Below, one piece after another: positions 1 to 64,000 of a stretch of 64,000 nucleotides of DNA. The translations under genes and the position numbers were made by a program. The stretch covers positions 558,001 through 622,000 of the forward strand of contig JAGPNK010000004.1 of NCBI GenBank assembly GCA_020746835.1. The letters are read 5' to 3'. The stretch comes from Stachybotrys elegans. Its lineage: Eukaryota; Ascomycota; Sordariomycetes; Hypocreales; Stachybotryaceae. Below the pieces are notes generated by a model that had not been told where the DNA came from, did not search any database, and saw nothing but the letters and a program-made list of their open reading frames with translations. Each line of letters starts with the position of its first letter. Position 1 is the first letter of the stretch.

Positions 1-3000
1 GCACAATATATCAAAAAACTAAAGACACCCCCTAAGGCAGGATACTAGGGCATAGGGCATAAAGTCCTATACATATATAACAACGATAATAAAGAGCAAG
101 AACTTATTATACAAGTACAGGTTAATAGATAATAGCTTATAGCATTTTTAAACTGTAGAGCACAGAAGAACTATATCAGCCCTAAGGCCATGAACAGGCT
201 TAAGCTACCATGGAAGTCAATATAAGAAACCACTATCCAAGACACTAATAGAAACGCCCTGCTAGGAGAAGGTATTATAGAAGAGATTGATCACCTCTAT
301 CTACAAGTTGCAAATAGCAATATATATATATATACCTATATTAGGAAATTCTAAATAGCAGATATACTCTTAAGATACAAATGGTTTAAGAAGCATAACC
401 TATAGATTAACTAGGAAACTGGCCAGGTAGAATCACTCAGGCAAACCATGCCTAACTGTACTAAAGCAGACTTAGAGAGATCTTAACCTTTTACCAAATG
501 ACTAGGAGAAGGTAGGTAGAGAATGAAATTCTTACTACCCCTATAAGGGATAGTGCATAAGTAGATATAAGGACAAAGGTGACAAGTAAATTATATTGTG
601 TGCCAAATGATATAGTAGTTTAAGAAGCTTAATAAGGACCTTAAAGAAATAAGGCAGGAAGTGACCGAGAGAAAAGAGAGACTAAAGAATATACTAACGC
701 AATATTACAGATATAGAAAGCTCTTTAATAAGGAAGTCAAAGGAGGACTACCACAACACTCTAAATAGAATCACAAGATTAATATTATTGATAGAAAATA
801 GCTACACTCTAATAAGCTATATACCCTCAATGTAAGGCAGGAAGAAGCACTTAAAGAATACTTAGAATGGATGCTATACTAAGGAAAGGTCTAAGTGTCT
901 AAATTATCAGCTGGATACCCAGTTATGTTTATACCTAAGAAAGATAGCGGGTTATAACTAGTTGTTAACTATAGATAGCTTAATGCTATTACTATTAAAG
1001 ATAGGATACTACTGTCTCTAATAGGGGAAATAAGGGACAGACTATATGGAAAAATGATCTTTACTGCGCTAGACCTTACGTTAGTATACAATTAGATCTG
1101 AATGAAAGAAGGATACAAGTGGAAGATAGCATTCAGGACAAAGTACAGGCTTTATAAGTACCTTACTATACCACAGAGACTGACCAATGTACCCGTGATG
1201 TTCTAACAAATGATTATATATATCTTAAGAGAACACCTTGACATTTTTGTTATATACTATCTTGACAATGTATTAATCTTTTCTAATAATGAGAAAGAGC
1301 ATGAAGGACATGTATACAAGGTGTTATAGCTTCTCAAGAATACACGATTACTGGTTAACCCCCTTAAAAGCAAGTTCTATAAAAAGAAAGTGGCCTTTCT
1401 AGAATATATCATCTTGTATAATAAGATCTAAATAGACCTAAGGAAGATTGTAGTAATTAAGGACTGAAAACCCCTAATAAACGTTACTAAAGTATAATCC
1501 TTTGTTAGCTTAGTAAACTACTACTAACAGTTCATTAAGAATTTTGGGAAGATTGCTATACCTCTTACAAACATTACATAGAAAGGACTTAAATTCTAGT
1601 AGACAGAGAAACAATAGAAAGCCTTTGAATAGATTAAGGATGCTATTACTAGCGAACCTGTACTAAGGACTTTTAACCCTAAATAAGAAATCAAACTTAA
1701 GACAGACTTATCTAACTTTGCAAATAGAGCGTAAATTGGTTAGAGGGATAACAAAGAGAACCTATACCCTATTGCATTTTAGTTATACAAACTGCATAGA
1801 GTGGAACTCAACTATCTAACATATAATAAGGAATTCCTAGTAATAGTAGGAGCTCTTAGAGAATTCAAGCACTACTGTATAGGTAGCAAACACTAGATTA
1901 AAATCTTTATAGATTATAAAAACATTACTTACTTTACCACTACTTAGAAGTTAAGCAAGTGACAACTTGGTTATATAGAATACCTTGCCCAATTCAATTA
2001 CATCATCATTTATTGCAAAGAAACAGAGAATAGAAGAGCAGACACTATTAGTAGAAGACTAGATCTCAACGATAGACAGCCTATTATTAATAAATAACTT
2101 TTAGAAAAAACTCTAGAAGAATACTTATAACAGACTAGAGTCATAAGAATAGGGAATATATAACTGAGGGAATAATACCTTAAAATGATCTAGAGAGTTA
2201 TTATAGAATGGCATTTCAGGGATTTCAAAGAACAAGACGCTATTATAGGAACTAAATAGGCCATATATAAAGGGAAGGTCTACTTACTGGATGAAGTGGA
2301 ATATAAAATTATTAATAACTACCATGTTACTAACTATTATAACCCTAACAAAACAATAATATAAGTCAAAAAACTCTATAGCTCTAATACCCTTAATATA
2401 GTTCTAAAGGAGTAAATGAAAAAATATAGATCCTATAACATGAGTATTACGAATGTTTTTAAGACAGTATACCCACTATTACAAAGGATTAAGGAACATA
2501 ATAACAGTATAGACAACAATAAATAAACGTTATATTACTAAGTGCCAGATAATATTAGGGACAATTTCATCTAGTATATATATGAATTGCCTATATACAG
2601 ACACTAGGGAGTTACAAAAACCCTAGAATAAATCAAGTGAAACTATGAGTTCTCTAACATAAAGAAACATATTAAATGTGTTCTTGTATAATGTAACATC
2701 TGCAATAAGGCTAAATCATGATAATATAAGCCTTATAGAGAATTACAATCTCTTTAAATACCACTCTAACCATAGGAGTTAATATCCATGGATTTTATTG
2801 TCAAACTACCAATATCACGAGACCCCATGACAGGACATGCTTACAATAGCATTCTAGTTATTATTAATAGACTTATAAAGTTCTATCTCTACATTCCTTA
2901 CAATAAGTCAACAGATATAGAAGAATTTTTATATATTTTTCTATAATATATTATTGCTACCTATGGATTACTATTAGATATTATTATAGATAGAGAAACG

Positions 3001-3469
3001 CTATTTTTTTTACAGTTCTAGTAATACCTTATGGCATGAATTAGCCTAAACCATAAGCTTAGCATAGTATAGAGACCATAAGTGAATAGATAGACCAAAT
3101 GCATGAACCAGACACTTAAAGTATACCTACAATACTATATTAACTATAAGCAAGACAATTGGGTAGAGAAATTACCTATGGCATAATTTATGTATAATAC
3201 ATTAGTTAATAAGACTACTAAGCTTACACCAGCCTATATAAACTTTGGATTCATACCCAATGCCTATAGAGAATGCAGGGAAGAACCCCTAGTACCCAAG
3301 GCAATACTAAAGTTAGACAACCTAAAGAACCTACATAAGTAGCTTTAAATAGAAATTCTCTTTATATAAAAACAAATGAAAGAACACTATAATAAGAAAT
3401 AGTTAAAGGGACCAACCTTCTAGGAAAGAGATATAGTTTACTTTACTATAAAAAATATTAATATAAAAC
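1..3469 (+). mobile_element. Ty3/Gypsy chromovirus, host copy, left part (RIP-degraded pol)
   Basis: This stretch aligns base for base with 6526-9994 of the intact copy downstream, so the window starts inside the pol gene of an older element. Frames recognisable despite many stops include reverse transcriptase, whose YxDD motif near 1250 now reads YLDN, RNase H, and integrase (near 2700-2810 the CNKAKS and MDFIVKLP segments are readable). Nearly all differences between copies are C/T or G/A transitions, as RIP produces. The copy is interrupted at 3469 by insertion of a second element and resumes at 11409. No intact reading frame survives. Confidence 0.9.
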
Positions 3470-3816
3470 TGTTACGATGTAACAACCGTACAGGTCACAT
3501 GACAGGTCACGTGACCTGTGGAGAACCGAGGATCCACTGGACCAACCAGTCCGAAGTAAGTCCCAGTCCTAGATTAATAGTCCTGCTAAACAGCCAGTCC
3601 ATATAGTATATAGATAGGAGGATTCTATATTATATGCCTAGCTAGAAGCCTACTAACTATTAATACAACTTAGTTACCTTAACTACTATATACATTAAGT
3701 ATTCAACTATTACTAGATGTAATATATACTTAACGGTATATATACCCTGACTGCTTTACTAATAACTAACCCTAATACAATTAGACTTAGTTATAGTTAG
3801 GAACCTAACTGTTATA
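3470..3816 (+). repeat. 5' LTR of nested chromovirus
   Basis: 347-bp terminal repeat matching 11055-11403 and 12471-12819. It begins TGT and ends GTTATA (GTTACA before RIP, as seen in the third LTR). Compared with the other two copies it lacks 2 bp near its start. It is preceded by the target duplication AAAAC. Confidence 0.9.
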
Positions 3817-3827
3817 TGTTAATAGCT
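3817..3827 (+). other. Primer-binding site, probably self-priming
   Basis: The 11 bases directly after the 5' LTR, TGTTAATAGCT, are complementary to an 11-base site inside the LTR (11242-11252, AGCTATTAATA; 3655-3665 in LTR1), apart from one or two transition mismatches that RIP would explain. Tf1-type elements are known to prime reverse transcription with the first 11 bases of their own RNA; the position right at the LTR edge fits. This predicts transcription starting near 3655. Inference. Confidence 0.5.
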
Positions 3828-5714
3828 TTTGTTCAGACGGTTACTGTGTACCCTTGAGCAATACTCTTGAAAATGCATATGTTAGCTCGATTAACTAATA
3901 ATAAGATAGCTAACATACCCCCTAGTAACATGGAGCTCCAAGCTAAGATTTAAATGTTTAAAAACCACTTTAATAATATAGGCACTAGAGGAAGACTAAC
4001 CCAAGAAGACTAAAACAACATTGCAGCCATACAAGCCACAATCAATACACTTATACAGTAGAACAACACCTTGAACAAATAAAACAGGATTCTACTAGGA
4101 TATATTAATGTCTATAATCTCGCTACCAATACTGCCTATATTATGGCCAGTAAGGTAGCTATAACTAGAAGTAGATAAAGAGCCCACAAAGAAGGGTTTA
4201 TCCTTAAGATCAATAAACTAGATAAGTTTAACAGCAACCCTGCTAAAATCCAAGACTTCTTTAGATAACTCAAAATCTATTTTACCTACTTCCCAATAAC
4301 CCTTAGAACTAGTAAGGCCAAGATTAATTTCACTATCACTTGCCTAGAAGGAAATACTAAGAAAATATTTACTCTAGTCCTATAGGACTAATGCCTGTAC
4401 TTAGCGAAAGCTAAAGATAATAAAAACATACAGAAGGACAAGATAGTAGATACCTTTAAAAACTTTAGTGGGTTTAAGATATAGATTAAGAACTTATTTA
4501 GTATTATTAATAAAAAGCAATAAGCTACTGCTAAACTTAAGAGCCTCTATTAAACCAAGTTAGCTACCTTATATATCGTGAAAATTCACTAGCTAGGGTC
4601 AATTCTAGAGTGGGACAAAGAAGTTATTATTAACTTCATCTACATAAAGCTAAAAGATAAGATTAAGAACAAACTTGCTAAGATAGTAGAGCTACCAAAT
4701 ACTATAGCTAAATATACTACTATAGCCATCTAAATTAATAAATGTCTCTATTAATAAGACTAGGAAAAGAAACACATAACTAGTAATGGCAAAAAAACCA
4801 GCTATCCTACAAACCAGAGAAAGAAGCAATAAAAAGGATACTCCACTGTATACAGAATGCATACAGAAGCCATAAACACTAGCATTAGTGCTATACAGTA
4901 GAAAAACAACATTACCTACTACAACTATAGTAAAAAGGGCTACATTCAGAGAAACTATTTAGAGCCAACCCAAAATAAGTTCTAGATAGGAATACTTAAA
5001 AGAGAAGGATTTAGAGGAATAGATAAGAAAGAATACATATACTTTATACTATTCCCTAATAAAGGAAATACCAGTGTTAGGACTATAATATACACTGTGG
5101 CAGTTATTATATATAATGAAGAGGAGCTATAATTCCATAGACTTATAACCCTATTGGATTAGGATAACTATGAAGCTGTGTGGAAGGATAACTTTAACCC
5201 TACCAAATGGAACAAACTCTATAATAGAGAACTCAAACATAGATATACACCCAAGAAACATTTCAACAAGAAAGGACTCTACTAGAGACCAGAGAATTAG
5301 AAGTACTAGACACCTAAGCTTATCTTTATAGAAAAAAAGAACCCCCATACCTTAGTTAGATAGAGCCACTACAAAGATAATAACTATAAACTTCACAAAT
5401 ACAAAAAGTATTATTACTTTAGATATCATTATATACTATAACTATAAAACCAGTTTAAAGAAGCATAGTTAAATAACTTTAATCTAAATTAATAGACAGT
5501 TAGCTACATTTAGAATCCACACAAAGGATAACTCCAAGCAGATAAAGCCATTAAATGAGAACCTCTTAGATCCCCACAAGAGATTGTTAAAACCTACTGG
5601 AATTCTATAGACAATCTCTAAATACCACAAGACATCTAACAAGCATAGAAGGCCCTAGAAAAGCAAAATAAGAAGCAATAAGAGTGAAGACTTATACAAA
5701 ATACAATTATTGCC

Positions 5715-5981
5715 ATGATGTTACACAACCAGGACAGGAATCCCATTGACAATATCCCCGTGCAATCCCAACAAGCAAGCCAATTACAGCAAGTAAAACA
5801 ACTTATAAAAAGAACCCAAACGCATTGCCAGAATCAAGGGATTATATACCTATACCTTACTTACACTAAGTATAACATTACGGTAGGACTTAGGCTAGAT
5901 ATCTCAGAGAATAACATTATTAGCAACAAAAACCACAAACAGCCTATAGAGTTAATAGAGAAAAGAATCCAAAACACATAA
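5715..5981 (+). pseudogene. Remnant reading frame between gag and pol of the chromovirus
   Basis: An 88-codon open stretch survives by chance in the gag-pol junction region. It is Gln/Asn-rich and continues into stop-laden sequence on both sides. I read it as a leftover of the protease-containing start of pol, not as an independent gene. Confidence 0.4.
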
Positions 5982-8900
5982 TCTAACTAGAATAGTAAGA
6001 AAGTATAGAAGGCACTATAAAACTCACATAGTATATAGACACAACTAATACATTGTCTTAAAGAGGTAGAAACAGAGCAGGCCATTAAAGCACTTAACAG
6101 TGTTATTAGAGAATAAAACCCTAATAACAATAGATTCTATATTCATAGAGTAAAGATAGTCTAAGCTCTAGATAAATAGACAAGACAGGGATGGGCAGCA
6201 GGAGATATCCCTATTGCCTATAGAGATTACCTAGACCATGATAAGGTCTCTTGGATATTATGCTACATACACTTATGCAAGACATATAGCAAGAACAAAT
6301 TTAGAAATAACTGTTTCCCCACCAAGATTACAACCATCCCAGTACCTGGATACTACCTACATTAAGATCTCAAGAACTATTAGGTAATAAGGGAATGGTT
6401 GTATAACCTGTTTATCCTTAAATAAAAGGACAAGAAGTATAGTAGCCAGTATATAAGGGCACTAAACCATAATAACTATCTATATAAAGAATGCAAAATA
6501 CATATATAAGCCAAAGTCATAGACTAGCATAATACATTAAAAAACTAGAGACGCCCCCTAAGGCAGAACACTAGGACGCAAGGCATAAGGTCCTATACAT
6601 ATATAATAATAATAATAAAGAGTAAGAACTTATTATATAAGTATGGGTTAATAGACAATAGCTTATAGCATTTCTGGACTATAGAGTGTAAAAAAATTAC
6701 ATTAGCCCTAAGGCTGTAAACAGGCTTAAGCTACTATGGAAATCAATATAGGAAACCACCATTCAAGATACTAACAGAAACACCCTACTAGGAGAAGGCA
6801 TTATAGAAGAGATTAATTACCTCTATCTACAAGTTATAAACAGTGATATATACATACACGCCTATGTTAGGAAATTCCAAATGGCAGACATACTCTTAGA
6901 ATATAAATGGTTTAAAAAGCATAATCTATAGATTAACTGAGAAACTGGCTAGGTAGAATTGCTTAAGTGAACCATATCTAGCTATACTAAAGCAGACTTA
7001 GAAAGATCTTAACCTTCTACCAAATAACCAGAAGAAGGCAGGTAAAGAATAGAATTCTTACTACCCCTACAAGGGATAGCATATAAATAGATACAAGGGC
7101 AAAGGCAATGAGTAAATCACATTATATACTAAATAATATAATAGTTTAAAGAACTTAGCAAAGACCTTAAGAAAATAAAGCAGGGAGTAATAGAAAGGAA
7201 GGAAAGACTAAAGAATATACTAATACAGTACTATAAGTATAGGAAGCTCTTCAATAAGAAAGTTAAAGGAAGACTACCATAATACTCTGAATGGAACCAC
7301 AAGATTAACATTATTAATGGGAAGTAACCACACTCTAATAAACTATATACCCTTAATGTAAAACAGAAAGAAACACTTAAAAAGTACCTAGAATAGATAC
7401 TATATCAAGAAAAGATCCAAGTATCTAAATCATTAGCCAGATACCCAGTCATATTTATACCTAAAAAGGATAGAGAACTACAACTAGTTGTCAACTACCA
7501 ATAGCTTAACGCCATTACCATCAAGGATAGAATACCATTACCCCTAATAGAAGAAATAAGAGATAGACTATATGGCAAAACGATTTTCATTGCACTAGAC
7601 CTTACATTAGCCTACAATCAGATCTAAATAAAAGAAAGATACAAGTGGAAGATAGCATTTAAAACAAAGTATAGACTTTACAAGTACCTCACTATATTAC
7701 AAAGATTAACCAACACGCCTATAACATTCCAATGAATAATCACACACATTCTAAGGGAATACCTTAATATCTTTGTTATTTATTATCTTAATAATGTACT
7801 GATCTTCTTAAATAATAAAGAGAAGTATAAAAAGTATATACATAAGGTACTATAACTCCTTAAAGACACACAACTACTAGTCAACCCCTTTAAGAGTAAA
7901 TTCCACAAAAAGAAAGTAGCCTTCCTAGAATATATTATCTTATATAATAAGATCTAGATAAACCTAAAGAAGATTGTAGTAATTAAGGACTAAAAACCTC
8001 TAACAAATATTACAGAAGTATAATCCTTTGTTAGCCTAGCAAATTACTACTGACAGTTTATTAAGAACTTTAGGAAGATTACTACCTCTCTTATAAACAT
8101 TATATAAAAAGGACTTAAGTTCCAATAGATAGAGAAACAACAAGGAGCCTTTAAATAAATTAAGGATACTATTACTAGCAAACCTATACTAAGGACTTTT
8201 AACCCTGAATAAGAAATCAAACTTGAGATAGACTTATCTAACTTTATAAATAGAGTGCAAATCGGCTAGAGAGATAATAAAGGGAACCTACACCCTATTG
8301 CATTTTGGTTATACAAACTATATAGAGCGGAGCTCAACTACCTAACATATAACAAGGAATTTCTAGCAATAGTAGAAGCTCTTAGAGAATTCAAGTACTA
8401 CTACATAGGCAGCAAACACTAGATTAAGATTTTTATAGATTACAAGAATATCGCTTACTTTGCCACCACTTAAAAATTAAGCAAGTAATAACTTAGTTAT
8501 ATAGAGTACCTTGCCTAATTTAACTATATTATTATCTATTACAAGGGAATAGAGAACGGAAGAGTAGACACTATCAGTCAGAGACTAGATCTCAACGATA
8601 AACAGCCTATCATTAATAAATAACTCCTGGAAAAGACTCTAGAAGAACACTTATAACAGACCAGAGTTACAAAGATAGGAAACACACAACTAAAGGAACA
8701 ATACCTTAAGATAATCTAGAGGATTATTATAGGGTGGTATTTTAGGGATTTTAAAGAACAAAACACTATTACAAGGACTAAATAGGCTACACACAGAGAG
8801 AAGGTCTACTTACTAGATAAAGTGGAACATAAGATCATTAATAACTACTATATTGCCAACCATTATAACCCTAACAAAATAATAACATAGGTCAAATAGC

Positions 8901-10659
8901 TTTATAGCTCTAACACTCTTAATATAGCCCTAAAGGAACAAATAAAGAAATGCTAATCCTATAACATAAGTATTATAAATGTCTTTAAGATAGTATACCT
9001 ACTATTATAAAGAATCAAAGAGCATAACAATAGTATAGACAATAGCAAATAAACATTACACTACCAAGTGCCAGATGATGTTAGGGACAACTTTATCCAA
9101 TATATGCATGAATTGCCTATACATAGATATCAGGGAGTTACAAGAACCCTAGAGCAAATCAAATGGAACTATGAGTTCCCTAATATAAAGAAATATATTA
9201 AATGTGTTCTTACACAATGTAATATCTGCAATAAGGCTAAATCATGATAATACAAGCCTTACAGAGAATTACAACCTCTCTAAGTACTACTCTAACTATA
9301 GGAGTTAATATCTATGGATTTCATTGTTAAACTACTAGTATCACGAGACCCCGCAATAGAGCATGCCTACAATAGCATCCTAGTCATTATTAATAGACTT
9401 ACAAAGTTCTATCTTTACATTTCTTATAATAAATTAACAGATACAGAGGAATTTTTATATATCTTCCTATAACACATTGTTACTATCTATAGATTACTAC
9501 TGGACATTATTATAGATAGAGAAATGCCATTCTTCTTACAGTTCTAGCAATATCTTATAGCATAACTTGGCCTAAACCACAAGCTTAGCACAGTATAGAG
9601 ACCACAAGTGGACAGACAGACTAAATATATAAACCAAACACTTAAAGCATACCTACAATACTACATTAACTATAAGCAAGATAACTAGGTAGAGAAGTTA
9701 CCCATGGTATAACTTGTATATAATATATTAGTTAACAAGACCACTAAGCTCATACTAGCTTATACAAACTTTGGATTTACACCTAATGCCTACTGAGAAC
9801 GTAGGGAAGGACCTCTAGTACCCAAGGCTATACTTAAGTTAGATGACTTAAAGAACCTGTACAAGCAGCTTTAAATAGAAATTCTCTTTATATAGGAACA
9901 AATAAAGGAACACTACAATAGAAAACGGTTAAAGGGACTAACTTTCTAGAAGGGAGATATAGTTTACCTTGCCATAAAAAACATCAATATAAAATGATTA
10001 AATAAAAAACTTAATTACTGCTATATTGGACCATTCCTAGTCAAGAAGTGTATCTCTGACAATAACTATGAGCTTAATCTACTAGACAAGGTATAGCTGT
10101 ATCCAATTTTCTACATTTCACTGTTAAAATCTGTAGAAGGAACCATCCACATTAGAAAGGCACACATTAATAAAGCCACCCTAGAATAAAAATGGGAGGT
10201 TAAAAAGATCCTTAACTATAAAAAAAACAAAAAAACAGGAAATCAGTGGAAATACCTTGTTAAATAGAAGAACTATAAGGAATTAGAAAACACATAGGAG
10301 CCACCTAAACACCTGTCCTACGCCTAGAAGGAAATTCAGCAGTACTATTAATAAGTAAAGAAAATACATCCTATAGGTTAGAACTAAGCCTAAAAGAAGA
10401 TTAATTGATATTATTAGGAATATCTATTGCCTGTAACTCCTCTACTAAGTAAGACTTATAAGTGTCTAAAGACAGGAGGATACTATTATTCTTGTCTAAT
10501 TGGGCAATGCTACAATAGATTGCAGTCTTACAATGGGAATATACATTTGCATGAATTTTTTAGATCCAGGACAAACGCACAGTAGCTGTAGCCATATAGG
10601 CCTAAAGTATAGAAAGTTTATCTAACAAACACAACAAATTATCACTGGCAGAATTTTCT

Positions 10660-10869
10660 TTATAAGACAGGCAGGCCTTGTGAGAATTCAAGGATTGCAC
10701 TAGGAATGCAGTTAGTTAAGAAGAAAGCACAAGGGAAGAAAGATATATAAGCTAAGGCCACTAAAATACTATTACAACAGACCTTTCGCAACACACACTT
10801 ATAACAACGCTCTGTATTCTCAACCATAACGCAGCAATAACTATAGGAGAAGCACTGTATACATGGCAT
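10660..10869 (-). CDS. Antisense Cys-rich ORF in the 3' region of the chromovirus
   Basis: A 69-codon ORF runs against the retroelement between the chromodomain and the 3' LTR. Its first half has a paired-cysteine pattern (CIQC, then CC, CYKC and CC, residues 3-32) resembling a small zinc-binding module; the second half is hydrophobic. It is one of the very few frames in the element not broken by RIP stops. The equivalent stretch in the neighbouring copy (about 12080-12290) has lost the start codon (ATG to ATA). Function unknown; it could be chance, but the cysteine spacing makes me keep it. Confidence 0.4.
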   Translation of the reverse strand: MPCIQCFSYSYCCVMVENTERCYKCVLRKVCCNSILVALAYISFFPCAFFLTNCIPSAILEFSQGLPVL

Positions 10870-11054
10870 ATCTATATTGCAACTAGCGAGAAGAATAGAT
10901 TCTACAAGTATTTAGACCTTATAACATTTGTAAGTACTGTATGATATAGTTAGCCTTAGGAGTAAAAAGGATAAAGGGAATAAAGCACTAATAGAACAGG
11001 GGTAGACAGGCCTTTTATATGGTCTTAGGACAAAAGACTACTAAGAAGGGGCAT

Positions 11055-11403
11055 TGTATTATAATATAACAACTGCATAGGTTATATAATAGGTTATATA
11101 ACCTATAGAGGACCAAGGATCCACTGGACCAACCAGTCTAGAGCAAGTCCCAGTCCTGGATTAATGGTCCTACTAAACGGCTGGTCTATATAGTATATAG
11201 ATAGGAGGATTCTATGTTATATGTCTAGCTAGAAGCCTACCAGCTATTAATATAACTTAGTTACCTTAACTACTGTATATATTAAGTATTTAACCATTAC
11301 CAGACGTAATATACACTTAACAGTATATATGCCCTGACTGCTCTACTAATAACTAACCCCGATACAATTGGACTTAGTCATAGTTAAGAACCCGACCGTT
11401 ATA
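11055..11403 (+). repeat. 3' LTR of nested chromovirus
   Basis: 349-bp copy of the LTR, about 85-90% like the 5' LTR by eye, with differences almost all transitions. It is followed by the target duplication AAAAC at 11404-11408. Confidence 0.9.
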
Positions 11404-11408
11404 AAAAC

Positions 11409-12819
11409 AACCCAATAAAAAACTTAATTACCACTACATTAAACTATTTCTAGTCAAAAAACACATCTCAAATAATAACTATAAGCTTGACCTACCAAAC
11501 AAAATACAACTACACTTAATCTTTTACATTTCACTATTAGAACCTACAGAAGGAACCATTTATATTAAAAAGGTATATATTAATAAAGCTGCCCTAGAGT
11601 GAGAATAGGAGGTTGAAAAGATCCTTGACTATAAAAAGAATATAAAAACAGAAAACCAGTAGAAATATCTTGTTAAGTGGAAAAATTACAGTGAATTAGA
11701 AAATATATAGGAGCTACCTAAACACCTGTCTCACGCCCAGAAGGAGATTCAGCAGTACTATTAACAAGTAAAGGAAATACATTCTATAGGTTAGGACTAA
11801 GCCTAAAGAAAGACCAATTAATATCATTAGGAATACCCATTGCCTGTAACTCCTCTACTAAGTGAGACTTATAAGTGTCTAAAGACAGAAGAATACTATC
11901 ATTCTTATCCAACTAGACAATACTATAATAGATTGCAGTCTTACAATGGGAATGCACATTTATATGAATTTTTTAGATCTAGGACAAATATGTGGTAGTT
12001 ATAGCTATATAGGCCTAAAGTGTGGAAAGTTTATCTAATAAACGTAATAAATTATTGCTAGTGGAATTTTCCTTACAAGACAGGTAGACCTTATGAGAAT
12101 TCAAGGATTATACTAGAAGTATAGTTAGTTAAGAAGAAAGCATAAGGAAATAAGAAAGATATATAAGCCAAGGCTACCAAAATACTATTACAATAGACCT
12201 TTTATAACACACACTTATAATAATGCCCTATGTTCTTAACTATAATGTAGTAATAACTATAGAAGAAGCACTATATATACGGTATATCTACATTGTAATT
12301 AGCAAGAAGAATAGATTCTATAAGTATTTAGACCTTATAACATTTATAAGTACTATATAATATAGTTAGCCTTAGGAGAAAAAAGGACAAGAGAATAAGG
12401 CACTAACAAAATAGAGGCAGGCAGGCCTCTTATATAGTCTTAGAATAAAAAGACTACCAAGGAGAGGCATTGTATTACAATATAACAACTGCATAAATTA
12501 CATAATAGGTTACATAACCTATAGAGAACTAAGGATCCACTAGACTGACTGGTCTGGAGCAAGTCCCGGTCCTGGATTAATAGTCCTGCTAGACAGCCAG
12601 TCTATGTAATATATAGATAGAAGGATTCTACATAGTGTGCCTAGCTAGAAGCCTACTAGCTATTAATATAACTTGGTTACCTTGACTACTGTATATATTA
12701 AGTATTTAACTATTACCAGACATAATATACACTCAATAGTATATACACCCTGACTGCTCTACTAACAACTAACCCTGACACAATCAGACTTAGTTATAGT
12801 TAGGAACCCGACCGTTACA
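11409..12819 (+). mobile_element. Ty3/Gypsy chromovirus, host copy, right part with its 3' LTR
   Basis: Continuation of the element interrupted at 3469. It starts at the position equivalent to 9995 of the intact copy and contains the degraded integrase C-terminus, the chromodomain (near 11600-11730), the 3' region and an LTR at 12471-12819 ending GTTACA. Joining 3469 to 11409 restores the alignment with the intact copy without a gap, which shows that the middle element landed in this one. Confidence 0.9.
12471..12819 (+). repeat. 3' LTR of host chromovirus copy
   Basis: Third 349-bp copy of the same LTR. It retains the least degraded terminus (GTTACA), so TGT...ACA is the likely original end pair. 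Confidence 0.88.
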
Positions 12820-13230
12820 CCTTAGAGATAGGCCTTAATAGGCTAGCATATTACTTTAGTAAAGAGAGGTAAAGGGCTTTCTTAATATTAAGTGTTTTAG
12901 ACTGTATAAGGCCTAGATAATGTTTAATATATCCTTAACCTATGGATGGAAAACCCTACTTGTTAATCATGCTACTATTAGCCTATTTATGACTGTATTT
13001 ATAACTGTGGTCTCTATAGCTATAAGAGAGACATTTTCTGTATAGTTGAAGCCTTAATGTAGTCCCTAAGATATAGATAATCGAGTGTATCTATAGAAGG
13101 GTTAGACCTACTATATAACAGGCAATTAGGCATTTACATAACCTATTCGACCTTAGCATAGCTAGAAGAGAACACTTACTATCCCCCCTTAAGTAGCCTT
13201 TGCTCTATACTTAAAGGGGGATTAATATAT
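12820..13230. other. Intergenic, moderately AT-rich, no gene seen
   Basis: Transition between the retroelement and the AT-rich block. There is no reading frame or recognisable domain. A short imperfect stem (CCCCCTTAAGTA with TACTTAAAGGGGG, about 13183-13218) lies near its end and may mark the edge of another degraded repeat. Confidence 0.5.
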
Positions 13231-16200
13231 AGATATCTATAAGGTAGAATAATAGTAAATATATTTTTAATATTAATAGTTACTATTTATAGTATATAAG
13301 GGATTTAAAAACCCTTTTTAATAAAAGTAAGTATTTTTAAGAGCTAATTTTAAAGGTAATATATTAAAGTAAAGTATAGTTACTTACTAATTAGTAGTTT
13401 AATAATTTAGAGAGAATTATTAAAATAGATTAAAGTACTAAATATATTAAATTAGAATATATAGATAATAAAGAGAAAAATAAATAAGAAATAAAACATT
13501 AAGTTATACTATTATATTTATCTTTAGCTAGAAGTATACTATAGTATAAAAGGTAAGTTTTAAAAAAGAAAGAAATCTCTTTATAAAGGGTTTTTATAAT
13601 AATAGTAATTATATCCTTTATTCCCTTATACTAAAGAAAAACACTTACTATCTTTAATATAGTTTAGTTACTTTAAAATTAAATAGTTTAGTAAGCTATA
13701 AATATATATTCTAATAGGATTCCCTTTACTAGGTTATTAATATTAGTAATTAAACCTTAATACTATATTTATATCTAGGGTTTCTTTAAGTAAATTAGAC
13801 TTTATTATAGTCTAGGTTATTATTATAGTTACTATTATTTAAACTATTTAATCTACTTATACCTAGAATACTCCTTTAAGCTAGAGTTATAAAGGCCTAG
13901 ATATTCTTTAGTATATATTCTTAGCTATTATTAATTACTTTTTTATAGTAAGTATTAGTTATAAAGAGTTTATTATTATAGTTTAATTTCTATTATTTAT
14001 TTTTATTCTTTATAAAAGCCTTTAATTTATTTTTATAAAAGATTTCTTTAATAGGTATTTTATTTAGGTTTATAAGCTTATATAAGCTAACTATTTATAC
14101 TTAGCTTTAAATATAGTATAGCCCATTCTATCTTTAAGCTATCTTTATAATAGTAAATAAATTATTTACTTTTTTAATATTATAAACTAAAACTAAATCA
14201 TTTAGTTTTAATAGTACTTTTCTAATCTTTATTATATTATAGTTATTTATCTAGCTAGCTATTCTTTTCTAGAACTTAGTAACTTTATTCTTTATATACT
14301 ATATATTATTTTTCTTTCTTTTTAAAATCTAGATTTTAGCTTTAAAAAGTGTTTTTTATAATATTACTTTATTTTAGTTAATTAAATACTATATAGAATA
14401 CTTAACTTTTAATAAATAAATTAACTTCTATTTATATATTAAGTAAAATAGAGACTAACTATAAAATAACTATAGAAAGACTCTATCTATAAATATAGCT
14501 AAGTTTAATTATTTAATCTAATTAGCCTTTATTTAAGCTAGCTTAATAATAGCTATAATAAGTAATTAATACCTAGCCTTTATAATACTATTAGCTTTAG
14601 AATTATAGACTAAAATAGTAATAATCTATATTCTAACTTATTTTAAAACCCTAGAAAAGTCTTTTTTAAATTTTAGCCTTTTATTAATAACTACTATCAT
14701 AATTATTTTATAATAAAAGATTAGTTATTTTATAAAGGTAGCTATTAATTTAGCTAAAATCTTTTATATTAGTATTATCTCTATTTATTTAGTAAGATTA
14801 TAATATACTTTATAAAGAAACTTAAATCTAAAGTAAAGCAGTATATATTATATATTAAAATAGACCTTTATTATAGATAGTCCTAGTTTAATTAATACTA
14901 TTTCTTCTATAGATCTCTATAGTATAAACTTCTAGTATTCTAAATATATTTTTAAAAACTAATAAAGATCTTTATATATAGATTTCTAATAGTATTAGGT
15001 TTATAAGCCTTTAAAATAGTAGTAAGGCAATAGTATTTAAGTTAGTAGTATATTATAACTATTAAATCCCTTTAAATAGCTAGGTTATTTATAACTAACT
15101 TAGGGTTTCTATTAGATTTTAAGGTTTTTTAAAAAGCTATTTATTTCTAAAAATATATTATTTAGTATTTATTCTTAGTTTTTAAAAACTAACTCTATTT
15201 AATCCTTTAGATCTTTTTAAAGTCTCTAGATACTATACTATAGCTCTAGATTTCTAAAAGTATTTATCTTTTAAAATATTATTAATTAAAAGTATATTAA
15301 GTTTTAATTAATAAAGTCCTTAATATTCCCTTTAATAATTTAATTATAAACATTTAAAAAGTAAATAGCTTTTTAAATAAACTATTTACTACCCTATTTA
15401 TCTTTCTAAATATATACTATACTATAAAGTTAAAGAGTAAAATATAGCTAATCTATCTAATAACTAAAGTTATTAAAATATCTTTATATACTTTATTAAT
15501 CTAACTAATTAAGACTTAGATATTTATTTCTAATATAAACTATACTCTATAAAAAAAGTTTTATATCTATTTAAATATATATAGTATAGCTTTATACTCT
15601 CTCTTAGTAGTATTATATTTTATTTCTAAACTAGCTATATATTACTTTTAAATTAGACTAAATATCTCTTCTCTTTTAGAATCTATATTAGGTAAATACT
15701 CTATCTCTTTAATAAAGTATTTACTATTAAAATAATCTTACTATAGTCTTCTCTAAGGTTTAAAATAATTAAAATAAACACTATTATTATTATTTTCTTA
15801 AGAATATCTATTATAGTTTATTAAGCCTTACTTATATTTATTTAGTTTCTTTTTTTAAAAGATCTATTAATAGCTTAGCTATTAGTATAAAGCCTCTAAT
15901 TTAAATATAATAGAATCTAACTAATTTAATAAAGAACTAAATATCCTTTAAATAGTAGTATTTAAGCTATTTTAAATCTTTATAACTTTAGTTTTATTTA
16001 ACTTTTATCTATAGATTTTATAAAGAAAGTTAATAATAATAATAAACCTTTAGTAAAACTTTAACTTAAATCTAAAGATTATATAACTAAATAGCTTAAT
16101 ATTAATAAATACTCTATTTAAATTAATTAAATATTTTAATATAAAATAGTAAACTCTAGATATCTCTTTAATATTATTATATATTAAAGTTAATTCCTTT

Positions 16201-19200
16201 ATTAAGATATTATTTAAAAGGGTTATAAATCTCTAGTATTAAATTAAATAGTATTTTACTTATTATTATTAGAACTAAACTATTAAGTTTATAGTCCCTT
16301 AAAGCAAAATAGTATATTATAATAGTTTAATAAATATATTAAATATTATTATATTTTACTTTTAATAGTTAATAGAATCTAATTATATTTTAAAAAAAAG
16401 TCTACTATTAATAAATAGTATATATTATAAAATCTTAACTAAACTCTTTTACCTTTAGTACTATATCTATATCTCTAATTATTACTTATTATAATATATT
16501 ACTAAATTAATTAATTAAATCTATTATTTTTCTTTTAAACTAAAAACTAAAGGTTTCTATAAAGTCTATAGCTTTCTTTAATAACTTTAGTCTATTTTTT
16601 ATTTAAAAAGATTAATAGCTTTAGACTTTAGTATAGCTAGTATAGATATAAAGCTAGATTACTAAGTATTATAAAAGACTATCTTAATAATCTAAAGTAA
16701 TATAACTTTTAAATCTAGCTTTTTATATTTTAAGAATTTTATATAATAATAGCTTCTTTATTTAGAAAAATTTAAATAAAAATATCTTTCTTTTATAGTT
16801 ATAATATAATAACTTTATTAAAGATCTAATTTTATTTAGCTTAATTTAATTAAAAACCCTTTTTTTAAATTAAAAATCTTAAAGTAATATACTTATAGTA
16901 TAGTATATTTTTCTAAAGTAAGCCTTATACCTTAGCTTACTTTCTCTCTTTTTATCTAAGGTTTTTATTAAATATTAATCTATTTAATAAAGTATTATTT
17001 ATTAAATTAATCTTTTAACTTTTAGATTTATATATAATATTAATCTAAATAAATAATTTACTATTACTAATTTAATAAAATATTTCTCTAAGTAATTTAT
17101 TTAATTTTAATTTTTATATAGTTTTTTTTATTACTATTACTTTCTCTCTTTTTATTTTTCTTTAGTTTTTTAAAAGCTTTTTATAAGTATTAAAGGTAAT
17201 TAGCTTAATAATTACTTTAGCTACTTTATTATTAATATTTAGAATAACTCTTTTATTAAAACTTAAATTAAGTATTATTTAGTTATTTTTCTCTCTTTTA
17301 TTTTCTTTATTTTTTATTCTTTTATTTTCTTTTATAAATTATAAATAGTATTTTATAATAGAATCTTTTAATCTATTTATTCTAACTATAGCTATATATA
17401 TATTAAGTTTCTTTTAAATCTAAATTATATTTATAATAATAAAGTATTATTCTAGAGAACTTTTTCTTAATAAGATAAAAGCTAGTATCTTTACTATAGA
17501 TAAAATAATAAAGATAGTTTCTACTTAAATCCTAATATAAAGGTTTTTAATACTTATATTATAGTTAAAGAATAGCTAGTAAACTTAAATAAAAAATATC
17601 TCTAGAATAATATTATTTATAACTAAAAATAAAGCTATCTAAAATAGAACTTCTAAACTAATAGCTTTTATAAAAACTTTTATTTTAATTTCTCTATTTA
17701 TTAAAACTATATTATTTAAGTAAAACTTTAATAATACTAGCTTTTTAAAAGGCTTTAAGTTTAGTTAGTTACTAAACTTTCTTAATATTATATTACCTTA
17801 GCTTTCTAAATTAATTAAGGCTATATAAAGCTAGCTATCTTTAATAAATCTAATATAAAGGTATAAATAGTCTTAAATAAACTATATCTATACTATATTA
17901 GTCTATCTTTTAGTTTAAACTACTTAGAGTTTAATAAAGCTAATATTAAATACTATAGATATAATATTTTTAAGCTTATCTAGAAAATTATTTATAGTTA
18001 AAAGCCTATTATACTATTTAATCTTAATAATATTAATATATTTTATTAAACTATTTAATTTTATTATATTAGTTTTAATCTCTTTATTCTATTATATAAC
18101 TTTTATTCCTTAGAATTATATTATATAGAAGTCTCTAACTAATTATATAAGGTTAAATTAGAGATTAAATAGCTCTCTATATATAATATTTATCTTTTTA
18201 TTAAAGAAACCTTTTTAAAGGCTTTTTATAATTCTTATAATATAAATATTCTTAGTATTTTTTATACTTTTTAAAGTAGTTTTATTTATTAAATAGTATA
18301 AAAATATATTTATAGTAGTAAACTAAGTCTAAGATATTATAGAAATAAAATTAGAGTTATAAGTTTTATAATATTATTTTATAAAGTATTTAAATAAAGC
18401 TATATTAATAGTTTTACTATTTACTAAATTATAGACTAATTAATCTCTTTATATATTTATTTTAAAGAGTATTATAGAAATTATAAAGACTTTTATATTC
18501 TAGTTATACTTTAGTAATTTAAAGTTATTTATTTTTTTAAATCTTTAAAATCTATTAAAAGTATCTTTTTTATTTTAACTAAACTTTACCTTTTAGAATT
18601 TTCCTTTTTTATAAATAAATTTACTAATTAAATAGTTTAATATACTTTTCTTTTAGCTATTAAAAAATAAATAAATTAGTTTTTAAATATAACTTTTAAG
18701 TTAAATAAATCTATTAACTAAGCTTAGTAATATAAAAAAATTATTTAGTATTTCTATTTAAAGAACTTTTATTATCTAGCTATACTTTATAATTAATATT
18801 TCTTTATTACTTTTAGTAAAAAAATAATTATTTAAATAATACTTTAGCTCTTTAATAAAATTATAGTAGTAATATTTATATCTTTTTATAAAGTTATTTA
18901 TATTAACTTTAAGTATTCTTTTTAAATTTTAGTATATAATAGTATTTATATAAATTTATTATTATATAATTATATTCTAAATAGTTCTTTTAAACTAGCT
19001 CTATAGGTTTTTTTATAACTTAATACTTTAGTTTTTATTATATTAAATTAACTCTATTTATATTTTATTAAATTTTTCTATAAGGTTATTTATATTAGTA
19101 TTCTTAAGTTTTTTACTATTAGTCTAGAGGGCTACTTTTATAAATTATATCTTTAAAGTCTTTCTTTTAAAGATTATTTTATAAAGAGATTTTATAAATA

Positions 19201-19940
19201 TATTATTAAAAGAGAATATTTAATTTAAATATTAAAAGTAATTAGTAAACTATATATTCTTATTAATATACTTTAGTAAATTAGTCTTTAAAATACTACT
19301 TTAATATAGATTATACTTTAAGTCTATATTTATTTTAAAAGCCTTTTATACTTTACTATATTTTTATTATATAAATTTAAAAAAAAAATTATTTTCTTTT
19401 ATTATTTCTTTCTTTAGTTTATTAAATATATAATTAATAAGCTATTTAATAAACTATTAAGAGTTTTTCTATTTATTTAAGTTTAATCTTTTTACTAAAG
19501 TTTAATACTATATTAAAAATTTATTTAAATCTTTAATAGTTATTAGTTTTTTCTATATTATTTAATCTAGTTAAACTTAGATATTCTTTAGAATCTTATT
19601 ATTTTAAGTTTAAAATCTCTTTTTTAAAGTATTCTTTATTTAGTTTTAATTTCTCTAGTATTTTACTTTATTTATTATTAATTACTTTACTTTTAAACTA
19701 TAGTAGTCTTTTAGTTATTATAGCTTTATTTCTAAACTTAATCTATAGCTCTTTACCTTAGTATTAAATATAGTTAAAAACTTTAAAATATTTTAGTTTA
19801 TAAAGATAAATTTTTTTTAATTAAGTTATAACTCTATAGAAATTCTAGTAGTTTTTTATAAAATCTTATTTAAAAGTCTAACTATAACTATTTACTTACT
19901 TTCTATTTTTAAATTATTACTTTTCTCTTTATTAAAAATA
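13230..19940. repeat. Extremely AT-rich RIP-degenerated repeat block
   Basis: About 6.7 kb with almost no CpG and little C or G apart from CTA/TAG contexts, and no reading frame of useful length in any frame. This base bias is the known end state of RIP on duplicated DNA. I could not assign the ancestral element. The block ends abruptly at 19941, where normal base composition begins at the Starship edge; matching AT-rich DNA resumes at 54592, so the two tracts were probably continuous before the insertion. Confidence 0.85.
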
Positions 19941-19946
19941 GTAATC

Positions 19947-19961
19947 GCGGAAGCGCTGCTG
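19947..19961 (+). repeat. Left terminal inverted repeat of the Starship (3' end)
   Basis: GCGGAAGCGCTGCTG, perfect inverted match to 54552-54566. A second inverted match, AATTATTACTTTT, lies just outside (19912-19924 versus 54579-54591), so the repeat may extend further with gaps. Confidence 0.75.
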
Positions 19962-20043
19962 CCACCACCGGTTTAGCGGCATCGCCTGTTCGGGCAAGGT
20001 GCGCTTGCCGCTTTGTCGCCCGTGCCCATCACGTGACCCTCCG

Positions 20044-20050
20044 TATATAA
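20044..20050 (+). promoter_or_regulatory. TATA-like element near the Starship left end
   Basis: TATATAA followed about 180 bp downstream by a short ORF in good start context. A pyrimidine-rich CT tract between them resembles a fungal transcription start region. Confidence 0.4.
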
Positions 20051-20229
20051 GAACTGAACAACCTCTTCGCCCTGTCTCAAAGGTATCATCGACTTCTTCT
20101 TCCTCTTCATACCTTGTCGTCTGACTGCTCCTCATTTCCCTGCCATTAAGTGAGCACAGCCATCTCCCCACTGTCACGCTGCTACTATTGCATTCCGCCG
20201 AAGTAACGCCTTTACCTCACCAAGCCATC

Positions 20230-20415
20230 ATGAATATCCCTTACTCGTTATCCAGTTTCCAGACCTCAATCATACTATCCACGGTAGGCAAGAAGCTTCT
20301 CTATTCACGCAAATTGAAGCCATCTAACTTTGTTTTCAATGGCTTGATTTCAGTAGGCTTCCTGACAATGTGTCTTGCTGTCCTCGCCGTATCAGCCATC
20401 GCTTCGTCTTTCTAG
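20230..20415 (+). CDS. Possible small hydrophobic protein (61 aa), uncertain
   Basis: ATG at 20230 in a good context (ATCATGA) opens a 61-codon frame ending in a hydrophobic C-terminal segment that could be a membrane helix. A plausible intron (GTAGGC near 20285 to TTTCAG near 20353) inside it would truncate the frame, so this could instead be a non-coding transcript. I do not recognise a family. Confidence 0.25.
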   Translation: MNIPYSLSSFQTSIILSTVGKKLLYSRKLKPSNFVFNGLISVGFLTMCLAVLAVSAIASSF

Positions 20416-20419
20416 ATGA

Positions 20420-21171
20420 CGTCTGATCATGACTCGGACTCCCCCAGGCGCCAGCGTGCTTCCGCCCCTCTCATGTGCAGGAGAGGCCTCCCATGATGGA
20501 TTCAACCAAATGGAAAATGCCGCAGTGGCTTATCCGGCGTGACGCGGCCTCAGACGAAATAGGGAGGCCGAGAGGACCAACAGCAAGAAAGGGGCCGCAT
20601 GATCCTTCTCCAGCTTGCGTCAGCTCATGAGGAGTCAGAGGCGGTGACTGGTTGGCATCCAATAGTTTGCCAGTTCAGACCACCCCTTTGCAGAGGAACT
20701 TTTGAACTCCAGGGGACGAGCCATCAGCAAACGGTCAGCTGGTTATCTCTGGCGGCAAGGTTACCCCTTTCCCTCTCCACTTGGCATGGTTTTCGACTCG
20801 TCTCGGCCTTGGAAGGATTCGGGGGCTATGAATGAATGACGCGTCTGAGCACATCCTTCGGCCTTATTCTTGGCTTCATTGGTTCGGAACCTGAAGTTTC
20901 CGGTGAAGAATGGCCTGATCTAGACTCAAGATGGCTTCCGCGCCAGATTGAGGCCTTGCAAACGACCCTCATAGCCTGGTGATGACCCGGCTGACGTGGC
21001 AAGTCAATGGGGGCTCAATTATCAGGGGAGCCTTACCAAAGAGTGAGGCGTCCCTCGTGGGCGAAGCTCTGGGACGAGGACAAATGCCCAGGCGTGTGTC
21101 TATATTTACCTTGTGCTTGCCCCCAGGAGCTACAATCTCGACAGAGATATCGACCACCTCTTTCAGTCAGG
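20420..21171. other. Non-coding stretch, no gene supported
   Basis: Only short overlapping frames on both strands without codon-like bias or domains. It is likely the promoter and leader region of the downstream Myb/SANT-like gene. Confidence 0.5.
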
Positions 21172-22811
21172 ATGCCTACAATCAGCCTTGACAGCCAAAC
21201 TTTTTTCAATCCCGTTCAGATGAAACCCTCATCCGTTCGACGACAGGAGCCAAAAGTACGAGTTACAGATGAACTCCTTTGTCATTCTGAGCTTCAACCT
21301 GCTCCCGATAAGGATCCAATTCTGATCTCAAGCGATGATGAGTCGGATTATGATGACTCGATCAGCGTCCAGTCTGGCTCGTCTTTACCATCGATTGAAC
21401 GGCTCCTTGCAGATAAGCAAGAGCATGACCTATCTACTGGTCTCAATGATTTGGGTACGTATGGTTTTCATTTACACTCTGCCAGTTATATTGACACATT
21501 CTGGCAGGAGAGATCCCAGAGACTTCTGTCCCTGTTACTGGCCAGGGCAAGCCTACTCAAGCTCCCGCATTGGACGACATGGGGCCAGATAGGCAATCCA
21601 AGCTGAGTCTAGAGCAAATCCCAGGCACGCCTGGCTCTTTCAAGGCTCCCCCCCTTTCTCCTGTGTCAGAGGAGCCGATGCCGCCATCCAATACGCCCCG
21701 TCGACCCAGCAGTCCTCTTGAGCCATCAGAGGAAACATCCAATTCCGTTGTGCACGGTCCTCAATCTCCGCACGATACAATTCTATGCCAGCCTCAGGAA
21801 GATGCAGCAAATGCGTCAATACAGGATACACCAAGCGCCCGCCTTATGATATGTGATGAACCTCATTTTTTGCCTGAAAATGAACGATGGTCGCCCAGGC
21901 TTGAATCTAGGTCTCCTGAATGCACCGGCCTTTGCCGTATATCGGATCGCGAAAGCCGAGACGAGAGCGAGGACGGCAACTACCAGTCGCATTCAGTCAG
22001 GTCAAGGCTTCGACGAAGGACTCCGGTTCGTTACGCGAGCTGTAGTACGGCGATCTCGGGAATGGGTTCTGGCGACGAAGAGGAGCATCATGGCAAGCGA
22101 CATCGAACTACATCGTATATGCAAAAAACCCTAGATGATGGCCCTTATCAGCCTCTCGACAGCGAAAGCGACCTGGATCGGACTACCCGTCAACCACAAC
22201 ATCAAGGTTCCCGTGGCACCCCGTCTGGCACAAGCGAAGCCGACATGGATGACGACAGCGACGGTGTCTGTCTGCCGCCTTCCCGACCTACCAAGCGCCG
22301 AAAGGCCAGCCCTGTTGTCGCACCCACTGCCTGTAGAAGATCCACCAGACAGAAACACCGCCGGAATACTTCCACCTCACCACGAAACCGACCAGCAACA
22401 GACCTACACCGTATGCCTAGCCCGCCACAGTCTCTAAGCAGCAATAATGAGGCGCAGGTACAAATACCTGCCGCAAAGTTTGAGGAATGGCCACTTGGAG
22501 AAGCTATCTTGAAACGCATCACCATAAACGGCTCGGTTACCTTCCAGTTGCAGTTTACCTGGGAACCCTGCGAGAATAAAGAGGCTGCTGCAAATCGGGC
22601 CTCGACCAAAGCCTCATCACTCATGAACAAGGCTGTTGGAAAGCGAGGCCTGGTGGGAAATTTTACGCCCGAAGAAGATTCCTTGCTTGTCATGTTGAAG
22701 AATCAGGGATTGGCATGGAAGGATATTCACGCACAACACATGAAAGAATATCCTGAGAGGACTGTTGGTGCTCTGCAAGTTCGATACTGTACAAAACTGA
22801 AGAGTCGATGA
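21172..22811 (+). CDS. Myb/SANT-like DNA-binding protein (528 aa)
   Basis: Two exons, 21172-21454 and 21508-22811, joined across a 53-bp intron (GTACGT...GGCAG) that restores one frame. Most of the protein is a low-complexity Ser/Pro/Asp/Arg-rich region with basic nuclear-localisation-like clusters (for example PTKRRKA). The last 50 residues form a Myb/SANT-like helical domain: EED-x-L near its start, then WKDI and the recognition-helix-like segment ending LQVRYCTKLKSR. A related protein with the same C-terminal domain is encoded at 41364-43163. It lies near the Starship end opposite the captain and reads inward. A role in controlling the element or its cargo is inference. The start is chosen as the first ATG after the upstream stop-poor but unconvincing stretch. 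Confidence 0.75.
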
Positions 22812-23086
22812 GGTCAGACTGGTCGTCAGCAGAAGCATGACATACTCCAGTCTGACATTCATAACAGACCCCATGATCATATAAGTTAATAGGTTTGACG
22901 AGACCCTCGCCACCGCCTTTGCAGCTCGAGAGGTGGATGCCTTGGGCAGCTCGCTTGCTCATTTGACCAGGCTTGGGATGCCACTCTTCAATGATTGTTG
23001 TGGGAGCCCCAAGGATTGGTCACGCCTTGGTTTCGCATCATCGAGAGGAGCCTCGATGTATTGGTCTATAATATAGTTAGCAATAT
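22812..23086. other. Short intergenic region
   Basis: 3' region between the convergent Myb/SANT-like gene and the minus-strand Cys-rich gene. No feature seen. Confidence 0.5.
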
Positions 23087-23458
23087 TTAAGCAAACGGCC
23101 CACTCCTGAAACTGCGCCTACTGTTAAAACGAGGAATAAGCTCTGCAGATTGGTGAGATTCTAGAAGCCTTGTAGACTCACTCATGAGTATAGCCAAATC
23201 TTTCTGGGCCCTTTCAATGCTGGCTGGTCGATCCCCTTCGTGGTGCCATCGCACGATATCTTGCTCGAGTTTCACGATCCTCCTTTGCTTTTTGCCCCAC
23301 TGATGGCATATATTGCATGGTTCGTTTTTCTTATTCGTTCCAGAGATCAACTTCAGCCCACACGTTTCTCCAATTCGATGCTCCCATTTACACTGCTGCT
23401 GAAAGCTCCCCCATCTCCAATACCCACACATCCAAAGCGTCTGATTATAAAAGCACAT
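23087..23458 (-). CDS. Small Cys/Trp-rich hypothetical protein (123 aa)
   Basis: The N-terminal half has regularly spaced Cys, Trp and His (CGYWRWG, QQQCKWEHR, GETC, CNICHQWG), followed by a basic helix and a charged tail (DIVRWHHEGDRPASIE). This arrangement recurs in small hypothetical proteins of many ascomycetes and may bind a metal; I know of no assigned function. A 39-bp stretch near the 3' end (about 23141-23179) has donor, branch-like and acceptor signals and is a multiple of three, so it could be a retained or spliced intron. The frame is open either way. Confidence 0.55.
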   Translation of the reverse strand: MCFYNQTLWMCGYWRWGSFQQQCKWEHRIGETCGLKLISGTNKKNEPCNICHQWGKKQRRIVKLEQDIVRWHHEGDRPASIERAQKDLAILMSESTRLLESHQSAELIPRFNSRRSFRSGPFA

Positions 23459-24501
23459 GGGTCATTGAGAAGGTAGCAGAGCCTAGCATGCCAGACTTGG
23501 GAGGCCGCTGGGAATTTATCCATACCATGACAGACTTGCATGTTGGTTCAAGGGCAGGTGCCGCGCTGTGATTCGATACCGGGACAGTGGAATCACTGTG
23601 ATAGGATCCTGTGTGGCAGGTATGCTGACCAACACAATGGATCCATTTCCTACCCATGATTCTCGGCGTCCACATGTAAATGTTATTTCAATAGAAGGTT
23701 GAGTTGTCTTGAGTCGTAGAAGGTATTAGACCTCTTCTTGTGCTCAATGCAAATTGGAAGAAACACGAAACTCATTCTTAGTTAACACAGAACGGCAAGG
23801 CCTTTTTGTCTTGCCAAGCCATGGAGCTTCATCATTTGATCAGAATTCTATGCGCGGGGTACATCCGAAGCGGGTGGGCCTTGGATAAGGTGTTAGGAGC
23901 AGCTTTGCGTCATCGGGACTGGCCGAAAGGTGGAGCCACGATGTGACAGAAGTTGCCCAATTAGAGCGAGGTTTAGCCTCTCCGTGGCGAAAGAAAATGC
24001 AGTGAAACCTCGACAACATGCCGTAAGGCGTCCTTGTTAAACGGAGCCATTACTGGATATTGATTGCTGATGTTACGCGCCCTGGTGGAGCCAGACATCA
24101 ACCTGAGCGTTTCACGATACTGGCGCTGTAGATCCATTACTGGCTTTTTTGCGTAAGTACTAAATTTGGGTCACCATGAGCTAGGTAGTGCCGGTTAGGT
24201 GTTTACGACTCGTTCCTTGATTTAAACGCCTAACCCTTTCACTTCAGCTGGATATCCGGCGCTTATACCTATTCTTGCGTCTTCATAGGCGCGCACAGTC
24301 AGCTAAGGGCATGACAGTGACCAGTAGGTAGTACGAGGTGGGGCAGACGGAACGCGGATCTCAAATGACGAAGCTCGGTGGCTTGGTAAGGTGGGGCGGC
24401 CACCACTACCTGTAGGCGGTTAGCTACTTTGTCAGCTGATCTGCTTTTGGAATCGGTCACCTGCAGCTACTTCTGCCAAATTCACGATAAGAACCCAGCC
24501 A
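23459..24501. other. Intergenic, no gene supported
   Basis: About 1 kb without a convincing frame. It contains the divergent promoters of the small Cys-rich gene and the DUF7924 gene. Confidence 0.5.
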
Positions 24502-26226
24502 ATGCACCTTTGCGCTGACCATCTGCAAGCACCGAGGATGGTCGAGCTACGCGGCCGCCTGTCCCCAACGAATCGCACGAAGCGCCCACGCCTGGATGAG
24601 CCCTGGACTGCCGACACACAAACCCCGAAGAAGCGCAAGCTCAACCATCCCTCAGTTCCTCCCCCCCAGTTCTGGGACAACCTTTCGCAGCCAGTCTTGA
24701 CCAAGAACGCGCTACGAGAGCTAGATCGTCGAAACAACATAGGCAATTGTCAGAGTCGAGTCCATACTACGGGTCGACGGTACAATACACGCAGGGTTTC
24801 GTTGGCGGCGCACAGGGCTTCTGCGCAGGAAGTTTTCTCCCAATTACCTCCGACAGGTCGGGCGCAGCTCAAACGTACCGCTAGACACGGCGGTCCTGAT
24901 CTGAAAGACCTCAGAGGAGTATGAATCCTTTCCGAATATCCTGGCCATTTGTCGCTGACCTGTGGATAGTACCCCCCTCCAAGCAATACCGAAATGAGCT
25001 CGAGCCAGTCAAGTCTCGGTCGCCGAAAACGAGGATCACAATCAACACTCAAGAGCAATGCGACACCTGATACTACGACAACAAGAAGTACAGGGCCATA
25101 TGACCGTGCTTTCCAGCAACACTTGATCGATCACAATATATTTCCTCCCAGATACGAGTTCCCCAACGGAGACGAACCGCCTGAACCTGAGAATGTCGAC
25201 GATATTCGGAGAATGTTGGAGCAACCGAGACAATCCTTGTCCCCAAGCCGGTTTACTAAAGAGGACTTCAAGAAGTTCGAGCGTGCAGATGCTCATGCGA
25301 CTAAGGAGAGCCGAGTCATCGCAACAGTAATTCCAATTATTGAGGGGGACGTGGGCGATCCGAGGTGCATTGCAAGCGATGTTGCATTCTCAAACCTCGA
25401 GCATTTAACAGACGGGTCCCTTGTCTCTGCCAAACCAGACATATACTATGGTGCCCGGCCGGAACAGCTGAAGAAGGAGGTTCGAGAAGCACTCAGCAAC
25501 TTCATTGTTCCTTCAACTCAAGATGATCTACCGATAGCACCAAACAATTTCCTAGAGGTCAAGGGGCCGGATGGCTCTCTGTCCGTGGCAACTCGGCAAG
25601 CAACTTACAACGCGGCTCTCGGCTCCCGGGCACTTCATACTCTCCAGTCCTACGGAACGGAACAAATTTACGATAATAAGGCCTACACTCTCACGTGGAC
25701 ATACCATGGAGGCCATCTAAAGGCTTACACGAGCCATCCTATTCCGCCGTCGACCCCCGAAATGCCATCTGGCTATGCTATGACACAATTGAAGGGTTGG
25801 TCCATGACAAGCGATGCTGATGCGTTTCGGCAAGGAGCTGCCGCGTATCGTAATGGTAGGGACTGGGCTAAATCGCAGCGAGATCAGGCGATTGCGCAGG
25901 CAAACAAGGTCGCGCCTATCCCAACCGCTGTTGAGTCGCCACATACTACCCCACCCTCAGAAGACGCATCTGAGACCACTAGCCATGCTATAAGTAATGA
26001 GCTCAGCCTAACTTCGCATCAGACTACGGACACGTCTGAAGATGAACTAGCTCTCGAATTTGCACATCCACCCAAGCGTTCACGCTCCCCAGAAAAGCAG
26101 GATTCTACCATGAACGTGCATAGTCAAGATCTAAAAGGGAAGAAGTTGTCACATGGGGTAAAGCTGAATGCATTGGGCCAGGACAGTCGGCGTCATGTAA
26201 GGTCGCAAACTAAATATAAAAAATAG
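24502..26226 (+). CDS. DUF7924 family protein (557 aa)
   Basis: Exons 24502-24918 and 24970-26226 join across a 51-bp intron (GTATGA...GATAG), turning DLRG into DLRGYPPPSN in frame. The N-terminus contains the FWDNLSQ and RHGGPDLKDLRG segments, and the core has YGARPEQ, FLEVKGPDGS, LQSYGTEQ and YHGG, which together match the DUF7924 proteins common in fungal genomes. An acidic residue followed by E-x-K (PDIYYG... LEVKG, residues about 295-337) hints at a PD-(D/E)xK nuclease-like fold; that is inference. The tail is basic and low-complexity. The start could instead be the second Met at 24538. Confidence 0.8.
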
Positions 26227-26480
26227 GAGTTAGTGGGGATGAACTGGTAGCTCTGACAGCAACTTCCGTCTTCTAAGCTTAAGACAACCCACCTGTGGTT
26301 GCAATGATATACGGGCCATTTGGAGAACCGAAAGGCCCAGAGGTCTGACGTGGTGTAATGTGGTCTGAGCAACTTACGGGTCTTGGTTAATGAAGCACAA
26401 GCCCAACCGTAGTCCTCGGATTGATAATGTCAAGAGGATCACGTGTCGCTTAGCTAATGCAAGCTCCCTACAGCAACGGG
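26227..26480. other. 3' flank, no gene seen
   Basis: Short stretch between the DUF7924 gene and the minisatellite. Nothing recognised. Confidence 0.4.
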
Positions 26481-26539
26481 CCCCGTGGTACACACCCACA
26501 ACGGTGATAAGCCCAGCGATAAGAAGGGCCCGACGATAC

Positions 26540-26945
26540 CCATAAAGGCTCCCACGACAGCGAAGACCTCCAAGATAACGAAGACCTCCACGACTACGAA
26601 GGCTTCCACGACAACGAAGACTCCCCGCGACAACGAAGTGTCCCCGCGACAACGAAGTGTCCCCGCGACAACGAAGACTCCCATAATAACAAAAGTCTTC
26701 GTAATAACGAAGATACCCACGACAGCGAAGACCTCCAAGATAACGAAGGCTCCCGCGACAGCGAAGCCTCCCCACGACAGCGAAGACCTCCAAGATAACG
26801 AAGGCTCCCGCGACAGCGAAGCCTCCCCGCGACAGCGAAGCCTCCCCGCGACAGCGAAGCCTCCCCGCGACAGCGAAGCCTCCCCGCGACAGCGAAGGGC
26901 CTCCGCGACAACGAAGACGCACACGACAGCGAAGGCCTCCATGAT
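26540..26945. repeat. Minisatellite, 18-19-bp unit (GCGACAGCGAAGCCTCCCC)
   Basis: Roughly twenty degenerate copies of a unit with core GACAGCGAAG plus a CCTCC segment; the copies at about 26815-26895 are nearly perfect 19-mers. Long open frames on both strands here (up to 220 codons) are products of the repeat and not evidence for a gene. Confidence 0.85.
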
Positions 26946-27036
26946 AACAAAGGTTCCTGAAACGGCAAACGGCCTCCCGACCGAGAATTACCCCACAATA
27001 GCGACGGCCTCGAGCAGTCTTAGCTCTTCTGACCAA

Positions 27037-27052
27037 AAAAAAAAAAAAAACC
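27037..27052 (+). repeat. A16 homopolymer
   Basis: A run of 16 A residues after the minisatellite, possibly a relic of a retrotransposed tail. No associated element recognised. Confidence 0.6.
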
Positions 27053-27292
27053 TGGTGAATGGACCAAGCGACTGTAGTTACATTTTATAGCTTAATAGTA
27101 GATTCTGCTAGTCTTTCAGGATATGAAGGCTCGGACGCAAGGCACCAAGGGTGATTTCAGTAGTAAGAAGACATCAACTTGGATGCAGCTCCTAGGAAAT
27201 ACGGGACAGACTAATCATTGCATCTAACTATTGTATCCTAAAAGTACTCCAGGCCCCATCTGACTGGCAATAGAAAGGCCGGCTGAAAGCAA

Positions 27293-28137
27293 TCAGTGAC
27301 TACCGACGTTGGGCGAGCTTGGGCTCTCAGGGGGCGAGTGGCTGAGGTTTTGTTGGCGGTTGGTATGTAACCCGATCTCCGAGTCTCCTTCAGCTTGATA
27401 GGAGCTCTCCGGAAGTCGATAACCCACAGTCGATATTGTCATATAGAGGAGCCACTGTGTGAGCATCAACCGCTCGTAGTATCCAGCCAAGGACAACCCC
27501 AATAGTAATCCCGAGAGCAATAGAAGAAGAAATGCCAGGAGCGACAAATGATCAGCGGTATGTTTCGGCACCCTCTTTGACGATATACCTCGCGAAGCGA
27601 AAAGTATGATTCCAATGGCGGATGCTTGAGAAGTGAACGGTACGATGCAAGCCACTTCCATAGAAGTCGAAATGCCCGGGACCATTGCGAAGATAATAAT
27701 CAATATAGCTTCAATAGTCTCACATATCGCGATCCATTTCAGCCAGTGTTCTTTGCTTATCGCAACTGAGAAGGGGTAGACGATTGCAATCATCTGGCTA
27801 TCGCATTAGAATGGTCATACACTTGCGGGAGATTTTGACAGACCTGAATTATGGCAACTCCCACCATAGAAATCGTGACGAGAATGACATGTATGGATCC
27901 GGCGAGTACATCCGGAAGTTGGATGTGCGTGCTGTGCTCGAGAGCAAAGAGTATCACCGTTGTCAGGGCCAGCACGCCCCAACCTGCCATCAAGCATAGT
28001 AGGTATGTCTCCCGCAACCACCAGTGGTTTGACTTGACAAAGGCGAGAAGACAGACGCAGAAAAGAGAGAGGCTAAATATGAGGTAGGCCTCTGTGACTT
28101 GAACCTGAGGAAGATGGCCCATTCTGGAAGGGTTCAT
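27293..28137 (-). CDS. Multi-pass membrane protein of unknown function (264 aa)
   Basis: Exons 27844-28137 and 27293-27793 join across a 50-bp phase-0 intron (GTCTGT...CATTCTAATGCG...CCAG). About seven hydrophobic segments are visible: four in exon 1 and its junction, three in exon 2. The C-terminal tail is hydrophilic and Ser/Pro-rich. The topology resembles fungal seven-TM proteins, but I do not see the GDDYL-type signature of the SAT4 family, so no function is assigned. It lies head to tail with the BCS1-like gene. Confidence 0.7.
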
Positions 28138-28519
28138 ATCTGGTATGGAGGAGGTACGATGATGAGGGGATTCCAGGTCGTATTTATGCTTGAACCCAAG
28201 CTGTATGGAGAGTCAGCTCCACCACACAGATCGCGTGATTAATGTGACAAAGGGGGCAACACGAGGAGGATGATGTGCCTCCACTCCTTCGGGTTCACCA
28301 ATCTCAGGGGCTGGGGTTAGTGACCAGCTGTAGACGAGCGCTTCCATCTCGGGGAACAGAGCAACACCGACATACTCCAGTGGGCCATTAAGGACAACCG
28401 CCCGAGCCGAGGTTATTATACAGGGAGCGAGCGTTGTATTAAGCTTGATGATAGCAGATTGAATAGAGCAAGAACGGGAAGACCCCCCTACACACAGCCA
28501 CGACCTAACTACTGTGACT
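28138..28519. other. Spacer between membrane protein and BCS1-like genes
   Basis: Only shadow frames. It probably holds the BCS1-like 3' UTR and the promoter of the membrane protein gene. Confidence 0.5.
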
Positions 28520-30016
28520 TCAATCCCAGCCTTCGAGGCGACTCTTCTTCGCCTGCTTCTCCTTGCGGAGGTCATCTACCCATTGACCGCAGTGCTGTAC
28601 TGCAGCGGCCGGGCAAGACCTGTGTGGCAAAAGGTACGACATGATCTCTGCTGGACTGAATTCTGACTCCGGCACCTTCGCGGCAAACTCATCCGCTTGG
28701 CTTTCCACGTCTCCGTCTCCTTCCTTTTGTCGACTGACCCGCCCAATCTCCTCTGGCTGTCCAAACATGAAGTGGAAAATATTCTTGGCGATGCCTCTGT
28801 TAGCAAGCTGGAACTCAACCTCCTTGTCAATCCGACCGGGCCGTGTCAGTGCCGGGTCTAACCTCTGGGGGTGGTTTGTTGTCATGACAAGGACTCGATC
28901 TTCCTGAGAGGCAACACCGTCGAGGACATTCAATAAGCCCGAGAGTGTCACGCCCCTCTTTTGCGGCCTCACATCTCCGTCGCTGTCAGAATCTTCTGAG
29001 TTAGAGTCCCTGGAACACGCAGCTCCTGCTGCATCAATGTCCTCTAATAAGACAACACATCTGTCTGGGAGCCCAGCAAACAGGCTCTTCAGCATTTGAT
29101 CGTTGGCGCCAGGGATACTGACGACATAGATGTCCATGTCCAATTCGCCCGCAATTGACAAGCTGAAACTGGATTTCCCGGTTCCAGGTGGTCCATGCAA
29201 GAGGTATCCCCTTTTGTAGGGGATTGAATGTTCTGTGTACCAGCGTCTAGTATCAGGATTAAGGAAATCTCGAATGTCCTTGATCAGGGGTTCCTTCTGC
29301 TTTGCGTCAAGAATGACCGTCGATAAAGGCCGGGCAACCACTGCTTTCTCCTTCCTCCAGTGATCATCGCGATGCCCGTGGATGGTCGTCTTATTCTTCA
29401 AGTCGTTAAGGTATTTAAGTCGACAGTCTTCCAGAAGATCTTTCAAGACCGGCGATCGTCCAATACAGGTAACGGAGATCTGCTCCTCTTTATGAAAGCC
29501 ATTGTCTACCAGGACGGTCTTGTAGTAAAGCAAGTTGTTCTTGTACCAGAAGACGAAAGAGCCTTCCCAAGGGGCATACCAGAGAGCCTTCTTGGTGGAG
29601 TCGCTGTAACCTTGGGCTAGATTCCGCTTCGTTCTGACTCTGGCAAGGATAGAACGGGCAGTGTCGTCTAACCCCCGAGATGAGATCCAGGTTTGGACCA
29701 TGTGGTATGTTTCGTCCGAAGGTTTGATGTGGATTGTTGATGCTGTAGCGGTTAGCCTGGATCGACGATTTTGAGTGAAGCACTAACTGCAATAATAGAC
29801 AAACCAATACTTCAATTGGAGTACGTAAGGCTTTAAGAACGCAGCCAGAGCAAAAAAGCACATCAACTGAGTGTAGCCAGTCAAATTGCCGCTGAGGGTT
29901 TGACCGGCGGCATGGGTGATGTTGGTGAAACCGGGAAGGAAGAGGTCCAAGACGGACACCTGCTGGGACAGAGACCCCGGGATAACAGGAGGGCTGAGAT
30001 TGCTGAGAAGTGTCAT
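28520..30016 (-). CDS. BCS1-like AAA ATPase (483 aa)
   Basis: Exons 29788-30016 and 28520-29742 with a 45-bp intron (GTTAGT...GCTAACC...ACAG). A hydrophobic segment near residues 50-76 is the likely membrane anchor, followed by the BCS1 N-terminal domain. Next come Walker A GPPGTGKSS (about 259-267), Walker B VVLLEDIDAA, and the AAA sensor region MTTNHPQRLDPALTRPGR. An acidic Ser/Asp insert (SNSEDSDSDGD) lies after Walker B. Mitochondrial BCS1 inserts the Rieske protein into complex III; fungi carry many divergent paralogues of unknown role, and the short N-terminus here favours a paralogue. The start is the Met just before the anchor; an upstream Met at 30088 is possible. Confidence 0.85.
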
Positions 30017-30088
30017 GATGAATAACCTTGTGAGTGAGTGAGTGCAAAGCGATGGGCCTTCGGAAATGATGCGTTGAACGAAACGCAA

Positions 30089-30585
30089 GCATCAACTCAG
30101 CGGGAATTTTGGCTTTTTTATTCCTTTCAGGGGCCTCAATTGATCTCACCCAGGATGGCCGAGGGTACACAGCAGGCCGCATGAAAAGCGGCCGGGCCTG
30201 GAGATGGAGAAGGCAAGGCAAGACGCACTACAAACTCCATTAACCACTAGACTATCTAAGGTCGTTCTCCTGTAGTATCTTCCATTCTCAAATGGAGATA
30301 GTAATGGGTCCTGGCCTTTGTCAAAAAGCATAGTTACTAGATTAGAACAAACCCCACTCTTCGTTTCACTCCAGATGTCCAATGGATAACCCTAGATCGT
30401 TATCAGCCCCATCAAAGTGCCCAAGTGCCAAAGTGCCCAGGTGCTCAAGTGCCCAAGTGCCTAAATGTCAACACCATATGCATTGGTGCCTTGTAGCCTA
30501 AGGTGCGAAAGATTGAGTGACACCTGGGGAAGCCAGGCATCATCTCAGAGGTGCATGTCTCCCCTAACTCTCTTTCCTCGCCACC
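30089..30585. other. Intergenic with short minisatellite
   Basis: The stretch 30415-30466 holds about five copies of a 10-11-bp unit, AAGTGCCCAA-like, the same unit found at 33224-33357. Nothing else recognised. Confidence 0.6.
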
Positions 30586-31780
30586 ATGGTACAAGATTTG
30601 ATTCAGTGCTTTATATGCCCCTCCCAATTCTCAAACTATGAGATCTGTATCCAACATTCACAATCTTATCAGGTACGAACAGAACACATCCACGGCGTCC
30701 TGGTGCTAATAGATGGCAGTTCAAAGTCATCCCGTTACTTGAAAGGGGGAAAGAGCTTGTCACGCAGGCCCTAGGCACTGAGCTTTCGACCGAAATCACG
30801 GCGCTACTTACTAGAGCGCAGATTCTTTTGCACCACGGTTCAGAATCTCTTGCATCGCTCGATGATATTAATGGCATAGTTCGACATGAAGCCAGTGGTG
30901 TGGACCAAGGCTGGGACAAAGAATCTGTGCCGGCCACGGTTCTGACACAGCCAAATGGGCAAGTCGATGCGACGCGCCGCTCTGTCAGAATTCAATGTCC
31001 CCATAAAGACTGTGATGGTGAAGCTCAAACCTTCGCGAGAGTGCAAGAACTGGATCGGCACTATGCTCTACGTACAGTGCCCATCGTGGAATGGCGTTTC
31101 GCTCCGTCACTAATAAGCGCACAGATTATAAACAATCTGTTCAGTGCGAGGCTTGCGGTAATGCCCTTACCGCGAGAGAAGCCATAACGCATACTTGCAA
31201 GGATGCCGCGGCTTCCCAAATAATGCTTCTGAAGAAGCAGCGTAAAAGGTGGCGCAGAACATTACGCGAGGAGGTGAAGAAGGCCCAATTGTCTAAGGAC
31301 TTGAGTAAGCATCTCGACCGTGGCGCAGGAGCGTTTTCATACGGAGAACAGTCAGTACTTTCAAGCGATTATTCAAGAGACAGCATGACCACTGGCCCAT
31401 TCGACCTCATATCCAGCGTTGCCGACCTTGAAGGGTCGTCACAGAGCACTACGTTCCCTCCGCCCCAGGAAATTTCATCACTTCCGTTCATTACCACTTC
31501 TAAGCAAAGCGCTCTACCGGCTGGTATGGATGACCTTTCGATAGGTTTTCCTACTCAAGCTCCCATCTATTCTCTGGGCATCTCGGCGCGGGAGTCGGAG
31601 CAAGGGTCCGAACCTCGTCCGACCAACGCCCCCTTATACGGGGAGAGCTTACTTGCGAACTGGAATGGACAAGTTCGGTTTGGCCTCGCTGGACAGAGCG
31701 ATGCCCCAATCTACCCGTCGGTATCATTTGCGCTCGCTTCATCCATGCATGGGGAGGAGTCAAGCGCCCAAGGACGGTAG
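30586..31780 (+). CDS. C2H2-type zinc finger protein (364 aa)
   Basis: Three exons: 30586-30672, 30720-31071 and 31125-31780. The 47- and 53-bp introns have GTAC donors and CTAAT branch points. The protein opens with CFICPSQF...CIQH, has a second zinc-binding region CPHKDCDGEAQTF...LDRHY, and a third CEACGNALTAREAITHTC. A Lys/Arg-rich helix (LLKKQRKRWRRTLR) follows, then a Ser/Thr-rich tail. The finger types suggest nucleic-acid binding. I do not recognise the subfamily. Splicing is required to connect the fingers; the frame closes exactly across both introns. Confidence 0.7.
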
Positions 31781-32009
31781 GATGCCAGTCAATTGGGGCC
31801 AATGTAAAATGTCAAGCTGCGTCTATCTTCGATGCGCACACTACTTCCTTGAACATCACTTAGGCGTGGTAGTTCGCGTGGCGGTTGTATTCTTCAAATC
31901 GTATATAATTGTCGAGCCTTGTATGATTCGAAACGATAGTCGTCGATCGTGTGTGATTCTATAATGGCATCAGAGGTTTGCGGTAGCGTTCGAGAAGTGA
32001 AAAACAAGC

Positions 32010-32639
32010 TTACAACCCGCCAGCGTCCATTTGAATCGAGCTATGGGTGCACCCCCTCTTCTTCAATATAGCATCCGGGACCTCAATAAAGCCATTTGAG
32101 GCTGGAGCACCCTTCAAACGGCCCCAACCTGGGGGATCCACGTGAGAACGTTGAGTCAACTCTGCAAGGGATCCAGGACTGAGAATGTGAATTATGATGC
32201 GATCTTTTTGGCCAGGCTCCAACGATAGGACGAAGCGGTGATGGGGATCGGGGCCGAGAGTAGTACATAATTGCGCTTCGAGTCGGTCTAAATATGGTTC
32301 GAGGATGGATCGCACACGCTGGTTAGAGTTAGAGGGGAATATCCTTAGATGTCCTAAGATATAGAGTCTACTAACTGGGTTTTCCATCAGTTTGGGTTTC
32401 GCAACGGCAAGACCATCGACAGTCTCAGCAATCCCACGCTTCTCCAGCTCAGGGACCAAGCTGCCTATTGCTGCATCCTGCTCGTAGAAATATCCATGCG
32501 TCGTGAAAAAGTCGACGGGTTCACCCGCACAAGGCGATGGTGAAGCCATCAGGCAAGCAAAAATGAACCGGGAAAGACCGCCACTTAGTTGAGAGAGGAT
32601 TGGACTGTTTTCGGGAGGGGAAATATCAGTGAGGTACAC
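32010..32639 (-). CDS. Hypothetical protein (209 aa)
   Basis: A single open frame with balanced composition, DFFTTHGYFYEQD near the middle of its first half and the well-ordered stretch VRSILEPYLDRLEAQLC. No signal peptide or membrane helix is clear; a weak hydrophobic patch lies at residues 24-32. The true start may be the internal Met at residue 31. I do not recognise a family. It is the only long frame in this interval and its codon use resembles its neighbours. Confidence 0.5.
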   Translation of the reverse strand: MYLTDISPPENSPILSQLSGGLSRFIFACLMASPSPCAGEPVDFFTTHGYFYEQDAAIGSLVPELEKRGIAETVDGLAVAKPKLMENPVSRLYILGHLRIFPSNSNQRVRSILEPYLDRLEAQLCTTLGPDPHHRFVLSLEPGQKDRIIIHILSPGSLAELTQRSHVDPPGWGRLKGAPASNGFIEVPDAILKKRGCTHSSIQMDAGGL

Positions 32640-32920
32640 GTGATGCGGCGTGGGAGCAAAAATGTTTTTCCGATGCGGTGGTCTCGCACTATAGCCTGCG
32701 AGTGCTGTCCCTTTAAAGTTCTATCGGGTTCAGGTATGGGGTTTTCAATTAAATACCACAATTTCTACCCAACGCAAACATCAGCGGATTCCATATATCC
32801 AACAAAAGCCAACAAAAGCACTTCTTTCTCTAAGGAATTTATACCGTATGAATCCTGCCCGCTCTATTGGCTTAGAAAAGAGACTTACTAGCTTCTGTCA
32901 GTTGAATAAGTCGGCTGAAC

Positions 32921-33130
32921 ATGACTGGGACCTGTCCCAGTTGCAAAGGCTCCGGCATGAGGGGAGACTTCATCTGTGGCAGGTGTAATGGCTCTGGGGA
33001 AATATCGGTCTTGAGCACCCAGAATCCCATACTACAACCTGTATCCGCCGTGGCTGGCTATTTTCATTTATCGTGGCTTGCGTATGGACTTCTGACTCAG
33101 GAGGAGGATGATAAAGGGCAATGCATATGA
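32921..33130 (+). CDS. Small CxxCxGxG zinc-finger protein (69 aa or shorter)
   Basis: Starts MTGTCPSCKGSGMRGDFICGRC and so carries two DnaJ-type CxxCxGxG half-sites (CPSCKGSG and CGRCNGSG) within 27 residues. DnaJ zinc centres use four such repeats; a lone pair is enough to bind one zinc ion. The tail after residue 30 has no features and could be removed by an unseen intron. A second, shorter protein of the same design is encoded 1.1 kb downstream at 34017, so the two look like a duplicated pair. Role unknown. Confidence 0.55.
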   Translation: MTGTCPSCKGSGMRGDFICGRCNGSGEISVLSTQNPILQPVSAVAGYFHLSWLAYGLLTQEEDDKGQCI

Positions 33131-33223
33131 GTGTAAAAATAGATCACCATGTTAAAACCCACTATCCTGGATGTCTAAATTCTGATGTCATAACTACCCA
33201 GATATGGCAATTCAAATCATAAG

Positions 33224-33357
33224 CTCAAGTGCCAAGGTGCCGAAGTGTCAAAGTGCCAAAATGCCCAAGTGCCCAAGTGCCCAGGTGCCCAGGTGCCAAA
33301 GTGTCAAAGTGCCAAAGTGTCAAGGTGCCAAAGTGCCAAAGTGCCAAAGTGCCAAAA
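33224..33357. repeat. Minisatellite, 8-11-bp unit (AAGTGCCAAAGTGCC)
   Basis: About thirteen imperfect copies of GTGCCAAA/GTGCCCAA in tandem. The same unit occurs at 30415-30466. Three short forward frames (60-107 codons) through it, rich in Lys, Cys, Pro and Gln, are artefacts of the repeat. Confidence 0.85.
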
Positions 33358-33359
33358 CT

Positions 33360-33830
33360 GGACTTGCAGCTCAAAGCAATCTACATGGGATCACAATATC
33401 ACGAAAGACAGTGCTTTTATCGCAAATTGAACAGACATTCCTGAGGAGATACCGGGGATGCCAGTCACTTCTAGCATTCGTCTTATTTCCATTCTGGAGG
33501 GTTTCTCCCATCAACCGTATGAACTAAATGCAGACACCGCAGCAACTCACATCATTGAGCAAAAGGTCATCCTTCTGCAGTATTGGCGAAATTGGATACG
33601 GAATTCAAGCGGCCAGCCCTGGCAACTTCCCTGCTCCTCCGCTGCACTCTCACACACCAACATCAGATCCCTACCCCAGCCGCAATACAATGAATCAGGC
33701 TCTGCAGCCACGTCAAGAGGGATGCTGCAATGAGGCTGCAGCTTCGTAAATGCAGGCTTGTCCTAAATGGTAAACGAGGGCCACGACCGTGATTCTGCAC
33801 AGAAAATAACACGATGGACTTGCTTAGCTA
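33360..33830. other. Intergenic, no gene supported
   Basis: Short forward frames only, without domains. It leads into the promoter of the 33-residue protein. Confidence 0.45.
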
Positions 33831-33832
33831 CC

Positions 33833-33840
33833 TATATAAA
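33833..33840 (+). promoter_or_regulatory. TATA box of the 33-aa zinc-finger gene
   Basis: TATATAAA within CCTATATAAAGACAAC; nearly the same string (CCTATAAAGACAAC) precedes the Ulp1-like gene. A 46-bp leader intron follows at 33918-33963 (GTTAGT...CTTCAG), ahead of the ATG at 34017. Confidence 0.5.
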
Positions 33841-34016
33841 GACAACCGTCCCTCTCAATCCTAGACCATTTTTTCATCCTTCTCATCATCTAACGACGCA
33901 ACAAATTTATTGAACCGGTTAGTTCCCTATACTGAGCTTTGCTGGACTCATGCCTGACTTCAGGAAATTCACAACAGACTCAAACATCTAACACGTACAT
34001 TTCGTGAAACGAAATC

Positions 34017-34118
34017 ATGTCTTCCGAGACTTGTGGCATGTGTGGTGGATCTGGCATGGGCAGTGGCGAGGGGGCATGCTTTAAGTGCGGCGGATCAGGC
34101 ACGGTGCCTAAGAAGTGA
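34017..34118 (+). CDS. 33-residue CxxCxGxG microprotein
   Basis: ATG at 34017 opens a 33-codon frame with two half-sites, CGMCGGSG and CFKCGGSG, separated by a Gly/Ser linker and closed by PKK and a stop. It is too short for usual gene calls, but it has a TATA box, a probable leader intron and a clear paralogue at 32921. Four cysteines in this spacing are expected to hold one zinc ion, as in DnaJ. Role unknown; a chaperone-cofactor or decoy function would be guesswork. Confidence 0.6.
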   Translation: MSSETCGMCGGSGMGSGEGACFKCGGSGTVPKK

Positions 34119-34466
34119 TACAAACCTTCTGTTCTTGTCGAGGCTCACTTCCCGGAGCCGCAATGCCCACAATGTCTTTGAGCCAAGGACCCGGCCAGCA
34201 AGACGACTAGATCAAGGGGCAATGATTTACTTTCGTCTTTCGTTGTAAGCACAATATGCTTATGACATTTCTATGGAACTTTGGTAGCTTTACCGGCCAC
34301 TCATTTACACTTTTAGAGACCATGGTCTCGCAACCAGACCCTTTATTCCTGTGCCGATTCCTTCCTAGTGATACATGTGAAAACCAAAATAGTCAGACTA
34401 ATCAATACATGCACGCCCTGTACGGCCAGTCGAATGGCTTGGCATCAATCGCGTTCTTCGAATACA
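34119..34466. other. Intergenic between convergent genes
   Basis: 3' regions of the microprotein gene and the mitochondrial carrier gene. Nothing recognised. Confidence 0.5.
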
Positions 34467-35655
34467 TCATTGTCGCCCGCAGAGTCTTAAGACAAACTCA
34501 TACACTCCAAGTGTGATAACAGCTGAGGGAACAGAGCGGACAAGATGCGGTGTCAAGCCCCCATACAATCCGCCAATACCCTCAGTTCTCCAAACCGTTT
34601 GAAAGCAGTGAACAAGGCCTGTATACCTGGGTATACCGCTCTCCAGTGGTGCTTGGCGTAGCCTAGTCCTTACAACCTATTATCATGTCAGCTTCACCAA
34701 CAAAGACAAAAACGAAGTCCAAAGCGAAGAGCGGCGGGAGTGATCAGGGTCGCGGGGGACAGACCTCATGAGGATATGTGATCAGCACGGCGGCTAGCTT
34801 TGCTGATCCAGCTGCACCGCTGGTGCTTATCCAAGTCTGAATCTCTCCTGGAGACTGACCATTGCCTCCTAATGAATAATGAATCATGACTTTCAGCCGC
34901 TCATATATAACAAGATGCATGGCTGTCTCAACAGTACCCAAATAGCTTGCGCTTAAACCACGATAGAATCCACGGATCCCTTCCGTTTGAACGACCTGAC
35001 GGAGGCAGTCAAGGCTGTTCCTATACTGTCGTATGGCGACCCCGTCTGCTTGTATTTTGGCCTTGTCGAGCTGCAGTCTTGTCTTTACCAACCAGATAGG
35101 ATTGGTCAGAGTCGCTGTTGCGATTCCAGCTACGACTGCAGCTTGCGCATGTACCACTGGGTCATTCTCGGCACGGTTAAATGCCCATGCGCCAAGGTGT
35201 TTGCAATTGCCATAGACGTAGAACTTGATAGCGGTAGCTGGGACTACACCAGCAAGACTAGGTCCCAGGCCGCGAAAGAATCCGCGCCAACCTTCATTAT
35301 ATCGTATCGAATGGAAGATTTGAAACGTCTCGCGAACATGGGAAAAGGTTGCCCAGAGGCGGCCACTGGGGTTGGCATGCCTAATGGAATGAACGGTTTG
35401 CACGGGACGGCTCCCGCTCTGGTAAAAATCCGATTGAAGTCTTGTTCGGAGGACATCAAGCGGCGATGTAACGACGGCGGTGACTAGACCCCCAGAGCTG
35501 CGCGCAATCAAACAAAATTAGAATAACATCTTTGTCAAATGCTGCAAAACTTACGCGCCGGCAAGAAGATGCGCCCATGGCTGCCTAGTGGGTTCCTTGT
35601 AGGTCTGGGAATGGCTTAAGATGGTGGACGATCTTGGAGCTGGTGAAGCTTCCAT
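34467..35655 (-). CDS. Mitochondrial carrier, Rim2/SLC25A33-36 type pyrimidine nucleotide transporter (347 aa)
   Basis: Three exons (35555-35655, 34765-35497, 34467-34676) with introns of 57 and 88 bp join into one frame. The three carrier repeats each show the signature P-x-[D/E]-x-x-[R/K]: SPLDVLRTRL (residue 46 on), NPIWLVKTRLQL and YPHEVVRTRLRQ. The family is known to sit in the inner mitochondrial membrane; the length, the NPIW variant and the HLGAWAFN region best fit yeast Rim2, which exchanges pyrimidine nucleotides and supports mtDNA upkeep. The final exon ends RLCGRQ and a stop at 34467. A housekeeping-type carrier inside a mobile element suggests an extra copy; whether it is active cannot be seen here, but nothing is broken. 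Confidence 0.85.
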
Positions 35656-35964
35656 GGTGATGGTGATGGAGGTCTGTGTTTTTCCCCCTTGATCAGCAAC
35701 TTCAGATGGATTGCGCTGCCTCAGCTTACATAATGCCATGTTGCAAGCAGACCCATTGCCAACCAATCAACATGCATGGTCAGCTGAGCCTAAATGCATC
35801 GAGCTGAGACCGGAAAGGCAAAACTTCGGAGAAGATGAGGAGTTCACAATTTGTCACATAGCTACACGAGCCCAAGCGGCTACTTTGGGGTCTAGTAACC
35901 CATACTACCCAACACAAATCTTCAGGACACGGACTGAATCCTTTAATGGCGTCATGCGCGGCCA
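35656..35964. other. Promoter region of the carrier gene
   Basis: Only shadow frames seen. Confidence 0.4.
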
Positions 35965-36237
35965 TCACGTGGCTGGGGAAGCAGACGTGAGACTCGAAGA
36001 CTCTGCAATGCTGATAGAAAGTCGAGGGTGAGTTCCTGGAGGTCTGCAAATGGTCAGTTGTGCGTGCCCCCCGAAGTAACCTGGGGCTGTGTTACTGTTT
36101 TCGTTGAGGCTCTCGAGGCCTTCTGGCGTGGCAGTAAGCTTCCGGTCTTTACAAACCTTGTGGAAAGTTGCGCGAAAAACACCAAGACCTCCTTCAATTG
36201 GATTATCCTCGATGATCTTCAAACGCACCTCGTCCAT
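35965..36237 (-). CDS. Possible small hypothetical protein (90 aa)
   Basis: The ATG at 36237 is in strong fungal context (CACCATGG) and the first 35 codons look protein-like (MDEVRLKIIEDNPIEGGLGVF begins the frame). The remainder is less convincing and an intron may lie within. No family recognised. It is divergent from nothing obvious and upstream of the carrier gene on the same strand. Confidence 0.3.
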   Translation of the reverse strand: MDEVRLKIIEDNPIEGGLGVFRATFHKVCKDRKLTATPEGLESLNENSNTAPGYFGGHAQLTICRPPGTHPRLSISIAESSSLTSASPAT

Positions 36238-36239
36238 GG

Positions 36240-37312
36240 TGACAACCCCTTGGGACTGTGATGTTTTTGTGATGCGATGCAGAGAACGCGTTTTGGTGTT
36301 CGGGCATTGGTGGCTTATGCAATGTCACATGGGAGGCTGGAGCGGAATTAATTCGGGAAAATGCTTAAATAGGCGTAAATATTCTGACCAATAGATTGTC
36401 TTCACCCATCCCACAGTAACTCCAATCTGATTGGAGCGCGGTGTATCCACCAATCAGTTGGCCGATCTGCATTCAAGTGTAGGGACCAGCCTCCGTGATA
36501 ACTGTGCCACGTCAAACACATATTTGTTTGATGGCTCCATTGAAGGACGAGACGCCAATGTGAAATCTTAATACATGAGCAACCTTCTTATGTACAGCCA
36601 ACTTACCATCACGCTCGTTCAGTCTTCAGCCGTATCAGACCAATAAGCGGGCAAGTTTCGCCTTCGAAAACCTCCCTATCCAACCACAGGTGGGCTGTGT
36701 TCTCATAATGCTATGTTAACAGTAAGACGTGCAACGCTTCTTCATTTGACACCAACATCATAGGAGGCCGTGCTGACCAAACACGCAGTCACAGTATCGT
36801 CCACAAAGTCTGAGCCAGACCACAAGCTATCCACCCAGCAGCTAAACTCAGGAGAACAATCCTTTACAATATGAGTCTATTTGCCGTATAATTGGGGAAC
36901 TCTAGCCACCAAGTAGACGGAACCGAAACGGAAAGCAATGATCGCAAAGGAAAGCGGTTTTTGCCCAGCTTCTATTACGGCAACAAGAACCAAGAGATGG
37001 CCAAGACGTATTGACGCTGAATAAGCCTAGGCTTCTGATCAGAGCATAATACTCGACCACCTCGCTCGTCGGATGATGCTGAAGGACGACTTACTGCAAG
37101 TATCTAGGCGGGAGTCCTCAGCCCAGGCAGCCCATGAGCCACATAGCCATTATCGAGCCGTGGTGATTTCCCTTTGCTTCGCAAGCGGTCGACATGAGGC
37201 TTCTTTTCCCGGCGCCATTACACACATTACAGAAATAACAGCCACAGGCTCAGGGTCAAAGGATCTCGATGCAACCGTGAGATCTAAAGTTAGTCCAGCA
37301 GCCAACGAGGAG
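36240..37312. other. About 1 kb without a supported gene
   Basis: Short frames on both strands only. Towards its right end it becomes the upstream region of the Ulp1-like gene. Confidence 0.45.
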
Positions 37313-37366
37313 CCTGCTACATCCCCGCTTCGACTTCCTGGGAAGTCGAAGCGGGGATGTAGCAGG
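37313..37366. repeat. Perfect 26-bp inverted repeat (hairpin, 2-nt loop)
   Basis: 37313-37338 (starting CCTGCTACATCCCC) and 37341-37366 are perfect reverse complements separated by TG. The hairpin lies about 90 bp upstream of the TATA-like element and 170 bp upstream of the Ulp1-like start codon. Confidence 0.9.
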
Positions 37367-37454
37367 AGGCGTAAGGGATGCTTTGAGGCGGTGCTCGGTC
37401 CAACCATTCGCCATCCTCAGCTGCAGCCAAGGGGTCACGAGATAAGGCATGGCC

Positions 37455-37460
37455 TATAAA
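37455..37460 (+). promoter_or_regulatory. TATA box of the Ulp1-like gene
   Basis: TATAAA in GGCCTATAAAGACAACGG, 80 bp before the ATG at 37540, with a CT-rich stretch in between. Confidence 0.5.
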
Positions 37461-37539
37461 GACAACGGCATCCCCCCAGGCTGGAGAGGGGGCCGCCTTC
37501 CCCTTCTTCCCTCTTTTCATCCTCCTTCTCGAGTTCAGT

Positions 37540-39946
37540 ATGACTTCTGGGCGTCGCGACACCATGTCTTCTGCCAGAGAAGAGTCACTCACAGCTCCTG
37601 AACCTCTATACAACCAAACAAGCCAAACGCACGACCGAGAAAGATATGGTAATGCTCCATCACCATACGAAAACGACTTAAGGCAGGCAGAACCTACAGC
37701 CAGATCTTTGGCGACTCGTCTCCGCGTTCCTATTATTCTTGACAGCATCCTCCGGGCCAGAGATGAAGCTGAGAAGCTCAGCGCCGAGATCAGGTTGGCC
37801 CTGGCACCCCTCTCGAGTCCCGACAAACGTCACGTGAGGTCCTTTGCCTACAGCCTCTGCCGCAACTGCGATCTGCTTGATACAGGCTTGGACGAGGCGA
37901 CTGAGAAGGCTGCCATCAACTGCGAGCAGAGCGATAAGGGTCTGGACGAAACAAACGGAGTGGCGCAGTGCGATATCGGCTCTAGATGCGGTACTGAGGA
38001 CTGCGATATGGAGCTCAAGGACAGCGACAGAATATCTAGCGCACGACCTTCGCAGAACGACGATAGGGCCGATACACCACCCACGCCATCAGTCTGTCAA
38101 CGCGCAGGTGGCCGCCATTCACCCACAATACAAGCTGAGGGGCTGAACGAGCGATTTCATGGCGCTAGCTGCACCGCAGCTTCCCCGGCAAACATTTCCA
38201 GTAACAAGAATCTCAATGGAGGTTGGGTCGACTCGGTTACTTCTGCCAGCAGTCAGGGTTCTACCCTTGTGGCCAGTCCATCCAATATCACAGCCAGCAT
38301 CGAAGCCATGACTCCTGAGGCAACACCTTCTCCAACCGGCCTAAGAGGAAGCAGCAAGCAGATGGACGACTGTGAACAAGGCTGCGCATTTCTCATAAAC
38401 CAAGATATTGATGACTTCATCGACGAGAGTTACGATCAAATTCGGTCGTTCAGTCTCCCAGGAAACTCGGCGGAAACCTACAAAGCTCTCTTCAATTCCC
38501 TCACTAACAAACTGCAAAAAGACACCACGGAATGGTCAGACGGCTCACAGTGGATTTCCCTGTTGGAGGCGGGACACAGCGAGCGAGACAAGGGTTCGAT
38601 CCGCTATGCGTTAACCGCGATCGCCTTTAGCCAGTGGCATGCCTCCCAAGTACAGGTAATGTGTGGTATGCCGGCATCCACAGCAGCGAAAGAAGTCTCT
38701 GGGCGGATACTTGGGCCAAAGCCTGCAGATAATGCAGCCACGAAAAAATGGGAACAACGTCGCAAAAGTCTCAGTACCCATTTGACTCGCGGAAGGAAAT
38801 GGTCTCTGTTAGTAACTGAGCTTGGTTCGGGAATATTGCTGAAAAACGCATGGTAAGACTGAGATATGGCTGTTAAGATGTCAACTAACTCATGGCAGGC
38901 GACTTGCAAAGTCTCCGGAGTCGGCGTTGAGGAATTTGATCAAGCAACTTCAAGGGACACCTAAGAAGATGGCTGTCCTAAAACTCCTGACGGACCAAAT
39001 GACACTCTTTATGGACACTGGAAGGACAGACCAAACGAAGTTCCGTCACGATATGGAGAAAGAAGGCTTACCAAGCCTAGAATTGGACTTGGTGGATACA
39101 CGGTTCGAGCTTGGCGAACTTCTTCAGCAAGTGCAGGGCTCAAGCACTGATAGGCTTTTGGTCAAAAGCGCCAACTACAGCTTCGGCATCGACTCGCTTC
39201 GAAGGCTGGGTGCAAGACGGTGGCTGAATGACGAGGTTATTCTAGCATGCCTACATCTGTCCGACAGACTGGATTACGTTCGGGTCGGCTTCTCTATCCC
39301 CCTACACCAGCAGTCTCAACCACAGAACCCAGTACTTCGCCCGTTCGAAAGAGCTGCGAAGCAAATAGCAGAGTGGCACTGCGAGACAGAAACGACTGGT
39401 CCTCTGGTGTGCTTCTTCCCACTCTTCCAGCGCCAGAACCACTTCAGCCTGCTGGAGATCCACGAACGGGATATGCACCTTTATCATTATGACTCAATGA
39501 GTCAAGGAGATAATGCTGTCGTCAAGGTTCGTATTGGGATGCAACACTGATGAAACAGGAGCTGACTTATTGACAGGCGGCGTGTGAAAAGGAGTTTCCC
39601 CAGTTTCGATACGTGGAAGAGGTTCGTTCCAAATATCGATGGTCTGAGACTAGACCCTTGACTCACCTCACTGTAGAGCGCATTGCAGCAGGAAGATGGG
39701 CACAGTTGTGGTCTGTTTACGATTAAGCATGCTCGACACCGCATGCTAGGCCGGCATGCCGCCTCCGGTTCTGGGAATGGTTATGGTTCAAGCACACTGC
39801 GCTCCGAGGTTGTAGGCCTCTTCAGGTCAGCCTGGGAAAGCGAGGCTTTGGTGGCCGCGCCCAGATTACAACGAAAAAGAAAGCTGGATAGGAGTAGCCA
39901 ACCAAGCGGGGGAGAGCGAGGCACGAGAAAAAGGCTACGCGACTAG
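37540..39946 (+). CDS. Ulp1-type (C48) cysteine protease with long N-terminal extension (751 aa)
   Basis: Four exons: 37540-38852, 38899-39526, 39577-39621 and 39677-39946; introns of 46, 50 and 55 bp keep the frame. The C-terminal part has the C48 hallmarks in order: RRWLNDEVI, the catalytic His in NHFSLLEI, Asp in HYDSMS, then Gln and Cys in LQQEDGHSCGLFTI. Known C48 enzymes process SUMO-type modifiers. The first 430 residues are Ser/Thr/Asp-rich with no recognised domain. The last 60 residues are basic (RKRKLD, TRKRLRD), suggesting a nuclear location. Ulp1-like proteases are found both as host genes and as passengers of transposons, so its origin is open. All catalytic residues are present. 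The start may be the second Met at 37564. Confidence 0.82.
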
Positions 39947-40262
39947 AACATGCCCACGAGGCGGGGGCAAGCTACGAGGGTTACATGGATAGGTTTCTAG
40001 AAGTATCGCAGCGGAGCTAATCAGCGCTCATGGTGGCACTCAAAATAAGCCATGTACAGTGCTTGCATCACCTCAAAGCCACAAACGGACTAATCTAGAA
40101 GGCTGGAATTGGAGCCCCACAGACATGACATGGATGCTAATCTGGTAATTGTATCCGAATCCATTTCTGGCGCCTTGCTACCCACCCACGTTGTACTGAT
40201 GAAGTTGGATACTTACAATGGGAATAAAGAGCAAGAAATGGACTTGCTCGTCGGACAAAACC
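39947..40262. other. Intergenic, no gene supported
   Basis: Short frames only. Confidence 0.45.
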
Positions 40263-40415
40263 GAGCTAGCTCCAAGTCGCCAAAAGAATAGGATAGTGAG
40301 CTTTAAGCTTAGAACTTCGGAGCTAGCTCAATTTGCAGGGGACCCGAGCCGCAAGGACAACGCAGAGTTGGTTAGAAAGGAGTAGAGCTAGCTCGAATTT
40401 AGGGGCGGTTTGGGT

Positions 40416-40606
40416 TCTGGGACAGAATAGGTTCTAGGACAAGAGTAGGTTCTGGGACGAGAGCCAGTTCTGGGACGAGAGTGGGTTCTGGGACGAGAGT
40501 AGGTTCCAGGACAAGAGAAGGTTCTGGGACGAGAGCCAGTTCTGGGACGAGAGTGGGTTCTGGGACGAGAGCCAGTTCTGGGACAAGAGTAGGTTCTGGG
40601 ACCAAA
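40416..40606. repeat. 18-bp minisatellite (GGTTCTGGGACGAGAGTA)
   Basis: About ten tandem copies with small changes (AG or GG at the start, GAGAGCC or GAGAGTA at the end). The minus-strand frame of 68 codons repeating VPEPTL is produced by the repeat. Confidence 0.85.
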
Positions 40607-40609
40607 TTT

Positions 40610-40713
40610 GAGCTAGCTTAGAGTCGGTTCTGGGGAGATAAGGAAGGGGACCAAATTTGAGCTAGCTCTAAGTTTCTTCCTTATCGTCCCCAGAACCGAC
40701 TCTGAGCTAGCTC
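40610..40713. repeat. 38-bp near-perfect inverted repeat with 29-bp spacer
   Basis: 40610-40646 and 40676-40713 are reverse complements apart from one mismatch and one extra base. Each arm carries a GAGCTAGC palindrome at its outer end and a copy of the minisatellite core GGTTCTGGG. Confidence 0.8.
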
Positions 40714-41147
40714 ACATTACTCCCACTTTTTCTTTTTGGTCCTAGGTGTACATTGAGCTAGCTCTAAGCTCTAAATCTCCATTTTTGGATTTGTGGCTTA
40801 TTCATTGCGAACCACCCCACAGCAAGAAGCCATGGACAAACCCCAGGCTGAAGTTCCGGATGTGTGGGCCGCCGCGCCGCTTTTGGATGCCTGTATACAG
40901 CCAATAAGTGCTGTTCGGCTTTACAAGGGCCTTACAGACAAGGAGTCACACAGCCACAAGAAGCCTCACACCACAGGGTGCCTCACAGCTAAAAAGGGCA
41001 ACTAACTAGTGGCAGAACTTACAGTACATGTGGCCAACTTGAACAGTCAATTCTTTCCCAGCATGCAGCTCGGAAGCAGGACAGGCGATTGGTCCCGCTC
41101 AGTTCAGGCGCCTGGTTTGTGCTGTGATGTGATTGGTCAGACATGAA

Positions 41148-41243
41148 GTTTACTAGTAATAGCCGCAGACGTTTACCAGTAACAGGCGTTTACCAGTAAT
41201 AGCGATGGATGCTTACCAGTACTAGCCACAAACGTTTACTAGT
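41148..41243. repeat. Short tandem repeat (GTTTACCAGTAATAGC)
   Basis: Five imperfect copies of a 16-20-bp unit around TTTACYAGTA. No gene in this interval. Confidence 0.7.
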
Positions 41244-41363
41244 ATAACGAATCATGCACGGAAAGGCGGGGTCGTGGAAAAAGAGGGAAATAATTGCGTA
41301 TGCAGGAGATGGCCGGCCATAGACGGTCTCGCTTTTGCAGGTACCACCCCGTGACCCTCGCCA

Positions 41364-43163
41364 TCAATTACCTCTGAGCTTTGTAGCGTAATGGACCTGG
41401 AGGCTCGGACGCGATCGCCAAGGGAATTCCTTGATATACTGTTGATGAACTTCAGCCCATCCGAGTCTTCTTATCTGCTTTAACTCCAAAAGGAACTTGT
41501 TCTCTTCGGCCGTGTAAGGAGTCAAGGACCTGCGCTTTTGAGGCATCTGGGGTATCTGAGGGTCGGTGGCATGCTGGCGCTGGATGTTGGCGGATACGCC
41601 GAACTGGATGCGAAACGTGTTGCTACCTTTCATATGGGCCACAGAAACGTTGATCGGCTGCCACCCTTCAGGCAAAGTAATCGTTGCTGCAGTCTCTGTG
41701 CTTGTCGACTGGGAAGCCGGGGAGTCAGGGGTCTCGCCCTTCCGACCAGGACTGCGCCGTGTGGATAATGAGGTTGTAATCCTACGACGCCTTCGTTGGG
41801 GAGAATAGTCCCTATCTTCATCCGATGATTCCTCCCTGTTTCCAGCTGGTTGTGCCCTAAACTTGGAGGAACCATGATGCGACGGTTCAAGGCTTCCGAG
41901 GGGATCAGTGTCTGAGTCGCTGGCTTCATCTCTGCGCAGAGAGCCCAGCAACTTCCGCTTCCGAGCACATCCCCTTCTTGGTCTTGCTTTTGGAGAAGCC
42001 TGGGGTATCTGGTTTTGAGGCTCGACATCGCTATGTTGAGGCGAACCCTCATCAACTGGTGAGTCCAGTACGCCTTGTTCAGAGGCATCGCCTACATCTT
42101 CGATAGTGCACGGCAAAATGGTAGTGGATGCCTCAGATATCTGGTCTCGAGGCTCGACATCGCTTTGAGGCGAACCCTCATCAGCTGGTGAATCTGGTGC
42201 GCCTTGTTCAGAGGCATCGCCTACGCCATCGGCGGCACACACCGAAAGAGTACCAAGTGCCTCCTGACTGACTTGTCGGCTAGGGGGTGGAGATTGGGGT
42301 ACAGGCACAGGAACCAGCTCAACGGCGTCCAGATCGGATGTCTCAGCTGGTGTGGGTGTCAAGCCTGGAGGGGGGGTCGTAGGCCGATGTAGGTGCTTGT
42401 CCTTTGCTGGCAATTCACTGTCCCCAGTATGCCATGAAAGTGATGGGGCGCAGCCCTTACTGCTCGTGCGAAGCTTTCGTTTGTTCGGTCACGCTTCTTT
42501 GGCGGATCGTACCTGGCGACTGATAGGTGGGCGCCCGGGCGCTCAAATATCCTTGGGCGCCTCCTCCAAGGATACACTATGATTGGCTCAACATATCGTG
42601 TATGATGACAAATAATCCCCACATCATCGACCAAAAAGGCTTCCAGAATCAGTACAATGCCACTAACAATTAGGAAACGTTTGCAGCAATATGACACTGT
42701 TACTATATAACGAAGCTTGCTATTCTATTTAAATATCTACAACCAGAAAACAAATACAGCTATTTCAGTTGGACTATGTAAGGGTTTCGAATGAGGAATC
42801 GTTATGCGTCTATGCTATTCTCAAGCTTGTCGAGGGAGGCCGAAGAAATTCGTCGCTATAGCGGTAGTAAGAAAAATACCATACCTCGAGGAGCTCAGGA
42901 TTATTTTTAAATCGCTTTTCTACTTGATATAGGCCGTAGCTTGTCTTTTTCCCTCTCATTGTTTAGATCAAGTCTATCGGTCTAGTTCACAATAGCCGTA
43001 AAGATCTCCTGTAAAGCAATTGTTATGATATATGTACCGTCTCTAGGCTTAGTCAGGAAACGCGCCCAGGCGCCCAAGGATAAATGGGCGTCCGGGCGCC
43101 CACCTATCAGTCGCCATCGTACCTGACATGATTATTCATCCTTGCGTGTGCCTCAGGACTCAT
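41364..43163 (-). CDS. Second Myb/SANT-like protein (364 aa), intron carries a transposon
   Basis: Exon 2 (41364-42417) encodes a Pro/Ser/Glu-rich region and a C-terminal 50-residue Myb/SANT-like domain (TAEENKFLLEL, GWAEVHQQYIKEF, LQVHYATKLRGN) related to the protein at 21172-22811. Exon 2 has no ATG of its own in a suitable place. A 41-bp exon 1 at 43123-43163 (MSPEAHARMNNHV) ends in phase 2 at a GTACGA donor, and joining it to the GGGGACAG acceptor at 42418 gives one frame of 365 codons. The 705-bp intron contains a 603-bp TIR transposon; without it the intron would be 95 bp. A 39-residue segment is tandemly duplicated (DASEQG...DEGSPQ twice). Exon 1 is inferred, not proven. Confidence 0.65.
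42514..43116. mobile_element. Non-autonomous TIR DNA transposon (MITE-like), 603 bp
   Basis: Terminal inverted repeats of about 49 bp, starting TGGCGACTGATAGGTGGGCG on both ends with four mismatches further in, flanked by the 7-bp direct duplication TCGTACC (42507-42513 and 43117-43123). There is no coding capacity. It lies within the predicted first intron of the Myb/SANT-like gene. The family is not identifiable from a 7-bp duplication alone. Confidence 0.85.
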
Positions 43164-43424
43164 TTTGAGCAGAGCAACGTTATTATGTAGTGCGTTGGAA
43201 TGAGAAAATGCACTGGTAAACTGTATATATAGGAAGTGATAGCCTAATGAATGGGGCCGGAATTAGATCCCGCCTTCATCAACATTAATACGATTCTGGA
43301 GGCCCAAATCTGGGAACTCGTTTGAGTGTTCCCGTTTCTGTTCCCCGCATCATCGCGCACATCACAGCCCCTGTTTGGTCCACCCACTCTACCCCACAAA
43401 AATAGCCCTGACCCAGCCCAGATG

Positions 43425-43635
43425 AAGGGCCAGTCCATGATGTGCTGGTCCAAGTGATGTACCAGCCCATGATGCGCCAGCCTAGATTCTGGGCTAGTAT
43501 ATTGAAGAGCTAGCCCATTCAATGTACTAGCCCATTCATTACTGGCCCATTTGTTATACTGGCCTATAATGTACTAGCCCGCTGTGTGTACTGGCCTGCT
43601 ATGTACTAGTTTATTTCAGGTGCTGGCTCATTACA
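43425..43635. repeat. Degenerate tandem repeat around GTACTAGCCCAT
   Basis: A dozen or so loose copies of TACTRGCCCAT and its variants. Open frames across it on both strands are repeat artefacts. Confidence 0.7.
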
Positions 43636-43639
43636 GGTG

Positions 43640-44305
43640 GACCTGTAGAGGTAGAGAACACAGGGTGGATGGGATCATTCTACACAGGAGACCGGCCCCC
43701 TACGGGTTCCGCCAATGCCTTGAGGAACGTACCTGTAGGCAAGGTAAATCTAATGTGCGGCATCGCTTGGGATTTTTCAAGGTCCATATAATCTCGAACT
43801 TCTTGTATTCCTATTTCAAGGCCAACCAGAGGGAATTTCAAGACCAAAAAATAGAAGAGAAGCCAAGATCACTAACACAGTGATACAAAACTGACAAATT
43901 CCTGCGCCGCCTTGAATGTTCTTCATAATCATAGACCAGGTGATGAAGGGAAGGCTTATCAACCCGGTGACACCAAGAATAAGTCCGACTTAAGCGCCGA
44001 TCAATCCAGTTAACAACGTAAACCCCGATTCAGCCGGGAGATTGGAGGCATTGTGAGTAGAGCTATCCCAATGTAGCTCATTGCGTAGCTTTTTCGGAGG
44101 TGCCTCCGCAGCCGCTGAGCCTAAGTGATCCGAGCCTATCTTTCGCATGTCGAGAAGGACGCGGAAGGAAGAACCTTTCGTTCCTTAAGTCAAAAACATA
44201 TGCCTTTTCAAATTTCCAACAAAATCGATCAAACTCTAGACCCATACGCCGTGCCTTGTGACATCTCCATCAACAGGGATGAATCACAAAACCGTCAATC
44301 AACCA
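43640..44305. other. Intergenic, no gene supported
   Basis: Short forward frames only, none with domain-like content. Confidence 0.45.
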
Positions 44306-44672
44306 CTACTTCCTTTCGCTCTCCGTTTTGTGCAAACATGGTGAGCATGTGCCATCACAGACATGTTTGCAACACTGTATGTGCGCTAATGAAAGATTTC
44401 GCAATCTTATCATTTCTGTTTGTAGGTGACAGATCTTGGCTTCGAGCGAAACGTTCTCTGCAAGGAGTTTTTCAACTTGTTGGTTTGCAGTTGACATTTG
44501 GTTGGAGGAGGGTTCTTTGTTGTCCATTCCTTGGTAAAACAAAGTGGCTAGTGAAAATACCGATACTCAGCGAGATTCCGGGTAGAGAATTAAGAGAAAG
44601 CCATTGAGGAGACTCACCTAGATTTGCCGTAACAGAGATCTGGCCAATATAGGGGGGGTTGAGGAATACCAT
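44306..44672 (-). CDS. Leucine-zipper-only small protein, bZIP-like without basic region (98 aa)
   Basis: Exons 44618-44672 and 44306-44547 join across a 70-bp intron (GTGAGT...CACTAG), giving 99 codons including stop. The middle holds a heptad-patterned coiled coil: VEKLLAENVSLEAKI, then LQTEMIRLRNL, followed by AHIQC and a Cys/His cluster (CCKHVCDGTCSPC). This resembles the zipper end of fungal AP-1/ATF bZIP proteins, but there is no basic DNA-contact region upstream. It may be a decayed bZIP gene or a zipper-only partner protein; I cannot tell which. Confidence 0.45.
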
Positions 44673-44765
44673 TGACTCTTGAATCTAAGAACTGAAAATG
44701 GCAAAATAATCCCTCGTCCTTAAAAGGTAATCATAATGACGCGGCCATGATACTACATTAGATGC

Positions 44766-45398
44766 GTGGGGCAGCTGCGGTCTAATTGGTCAATAAGGGT
44801 TCAGCGGTACATTTACTTCGGCTGCTTAATTAGCTCTGTCGTCATTGATGCTGACTATAATGACTATATGGGCGGCGTTGATACTGCTGACCAACTGCGG
44901 GCGTATCTGAATACAGATCATCGTCAGAGACGGGGCCCGGCCAAGGCCCTAACTTGGTCCTTCCTTTTGTATGTGGCCCTGATCAACAGCTTCATGTTGC
45001 AGAGGCTAGGCCAGCCACTGTGGGAGCCGTACAAATCCCAGAGCAGGTTCCTTGAGGGTCTAGTTGACATGATATTCAATGAATATCGTGAGACAGGGTC
45101 ATCAAGGGAGCGTTTTCGACCTGGTGACACGTCTGTGCCGTTCTCACAGCACAATCATGTCCGCAGAGATAAAAAGTCCCGTTGTCTAGGCTGTCAGGGG
45201 GTCCAAATTGGCCCTAGATCGCGAAGTCAAAGTGTCACAAAACGCAGGGCATTGGGTCAGCTAGACGGAAATGCCCTCAATCGACAGGCACAGCAGCCGA
45301 AAAAACGTACAACAACCACCTGGGGATGTGACGTATGTAATGTAGCGATTTGTACCCGTCAGGAATGCTGGTACTTGTATCACAGGCAAAAATACTAG
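44766..45398 (+). pseudogene. piggyBac-type transposase, 3' fragment
   Basis: From about 44840 the frame reads DYNDYMGGVDTADQLRAYL, then a hydrophobic helix (ALTWSFLLYVALINSFML) and a C-terminal Cys-rich zinc-binding tail (CLGCQG, CDVCNVAICTRQEC). This is the end of the DDE transposase of piggyBac-like elements. The catalytic core lies upstream of the first residues and is absent, so it is a 5'-truncated relic. No terminal repeats seen. Confidence 0.8.
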
Positions 45399-46125
45399 AG
45401 TCTAGATGTCACAGAATTTTTCCCGGATTTAATTGGCGCAGATCCATGGCCAAACCGTCTCATACGCCTTACCGTTGTTGAAGGGATTATGGTTGCAAGG
45501 TTCGGTATCGTGCTTACAGCTGTGCCATTTATCCTCTCCGCAATAGAGGCTTACCCCTCACTTTGCATCCATCGCTGTAAGCAGCTTAGGCCGTGGCAGG
45601 TCATGATGATAAGCTGAGAACCAATCAACGGCTGGCAGCTATATTGCAAATAAGCAAGGCGTCCCTTTACATGGTCAGGGGTAGATGGTGCAGAGAAGCT
45701 GACATCCCCCGCAGCATCACGTAGTAAGGGATTGTCTAGCTTAATATTCTAGGTGTAGTAGCCAGATATTCTACTCTGAAAAGTAGAACAGAAGGCAGAA
45801 TATTGTTTAAAAAATTAATACCATTGTGCTATATCGTTGCAACACCCGGGCAATCTACCACAACAAAGGGCAGACTGTAAGGCTCAATCGTGATGCAACC
45901 CAGTAATGCGACCACGTCAGAGGGCGGTTCACCCTGCATTAGCGCTTGTGTGCCCGATCTGTCTGCCTGATCAGAGTTTTTCATAGCTGCCCAACTCATT
46001 CATCCAGCTTGGTGAGTTTAACAAACCATTTCCAACTACGCCGAACTCCCTGAATTCCTTTGGCATTCATTACAACTCAGCTCGCTTTCTATTTTCCTCT
46101 TATCATTCGCTGGAAATACAACATC
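45399..46125. other. Intergenic, upstream region of the NLR gene
   Basis: No frame worth calling; residual transposon sequence is possible in its left half. Confidence 0.45.
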
Positions 46126-49100
46126 ATGTCGGATCCCAACGACTACACAGTCGGGTGGATATGCGCAATAGATACCGAATACGTCGCTGCACAGGAGTTC
46201 CTCGACGAGGAACACCCACGCTTGGCTTCACAAGATCCAAATGATAACAACATCTATACGCTCGGCCGGGTTGGACAGCATAATGTCGTCATCGCATGCC
46301 TGCCTCACTGGAACTATGGCCTTGTTAGCGCAGCAAATGTTGCTAGCGACATGCTGCGGACTTTCACAAATGTGAGGTTTGGATTGATGGTCGGTGTCGG
46401 CGGTGGGGTCCCGACGAAGCAAGATATTCGTCTTGGCGATGTTGTGGTTAGTTCGCTTGATTATGCGAACGGCGCCGTATACCAGTACGACTTTGGCCAG
46501 ACTGTTCAGGACAAGGCATTCCGAGCGACTGGCCACTTGGATGCCCCACCGCTATTGCTTCAGGCGGCCGTACAGGACTTGAAAACCACGTACCGAAGGC
46601 ATGGGAATCAGATCGACAAGGCTATCGCGGCTGTTTTGGAGAGGAACCCACGACTAGAAGAAGAGTATCGAAGACCAGACCCCATCACCGACAGACTCTA
46701 CAAAAATACATTCACTCATGCTGGGCCGTCTCATCAGAGTTGTACTTCAGTCTGTGGTGATGACGAGTCAACCCTCATCATTCGGGATGCACGGCAAAAG
46801 TACGACGATAATCCCAAAGTGCATTACGGACTCATCGCTTCATCAAACCAACTCATGAAGGATGCTCTTGTACGAGACCGCTTAGCTGAAGAGAAGGGCG
46901 TGTTATGTTTTGAGATGGAGGCCGCAGGGCTTATGAACCATTTCAAATGTCTTGTCATCCGAGGTATATGCGACTACTCGGACTCGCACAAGAACGAGGC
47001 CTGGAAGGGGTATGCGGCGATGGCGGCAGCTGCGTATGCGAAAGACCTTCTTGGTCGAATAGCTCCCAGTAGGGTTGAGGCCGAGGAGAAGATCCGTGTT
47101 CTATCACGTAATCCCATCGTTTCGATTCATCCTGTTAACACATGCTAATCCCATGTACAGGTATCTATGAAGTTGTAGAAAAAGCCCAAGACATTGCAAA
47201 GCAGGGGCTCCAAACTCAGATAGATTTCGCCAGGGAGAGGATGTCCGAAAAAGAAAACATGTGTCTCCAGCTATTCTTCCTCACAACTGACGGCAAGGAC
47301 GCCACATATGAGTCGTATAAGGACCGAGTGGAAGAACGAGTTGACGGCACGTGCATGTGGTTCCTCGAGCACGAGAACTTCCAGAAGTGGTTGAAACAGG
47401 AGTCCGGCCCCCTGCTAGTCTCGGCGGATCCTGGCTGTGGGAAGTCGGTGTTGGCCAAGTACCTGATCGACCATTACCTACCGCGGTCGGCGACCATCTG
47501 CTACTACTTCTTCAAAGACCAAGACCAGAACACCGTCCGGCAAGCGCTTTGCGCACTGCTCCACCAACTCCTCACTAAGAAACCGTCTCTGATTGAGCAT
47601 GCCATATCACAGTACGATAAGAAGGGCAAAGGCTTGATCAACTCTACAAAATCACTCTGGGAGGTGCTACAGATTGCTGTAAAAGATCCCCAGGCAGGGC
47701 CTATAATCATTGTCCTCGATGCCCTGGACGAATGCGCCCAATCAGAGTTTGAGGACCTGATACGGAATATAGAGCGCCAATTCCCCAGCGACCATTTCGA
47801 CCATGGCAAGTTGAAGTATATTCTAACGTGCCGCCCGTATGACCAGATCGTGTCCGAGTTCAGCAACTTGTTGCACAGTTTCCCGAATATCCGTATACCA
47901 GGAGAGGAAGAGTCAGAAACGATCAGTCAGGAGGTGAATCACGTCATTACATGCCGGATTAATCAGCTTTCCACGACGAAGCGCCTCAATTCTGATATCA
48001 AGAGCCACCTAGAAAAACGTCTACAGGAAACCAGCCACCGCACCTATCTCTGGGTACACCTTGTGTTTGACTACTTGGAGGGGGTAGACTTTAAAAAGAC
48101 ATTAAAGGGGCTGGAGTCTACCATGACAACACTTCCCAAGAGTGTCAATGAGGCATATGAGAAAATTCTTAACAAATCCAACGATAAGGAACGTCGAATG
48201 GTCCGGAAAGTCTTGAGTGTTATTTTGGCCGCGAGTCGGCCGCTGACACTCTCAGAAATGAACGTTGCTGTGAACATAGAAGACACGTCAGAATCTTTTC
48301 GCGACCTCGACTTGGAGGATGAAGAGGACTTCGAGAGGCGTCTCAGATCTTGGTGTGGATTGTTCGTCTTGATACATCATCGCAGGGTTTATTTCCTCCA
48401 TCAAACAGCTCGTGAGTTTCTCCTTGCGGATTTGGCATCGCCCACAACTGTTTCGCCAGAGCTGCACTGGCATCACTCCATCACTGCCCAAGACGCACAC
48501 GCCGTTCTCGCGGAGCTCTGCGTGCGCTATCTGAACTTCTTCAACTCCGACACCACCCTGCCCACAGATGCGAATGGGGCAGCCGGCCACCCTGTCGATG
48601 GCCACGCCTTCCTAGATTACTCCGCCAAGAATTGGGGTGCTCACTTCCGCGAGGCCAGTATCATCGATGACGCGGCCATTGTACCTCCCACTACGAAAAT
48701 CTGCAATCCGGATTCAAAGAGCTATTCAACTTGGTTTACGATCTACTGGGAAATGACACACACCAAGTGTTTTACGGATCTTATGGTAGCATCGCATTTT
48801 GGTCTCAACGCCGTAGTCAAGCAGCTGCTCGAGAACGGCGCCGAGCTCGAGGCGAAAGATGAAACTGGTCGGACGCCGCTCGTAGAGGCAATTGAAGGAC
48901 AGCACGTAGCGATTGTGAAGCGGTTGCTTGAGACGGGCGCTAAGGTGGACTACCATTATCAGCGAGTGAGTGAATCCGACCAACACAGAATGGGTGACAA
49001 TGAAGATGATGGCTGACATTGGGATGCCTGGCTGGTGTAGTATGTAAGTGAATCCGACCGACGCAGAACGGATGACAACGAAGATGGTGGCTGACATTAG

Positions 49101-50688
49101 GATGCTTGGGCTGGTATAGGAAGTAAGTGAATCCAAGCAACGCAGAATGGATAACAACGAAGATGATGGCTGACATTGGGATGCTTGACTGATGTAGCGA
49201 GTAAGTGAATCCAAGCAACGCAGAGTGGATAACCACGAAGATGATGGCTGACATTAGGATGCTTGGGCTGGTGTAGTGGGTAAGTGAATCCGACCAACAC
49301 AGAATGGGTGACAATGAAGATGATAGCTGACATTGGGATGCCTGGCTGGTGTAGCGAGTAAGTGAATCCGACCGACGCAGAATGGGTGACAACAAAGATG
49401 ATAGCTGACATTAGGATGCTTGGCTGGTATAGCCTGTAAGTGAACCTGACCGACGCAGAACGGATGATGATAAAGGTGATGGCTGACATTAGAATGCTTG
49501 GGCTGGTATAGCCTGTAAGTGAACCTGACCGACGCAGAATTGGTGACAATGAAGATGATAGCTGACATTGGGATGCTTGGCTGGTGTAGGAAGTAAGTGA
49601 ATCCGACCGACGCAGAATGGATGACAACGAAGATGATAGCTGACATTGGGATGCATGGCTGGTGTAGGAAGTAAGTGAATCCGACCGACGCAGAATGGAT
49701 GACAACGAAGATGATAGCTGACATTAGGATGCTTGACTGATGTAGCGAGTAAGTGAATCCGACCGACGCAGAATGGGTGACAACAAAGATGATAGCTGAC
49801 ATTAGGATGCTTGGCTGGTATAGCCTGTAAGTGAACCTGACCGACGCAGAATGGATGACAACAAAGATGATAGCTGACATTAGGATGCTTGGCTGGTGTA
49901 GTTTGTAAGTGAATCCGACTGACGCAGAATGGATGATGATAAAGGTGATGGCTGACATTAGGATGCTTGGCTGGTGTAGTATGTAAGTGAATCCGACCGA
50001 CGCAGAACGGATGACAACGAAGATGGTGGCTGACATTAGGATGCTTGGGCTGGTATAGGAAGTAAGTGAATCCAAGCAACGCAGAATGGATAACAACGAA
50101 GATGATAGCTGACATTGGGATGCTTGGGCTGGTATAGTCTGTAAGTGAATCCGACCGACGCAGAATGGGTGACAACGAAGATGATGGCTGACATTAGGAT
50201 GCTTGGCTGATGTAGCGAGTAAGTGAATCCGACTGACGCAGAACGGATGATGATAAAGGTGATGGCTGACATTGGGATGCTTGGCTGGTGTAGTTTGTAA
50301 GTGAATCCGACTGACGCAGAACGGATGATGATAAAGGTGATGGCTGACATTAGGATGCTTGGCTGGTGTAGTATGTAAGTGAAAGCTGCTACAGAAGATT
50401 TTAACTCGTCATTAATGGAATATTCAGACCCCTTTATCACGAGCCGCGGAGAAGGGAGATGAAAAGATTGTTGAGCTTCTGCTTAAACACAATGCTCAAC
50501 CATACTTGAAAGACAAATCTGGCCTAACTCCGCTAGCACGGGCCAAAAGGCAGGGGAATGTGGCGGTTGCAAACCGCTTGGAGAAAGAACTGACGGTCAC
50601 AAGCCGCCTGAAGAAGGTTCTCTACGAGATGATCGCTCTTGCAGCGCACGCGCGGCTACAGAGAGTACACAGGGCTCGCAAAGTTTGA
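46126..50688 (+). CDS. NLR-type receptor: PNP-NACHT-ankyrin with a tandem intron/microexon array
   Basis: Exon 1 (46126-47095) encodes a nucleoside-phosphorylase-like domain (GWICAIDTEY at the start, GVGGGVP, CFEMEAAGL, IRGICDYSD), which in fungal NLRs acts as the N-terminal effector. A 65-bp intron leads to exon 2 (47161-48965): NACHT domain with Walker A DPGCGKSVLA (about residue 412) and Walker B IIIVLDALDEC (about 505), winged-helix region, and ankyrin repeats from about residue 862 (FGLNAVVKQLLENG, TGRTPLVEAI). The coding sequence resumes at 50428 with TPLSRAAEKGDEKIVELLL and one more repeat, ending at 50688. Between them lie 18 intron units with 3-bp spacers and one final 53-bp intron. 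The product is 1011 aa if all spacers are skipped, 1029 aa if all are kept. Fungal NLRs govern non-self recognition and heterokaryon incompatibility. Confidence 0.88.
48966..50427 (+). repeat. Array of 18 tandem introns separated by single-codon microexons, plus a final 53-bp intron
   Basis: Unit starts (donor G): 48966, 49044, 49123, 49201, 49280, 49358, 49436, 49515, 49593, 49671, 49749, 49827, 49905, 49983, 50062, 50141, 50219, 50297; final intron 50375-50427. Each unit body is 75 or 76 bp, begins GTAAGTGAA (GTGAGTGAA in the first), contains GCTGACATT as branch site about 24 nt before the end, and finishes in TAG. Exactly three bases follow before the next donor. In order these codons encode Y,E,R,W,R,P,P,E,E,R,P,F,Y,E,S,R,F,Y. 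All are phase 0, as is the junction at 48965/50428. Retention of any unit meets a stop (the TGA of GCTGAC). The alternative is one 1462-bp intron holding a minisatellite. Confidence 0.8.
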
Positions 50689-51504
50689 GCATAAATACCC
50701 CATGTGTTTATGCATTTATGCGATGCCGCAGATGCGTCTCACGACAATGGTAGCTCAACTCGGATATAAATAAGTGTCATTTAGGATTTGAATCGATTGA
50801 GCAGTCTGAGTGGCGAATTGGAGAATACCTCGGGAACCTCTAACAGAATCGCGCACCAGTGAGTCTACAACGCGATACTTTGGTCTTATGGTCGGCGGCA
50901 CCTCTGCCGGGCTGTCTCAAGCGTTCCTTACGAGGATGATGGAGGGGAATCAACATCTTTTCCCAGTGACTACTTATCTATGACTCCCTCCAAACCTGAT
51001 CTCGAAATCGCGGATCAGTTCAGGGGCATCGATCTCATGCTGGGGCAAAACATGAGTTGGTACATGATATCCCAGTGCCTTGAACCAGGAAGTAGCACAG
51101 ACCATTGAGTAAGGCGACAGCTCGAGCTGCAAGATCCCAGACATCTTTCTCTACACCCAAGGTATGCCTGTGGTTGTCAATAAAATATATACACTGGCTT
51201 GAAGGTTGTCAATGAGACCGAGTTTACTACAGCGGACGTTATTCCCGATCCAGAGTTCCCAGGCTATCATCTGGCAGATGACATCACAATCCATTTGGCC
51301 CACCGCTGCGTAAGCGCTTGATGGAATAACGAGATGATAGACCGCGATAGTGGCAGTCGCTTGTGACTGTAGCTGGTCAATACGGCGAGCCTCTCCTGAT
51401 GTTCGAGCATGCTAGCGAATACAAGGTGGATGGCATCATTCTACAAATGCTCTCTTGGACAGTTATATAATAATAACCCGGTGCTACAATCTAACACTAT
51501 CTAT
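50689..51504. other. Intergenic between NLR and captain; possible decayed gene
   Basis: Near 50877 a short frame reads YFGLMVGGTSAGLSQAF, faintly like the GxSxG region of patatin-type lipases, which are known Starship cargo, but it stops soon after and no catalytic partner is visible. Otherwise nothing recognised. Confidence 0.3.
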
Positions 51505-54183
51505 CTAGTAGAGCTTACTCGTAATCATTCGTCGGCTTCTTGCTTTCCTCTCCCTCCTCTGTTTGATTTGCTCCGACGACCGCAGAGTTACACCATGGAC
51601 CCTGTACACATGGGACCGGAACTCATCAAGAGATTCCAGTTTGAGATTCCGACACTTGGGATGCTCACATCGGATCTTTTTACCGCTCTGCTCAGCCTGC
51701 TCGCGCCCCACCAGATGCTGCCTGTCGAAGTGGTCGTTCATGACGGTAGGCCGGCAATATATAAAGGTACGCTCCTGTGAAGAAAGCCGTTCGTCGCCAA
51801 TACAGTCTGGGCATTGTGCCCCATGCATAAGAAGAGGGAAGGGATCAGGGTCGAGACTCTTGTCCGGCTCTGCTGGCTCGGTCTTGATCGGTGCGCTAGC
51901 CGTGACTTTGCGTTGAATCCGATCGCGCTTTGCCGTCTCTCTCATGTCACAGAGCGCGACCATCAGGTCGATAACCTGGATCCTCCGTTGCAGGATGGCG
52001 TCCTCAGTAAGATCGTCAGGTTGGTGGCAAACGATCTCCGCCAACTGTGCTCGCTCCGGGATGGAGACATTGATAGTAGGCTCGATGTACTCCTCCTCTT
52101 CCTCGCCGCGCGCCTGTCTTTCAATATCCCAGGTGGGACGGTTATAGAAGTAATGCTCGCGGTATTCCTTGACCACCTGCCGGCTGCGCTGGGCGCGTTT
52201 AGTGCGAATCTCATTGGTAAGCTTCCGGATCCTTTCCTCTGCCTCGTGCCCCTCGATTCGATAGCGGCCCTGCTTTAGCCGGGCTCGCTCCTGCTCAAGC
52301 TCGACAATCTCAGGGTCCGGCGCGAGATTAGCCCACACCTCCTCAGGTACCATGTCCGCTGTCGCCCGAGGATCGCGTGTGAGACTGACATGTGCAAAGA
52401 GTCGGAAAAGCTGACTTTCCTTCTCTGCTTCTAGGAAAGCATTCTGCATATCGAAATTGGCAATCTCGTTCAGGTATGCGTGATGAAATGTAGCAAACTG
52501 AGGGTCGTGGCGCATCATTTGGTCACGCACGGGGTCCGGTGCGTCTCCTAAACCAGGGCAGGTCAGCATGCCATTGCAAACTACGAAAGTCGGCCTCCTG
52601 TCTGGACGTGGGAAGGCTGGGCGCGGTACATACCGTTCGCGGCATTTGAGGCGCCACGTCTAGCGAATCTAGGAGTCCATTTCTTTTCGTGTCCTGAATC
52701 AAGACTTTGCTGACCCATATCATCTCTGAGCTTAGAGTAAAGCATAGCCTCAACGCCCGAAAGCGTTGTCCCTCGATATCGACGGAAAACAGGGGTTTTT
52801 AGCATAGACTTCTTCCATCGAAGCGGAATGCATTGCTGGAAGCGTGGCGGTTGTATACTGAATATTGCTGATGCATCTATCAAGCTCGGCGCATCGAATG
52901 CTTTGTCGTGTAGAGCGAGCGAGAGCATTGTCGAGAGGGCGCAGAATATAATTCTCCTTGTCGGAGAGAAAAAGAAAATCGTCCTGTTTGGATAGAGGTT
53001 AGTTAGAGGCTTCAACTCCAACTTCAAGCGAGAGTAACATACGGCTTGGGCTTGTTGTCTGCTCCCTTGTGATGGATGAACTTGATGGCCATCGCTGGGA
53101 CGCAACGCCCAGTGACGGGGTGCCGCACAATCATCATCAGTATATCCTCGTAACAGAGAGCCTTTGGTCGCCCACGCCCTACGGTCTCCTGAGAAAGGAG
53201 GCCTTCAAGCAGTTGAGAGTCTTTGTCAAGAGCTACCTCTTGGTTCTCGCCTTTATCTTCACCATCGTCTGAAGCGGCTGAGGGGGCCTCAACCACCTTT
53301 CGACCGAAAAGATGTTCGGTCGATCCGTCTTTCGGCTTCTTCCGTTCGCCGTCCACAAGCTCAGCTGGTCGTGCTCCAGTATAACAAAGAAGTTGATAGC
53401 AGCAGTTCAGCTGTATGCGGTGTCGCTCGCCGGGGAAGACTATAGTATCGTATGCGAGATTGAAGGTCAAGATAACAAGCAAATTATCCACGTTCAGTAC
53501 CGGCTTTCCGTCGGTGTTTGGAGGGCGATGACCGAAACGAGGGAGAAGAACACATCGGTAATACTATATCACGTCAATCACTTGCATTTGAAACAGCCTG
53601 TAAGCCATGTATAGGACTCGAAGTGTCTACAAACCTTGTATACCTCTTTAGTATCATTCCGATCCATGTACTGACCAGTCACGGTAGTATACAGCTGCTG
53701 GAACTGCCGAATGTACTCTTCACAAGTGGCCCATGATTTAATCTTCGAATTTTCGCAAATGTAAAGGATAAAGTCCTGTGTCGTCTCCCGCTTCAAGCTC
53801 TTGATGGTCAACTTCCAATCACCAACCTGCAGGTCCTCGCAATATCTACCGAGTTATCAGAATAGGTCAGCACTCTGCACCTCGGGAAAGAGCCGAATTG
53901 CTTTGCATAGTCCCCGACGCATATGCACTCACCGCTGCCATTTCCTAAAGATCCCGCTGACATTGATCTCCGTTTCCTGGGAGTATTTCGACTTAAAGAA
54001 GCTAACCTTGCTCAACTGTGCACGATGAGAGGCATGTTGTTCAACCGAGAGCGTTGGTTTCTGCTTGGCAGCTCGATTCTCTGCTTCTCGTGCTGCAAAG
54101 CGTTGAAGGAAGGCGGTGTGGCTTTCCTGGATGAGGGTGGCGGTCGCTCGTTGGGTGCGCGAGGAAACGATGGCGTGGGACAT
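51505..54183 (-). CDS. Starship captain: DUF3435 tyrosine recombinase (802 aa)
   Basis: Five exons: 53933-54183, 53635-53845, 53043-53563, 52634-52983 and 51505-52580. The introns (87, 71, 59, 59-type and 53 bp) all have GT/AG ends, and the total is exactly 803 codons. The N-terminal helical part is followed by the DUF3435 core: CYTGARPAELVDGE with box-I Arg near 219, RPKALCYEDI, HHKGADNKPKPTIFFF, PVFRRYRG, FARRGASNAAN (Arg near 437), RHDP (His near 469) and FHHAYLNEI with the probable nucleophile Tyr near 480. The C-terminus has a coiled-coil region and a C2H2-like zinc finger (CEHPKCRN...HVYRVH). Captains are known to cut and join Starship DNA. It lies about 400 bp inside the right edge and reads inward. 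No break is visible, so it may be active. Confidence 0.88.
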
Positions 54184-54551
54184 CGTCTAGCGTGGGTATT
54201 TGAAGCCACGAATGGTCAGTTGGAAATAGAGAGAGGAGCTAAAGGGCACACGGAATGGAGGCCAGTTCGGCCTTTTAAGGGTGGAGGCCATGCCGAGTAG
54301 CCAACCCTCAACAGCCACTTTTGATGTTGAATAAACGCAAAGCAGAAGATGGAAGACAAGAAAAGGAACCAGGGGGACGAAAACTGGTCCCTGGAAATAT
54401 GGGTCTCATGCACGCTGTGCCCCTCCATGGAGCACGTGCCCAGGCGGCTGGGAGAAGTATATAGTACTTGCCCCGCGACCTCTCCCGCTGGATTTCCCCC
54501 ACTGCTTGAGCCTGCTAAAATGGCGGCACTTTCCGCCAGATTTGGCAGGCT
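54184..54551. promoter_or_regulatory. Captain promoter and subterminal region
   Basis: Between the captain start and the right inverted repeat. It contains GCCATTTTAGCAGG/CCTGCCAAATCTGGCGG-like short repeats next to the terminus (about 54510-54550), which could be subterminal binding sites. No gene seen. Confidence 0.45.
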
Positions 54552-54566
54552 CAGCAGCGCTTCCGC
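54552..54566 (-). repeat. Right terminal inverted repeat of the Starship (5' end)
   Basis: CAGCAGCGCTTCCGC, the exact reverse complement of 19947-19961. Just outside, the minus strand reads TTACATATTAAA, fitting TTAC(N7)A. Confidence 0.75.
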
Positions 54567-54591
54567 TATTTAATATGTAAAAGTAATAATT

Positions 54592-56150
54592 CTAGACTAA
54601 ATAGTAATAATTATTATATTTACTAGATTTTATTTAATAAATATATTTAAAACTTAAAAATTAAATAAAGTACTAGTTACTATACTTTTTTATTATTAAT
54701 ATTTAGATTTTATATTATTAGTTTTACTTTATATTTATTTATTTTATATTAAAAAGCTAGGTTCTTTTATAAAAAAAAATATAAAGATAATTAGTAAAAG
54801 AAAGAGTATTTAAATAAATATATAGTACTATAGAATATTATAATATATAAATAAGTATTAAAAAAATAATAAAAAATAATTAATAATAATATTAATATTA
54901 AAATACTTTAAAAATAACTAATATAATATTTTTTATATTAATTATAATATTTTTATTAATATAATTTATATATTAATATATAAATAACTATTTATAATAA
55001 TCTAGTTATAAGCTATATAATCTTTATTACTAATAGTAAAGTTTCTATATTATTATAATAGTATTAAATTAAATCTTTTATTACTTTAGTTTATATATTC
55101 TAGACTAATAGTTTAAATTTAATAGTTAGTACTAAGTTTTACTTTACTTTACTATTAACTTTAAATATTATAAACTTTTAGTATTAAAATTAAATAAATC
55201 TTAGTATTTTAATATAGTAAATATAATAGTTAGATTATATTTTCTTTTATTAAATATATTTTATTTAATATATTTATATTTTAAAATAATTAATCTTTTT
55301 ATTATATTATAAAGTATTTATAGTCTTTAGTTTTTATATAACTAAAAGGTATTATATTTATTATCTTTAAAGTAATAGTAAATATATTTTATTTCTACTA
55401 TAATCTTTAATTAAAATAAAAGAAAATATAATACTATTTATAAAATAGTTAGTAATATAAATAGTAGTTTATAATTAAACTAAACTAATTAATTTAAAAG
55501 CTAGTATATTATATAATTTTAGAAAAGTTATATAAAAAGAGAAAAAAGTATAGTATTTTTAGATTCCTAAAACCAATCTACTTATATAGATTTAAACAGC
55601 CTGGCTAGAGCTCTTTATAGTAACTTAGGCTAAATTTCCCTATTTTAATAGTATTAGTATTAGAGGCCCTAATAGCTATACTATTAGCTATAGAGTGGCT
55701 ATTTAGTTAAAAGGGGGTGGCCATTTAGTTAGGGGCGTTAGATAACTACTACAAGCCCCACTTTTTGCATTTAGCAGCGCTAGGCACTAAATTAGGCACC
55801 TGAAGCTACTAAAGTTATATACTACTTATGCCTTGCGCTAGCTGGCATAAAAAAAGCCACTGGAAGCCTTAGAAGTATCCCTAAAAGTATTGCTTATATT
55901 TCTATTAAGCTACTAGAGGTATAGACCAAACGCTAAGGATTTGACTAATTAAAATTAAGTGTATTACTGTTAAGAAGACTTAAGCTAAGACCTCTATTAA
56001 GCATTGGTAAGTTATGATATAAGTAAATTTAGAGAGTATCTCTATTGATTTATGCTATATACTAGCTGCTATATACAGCTATCTAGCTATAGCTATATAC
56101 AGCCACTGTGGTACATGGCGAAATGATCTTCTGATCCATTGTACTTTTTG
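54592..56150. repeat. AT-rich RIP-degenerated DNA flanking the Starship
   Basis: The first kilobase is as AT-rich as 13230-19940 and without coding frames; from about 55570 the sequence becomes less extreme and includes a repeated GGCYATTTAGTTA segment (about 55688-55735), likely a different old repeat. No family assigned. Confidence 0.75.
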
Positions 56151-56715
56151 GTTAATAATGGTCTAACCGAACCGAGGATCCAAACACGGCCTTAGTGCCT
56201 TTCCACTCTCTCTACGGATAGCCCGGCACCGGGATTCTAAGAACATCCGACTCCACATGCAATCTGGTCCTCGACAGTAACCGTATCGACAATATCTTGA
56301 ATCTACACGTCCGTACGCGTTGGGTCAGCCAGATGAGAAATGATGGGTTCCGTTGCTTTGCCAGTTTGCGGCAGTGTGCAACATTGACGTGACTTTGCAA
56401 CCATATCCTGGCGCGAAGCCTTTTAGCTAGCCATGGTGCAAGAGACGGTCATGAGCGTGAGGAAATTCTGAGAAAATAAGGTTTGGCTAGAGAGAATCCG
56501 TCAAACTTTACTGCCAATACCAGTTAGGAGATGCCTCAGCACCTTTCCCGCTCAATCCCGTTTGTGCCTAGGGCATTGCTTGTTTCTCGATCCTTTTTCA
56601 TGGCACATTTCCCTTTCTAATATTCTTCAAACATTTCTCTCCACTTCTCTCTCCCGACCTTTATCAGTTCTTGTGCCTTTCTCTCCATGGTAACACCCCT
56701 AGTTCATAATAAGCC
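56151..56715. other. Promoter region of the SAT4-type gene
   Basis: No convincing frame. CT-rich tracts near 56630-56690 precede the ATG. Confidence 0.45.
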
Positions 56716-58042
56716 ATGCAGGAGACGGACGCAAAGACATATCTTGAAATTGACCCAACCCATCTCCCAGAAGTTTGGGTATGCTTATCACATGGCCTAG
56801 ACTGAGCAAAATCGCTCACATCTCCTAGTCTTGGTATGGAATCGGCGTGTTCTTCATACTTGCTCGGTTTGCCGTGAGGCTTCGAACGGTTGGTGTTTCA
56901 GGGTTCCATGGCGACGATTATCTCAATATACCGGTTAGCATCTGTCTTTGCCGCTGCGGCCATGCTCGGCTAACGCTCTCGTAGTTTCTCATCCTCTACA
57001 CCATCAACCTATGGGTCGTACAGGTAACATATCGCACTGGTGGGAACATCAACGTCACTCCGGAGATGGTTCCATCCCTTTCAGACCAGGAAGTAGCGAC
57101 ACTTGAATACGGATCAAAGCTGGAGTTTATGTCTTGGTATACGTACCCAGGCTCAATATGTACGTTCATGCCATTTCTTGTGTCCTTGGATACGGCGTTT
57201 ACCTCCTCTTCCTCTCAGCATCCGAAGACAGACTGAACAGTGGCAGGGGTGTTGAAGTTCATCGTGTTATTCTTCTACAGGCGTCTCACATTTGGAGGAA
57301 CCCTTAGGCGAAGGACCCTTCGAACGCTGTTTGGCTTGTGCGGATTGTCATGGATGGTCCTATACTTGTCCATAACATTCACCTGTCGACCGTAAGTCTC
57401 TATCCATCAAACTAACCTTGACTTACAAGGCCTAGATTCCGCAACAATTGGATCGTCAAGCCTCTGCCTGGGCCCGAGTGCACGTTTCGACCACAAAACT
57501 TCTGGATCCTTGTCTGCCTCAACGTCATAACCGATGCGGCGCTCCTTGCTATACCTCTGCCGATACTCTGGCACCTGAGGGTGTCCTTCCGCCGCAAGAT
57601 TGGAGTGGGGATACTTTTGTCATCGGGTGTCTTCATCATCAGCAGTGCGGTTGTCCGGGCAATCACAACCTTGACTGGGTCACCGTCCATCATCAATATC
57701 AACCGCTGGGGATTTCGAGAGACTGCCGTTGGGATAATGAGCGTCACACTTCCGATCCTAAGCCCAATGGCTACACCCGAATTCTGGATGAAAGGCCCCT
57801 ACAGAAGGAATCAATATCGAGCGGGCTCTCATCACCCAAACCAAGCAAGATTTGGGAATTGGCTTGGGACCATGGTCCTACAATACATTGATGAGCAGGA
57901 AGGCGAGCCATTCAAGGAACCTACATTAACCAAGTACTTGCACGATGCGGGATACCCAACAGAGTTGACCGAACGGTGGAATTCGTCAAAGGGGTCTTCG
58001 ACGAGCACGGGGGGTGCTGCATCAATTAATACAATGGTATAA
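56716..58042 (+). CDS. SAT4/rhodopsin-type integral membrane protein (366 aa)
   Basis: Five exons: 56716-56778, 56829-56933, 56985-57159, 57241-57391 and 57436-58042, with introns of 44-81 bp, give 367 codons. The first helix is followed by HGDDYLN, the hallmark loop of the fungal rhodopsin-like SAT4 family (also the PTH11-related group). Later come LKFIVLFFYRRL, NNWIVKPLPGPECTF with Cys, and NVITDAALLAIPLPILWHL, all family features. Seven membrane helices are expected and a hydrophilic Ser-rich tail closes the protein. Such proteins are thought to sense external cues at the plasma membrane. A six-base ambiguity exists at the 57240 acceptor (AACAG or GGCAG), both in frame. Confidence 0.82.
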
Positions 58043-59080
58043 AAGCTATTATAGAAGTAGGTAGCAAACCAGAGGGTCAGTGGCTAGATAATAGTAAATA
58101 AAATTAAGAAATGTATATAGCTGTAATAGTTTATATTTAAGTAATTTACTTTACTCCTAGCTTCTCCAATAAGCTTAATATCTCCGTCTGGGCATTGTCT
58201 ATTGATAGGCAACCTCGTGTGGTTGCAGTCACATTTCCAGCGTCATCAGTCGAAGCTTTCCATTAGCATCGTGGCGCTCTCCATCTGGACACAGTCACAG
58301 CAAGGCTGTTCCTCCGATGAGTCAACCAAAGCTTCCCAGCCGGGCACCGTCAGTCAGAGCCTTCCATCTGGTCTGGCATGTGCATCTGTCATTTCGCTCG
58401 ACATCCCGTCGCATCACATGCCGGCACACGAGGTCAGTGTGGCCTGTGAGGGTGCAGGTCGCAGCCACCTGTGGCCCGGCCGCTCGGCCAGTCCGCTACC
58501 CTGTACGCAAGGGCAGCCTGACGGTGGCCTCGTTGTTGTTTCTCTACTGCTTATAACTGCATTGGTCCACAGCCGTCAAATACTTCTTCGTCGTGAGCCC
58601 ACGCAGCCTGAGGACTTCCGCCGGAATCGCGGTACGTACGGTATCTCGACCTCGGCGCATCGCTCTCGAGGCCAGCCTCGTCAGAACACACATAAGGGCT
58701 AGATAAACAGGCCGACGAACGATATATATATACATTGAGGCCAGTCTGCTAACCATAGGTCCCCCCAACTATATACGCTTTTGCTGCCGCTGTCACTGCT
58801 GTAGCCCCCCTATTATTCTCTAGCTCTGGCCAATGGGAAATGTTAATTGTATGCTACAGTCTGACGATCCCTTTATTGTTTGATACTGTTCTTTGGTTCT
58901 GTGGGTAGTAAGGCCACTATTGTTCATACTATTGTTTTTTTTTCCATACTGCATGCACCTACTACATCACAAAAAACCAGCAAAAAAACGCTCGGCGGGC
59001 GGCGACTCTGGGCACACGGGGGGGGGGTTCACTCATCGAAGGGGTGATTGCTGGGAGTTGGCCCCCTTTCCCACCACTTC
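58043..59080. other. Intergenic, no gene supported
   Basis: Overlapping short frames on both strands without domains. 58722-58732 is a TA microsatellite. Confidence 0.4.
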
Positions 59081-59570
59081 CATCACCACCATCCACACCA
59101 TCACCAGCACCACCAGCACCACCAGCACCACCAGCACCACCAACAACGGACCCCCAGCGAAGACGCGACCAGCTCCATCCTCCGCAGCCCCCCCCTCTCC
59201 ATCGACCCCGAGGGCTAGAGACACGGCTCCCCCCGATGGGCCTCCCGGTGGACTCCCCCTTATATGATGAGGAAAAGAGTGTGCAGTGTGGGGTGTAAGC
59301 AGTAGAGAGCAAATAAACAGTAGAGGTAGTGCCTAGTGCCTCCCCCTTATATACCTTCGATTAGCCATTGTCCAGTGCAAGTTACCCATACAAACATACC
59401 TTTGGCTTTGGAGCCCACCGTTTGGCCCACTGGGGGCAACCGTGCCGTCCTCGGCGGTCGATGAAGTTGGGGAAGCGGCAGAGGAGGAGCCGTCGGACTG
59501 GGGGCCATTGCTGGCGGTGGCGGTGGCGGTGGTGGTGGTGGTTGGCGATGGTGGTGGTTGGCGGCGATGG
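59081..59570. repeat. Trinucleotide-rich low-complexity region (CAC/CCA, then GGT/GGC)
   Basis: CACCAGCACCACCAGCACC-type repeats at about 59085-59145, and a mirror GGTGGCGGTGGTGGTGG stretch at about 59515-59570. They create Gly/Val, Pro/Ala or Thr/Ser frames on both strands that are not credible genes. Confidence 0.7.
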
Positions 59571-60046
59571 TAGAGTGGCAGGAGGGGAGCCAACTACCGC
59601 GGCGACCCGTAGGCGTATATTGTCCTTATCACGTTAGTTAGTCCTTACACCAAGACGTGTTGAGATGGGGCAGTGGGAGGGATGAGATGAGGCAGTGGGA
59701 GTCGAACCGTGTCCGACAGATAGGTATGGGCTGGTCGAGTGGTGAATGGTAGCGATGATGGGAATGGTATCGGTGATGAGAATGGTGTCGGTGATGGGAG
59801 CGCGCAAGCGAAGCATCAACTTACCAAAAATACTTCATGGTGAATGTGAGGAAGAAAGGAAAAGAAGAGAAACCAAGAGGAGCGAAACATAGACTGGTAT
59901 TGACGACCATCCAACTCCTGCGTGCTTTCCGTCATACCTACTGTCACGGTTCCTGCCATCATTCCCCAAACCGGGTGCTCAGGAAGGAGAGTGCTTTCCC
60001 TCTTCTCCCTGCTGCCCCGGCCCCTGCTATTTCATTGGCTCGGCAG
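59571..60046. other. Intergenic, no gene supported
   Basis: Contains small direct repeats around GGGAATGGTATCGGTGATG (59760-59800). Nothing recognised otherwise. Confidence 0.45.
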
Positions 60047-61738
60047 CTAACACCTACGCTCTCTGGCATCGCAACACAACAGCTCCAATTTCCACCTTTG
60101 CCTAGATGGAATATACAAAAAAGAGTGTAGACGGCGCTCTAGAGCGTCTCTATCAGTATCTATTCCCATATCTAATATTCGTTTTGCCACTTGCTCAAGG
60201 AACCATGGGGTCTTGATGGTCAAATCATCTGCCATGGCACCCACGCATAGGCACCAAAACTGCAAGTCAAACGCTTCAGTCTCAGACACCATTCGATTTA
60301 GGGCGTCCCTCAATGGCGATAGGAGGGCGACTGCAGCGATATGTGCCCCACGGTGATCTATTGTGCTCAAAATGAACACCAAGCCGGCAAGGCGTGTGCA
60401 TTCATCCAAAGGATTGAGCAGTTGATCCAGAGCAAGAAGGCGGTATATCAGTGCTTGAAGGCGGTGAAATAGCCAGGACTCTTGCTGGTCTGTCATCGTT
60501 TCGCGAGAATGCCAGAGACAGGTTGCAAATTGGATATATTGAGCAATGTCGAAAAGGACTTCAAGCAGCTGCTTGTCGACTCCATGCTGGCGAAACCCAC
60601 CCCCAAGAACCAACCCGGCGTCTTCGATTGGGCAAGGTGAAGTAATTCGACAGTGGAGAGCCGTATTTTCAATTTGAAAAGGTCGTTTATTTGTGCCAGC
60701 CCACGGCAATTTGCCATCAAGCCACGCGGGCGAGGCTGGTGGCGTTGGGCCCGGGTCCCAGGTTAGGGGGATAGTTGGAGACGCTAGCTCACTGATCGCA
60801 AGGTACTTGTCAATGAGGACGGAGCTTTCAAGCAGATATGGATCAAAACATTTCCATCCACCATGTTCTTTGACCAAGCGCACGAGGGCGTTCAGGTGAA
60901 TGTGTGCGGCCTGCATCATAGGTTTGTGGGTGATAGTGTTGTGGTTAGCTATCTGTCGAGACCAGAGCGGTGGGCTGTTCGTCCAGAACTCTATCGCAGC
61001 GAGACAGTAAATTGATAGCAACAGCCAATCGTCAGCCGCTTCACCGCGGTCAACACGTAGGCGCAAGGCGGTAAGTGCCTTTCGTGCGTACGTGGTCGGC
61101 GACACACCATCGATTAAGAACCCTCCCATCCATCCATGCAGGCTGGCACTGTACGCCAGAGTTGAGTACATAAGAGCAGAGTCTGCGATGCAGTGGCGTA
61201 GCCTTCGGTGCAAGAACCCCTTGTGACGACGCACGGCCCCAGTACGGATGACATGGAGAGGTGCATAGGCCTCAGACAGAAATGTCTTGTCTATTTGATG
61301 GTGAAAGGCGAAGTGCAAAAGCTGACGAACAGTAGGGTCTGTAAACACAACAGAGGAGTGGAAGGGATCCGTGGAGTTGGCAGTGGGATACTGAGCGAGA
61401 AGGGAGGGCATGGTAGATAGGCAGGACTGCTTACTGGGCTCCCTACAGCTGGAAACCGCGGACTTGCTGGTTGAAAGGGACTCTTCTTCGTCCGGTCTCG
61501 ATGTGTCTCTTAGTGGCAGAAGAGACATATGCTCCGCCCAAGGCTGCGAGGATCGAGTTTTCGCCTCTCTCTGGCGGCGCTTGCTCTGGACATAACTCAG
61601 ACTGTGCGATTTTTCGTCGCTTCTCGTTTGACTGGAGCTAGAAGATTTGGAGTGGTGAACAAAGACCGTGGGGGTGGTGCCCGTCGGCTTCGACCTGTGG
61701 CCGGTGCTCATCCTAGATTGACACGTCGTATAGGGCAT
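60047..61738 (-). CDS. Fungal-specific transcription-factor-domain protein (563 aa)
   Basis: A single long frame. Residues 1-110 are Ser/Arg-rich, containing SYVQSKRRQREAKTRS, a short basic motif typical of regulators that lack a Zn2Cys6 cluster. The rest is helical and matches the general pattern of the Fungal_trans_2-type domain: HFAFHHQIDKTF, then SALMYSTLAYSASLHG, ALRLRV, LLSIYCLAAIEFW, and a long C-terminal helical half ending ALERRLHSFLYIPSRQRW. Known relatives are regulator-like, often near secondary-metabolism genes. No DNA-binding cluster is seen upstream; the second Met (residue 10) is an alternative start. It lies outside the Starship. Confidence 0.7.
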   Translation of the reverse strand: MPYTTCQSRMSTGHRSKPTGTTPTVFVHHSKSSSSSQTRSDEKSHSLSYVQSKRRQREAKTRSSQPWAEHMSLLPLRDTSRPDEEESLSTSKSAVSSCREPSKQSCLSTMPSLLAQYPTANSTDPFHSSVVFTDPTVRQLLHFAFHHQIDKTFLSEAYAPLHVIRTGAVRRHKGFLHRRLRHCIADSALMYSTLAYSASLHGWMGGFLIDGVSPTTYARKALTALRLRVDRGEAADDWLLLSIYCLAAIEFWTNSPPLWSRQIANHNTITHKPMMQAAHIHLNALVRLVKEHGGWKCFDPYLLESSVLIDKYLAISELASPTIPLTWDPGPTPPASPAWLDGKLPWAGTNKRPFQIENTALHCRITSPCPIEDAGLVLGGGFRQHGVDKQLLEVLFDIAQYIQFATCLWHSRETMTDQQESWLFHRLQALIYRLLALDQLLNPLDECTRLAGLVFILSTIDHRGAHIAAVALLSPLRDALNRMVSETEAFDLQFWCLCVGAMADDLTIKTPWFLEQVAKRILDMGIDTDRDALERRLHSFLYIPSRQRWKLELLCCDARERRC

Positions 61739-64000
61739 TTCAATGGTTGCTTAATTTTCGTCATGTCGAGGCTGGCTTCGCACACATAAGTAGAGTTCTT
61801 CCCCGATAAGCGGCATATGATGCCAGTTTGGAGATAGTGCTGACAGTGAGAGGCGGCCGCTACGGTACCCATGTCCTCCTGTACACAGAGCATTGACTGG
61901 GTGGAATACGAAGACTCGGAGGCTCACCGCCTCCGCGTCAGCACCGCCGCTGTTACACAGACTCCTATCGCAATTGATGTGGGATTTCCATGTCATGCGC
62001 CCCAATGGAATACAGACCAGCGACTTCGAGGGATGCCCCCTCTGGCGATGATGACGATATCAATTCAATAGATGATACTTGGCAAGAAAATCTGTGATAG
62101 TGGCAAGCTCAGTGGCATGATCGCGGGCAGGGGGGAACTTCATACACATTAGTTTGAGAAAAGCACCTCGCTATTAGCATAGTCACCCTGCATTGGAAGA
62201 ATTGTAATGGAGGAATTGGCGTAGATGCCTCCCATCTTAGACAACTCTTCTTGCTTCCACGGCCCTCCATTCTGTATAACGCAATGTATGTCGACCCAGA
62301 GATATTTCCAAGTTTTACAATACCAATAGCCTCCCTTATGGCTGGGGAGTGAGCTTCTCCCATTGGAGTCAGCCAGAGAGTTTGGACGATGGAGGAGATG
62401 CAGATTAACCGTCGTTGCCAGGACGCCCTGCTGGCCACCTCAAACATAGCCGAATACGATGTAAAAGTTACAGCAAGAGTCGCCTAGCTAGAGGACAGGT
62501 AAGAATGTACATACAAGGTGACTAGCAATACTTAATAATAGTAGGTTATCTGGTAGCAGATATAAGTACCGTTCTCTTTTCCATCGGCTATTGGCCAATA
62601 CCCTTGTTATTGAGATGCTTGGAGCCCTACCACACTCAAGGGGATAAAGCAATTGTCCTGGATCAAGATGGAGGGTCAGTAGCACTTTTTGGGACGTTAG
62701 GCTGATTCCCACTGGTCACCTTTGCCATGACCCTAGGTGAGCATCCCAGGGGTCTCCGGTGCCGATTTCTCACAGCTGGGCCTGCCAGACTATACAGGGT
62801 GATGTGAAAGCAGCGAGCGAGCAGATGCAATATTTGACAGGGCTAATCAAATTTTATGGGTTGTGAAATACATGCTGAAGGCATATGGAAAAGAAATCAC
62901 TCTACAATATTTGGATAAGGAACAAGTATGTCTTCTGGACGATGGATGAGATCGAGACATCGTAGCTGGAGGCGGTGGAGGTGGCGGAACCCATTTTACA
63001 GGATGATTGTTTTTAGAATGGCGGAACTCCGCCAGCAGTGATATAACTGGAAATAGAAACCATGTTCATATTGGTGCATGTTTTCTTCGCGGCCTTGGCG
63101 CATGGGCTATCTACTGCAGGTCTGAGGGATCTCCCCGTCGGAGTACTGCCGGGACACTGCAGCTGTACAATACCAGCGGCTGGGATTCGTCAACCACGCA
63201 TAGCCACAGAGGTCAGCGTAGCCGACCACTAAAAGATGAGCACTTTGAAAGTGCCTTGGCCACAACCATCTTTTCCCGTCAAAGTTCGCTGTTTTGCCAT
63301 GTGGCATAAGCATGGAGCCCGAGGCCGGGATTGGCTGTACGTCACCCTTGCGCGTAGGATCAAGCAGTGAGAGCTCACGCCCCGCACTAGAAAAGAACTT
63401 TGGACGGCAAAGTCTGCGGCGTATGCCTATTCAGGTAGACACATTTCTACTTTGGGTAAGGCTAAGTCTCGGTACTGTGAAGGCCGCGAGATAGTTGGGC
63501 TGTGTAACTTCATGATGAAGACTATAAGAACGGTTGCAAGTCTGCTGCAATGGTTAATTCAATCACACCAATTCACTGCGACATCTTAGCTCTTCAACAC
63601 CAGCTTGAGCACATTCAATCTTGTATCCTGACGATATGTTCATGTCCTCCCATTTCTTATGGGGCTTGGCCTTGCTGTGCCATACCTCGTCTGCAGCCTC
63701 TATATCTACCAACACAAGCTGCTTACCTGTGGTCGATCTTGGATACGTGAGTTGTATATCCATTGGAGAAATCAGGCCCGCTTGCTGATAAAGAATGGTG
63801 TAGACAATCCACCAGGCGATTTCGTACAACTCCACCGCTGGCAATTACAAGTTCTCCAACATCCGATTTGCTCAAGCCCCAACGGGGGATCTGCGATTCC
63901 GCGCTCCGCTGCCGCCCCTGATCGACCGTTCTGTCGTGCAAAATGGGCAGGAGTATAGGGCTTGTCCTCAGGCTATTCCACGTTGGCAAGCCAATGCGTA
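61739..64000. other. Right end of the window, no firm gene
   Basis: Only short frames. A 29-codon acidic frame near 62007 (SRDAPSGDDDDIN) and frames between 63550 and 63960 on both strands may be pieces of spliced genes, but I see no domain or splice pattern that decides. Confidence 0.35.

Follow-up and report, generated by a model that had tools for sequence, protein, structure and literature searches.

The fungal NLRs with highly conserved repeats that are outlined in PMC4986451 resemble the gene described here in gene type, in their near-identical repeats, in the varying number of those repeats and in having few hypervariable positions. As reported there, the hypervariable, positively selected ankyrin positions lie mainly in the inner helices and the beta-hairpin/loop, and these are called the binding interface. 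The repeat in the receptors covered by that account is protein-coding, whereas about 96% of our unit is intron and one codon is left per unit. The class is defined by protein repeats that are >85% identical over at least 100 residues; the repeats here are intronic.

The introner-like elements of fungi, in the account given by PMC4457414, are near-identical short spliceosomal introns, and in this respect the units of our gene are alike. According to that description those elements number in the hundreds and occupy unrelated genes, whereas the present units are arranged in tandem and were found at two loci of one gene family. The same source attributes <1% of the single intron gains in Zymoseptoria tritici to tandem duplication within a gene (PMC4457414).

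We analysed a 64,000-nucleotide stretch of DNA (the window) of Stachybotrys elegans. On its domain content the host of the array is a PNP_UDP–NACHT–ankyrin receptor gene. The Pfam matches are PNP_UDP_1, NPHP3_N (a NACHT-type NTPase), DUF7069, a winged helix and Ank, so that the PNP_UDP, NACHT and ANK domains of this kind of fungal NLR occur in one protein. A protein search with the host sequence gave 7678 homologues at E ≤ 0.001, the best 120 of which were used; the best is P0001, the deposited S. elegans protein of the window gene, which is identical to exon 1 plus exon 2.

The gene lies on the forward strand. Exon 1 (46126–47107), encoding the PNP_UDP_1 domain, is followed by an ordinary phase 1 intron of 53 bp (47108–47160; GTAATC...GCTAAT...ACAG), the removal of which gives an in-frame join in agreement with P0001. 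Exon 2 (47161–48965) encodes the NPHP3_N, DUF7069 and winged-helix regions and the first ankyrin repeats, and ends ...GAKVDYHYQR. The array of 18 units (48966–50374) comes next, then an ordinary terminal intron (50375–50427; GTAAGTGAAAGC...TTCAG), which like the first is 53 bp in length, and finally exon 3 (50428–50688), which starts TPLSRAAEKGD and holds the last ankyrin repeats and the stop codon. Exons 2 and 3 meet in phase 0 and join in frame with or without the triplets of the array.

The units start at 48966, 49044, 49123 and so on to 50297. Each has an intron part of 75 bp (13 of the 18) or 76 bp (the other five) and ends in precisely 3 bp, directly followed by the GTRAGT of its neighbour. 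The layout is GTRAGTGAA...GCTGACATT...TAG plus three bases, with the next GTAAGT following directly, and Tandem Repeats Finder reports a period of 78, 18.1 copies and 87% matches. Units 2 and 14 are identical to one another, as are units 6 and 11. From the first one-codon exon (TAT, 49041–49043) to the last (TAT, 50372–50374, the same as the final codon of the second array described below) the triplets run TAT GAA CGA TGG CGA CCT CCT GAA GAA CGA CCT TTT TAT GAA TCT CGA TTT TAT, which would be read as YERWRPPEERPFYESRFY. The arrangement GTRAGT...CTRAY...YAG+NNN is present in all 24 units of the two arrays (18 in the window and six in a paralogue), the acceptor being TAG throughout. There is no stop codon among the 24 triplets, and every one of the 24 units brings in an in-frame stop if retained, either at codon 17, where the stop overlaps the branch site, or earlier at codon 6.

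The unit layout, the repeat analysis and the complete set of signals confirm what the preliminary description had proposed, namely 18 near-identical introns in tandem with single codons between them, and the frame joins and Pfam matches support its statement that the array is in phase 0 and interrupts an NLR-type gene where two ankyrin repeats meet. It had assigned the whole of 48966–50427 to the array. This holds for the 18 units as far as 50374; the last 53 bp are an unrelated ordinary intron having only GTAAGTGAA in common with the units, and 48966–50427 therefore contains 19 introns. The description mentioned neither the hypervariability of the codons nor a second array.

The array is real and far from chance, and it is confirmed at the level of annotation in a sister locus. 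The units of the two arrays account for 24 of the 50 places at which the pattern GTRAGT-N(55–85)-AG-NNN-GTRAGT matches on the two strands of the 43.4-Mb genome. The 26 matches elsewhere are not above chance, since the backwards version of the pattern, our control, matches 62.

A search of the S. elegans genome with the unit itself located 24 places. Eighteen are those of the window, and six lie on contig C6, in a truncated paralogue (locus L025) that has a matching exon 2 end, six units and a matching exon 3. The triplets there are CGA ATT GAT CGA CGA TAT, and the terminal 53-bp intron is identical at 53 of 53 positions to that of the window gene. The front of the C6 gene is missing, a PIF1-type helicase frame adjoins it on the other strand and its stop falls about 20 residues early; for these reasons it may be a fragment.

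The protein deposited for the C6 locus, P0121, came up in a search with the ankyrin region. A script that places the six triplets between exons 2 and 3 reproduces it at 151 of 151 residues. The protein reads ...GAKVDYHFEV-RIDRRY-TPLSR..., where RIDRRY represents all six one-codon exons; the annotators' model thus already holds six consecutive 3-base exons. A gene finder might place such 3-nt exons without transcripts. The S. elegans gene models may, we presume, derive from a study of 41 root-fungus genomes. The annotation of 41 root-fungus genomes in PMC8664821 used Trinity transcripts and the JGI pipeline, and Stachybotrys is not named in the main text of that paper. P0001, the model deposited for the window gene, lacks the 18 array codons: it continues from position 48965 into a CGA triplet, either that preceding unit 6 or that preceding unit 11, and ends at a stop within the unit that follows. 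This splice is the sole hint of a combinatorial use of units and may be an annotation artefact.

The codons and the introns of the array have evolved very differently. In the alignment of the 24 units the nucleotide diversity of the three codon sites is 0.70, 0.74 and 0.56, and none of the 75 intron columns exceeds 0.507. A tree of the unit introns alone implies 11, 11 and 8 changes at the codon sites and, for the intron columns, 0.92 on average and never more than 5; put otherwise, there are 30 changes at three codon sites versus 66 at 61 non-signal intron columns. The splice-signal columns have three changes in 14 columns versus 66 in the other 61 (binomial 5e-4, a value that overstates certainty because the units are related and recombining and the site counts are not independent). 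Minor alleles in the introns comprise 31 transitions and four transversions, and those in the codons two transitions and six transversions. For the 27 unit pairs with 3–5 differences at the 75 intron sites, divergence is 0.06 per site in the introns and 0.77 in the codons; window units 1 and 5, with two intron differences, have TAT versus CGA. Three of the seven closest pairs (0–2 intron differences) have equal codons, as is expected if whole units are duplicated.

When the two loci are compared, the terminal intron has no differences among its 53 sites, and dS amounts to 0.12 over 180 bp of exon 2 and to 0 over 150 bp of exon 3. This neutral divergence is low and about that found among the introns within an array; the introns therefore look near-neutral and the codons accelerated. 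Read from aligned units, these figures constitute a strong contrast rather than exact probabilities. Across the alignment the one-codon exons are hypervariable and the hypervariability is confined to the codon, with nine distinct triplets for nine different amino acids. From the contrast with the introns we infer diversifying selection on the array codons. Stop avoidance is weak as proof of coding, the probability of finding no stop being 0.021 by shuffling of the 24 triplets and 0.46 for the nine distinct ones.

The position of the array in the protein is informative. If no triplet is included, GA and TPL are separated by eight residues at the ankyrin junction concerned. Among 462 such junctions in homologues P0003–P0120 the spacing is 10 or 11 residues in 431 and eight or fewer in three, and removal of the whole array as a single intron would, by this comparison, leave a hairpin about two residues short. 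Among the 211 proteins compared, long variable inserts at the array site are found in P0129, P0126, P0081 (Talaromyces pinophilus) and P0051 (three times), that of P0129 reading GAKVNYNYSI-RCASQFPYSPTTRR-TPLSR; the hairpin of Trichoderma harzianum P0176 at this site is of normal length (DYHYEIIFQTPL). AlphaFold2, given 18 sequences, models P0121 with a mean pLDDT of 92.2 and a pTM of 0.85, and places RIDRRY, residues 80–85, on hairpin strands 77–80 and 83–85 between ankyrin helices. The predicted place of the array codons is the tip of a beta-hairpin finger of the ankyrin repeats, where binding usually takes place.

We consider it probable that the gene carries a hypervariable stretch written codon by codon between 18 near-identical introns, each likely to be spliced singly, with the codons joined into one loop. 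The earlier suggestion of separate introns with one-codon exons draws its support from the deposited protein of the paralogue, which has its six codons in order, and from the contrast between codon and intron evolution. Tandem duplication of an intron alone would also give such an array, however, and 48966–50427 might be one long intron containing a minisatellite, with inner signals that were copied from a former intron and codons that never reach the mRNA. The deposited window model, P0001, made without splicing of all the units, would fit. We nevertheless regard one long intron as quite improbable: a dead minisatellite explains neither why a segment of precisely 3 bp between TAG and GTRAGT is hypervariable nor why the inner splice signals have changed less, P0121 includes the six codons of the sister array, and a codon-free hairpin would be short. 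A subtler alternative accepts that the units are spliced singly and supposes that the codons vary because a surface loop tolerates it, the array being a neutral by-product of intron duplication and its introns alike by recent expansion. Ankyrin hairpin tips do tolerate inserts, as the homologues with long inserts illustrate, yet the non-signal intron columns should then be equally neutral, and they have about nine times fewer changes per site, and by transitions. Mere tolerance of the loop therefore seems unlikely to us.

In length, strong signals and near-identity the units recall introner-like elements, to which they had been compared at the outset, and a dispersed family of such elements could have inserted here in tandem by chance. 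The comparison stands as regards spliceosomal signals, which all 24 units possess, and falls as regards dispersal. No array unit was found outside the two arrays, either in a 75-base BLAST-type search of the 43-Mb genome (24 places, all in the arrays) or with 31-base and 25-base patterns at up to three mismatches (19 and 22 places, all in the two arrays). Single copies were sought by these DNA and pattern searches, which diverged copies could escape; within their reach the unit belongs to two arrays of one gene family only and hence not to a dispersed introner family, an origin that we judge extremely unlikely. Serial insertion with a 3-bp target duplication is rejected by reasoning, as it should leave equal triplets and nine different ones are found. 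Frames of up to 384 amino acids are open antisense through the array, as if it encoded a repetitive minus-strand protein. Five of the 18 units are one base longer, however, which shifts the frame, and the polymorphic intron columns number 13, 10 and 9 over the three codon positions, which is no coding pattern; moreover, several antisense frames are open at once, an effect of composition. On the frame shifts and the absence of a codon pattern we reject antisense coding, which we find hardly credible.

If each unit is spliced singly, as we prefer to think, the spliceosome would remove the 18 introns separately and leave 18 codons in frame as one contiguous loop. Strong short introns like these are of the kind that is spliced in fungi by intron definition. 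A skip from a donor to a later acceptor would yield a shorter loop without a frameshift, and a retained unit would yield an in-frame stop, for which reason unspliced RNA should be discarded. The near-identical introns would provide homology for unequal exchange, whole-unit duplication or loss changing the length of the loop by whole residues, and diversifying selection would change the codons, as it does in the repeats of fungal NLRs at sites in the hairpin and the inner helix. A bolder proposal, which we hold to be rather doubtful, is that the array is a splicing-driven generator of diversity. Because any donor could join any later acceptor without a frameshift and a retained unit stops, up to 2^18 ordered subsets of the loop codons might be obtained from one gene, giving many receptor variants per nucleus or cell of the mycelium, with the repertoire renewed between generations by unit duplication and codon turnover.

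Traces of a unit may be present in other fungi. The S. chartarum protein P0002 seems to have a diverged unit (ELISKFNQHSTDDNVDDGRH) reading on beyond the branch-site stop; it ends ...VDYHYELISKFNQHSTDDNVDDGRH, which resembles a diverged unit that has been read through (compare VSESDQHRMGDNEDDG of unit 1). As this unit reads past the branch-site stop, the array may be decayed in S. chartarum. At the protein level, T. harzianum P0179 has VSEFD at the array site and ends MDYHYEIVSEFDYWDVSEFD, and the metagenome protein P0146 has VSKFN there (RYRIVSKFNRF...); both look like read-through of intron starts. These three resemblances suggest that the first unit is probably older than S. elegans and that its expansion is younger.

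The array bears both on intron multiplication and on the ways in which fungi diversify their non-self receptors. If the codons are spliced together, then a repeat made of introns, with one fast-changing codon per intron, is what allows the receptor loop to vary and to expand, its length changing by whole residues as near-identical introns are duplicated in the DNA. This would be a new route to hypervariability in a receptor of immune type. The gene would also pose an extreme test of splicing, since 18 of its 20 introns would flank 3-base exons, and it would escape routine annotation and spliced aligners.

No precedent for a tandem intron array with one-codon exons was found in the open-licence PubMed Central literature, judged mainly from titles and abstracts. 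Stwintrons, as presented in PMC8469720, PMC9024468 and PMC12403724, are alike in placing several introns at one position of a fungal gene, but they are described as nested, one intron interrupting the splice signal of another, whereas here complete introns have a codon between neighbours. All 24 units possess their own complete donor, branch motif and acceptor. Exons of three bases or fewer can be spliced, as reported for a 3-base and a 1-base exon in Drosophila homothorax (PMC7392893) and Arabidopsis (PMC4674806), respectively; those exons are described as single and conserved, in contrast to ours, and these accounts concern neither arrays nor hypervariable exons. A microexon is a very short exon in spliced RNA, and at the level of the deposited protein P0121 corresponds to a microexon splice. 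The exons of schistosome micro-exon genes are several codons long and their introns are unlike, and we know of none with near-identical introns carrying one codon each. What those genes share with the array, as set out in PMC4350168, is that numerous short in-frame exons encode proteins that evolve rapidly at a host interface.

The homologous proteins P0051, P0081, P0126 and P0129 carry long inserts, rich in aromatic residues and arginine, in the same ankyrin β-hairpin at which the single codons of the intron array fall; P0051 has such inserts at three places. A hypervariable finger may be a broader trait of this receptor subfamily. Two further homologues, P0179 from Trichoderma harzianum and the metagenomic P0146, terminate in EIVSEFDYWDVSEFD and RYRIVSKFNRF..., respectively. 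Judged by their sequences, these C-terminal ends resemble what translation into unspliced introns beginning GTAAGTRAATTC would give where the array sits, and in P0179 the intron-start-like stretch appears twice.

At locus L025 (3476–5599 on the minus and 5561–6581 on the plus strand), the 5′-truncated C6 paralogue lacks its front, and what remains overlaps a PIF1-like helicase frame, as if the gene had been fused to a Helitron-type or similar element.

Tandem Repeats Finder placed further repeats in the window at 26551–26952, 30415–30461, 33227–33356 and 40411–40602, the listed periods being 19/36/55 bp, 8 bp (AAGTGCCC and AAGTGCCA) and 18/36/72 bp. Positions 14001–20000 (15–17% GC) and 54001–56000 (28% GC) are strongly AT-rich compared with about 50% GC across most of 20–64 kb, as expected from repeat-induced point mutation. 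Directly downstream of the receptor gene, two separate pieces of DUF3435 (PF11917), the Starship-type recombinase family, lie within 51508–53563 on the minus strand. The gene may thus lie in or close to a Starship-type element.
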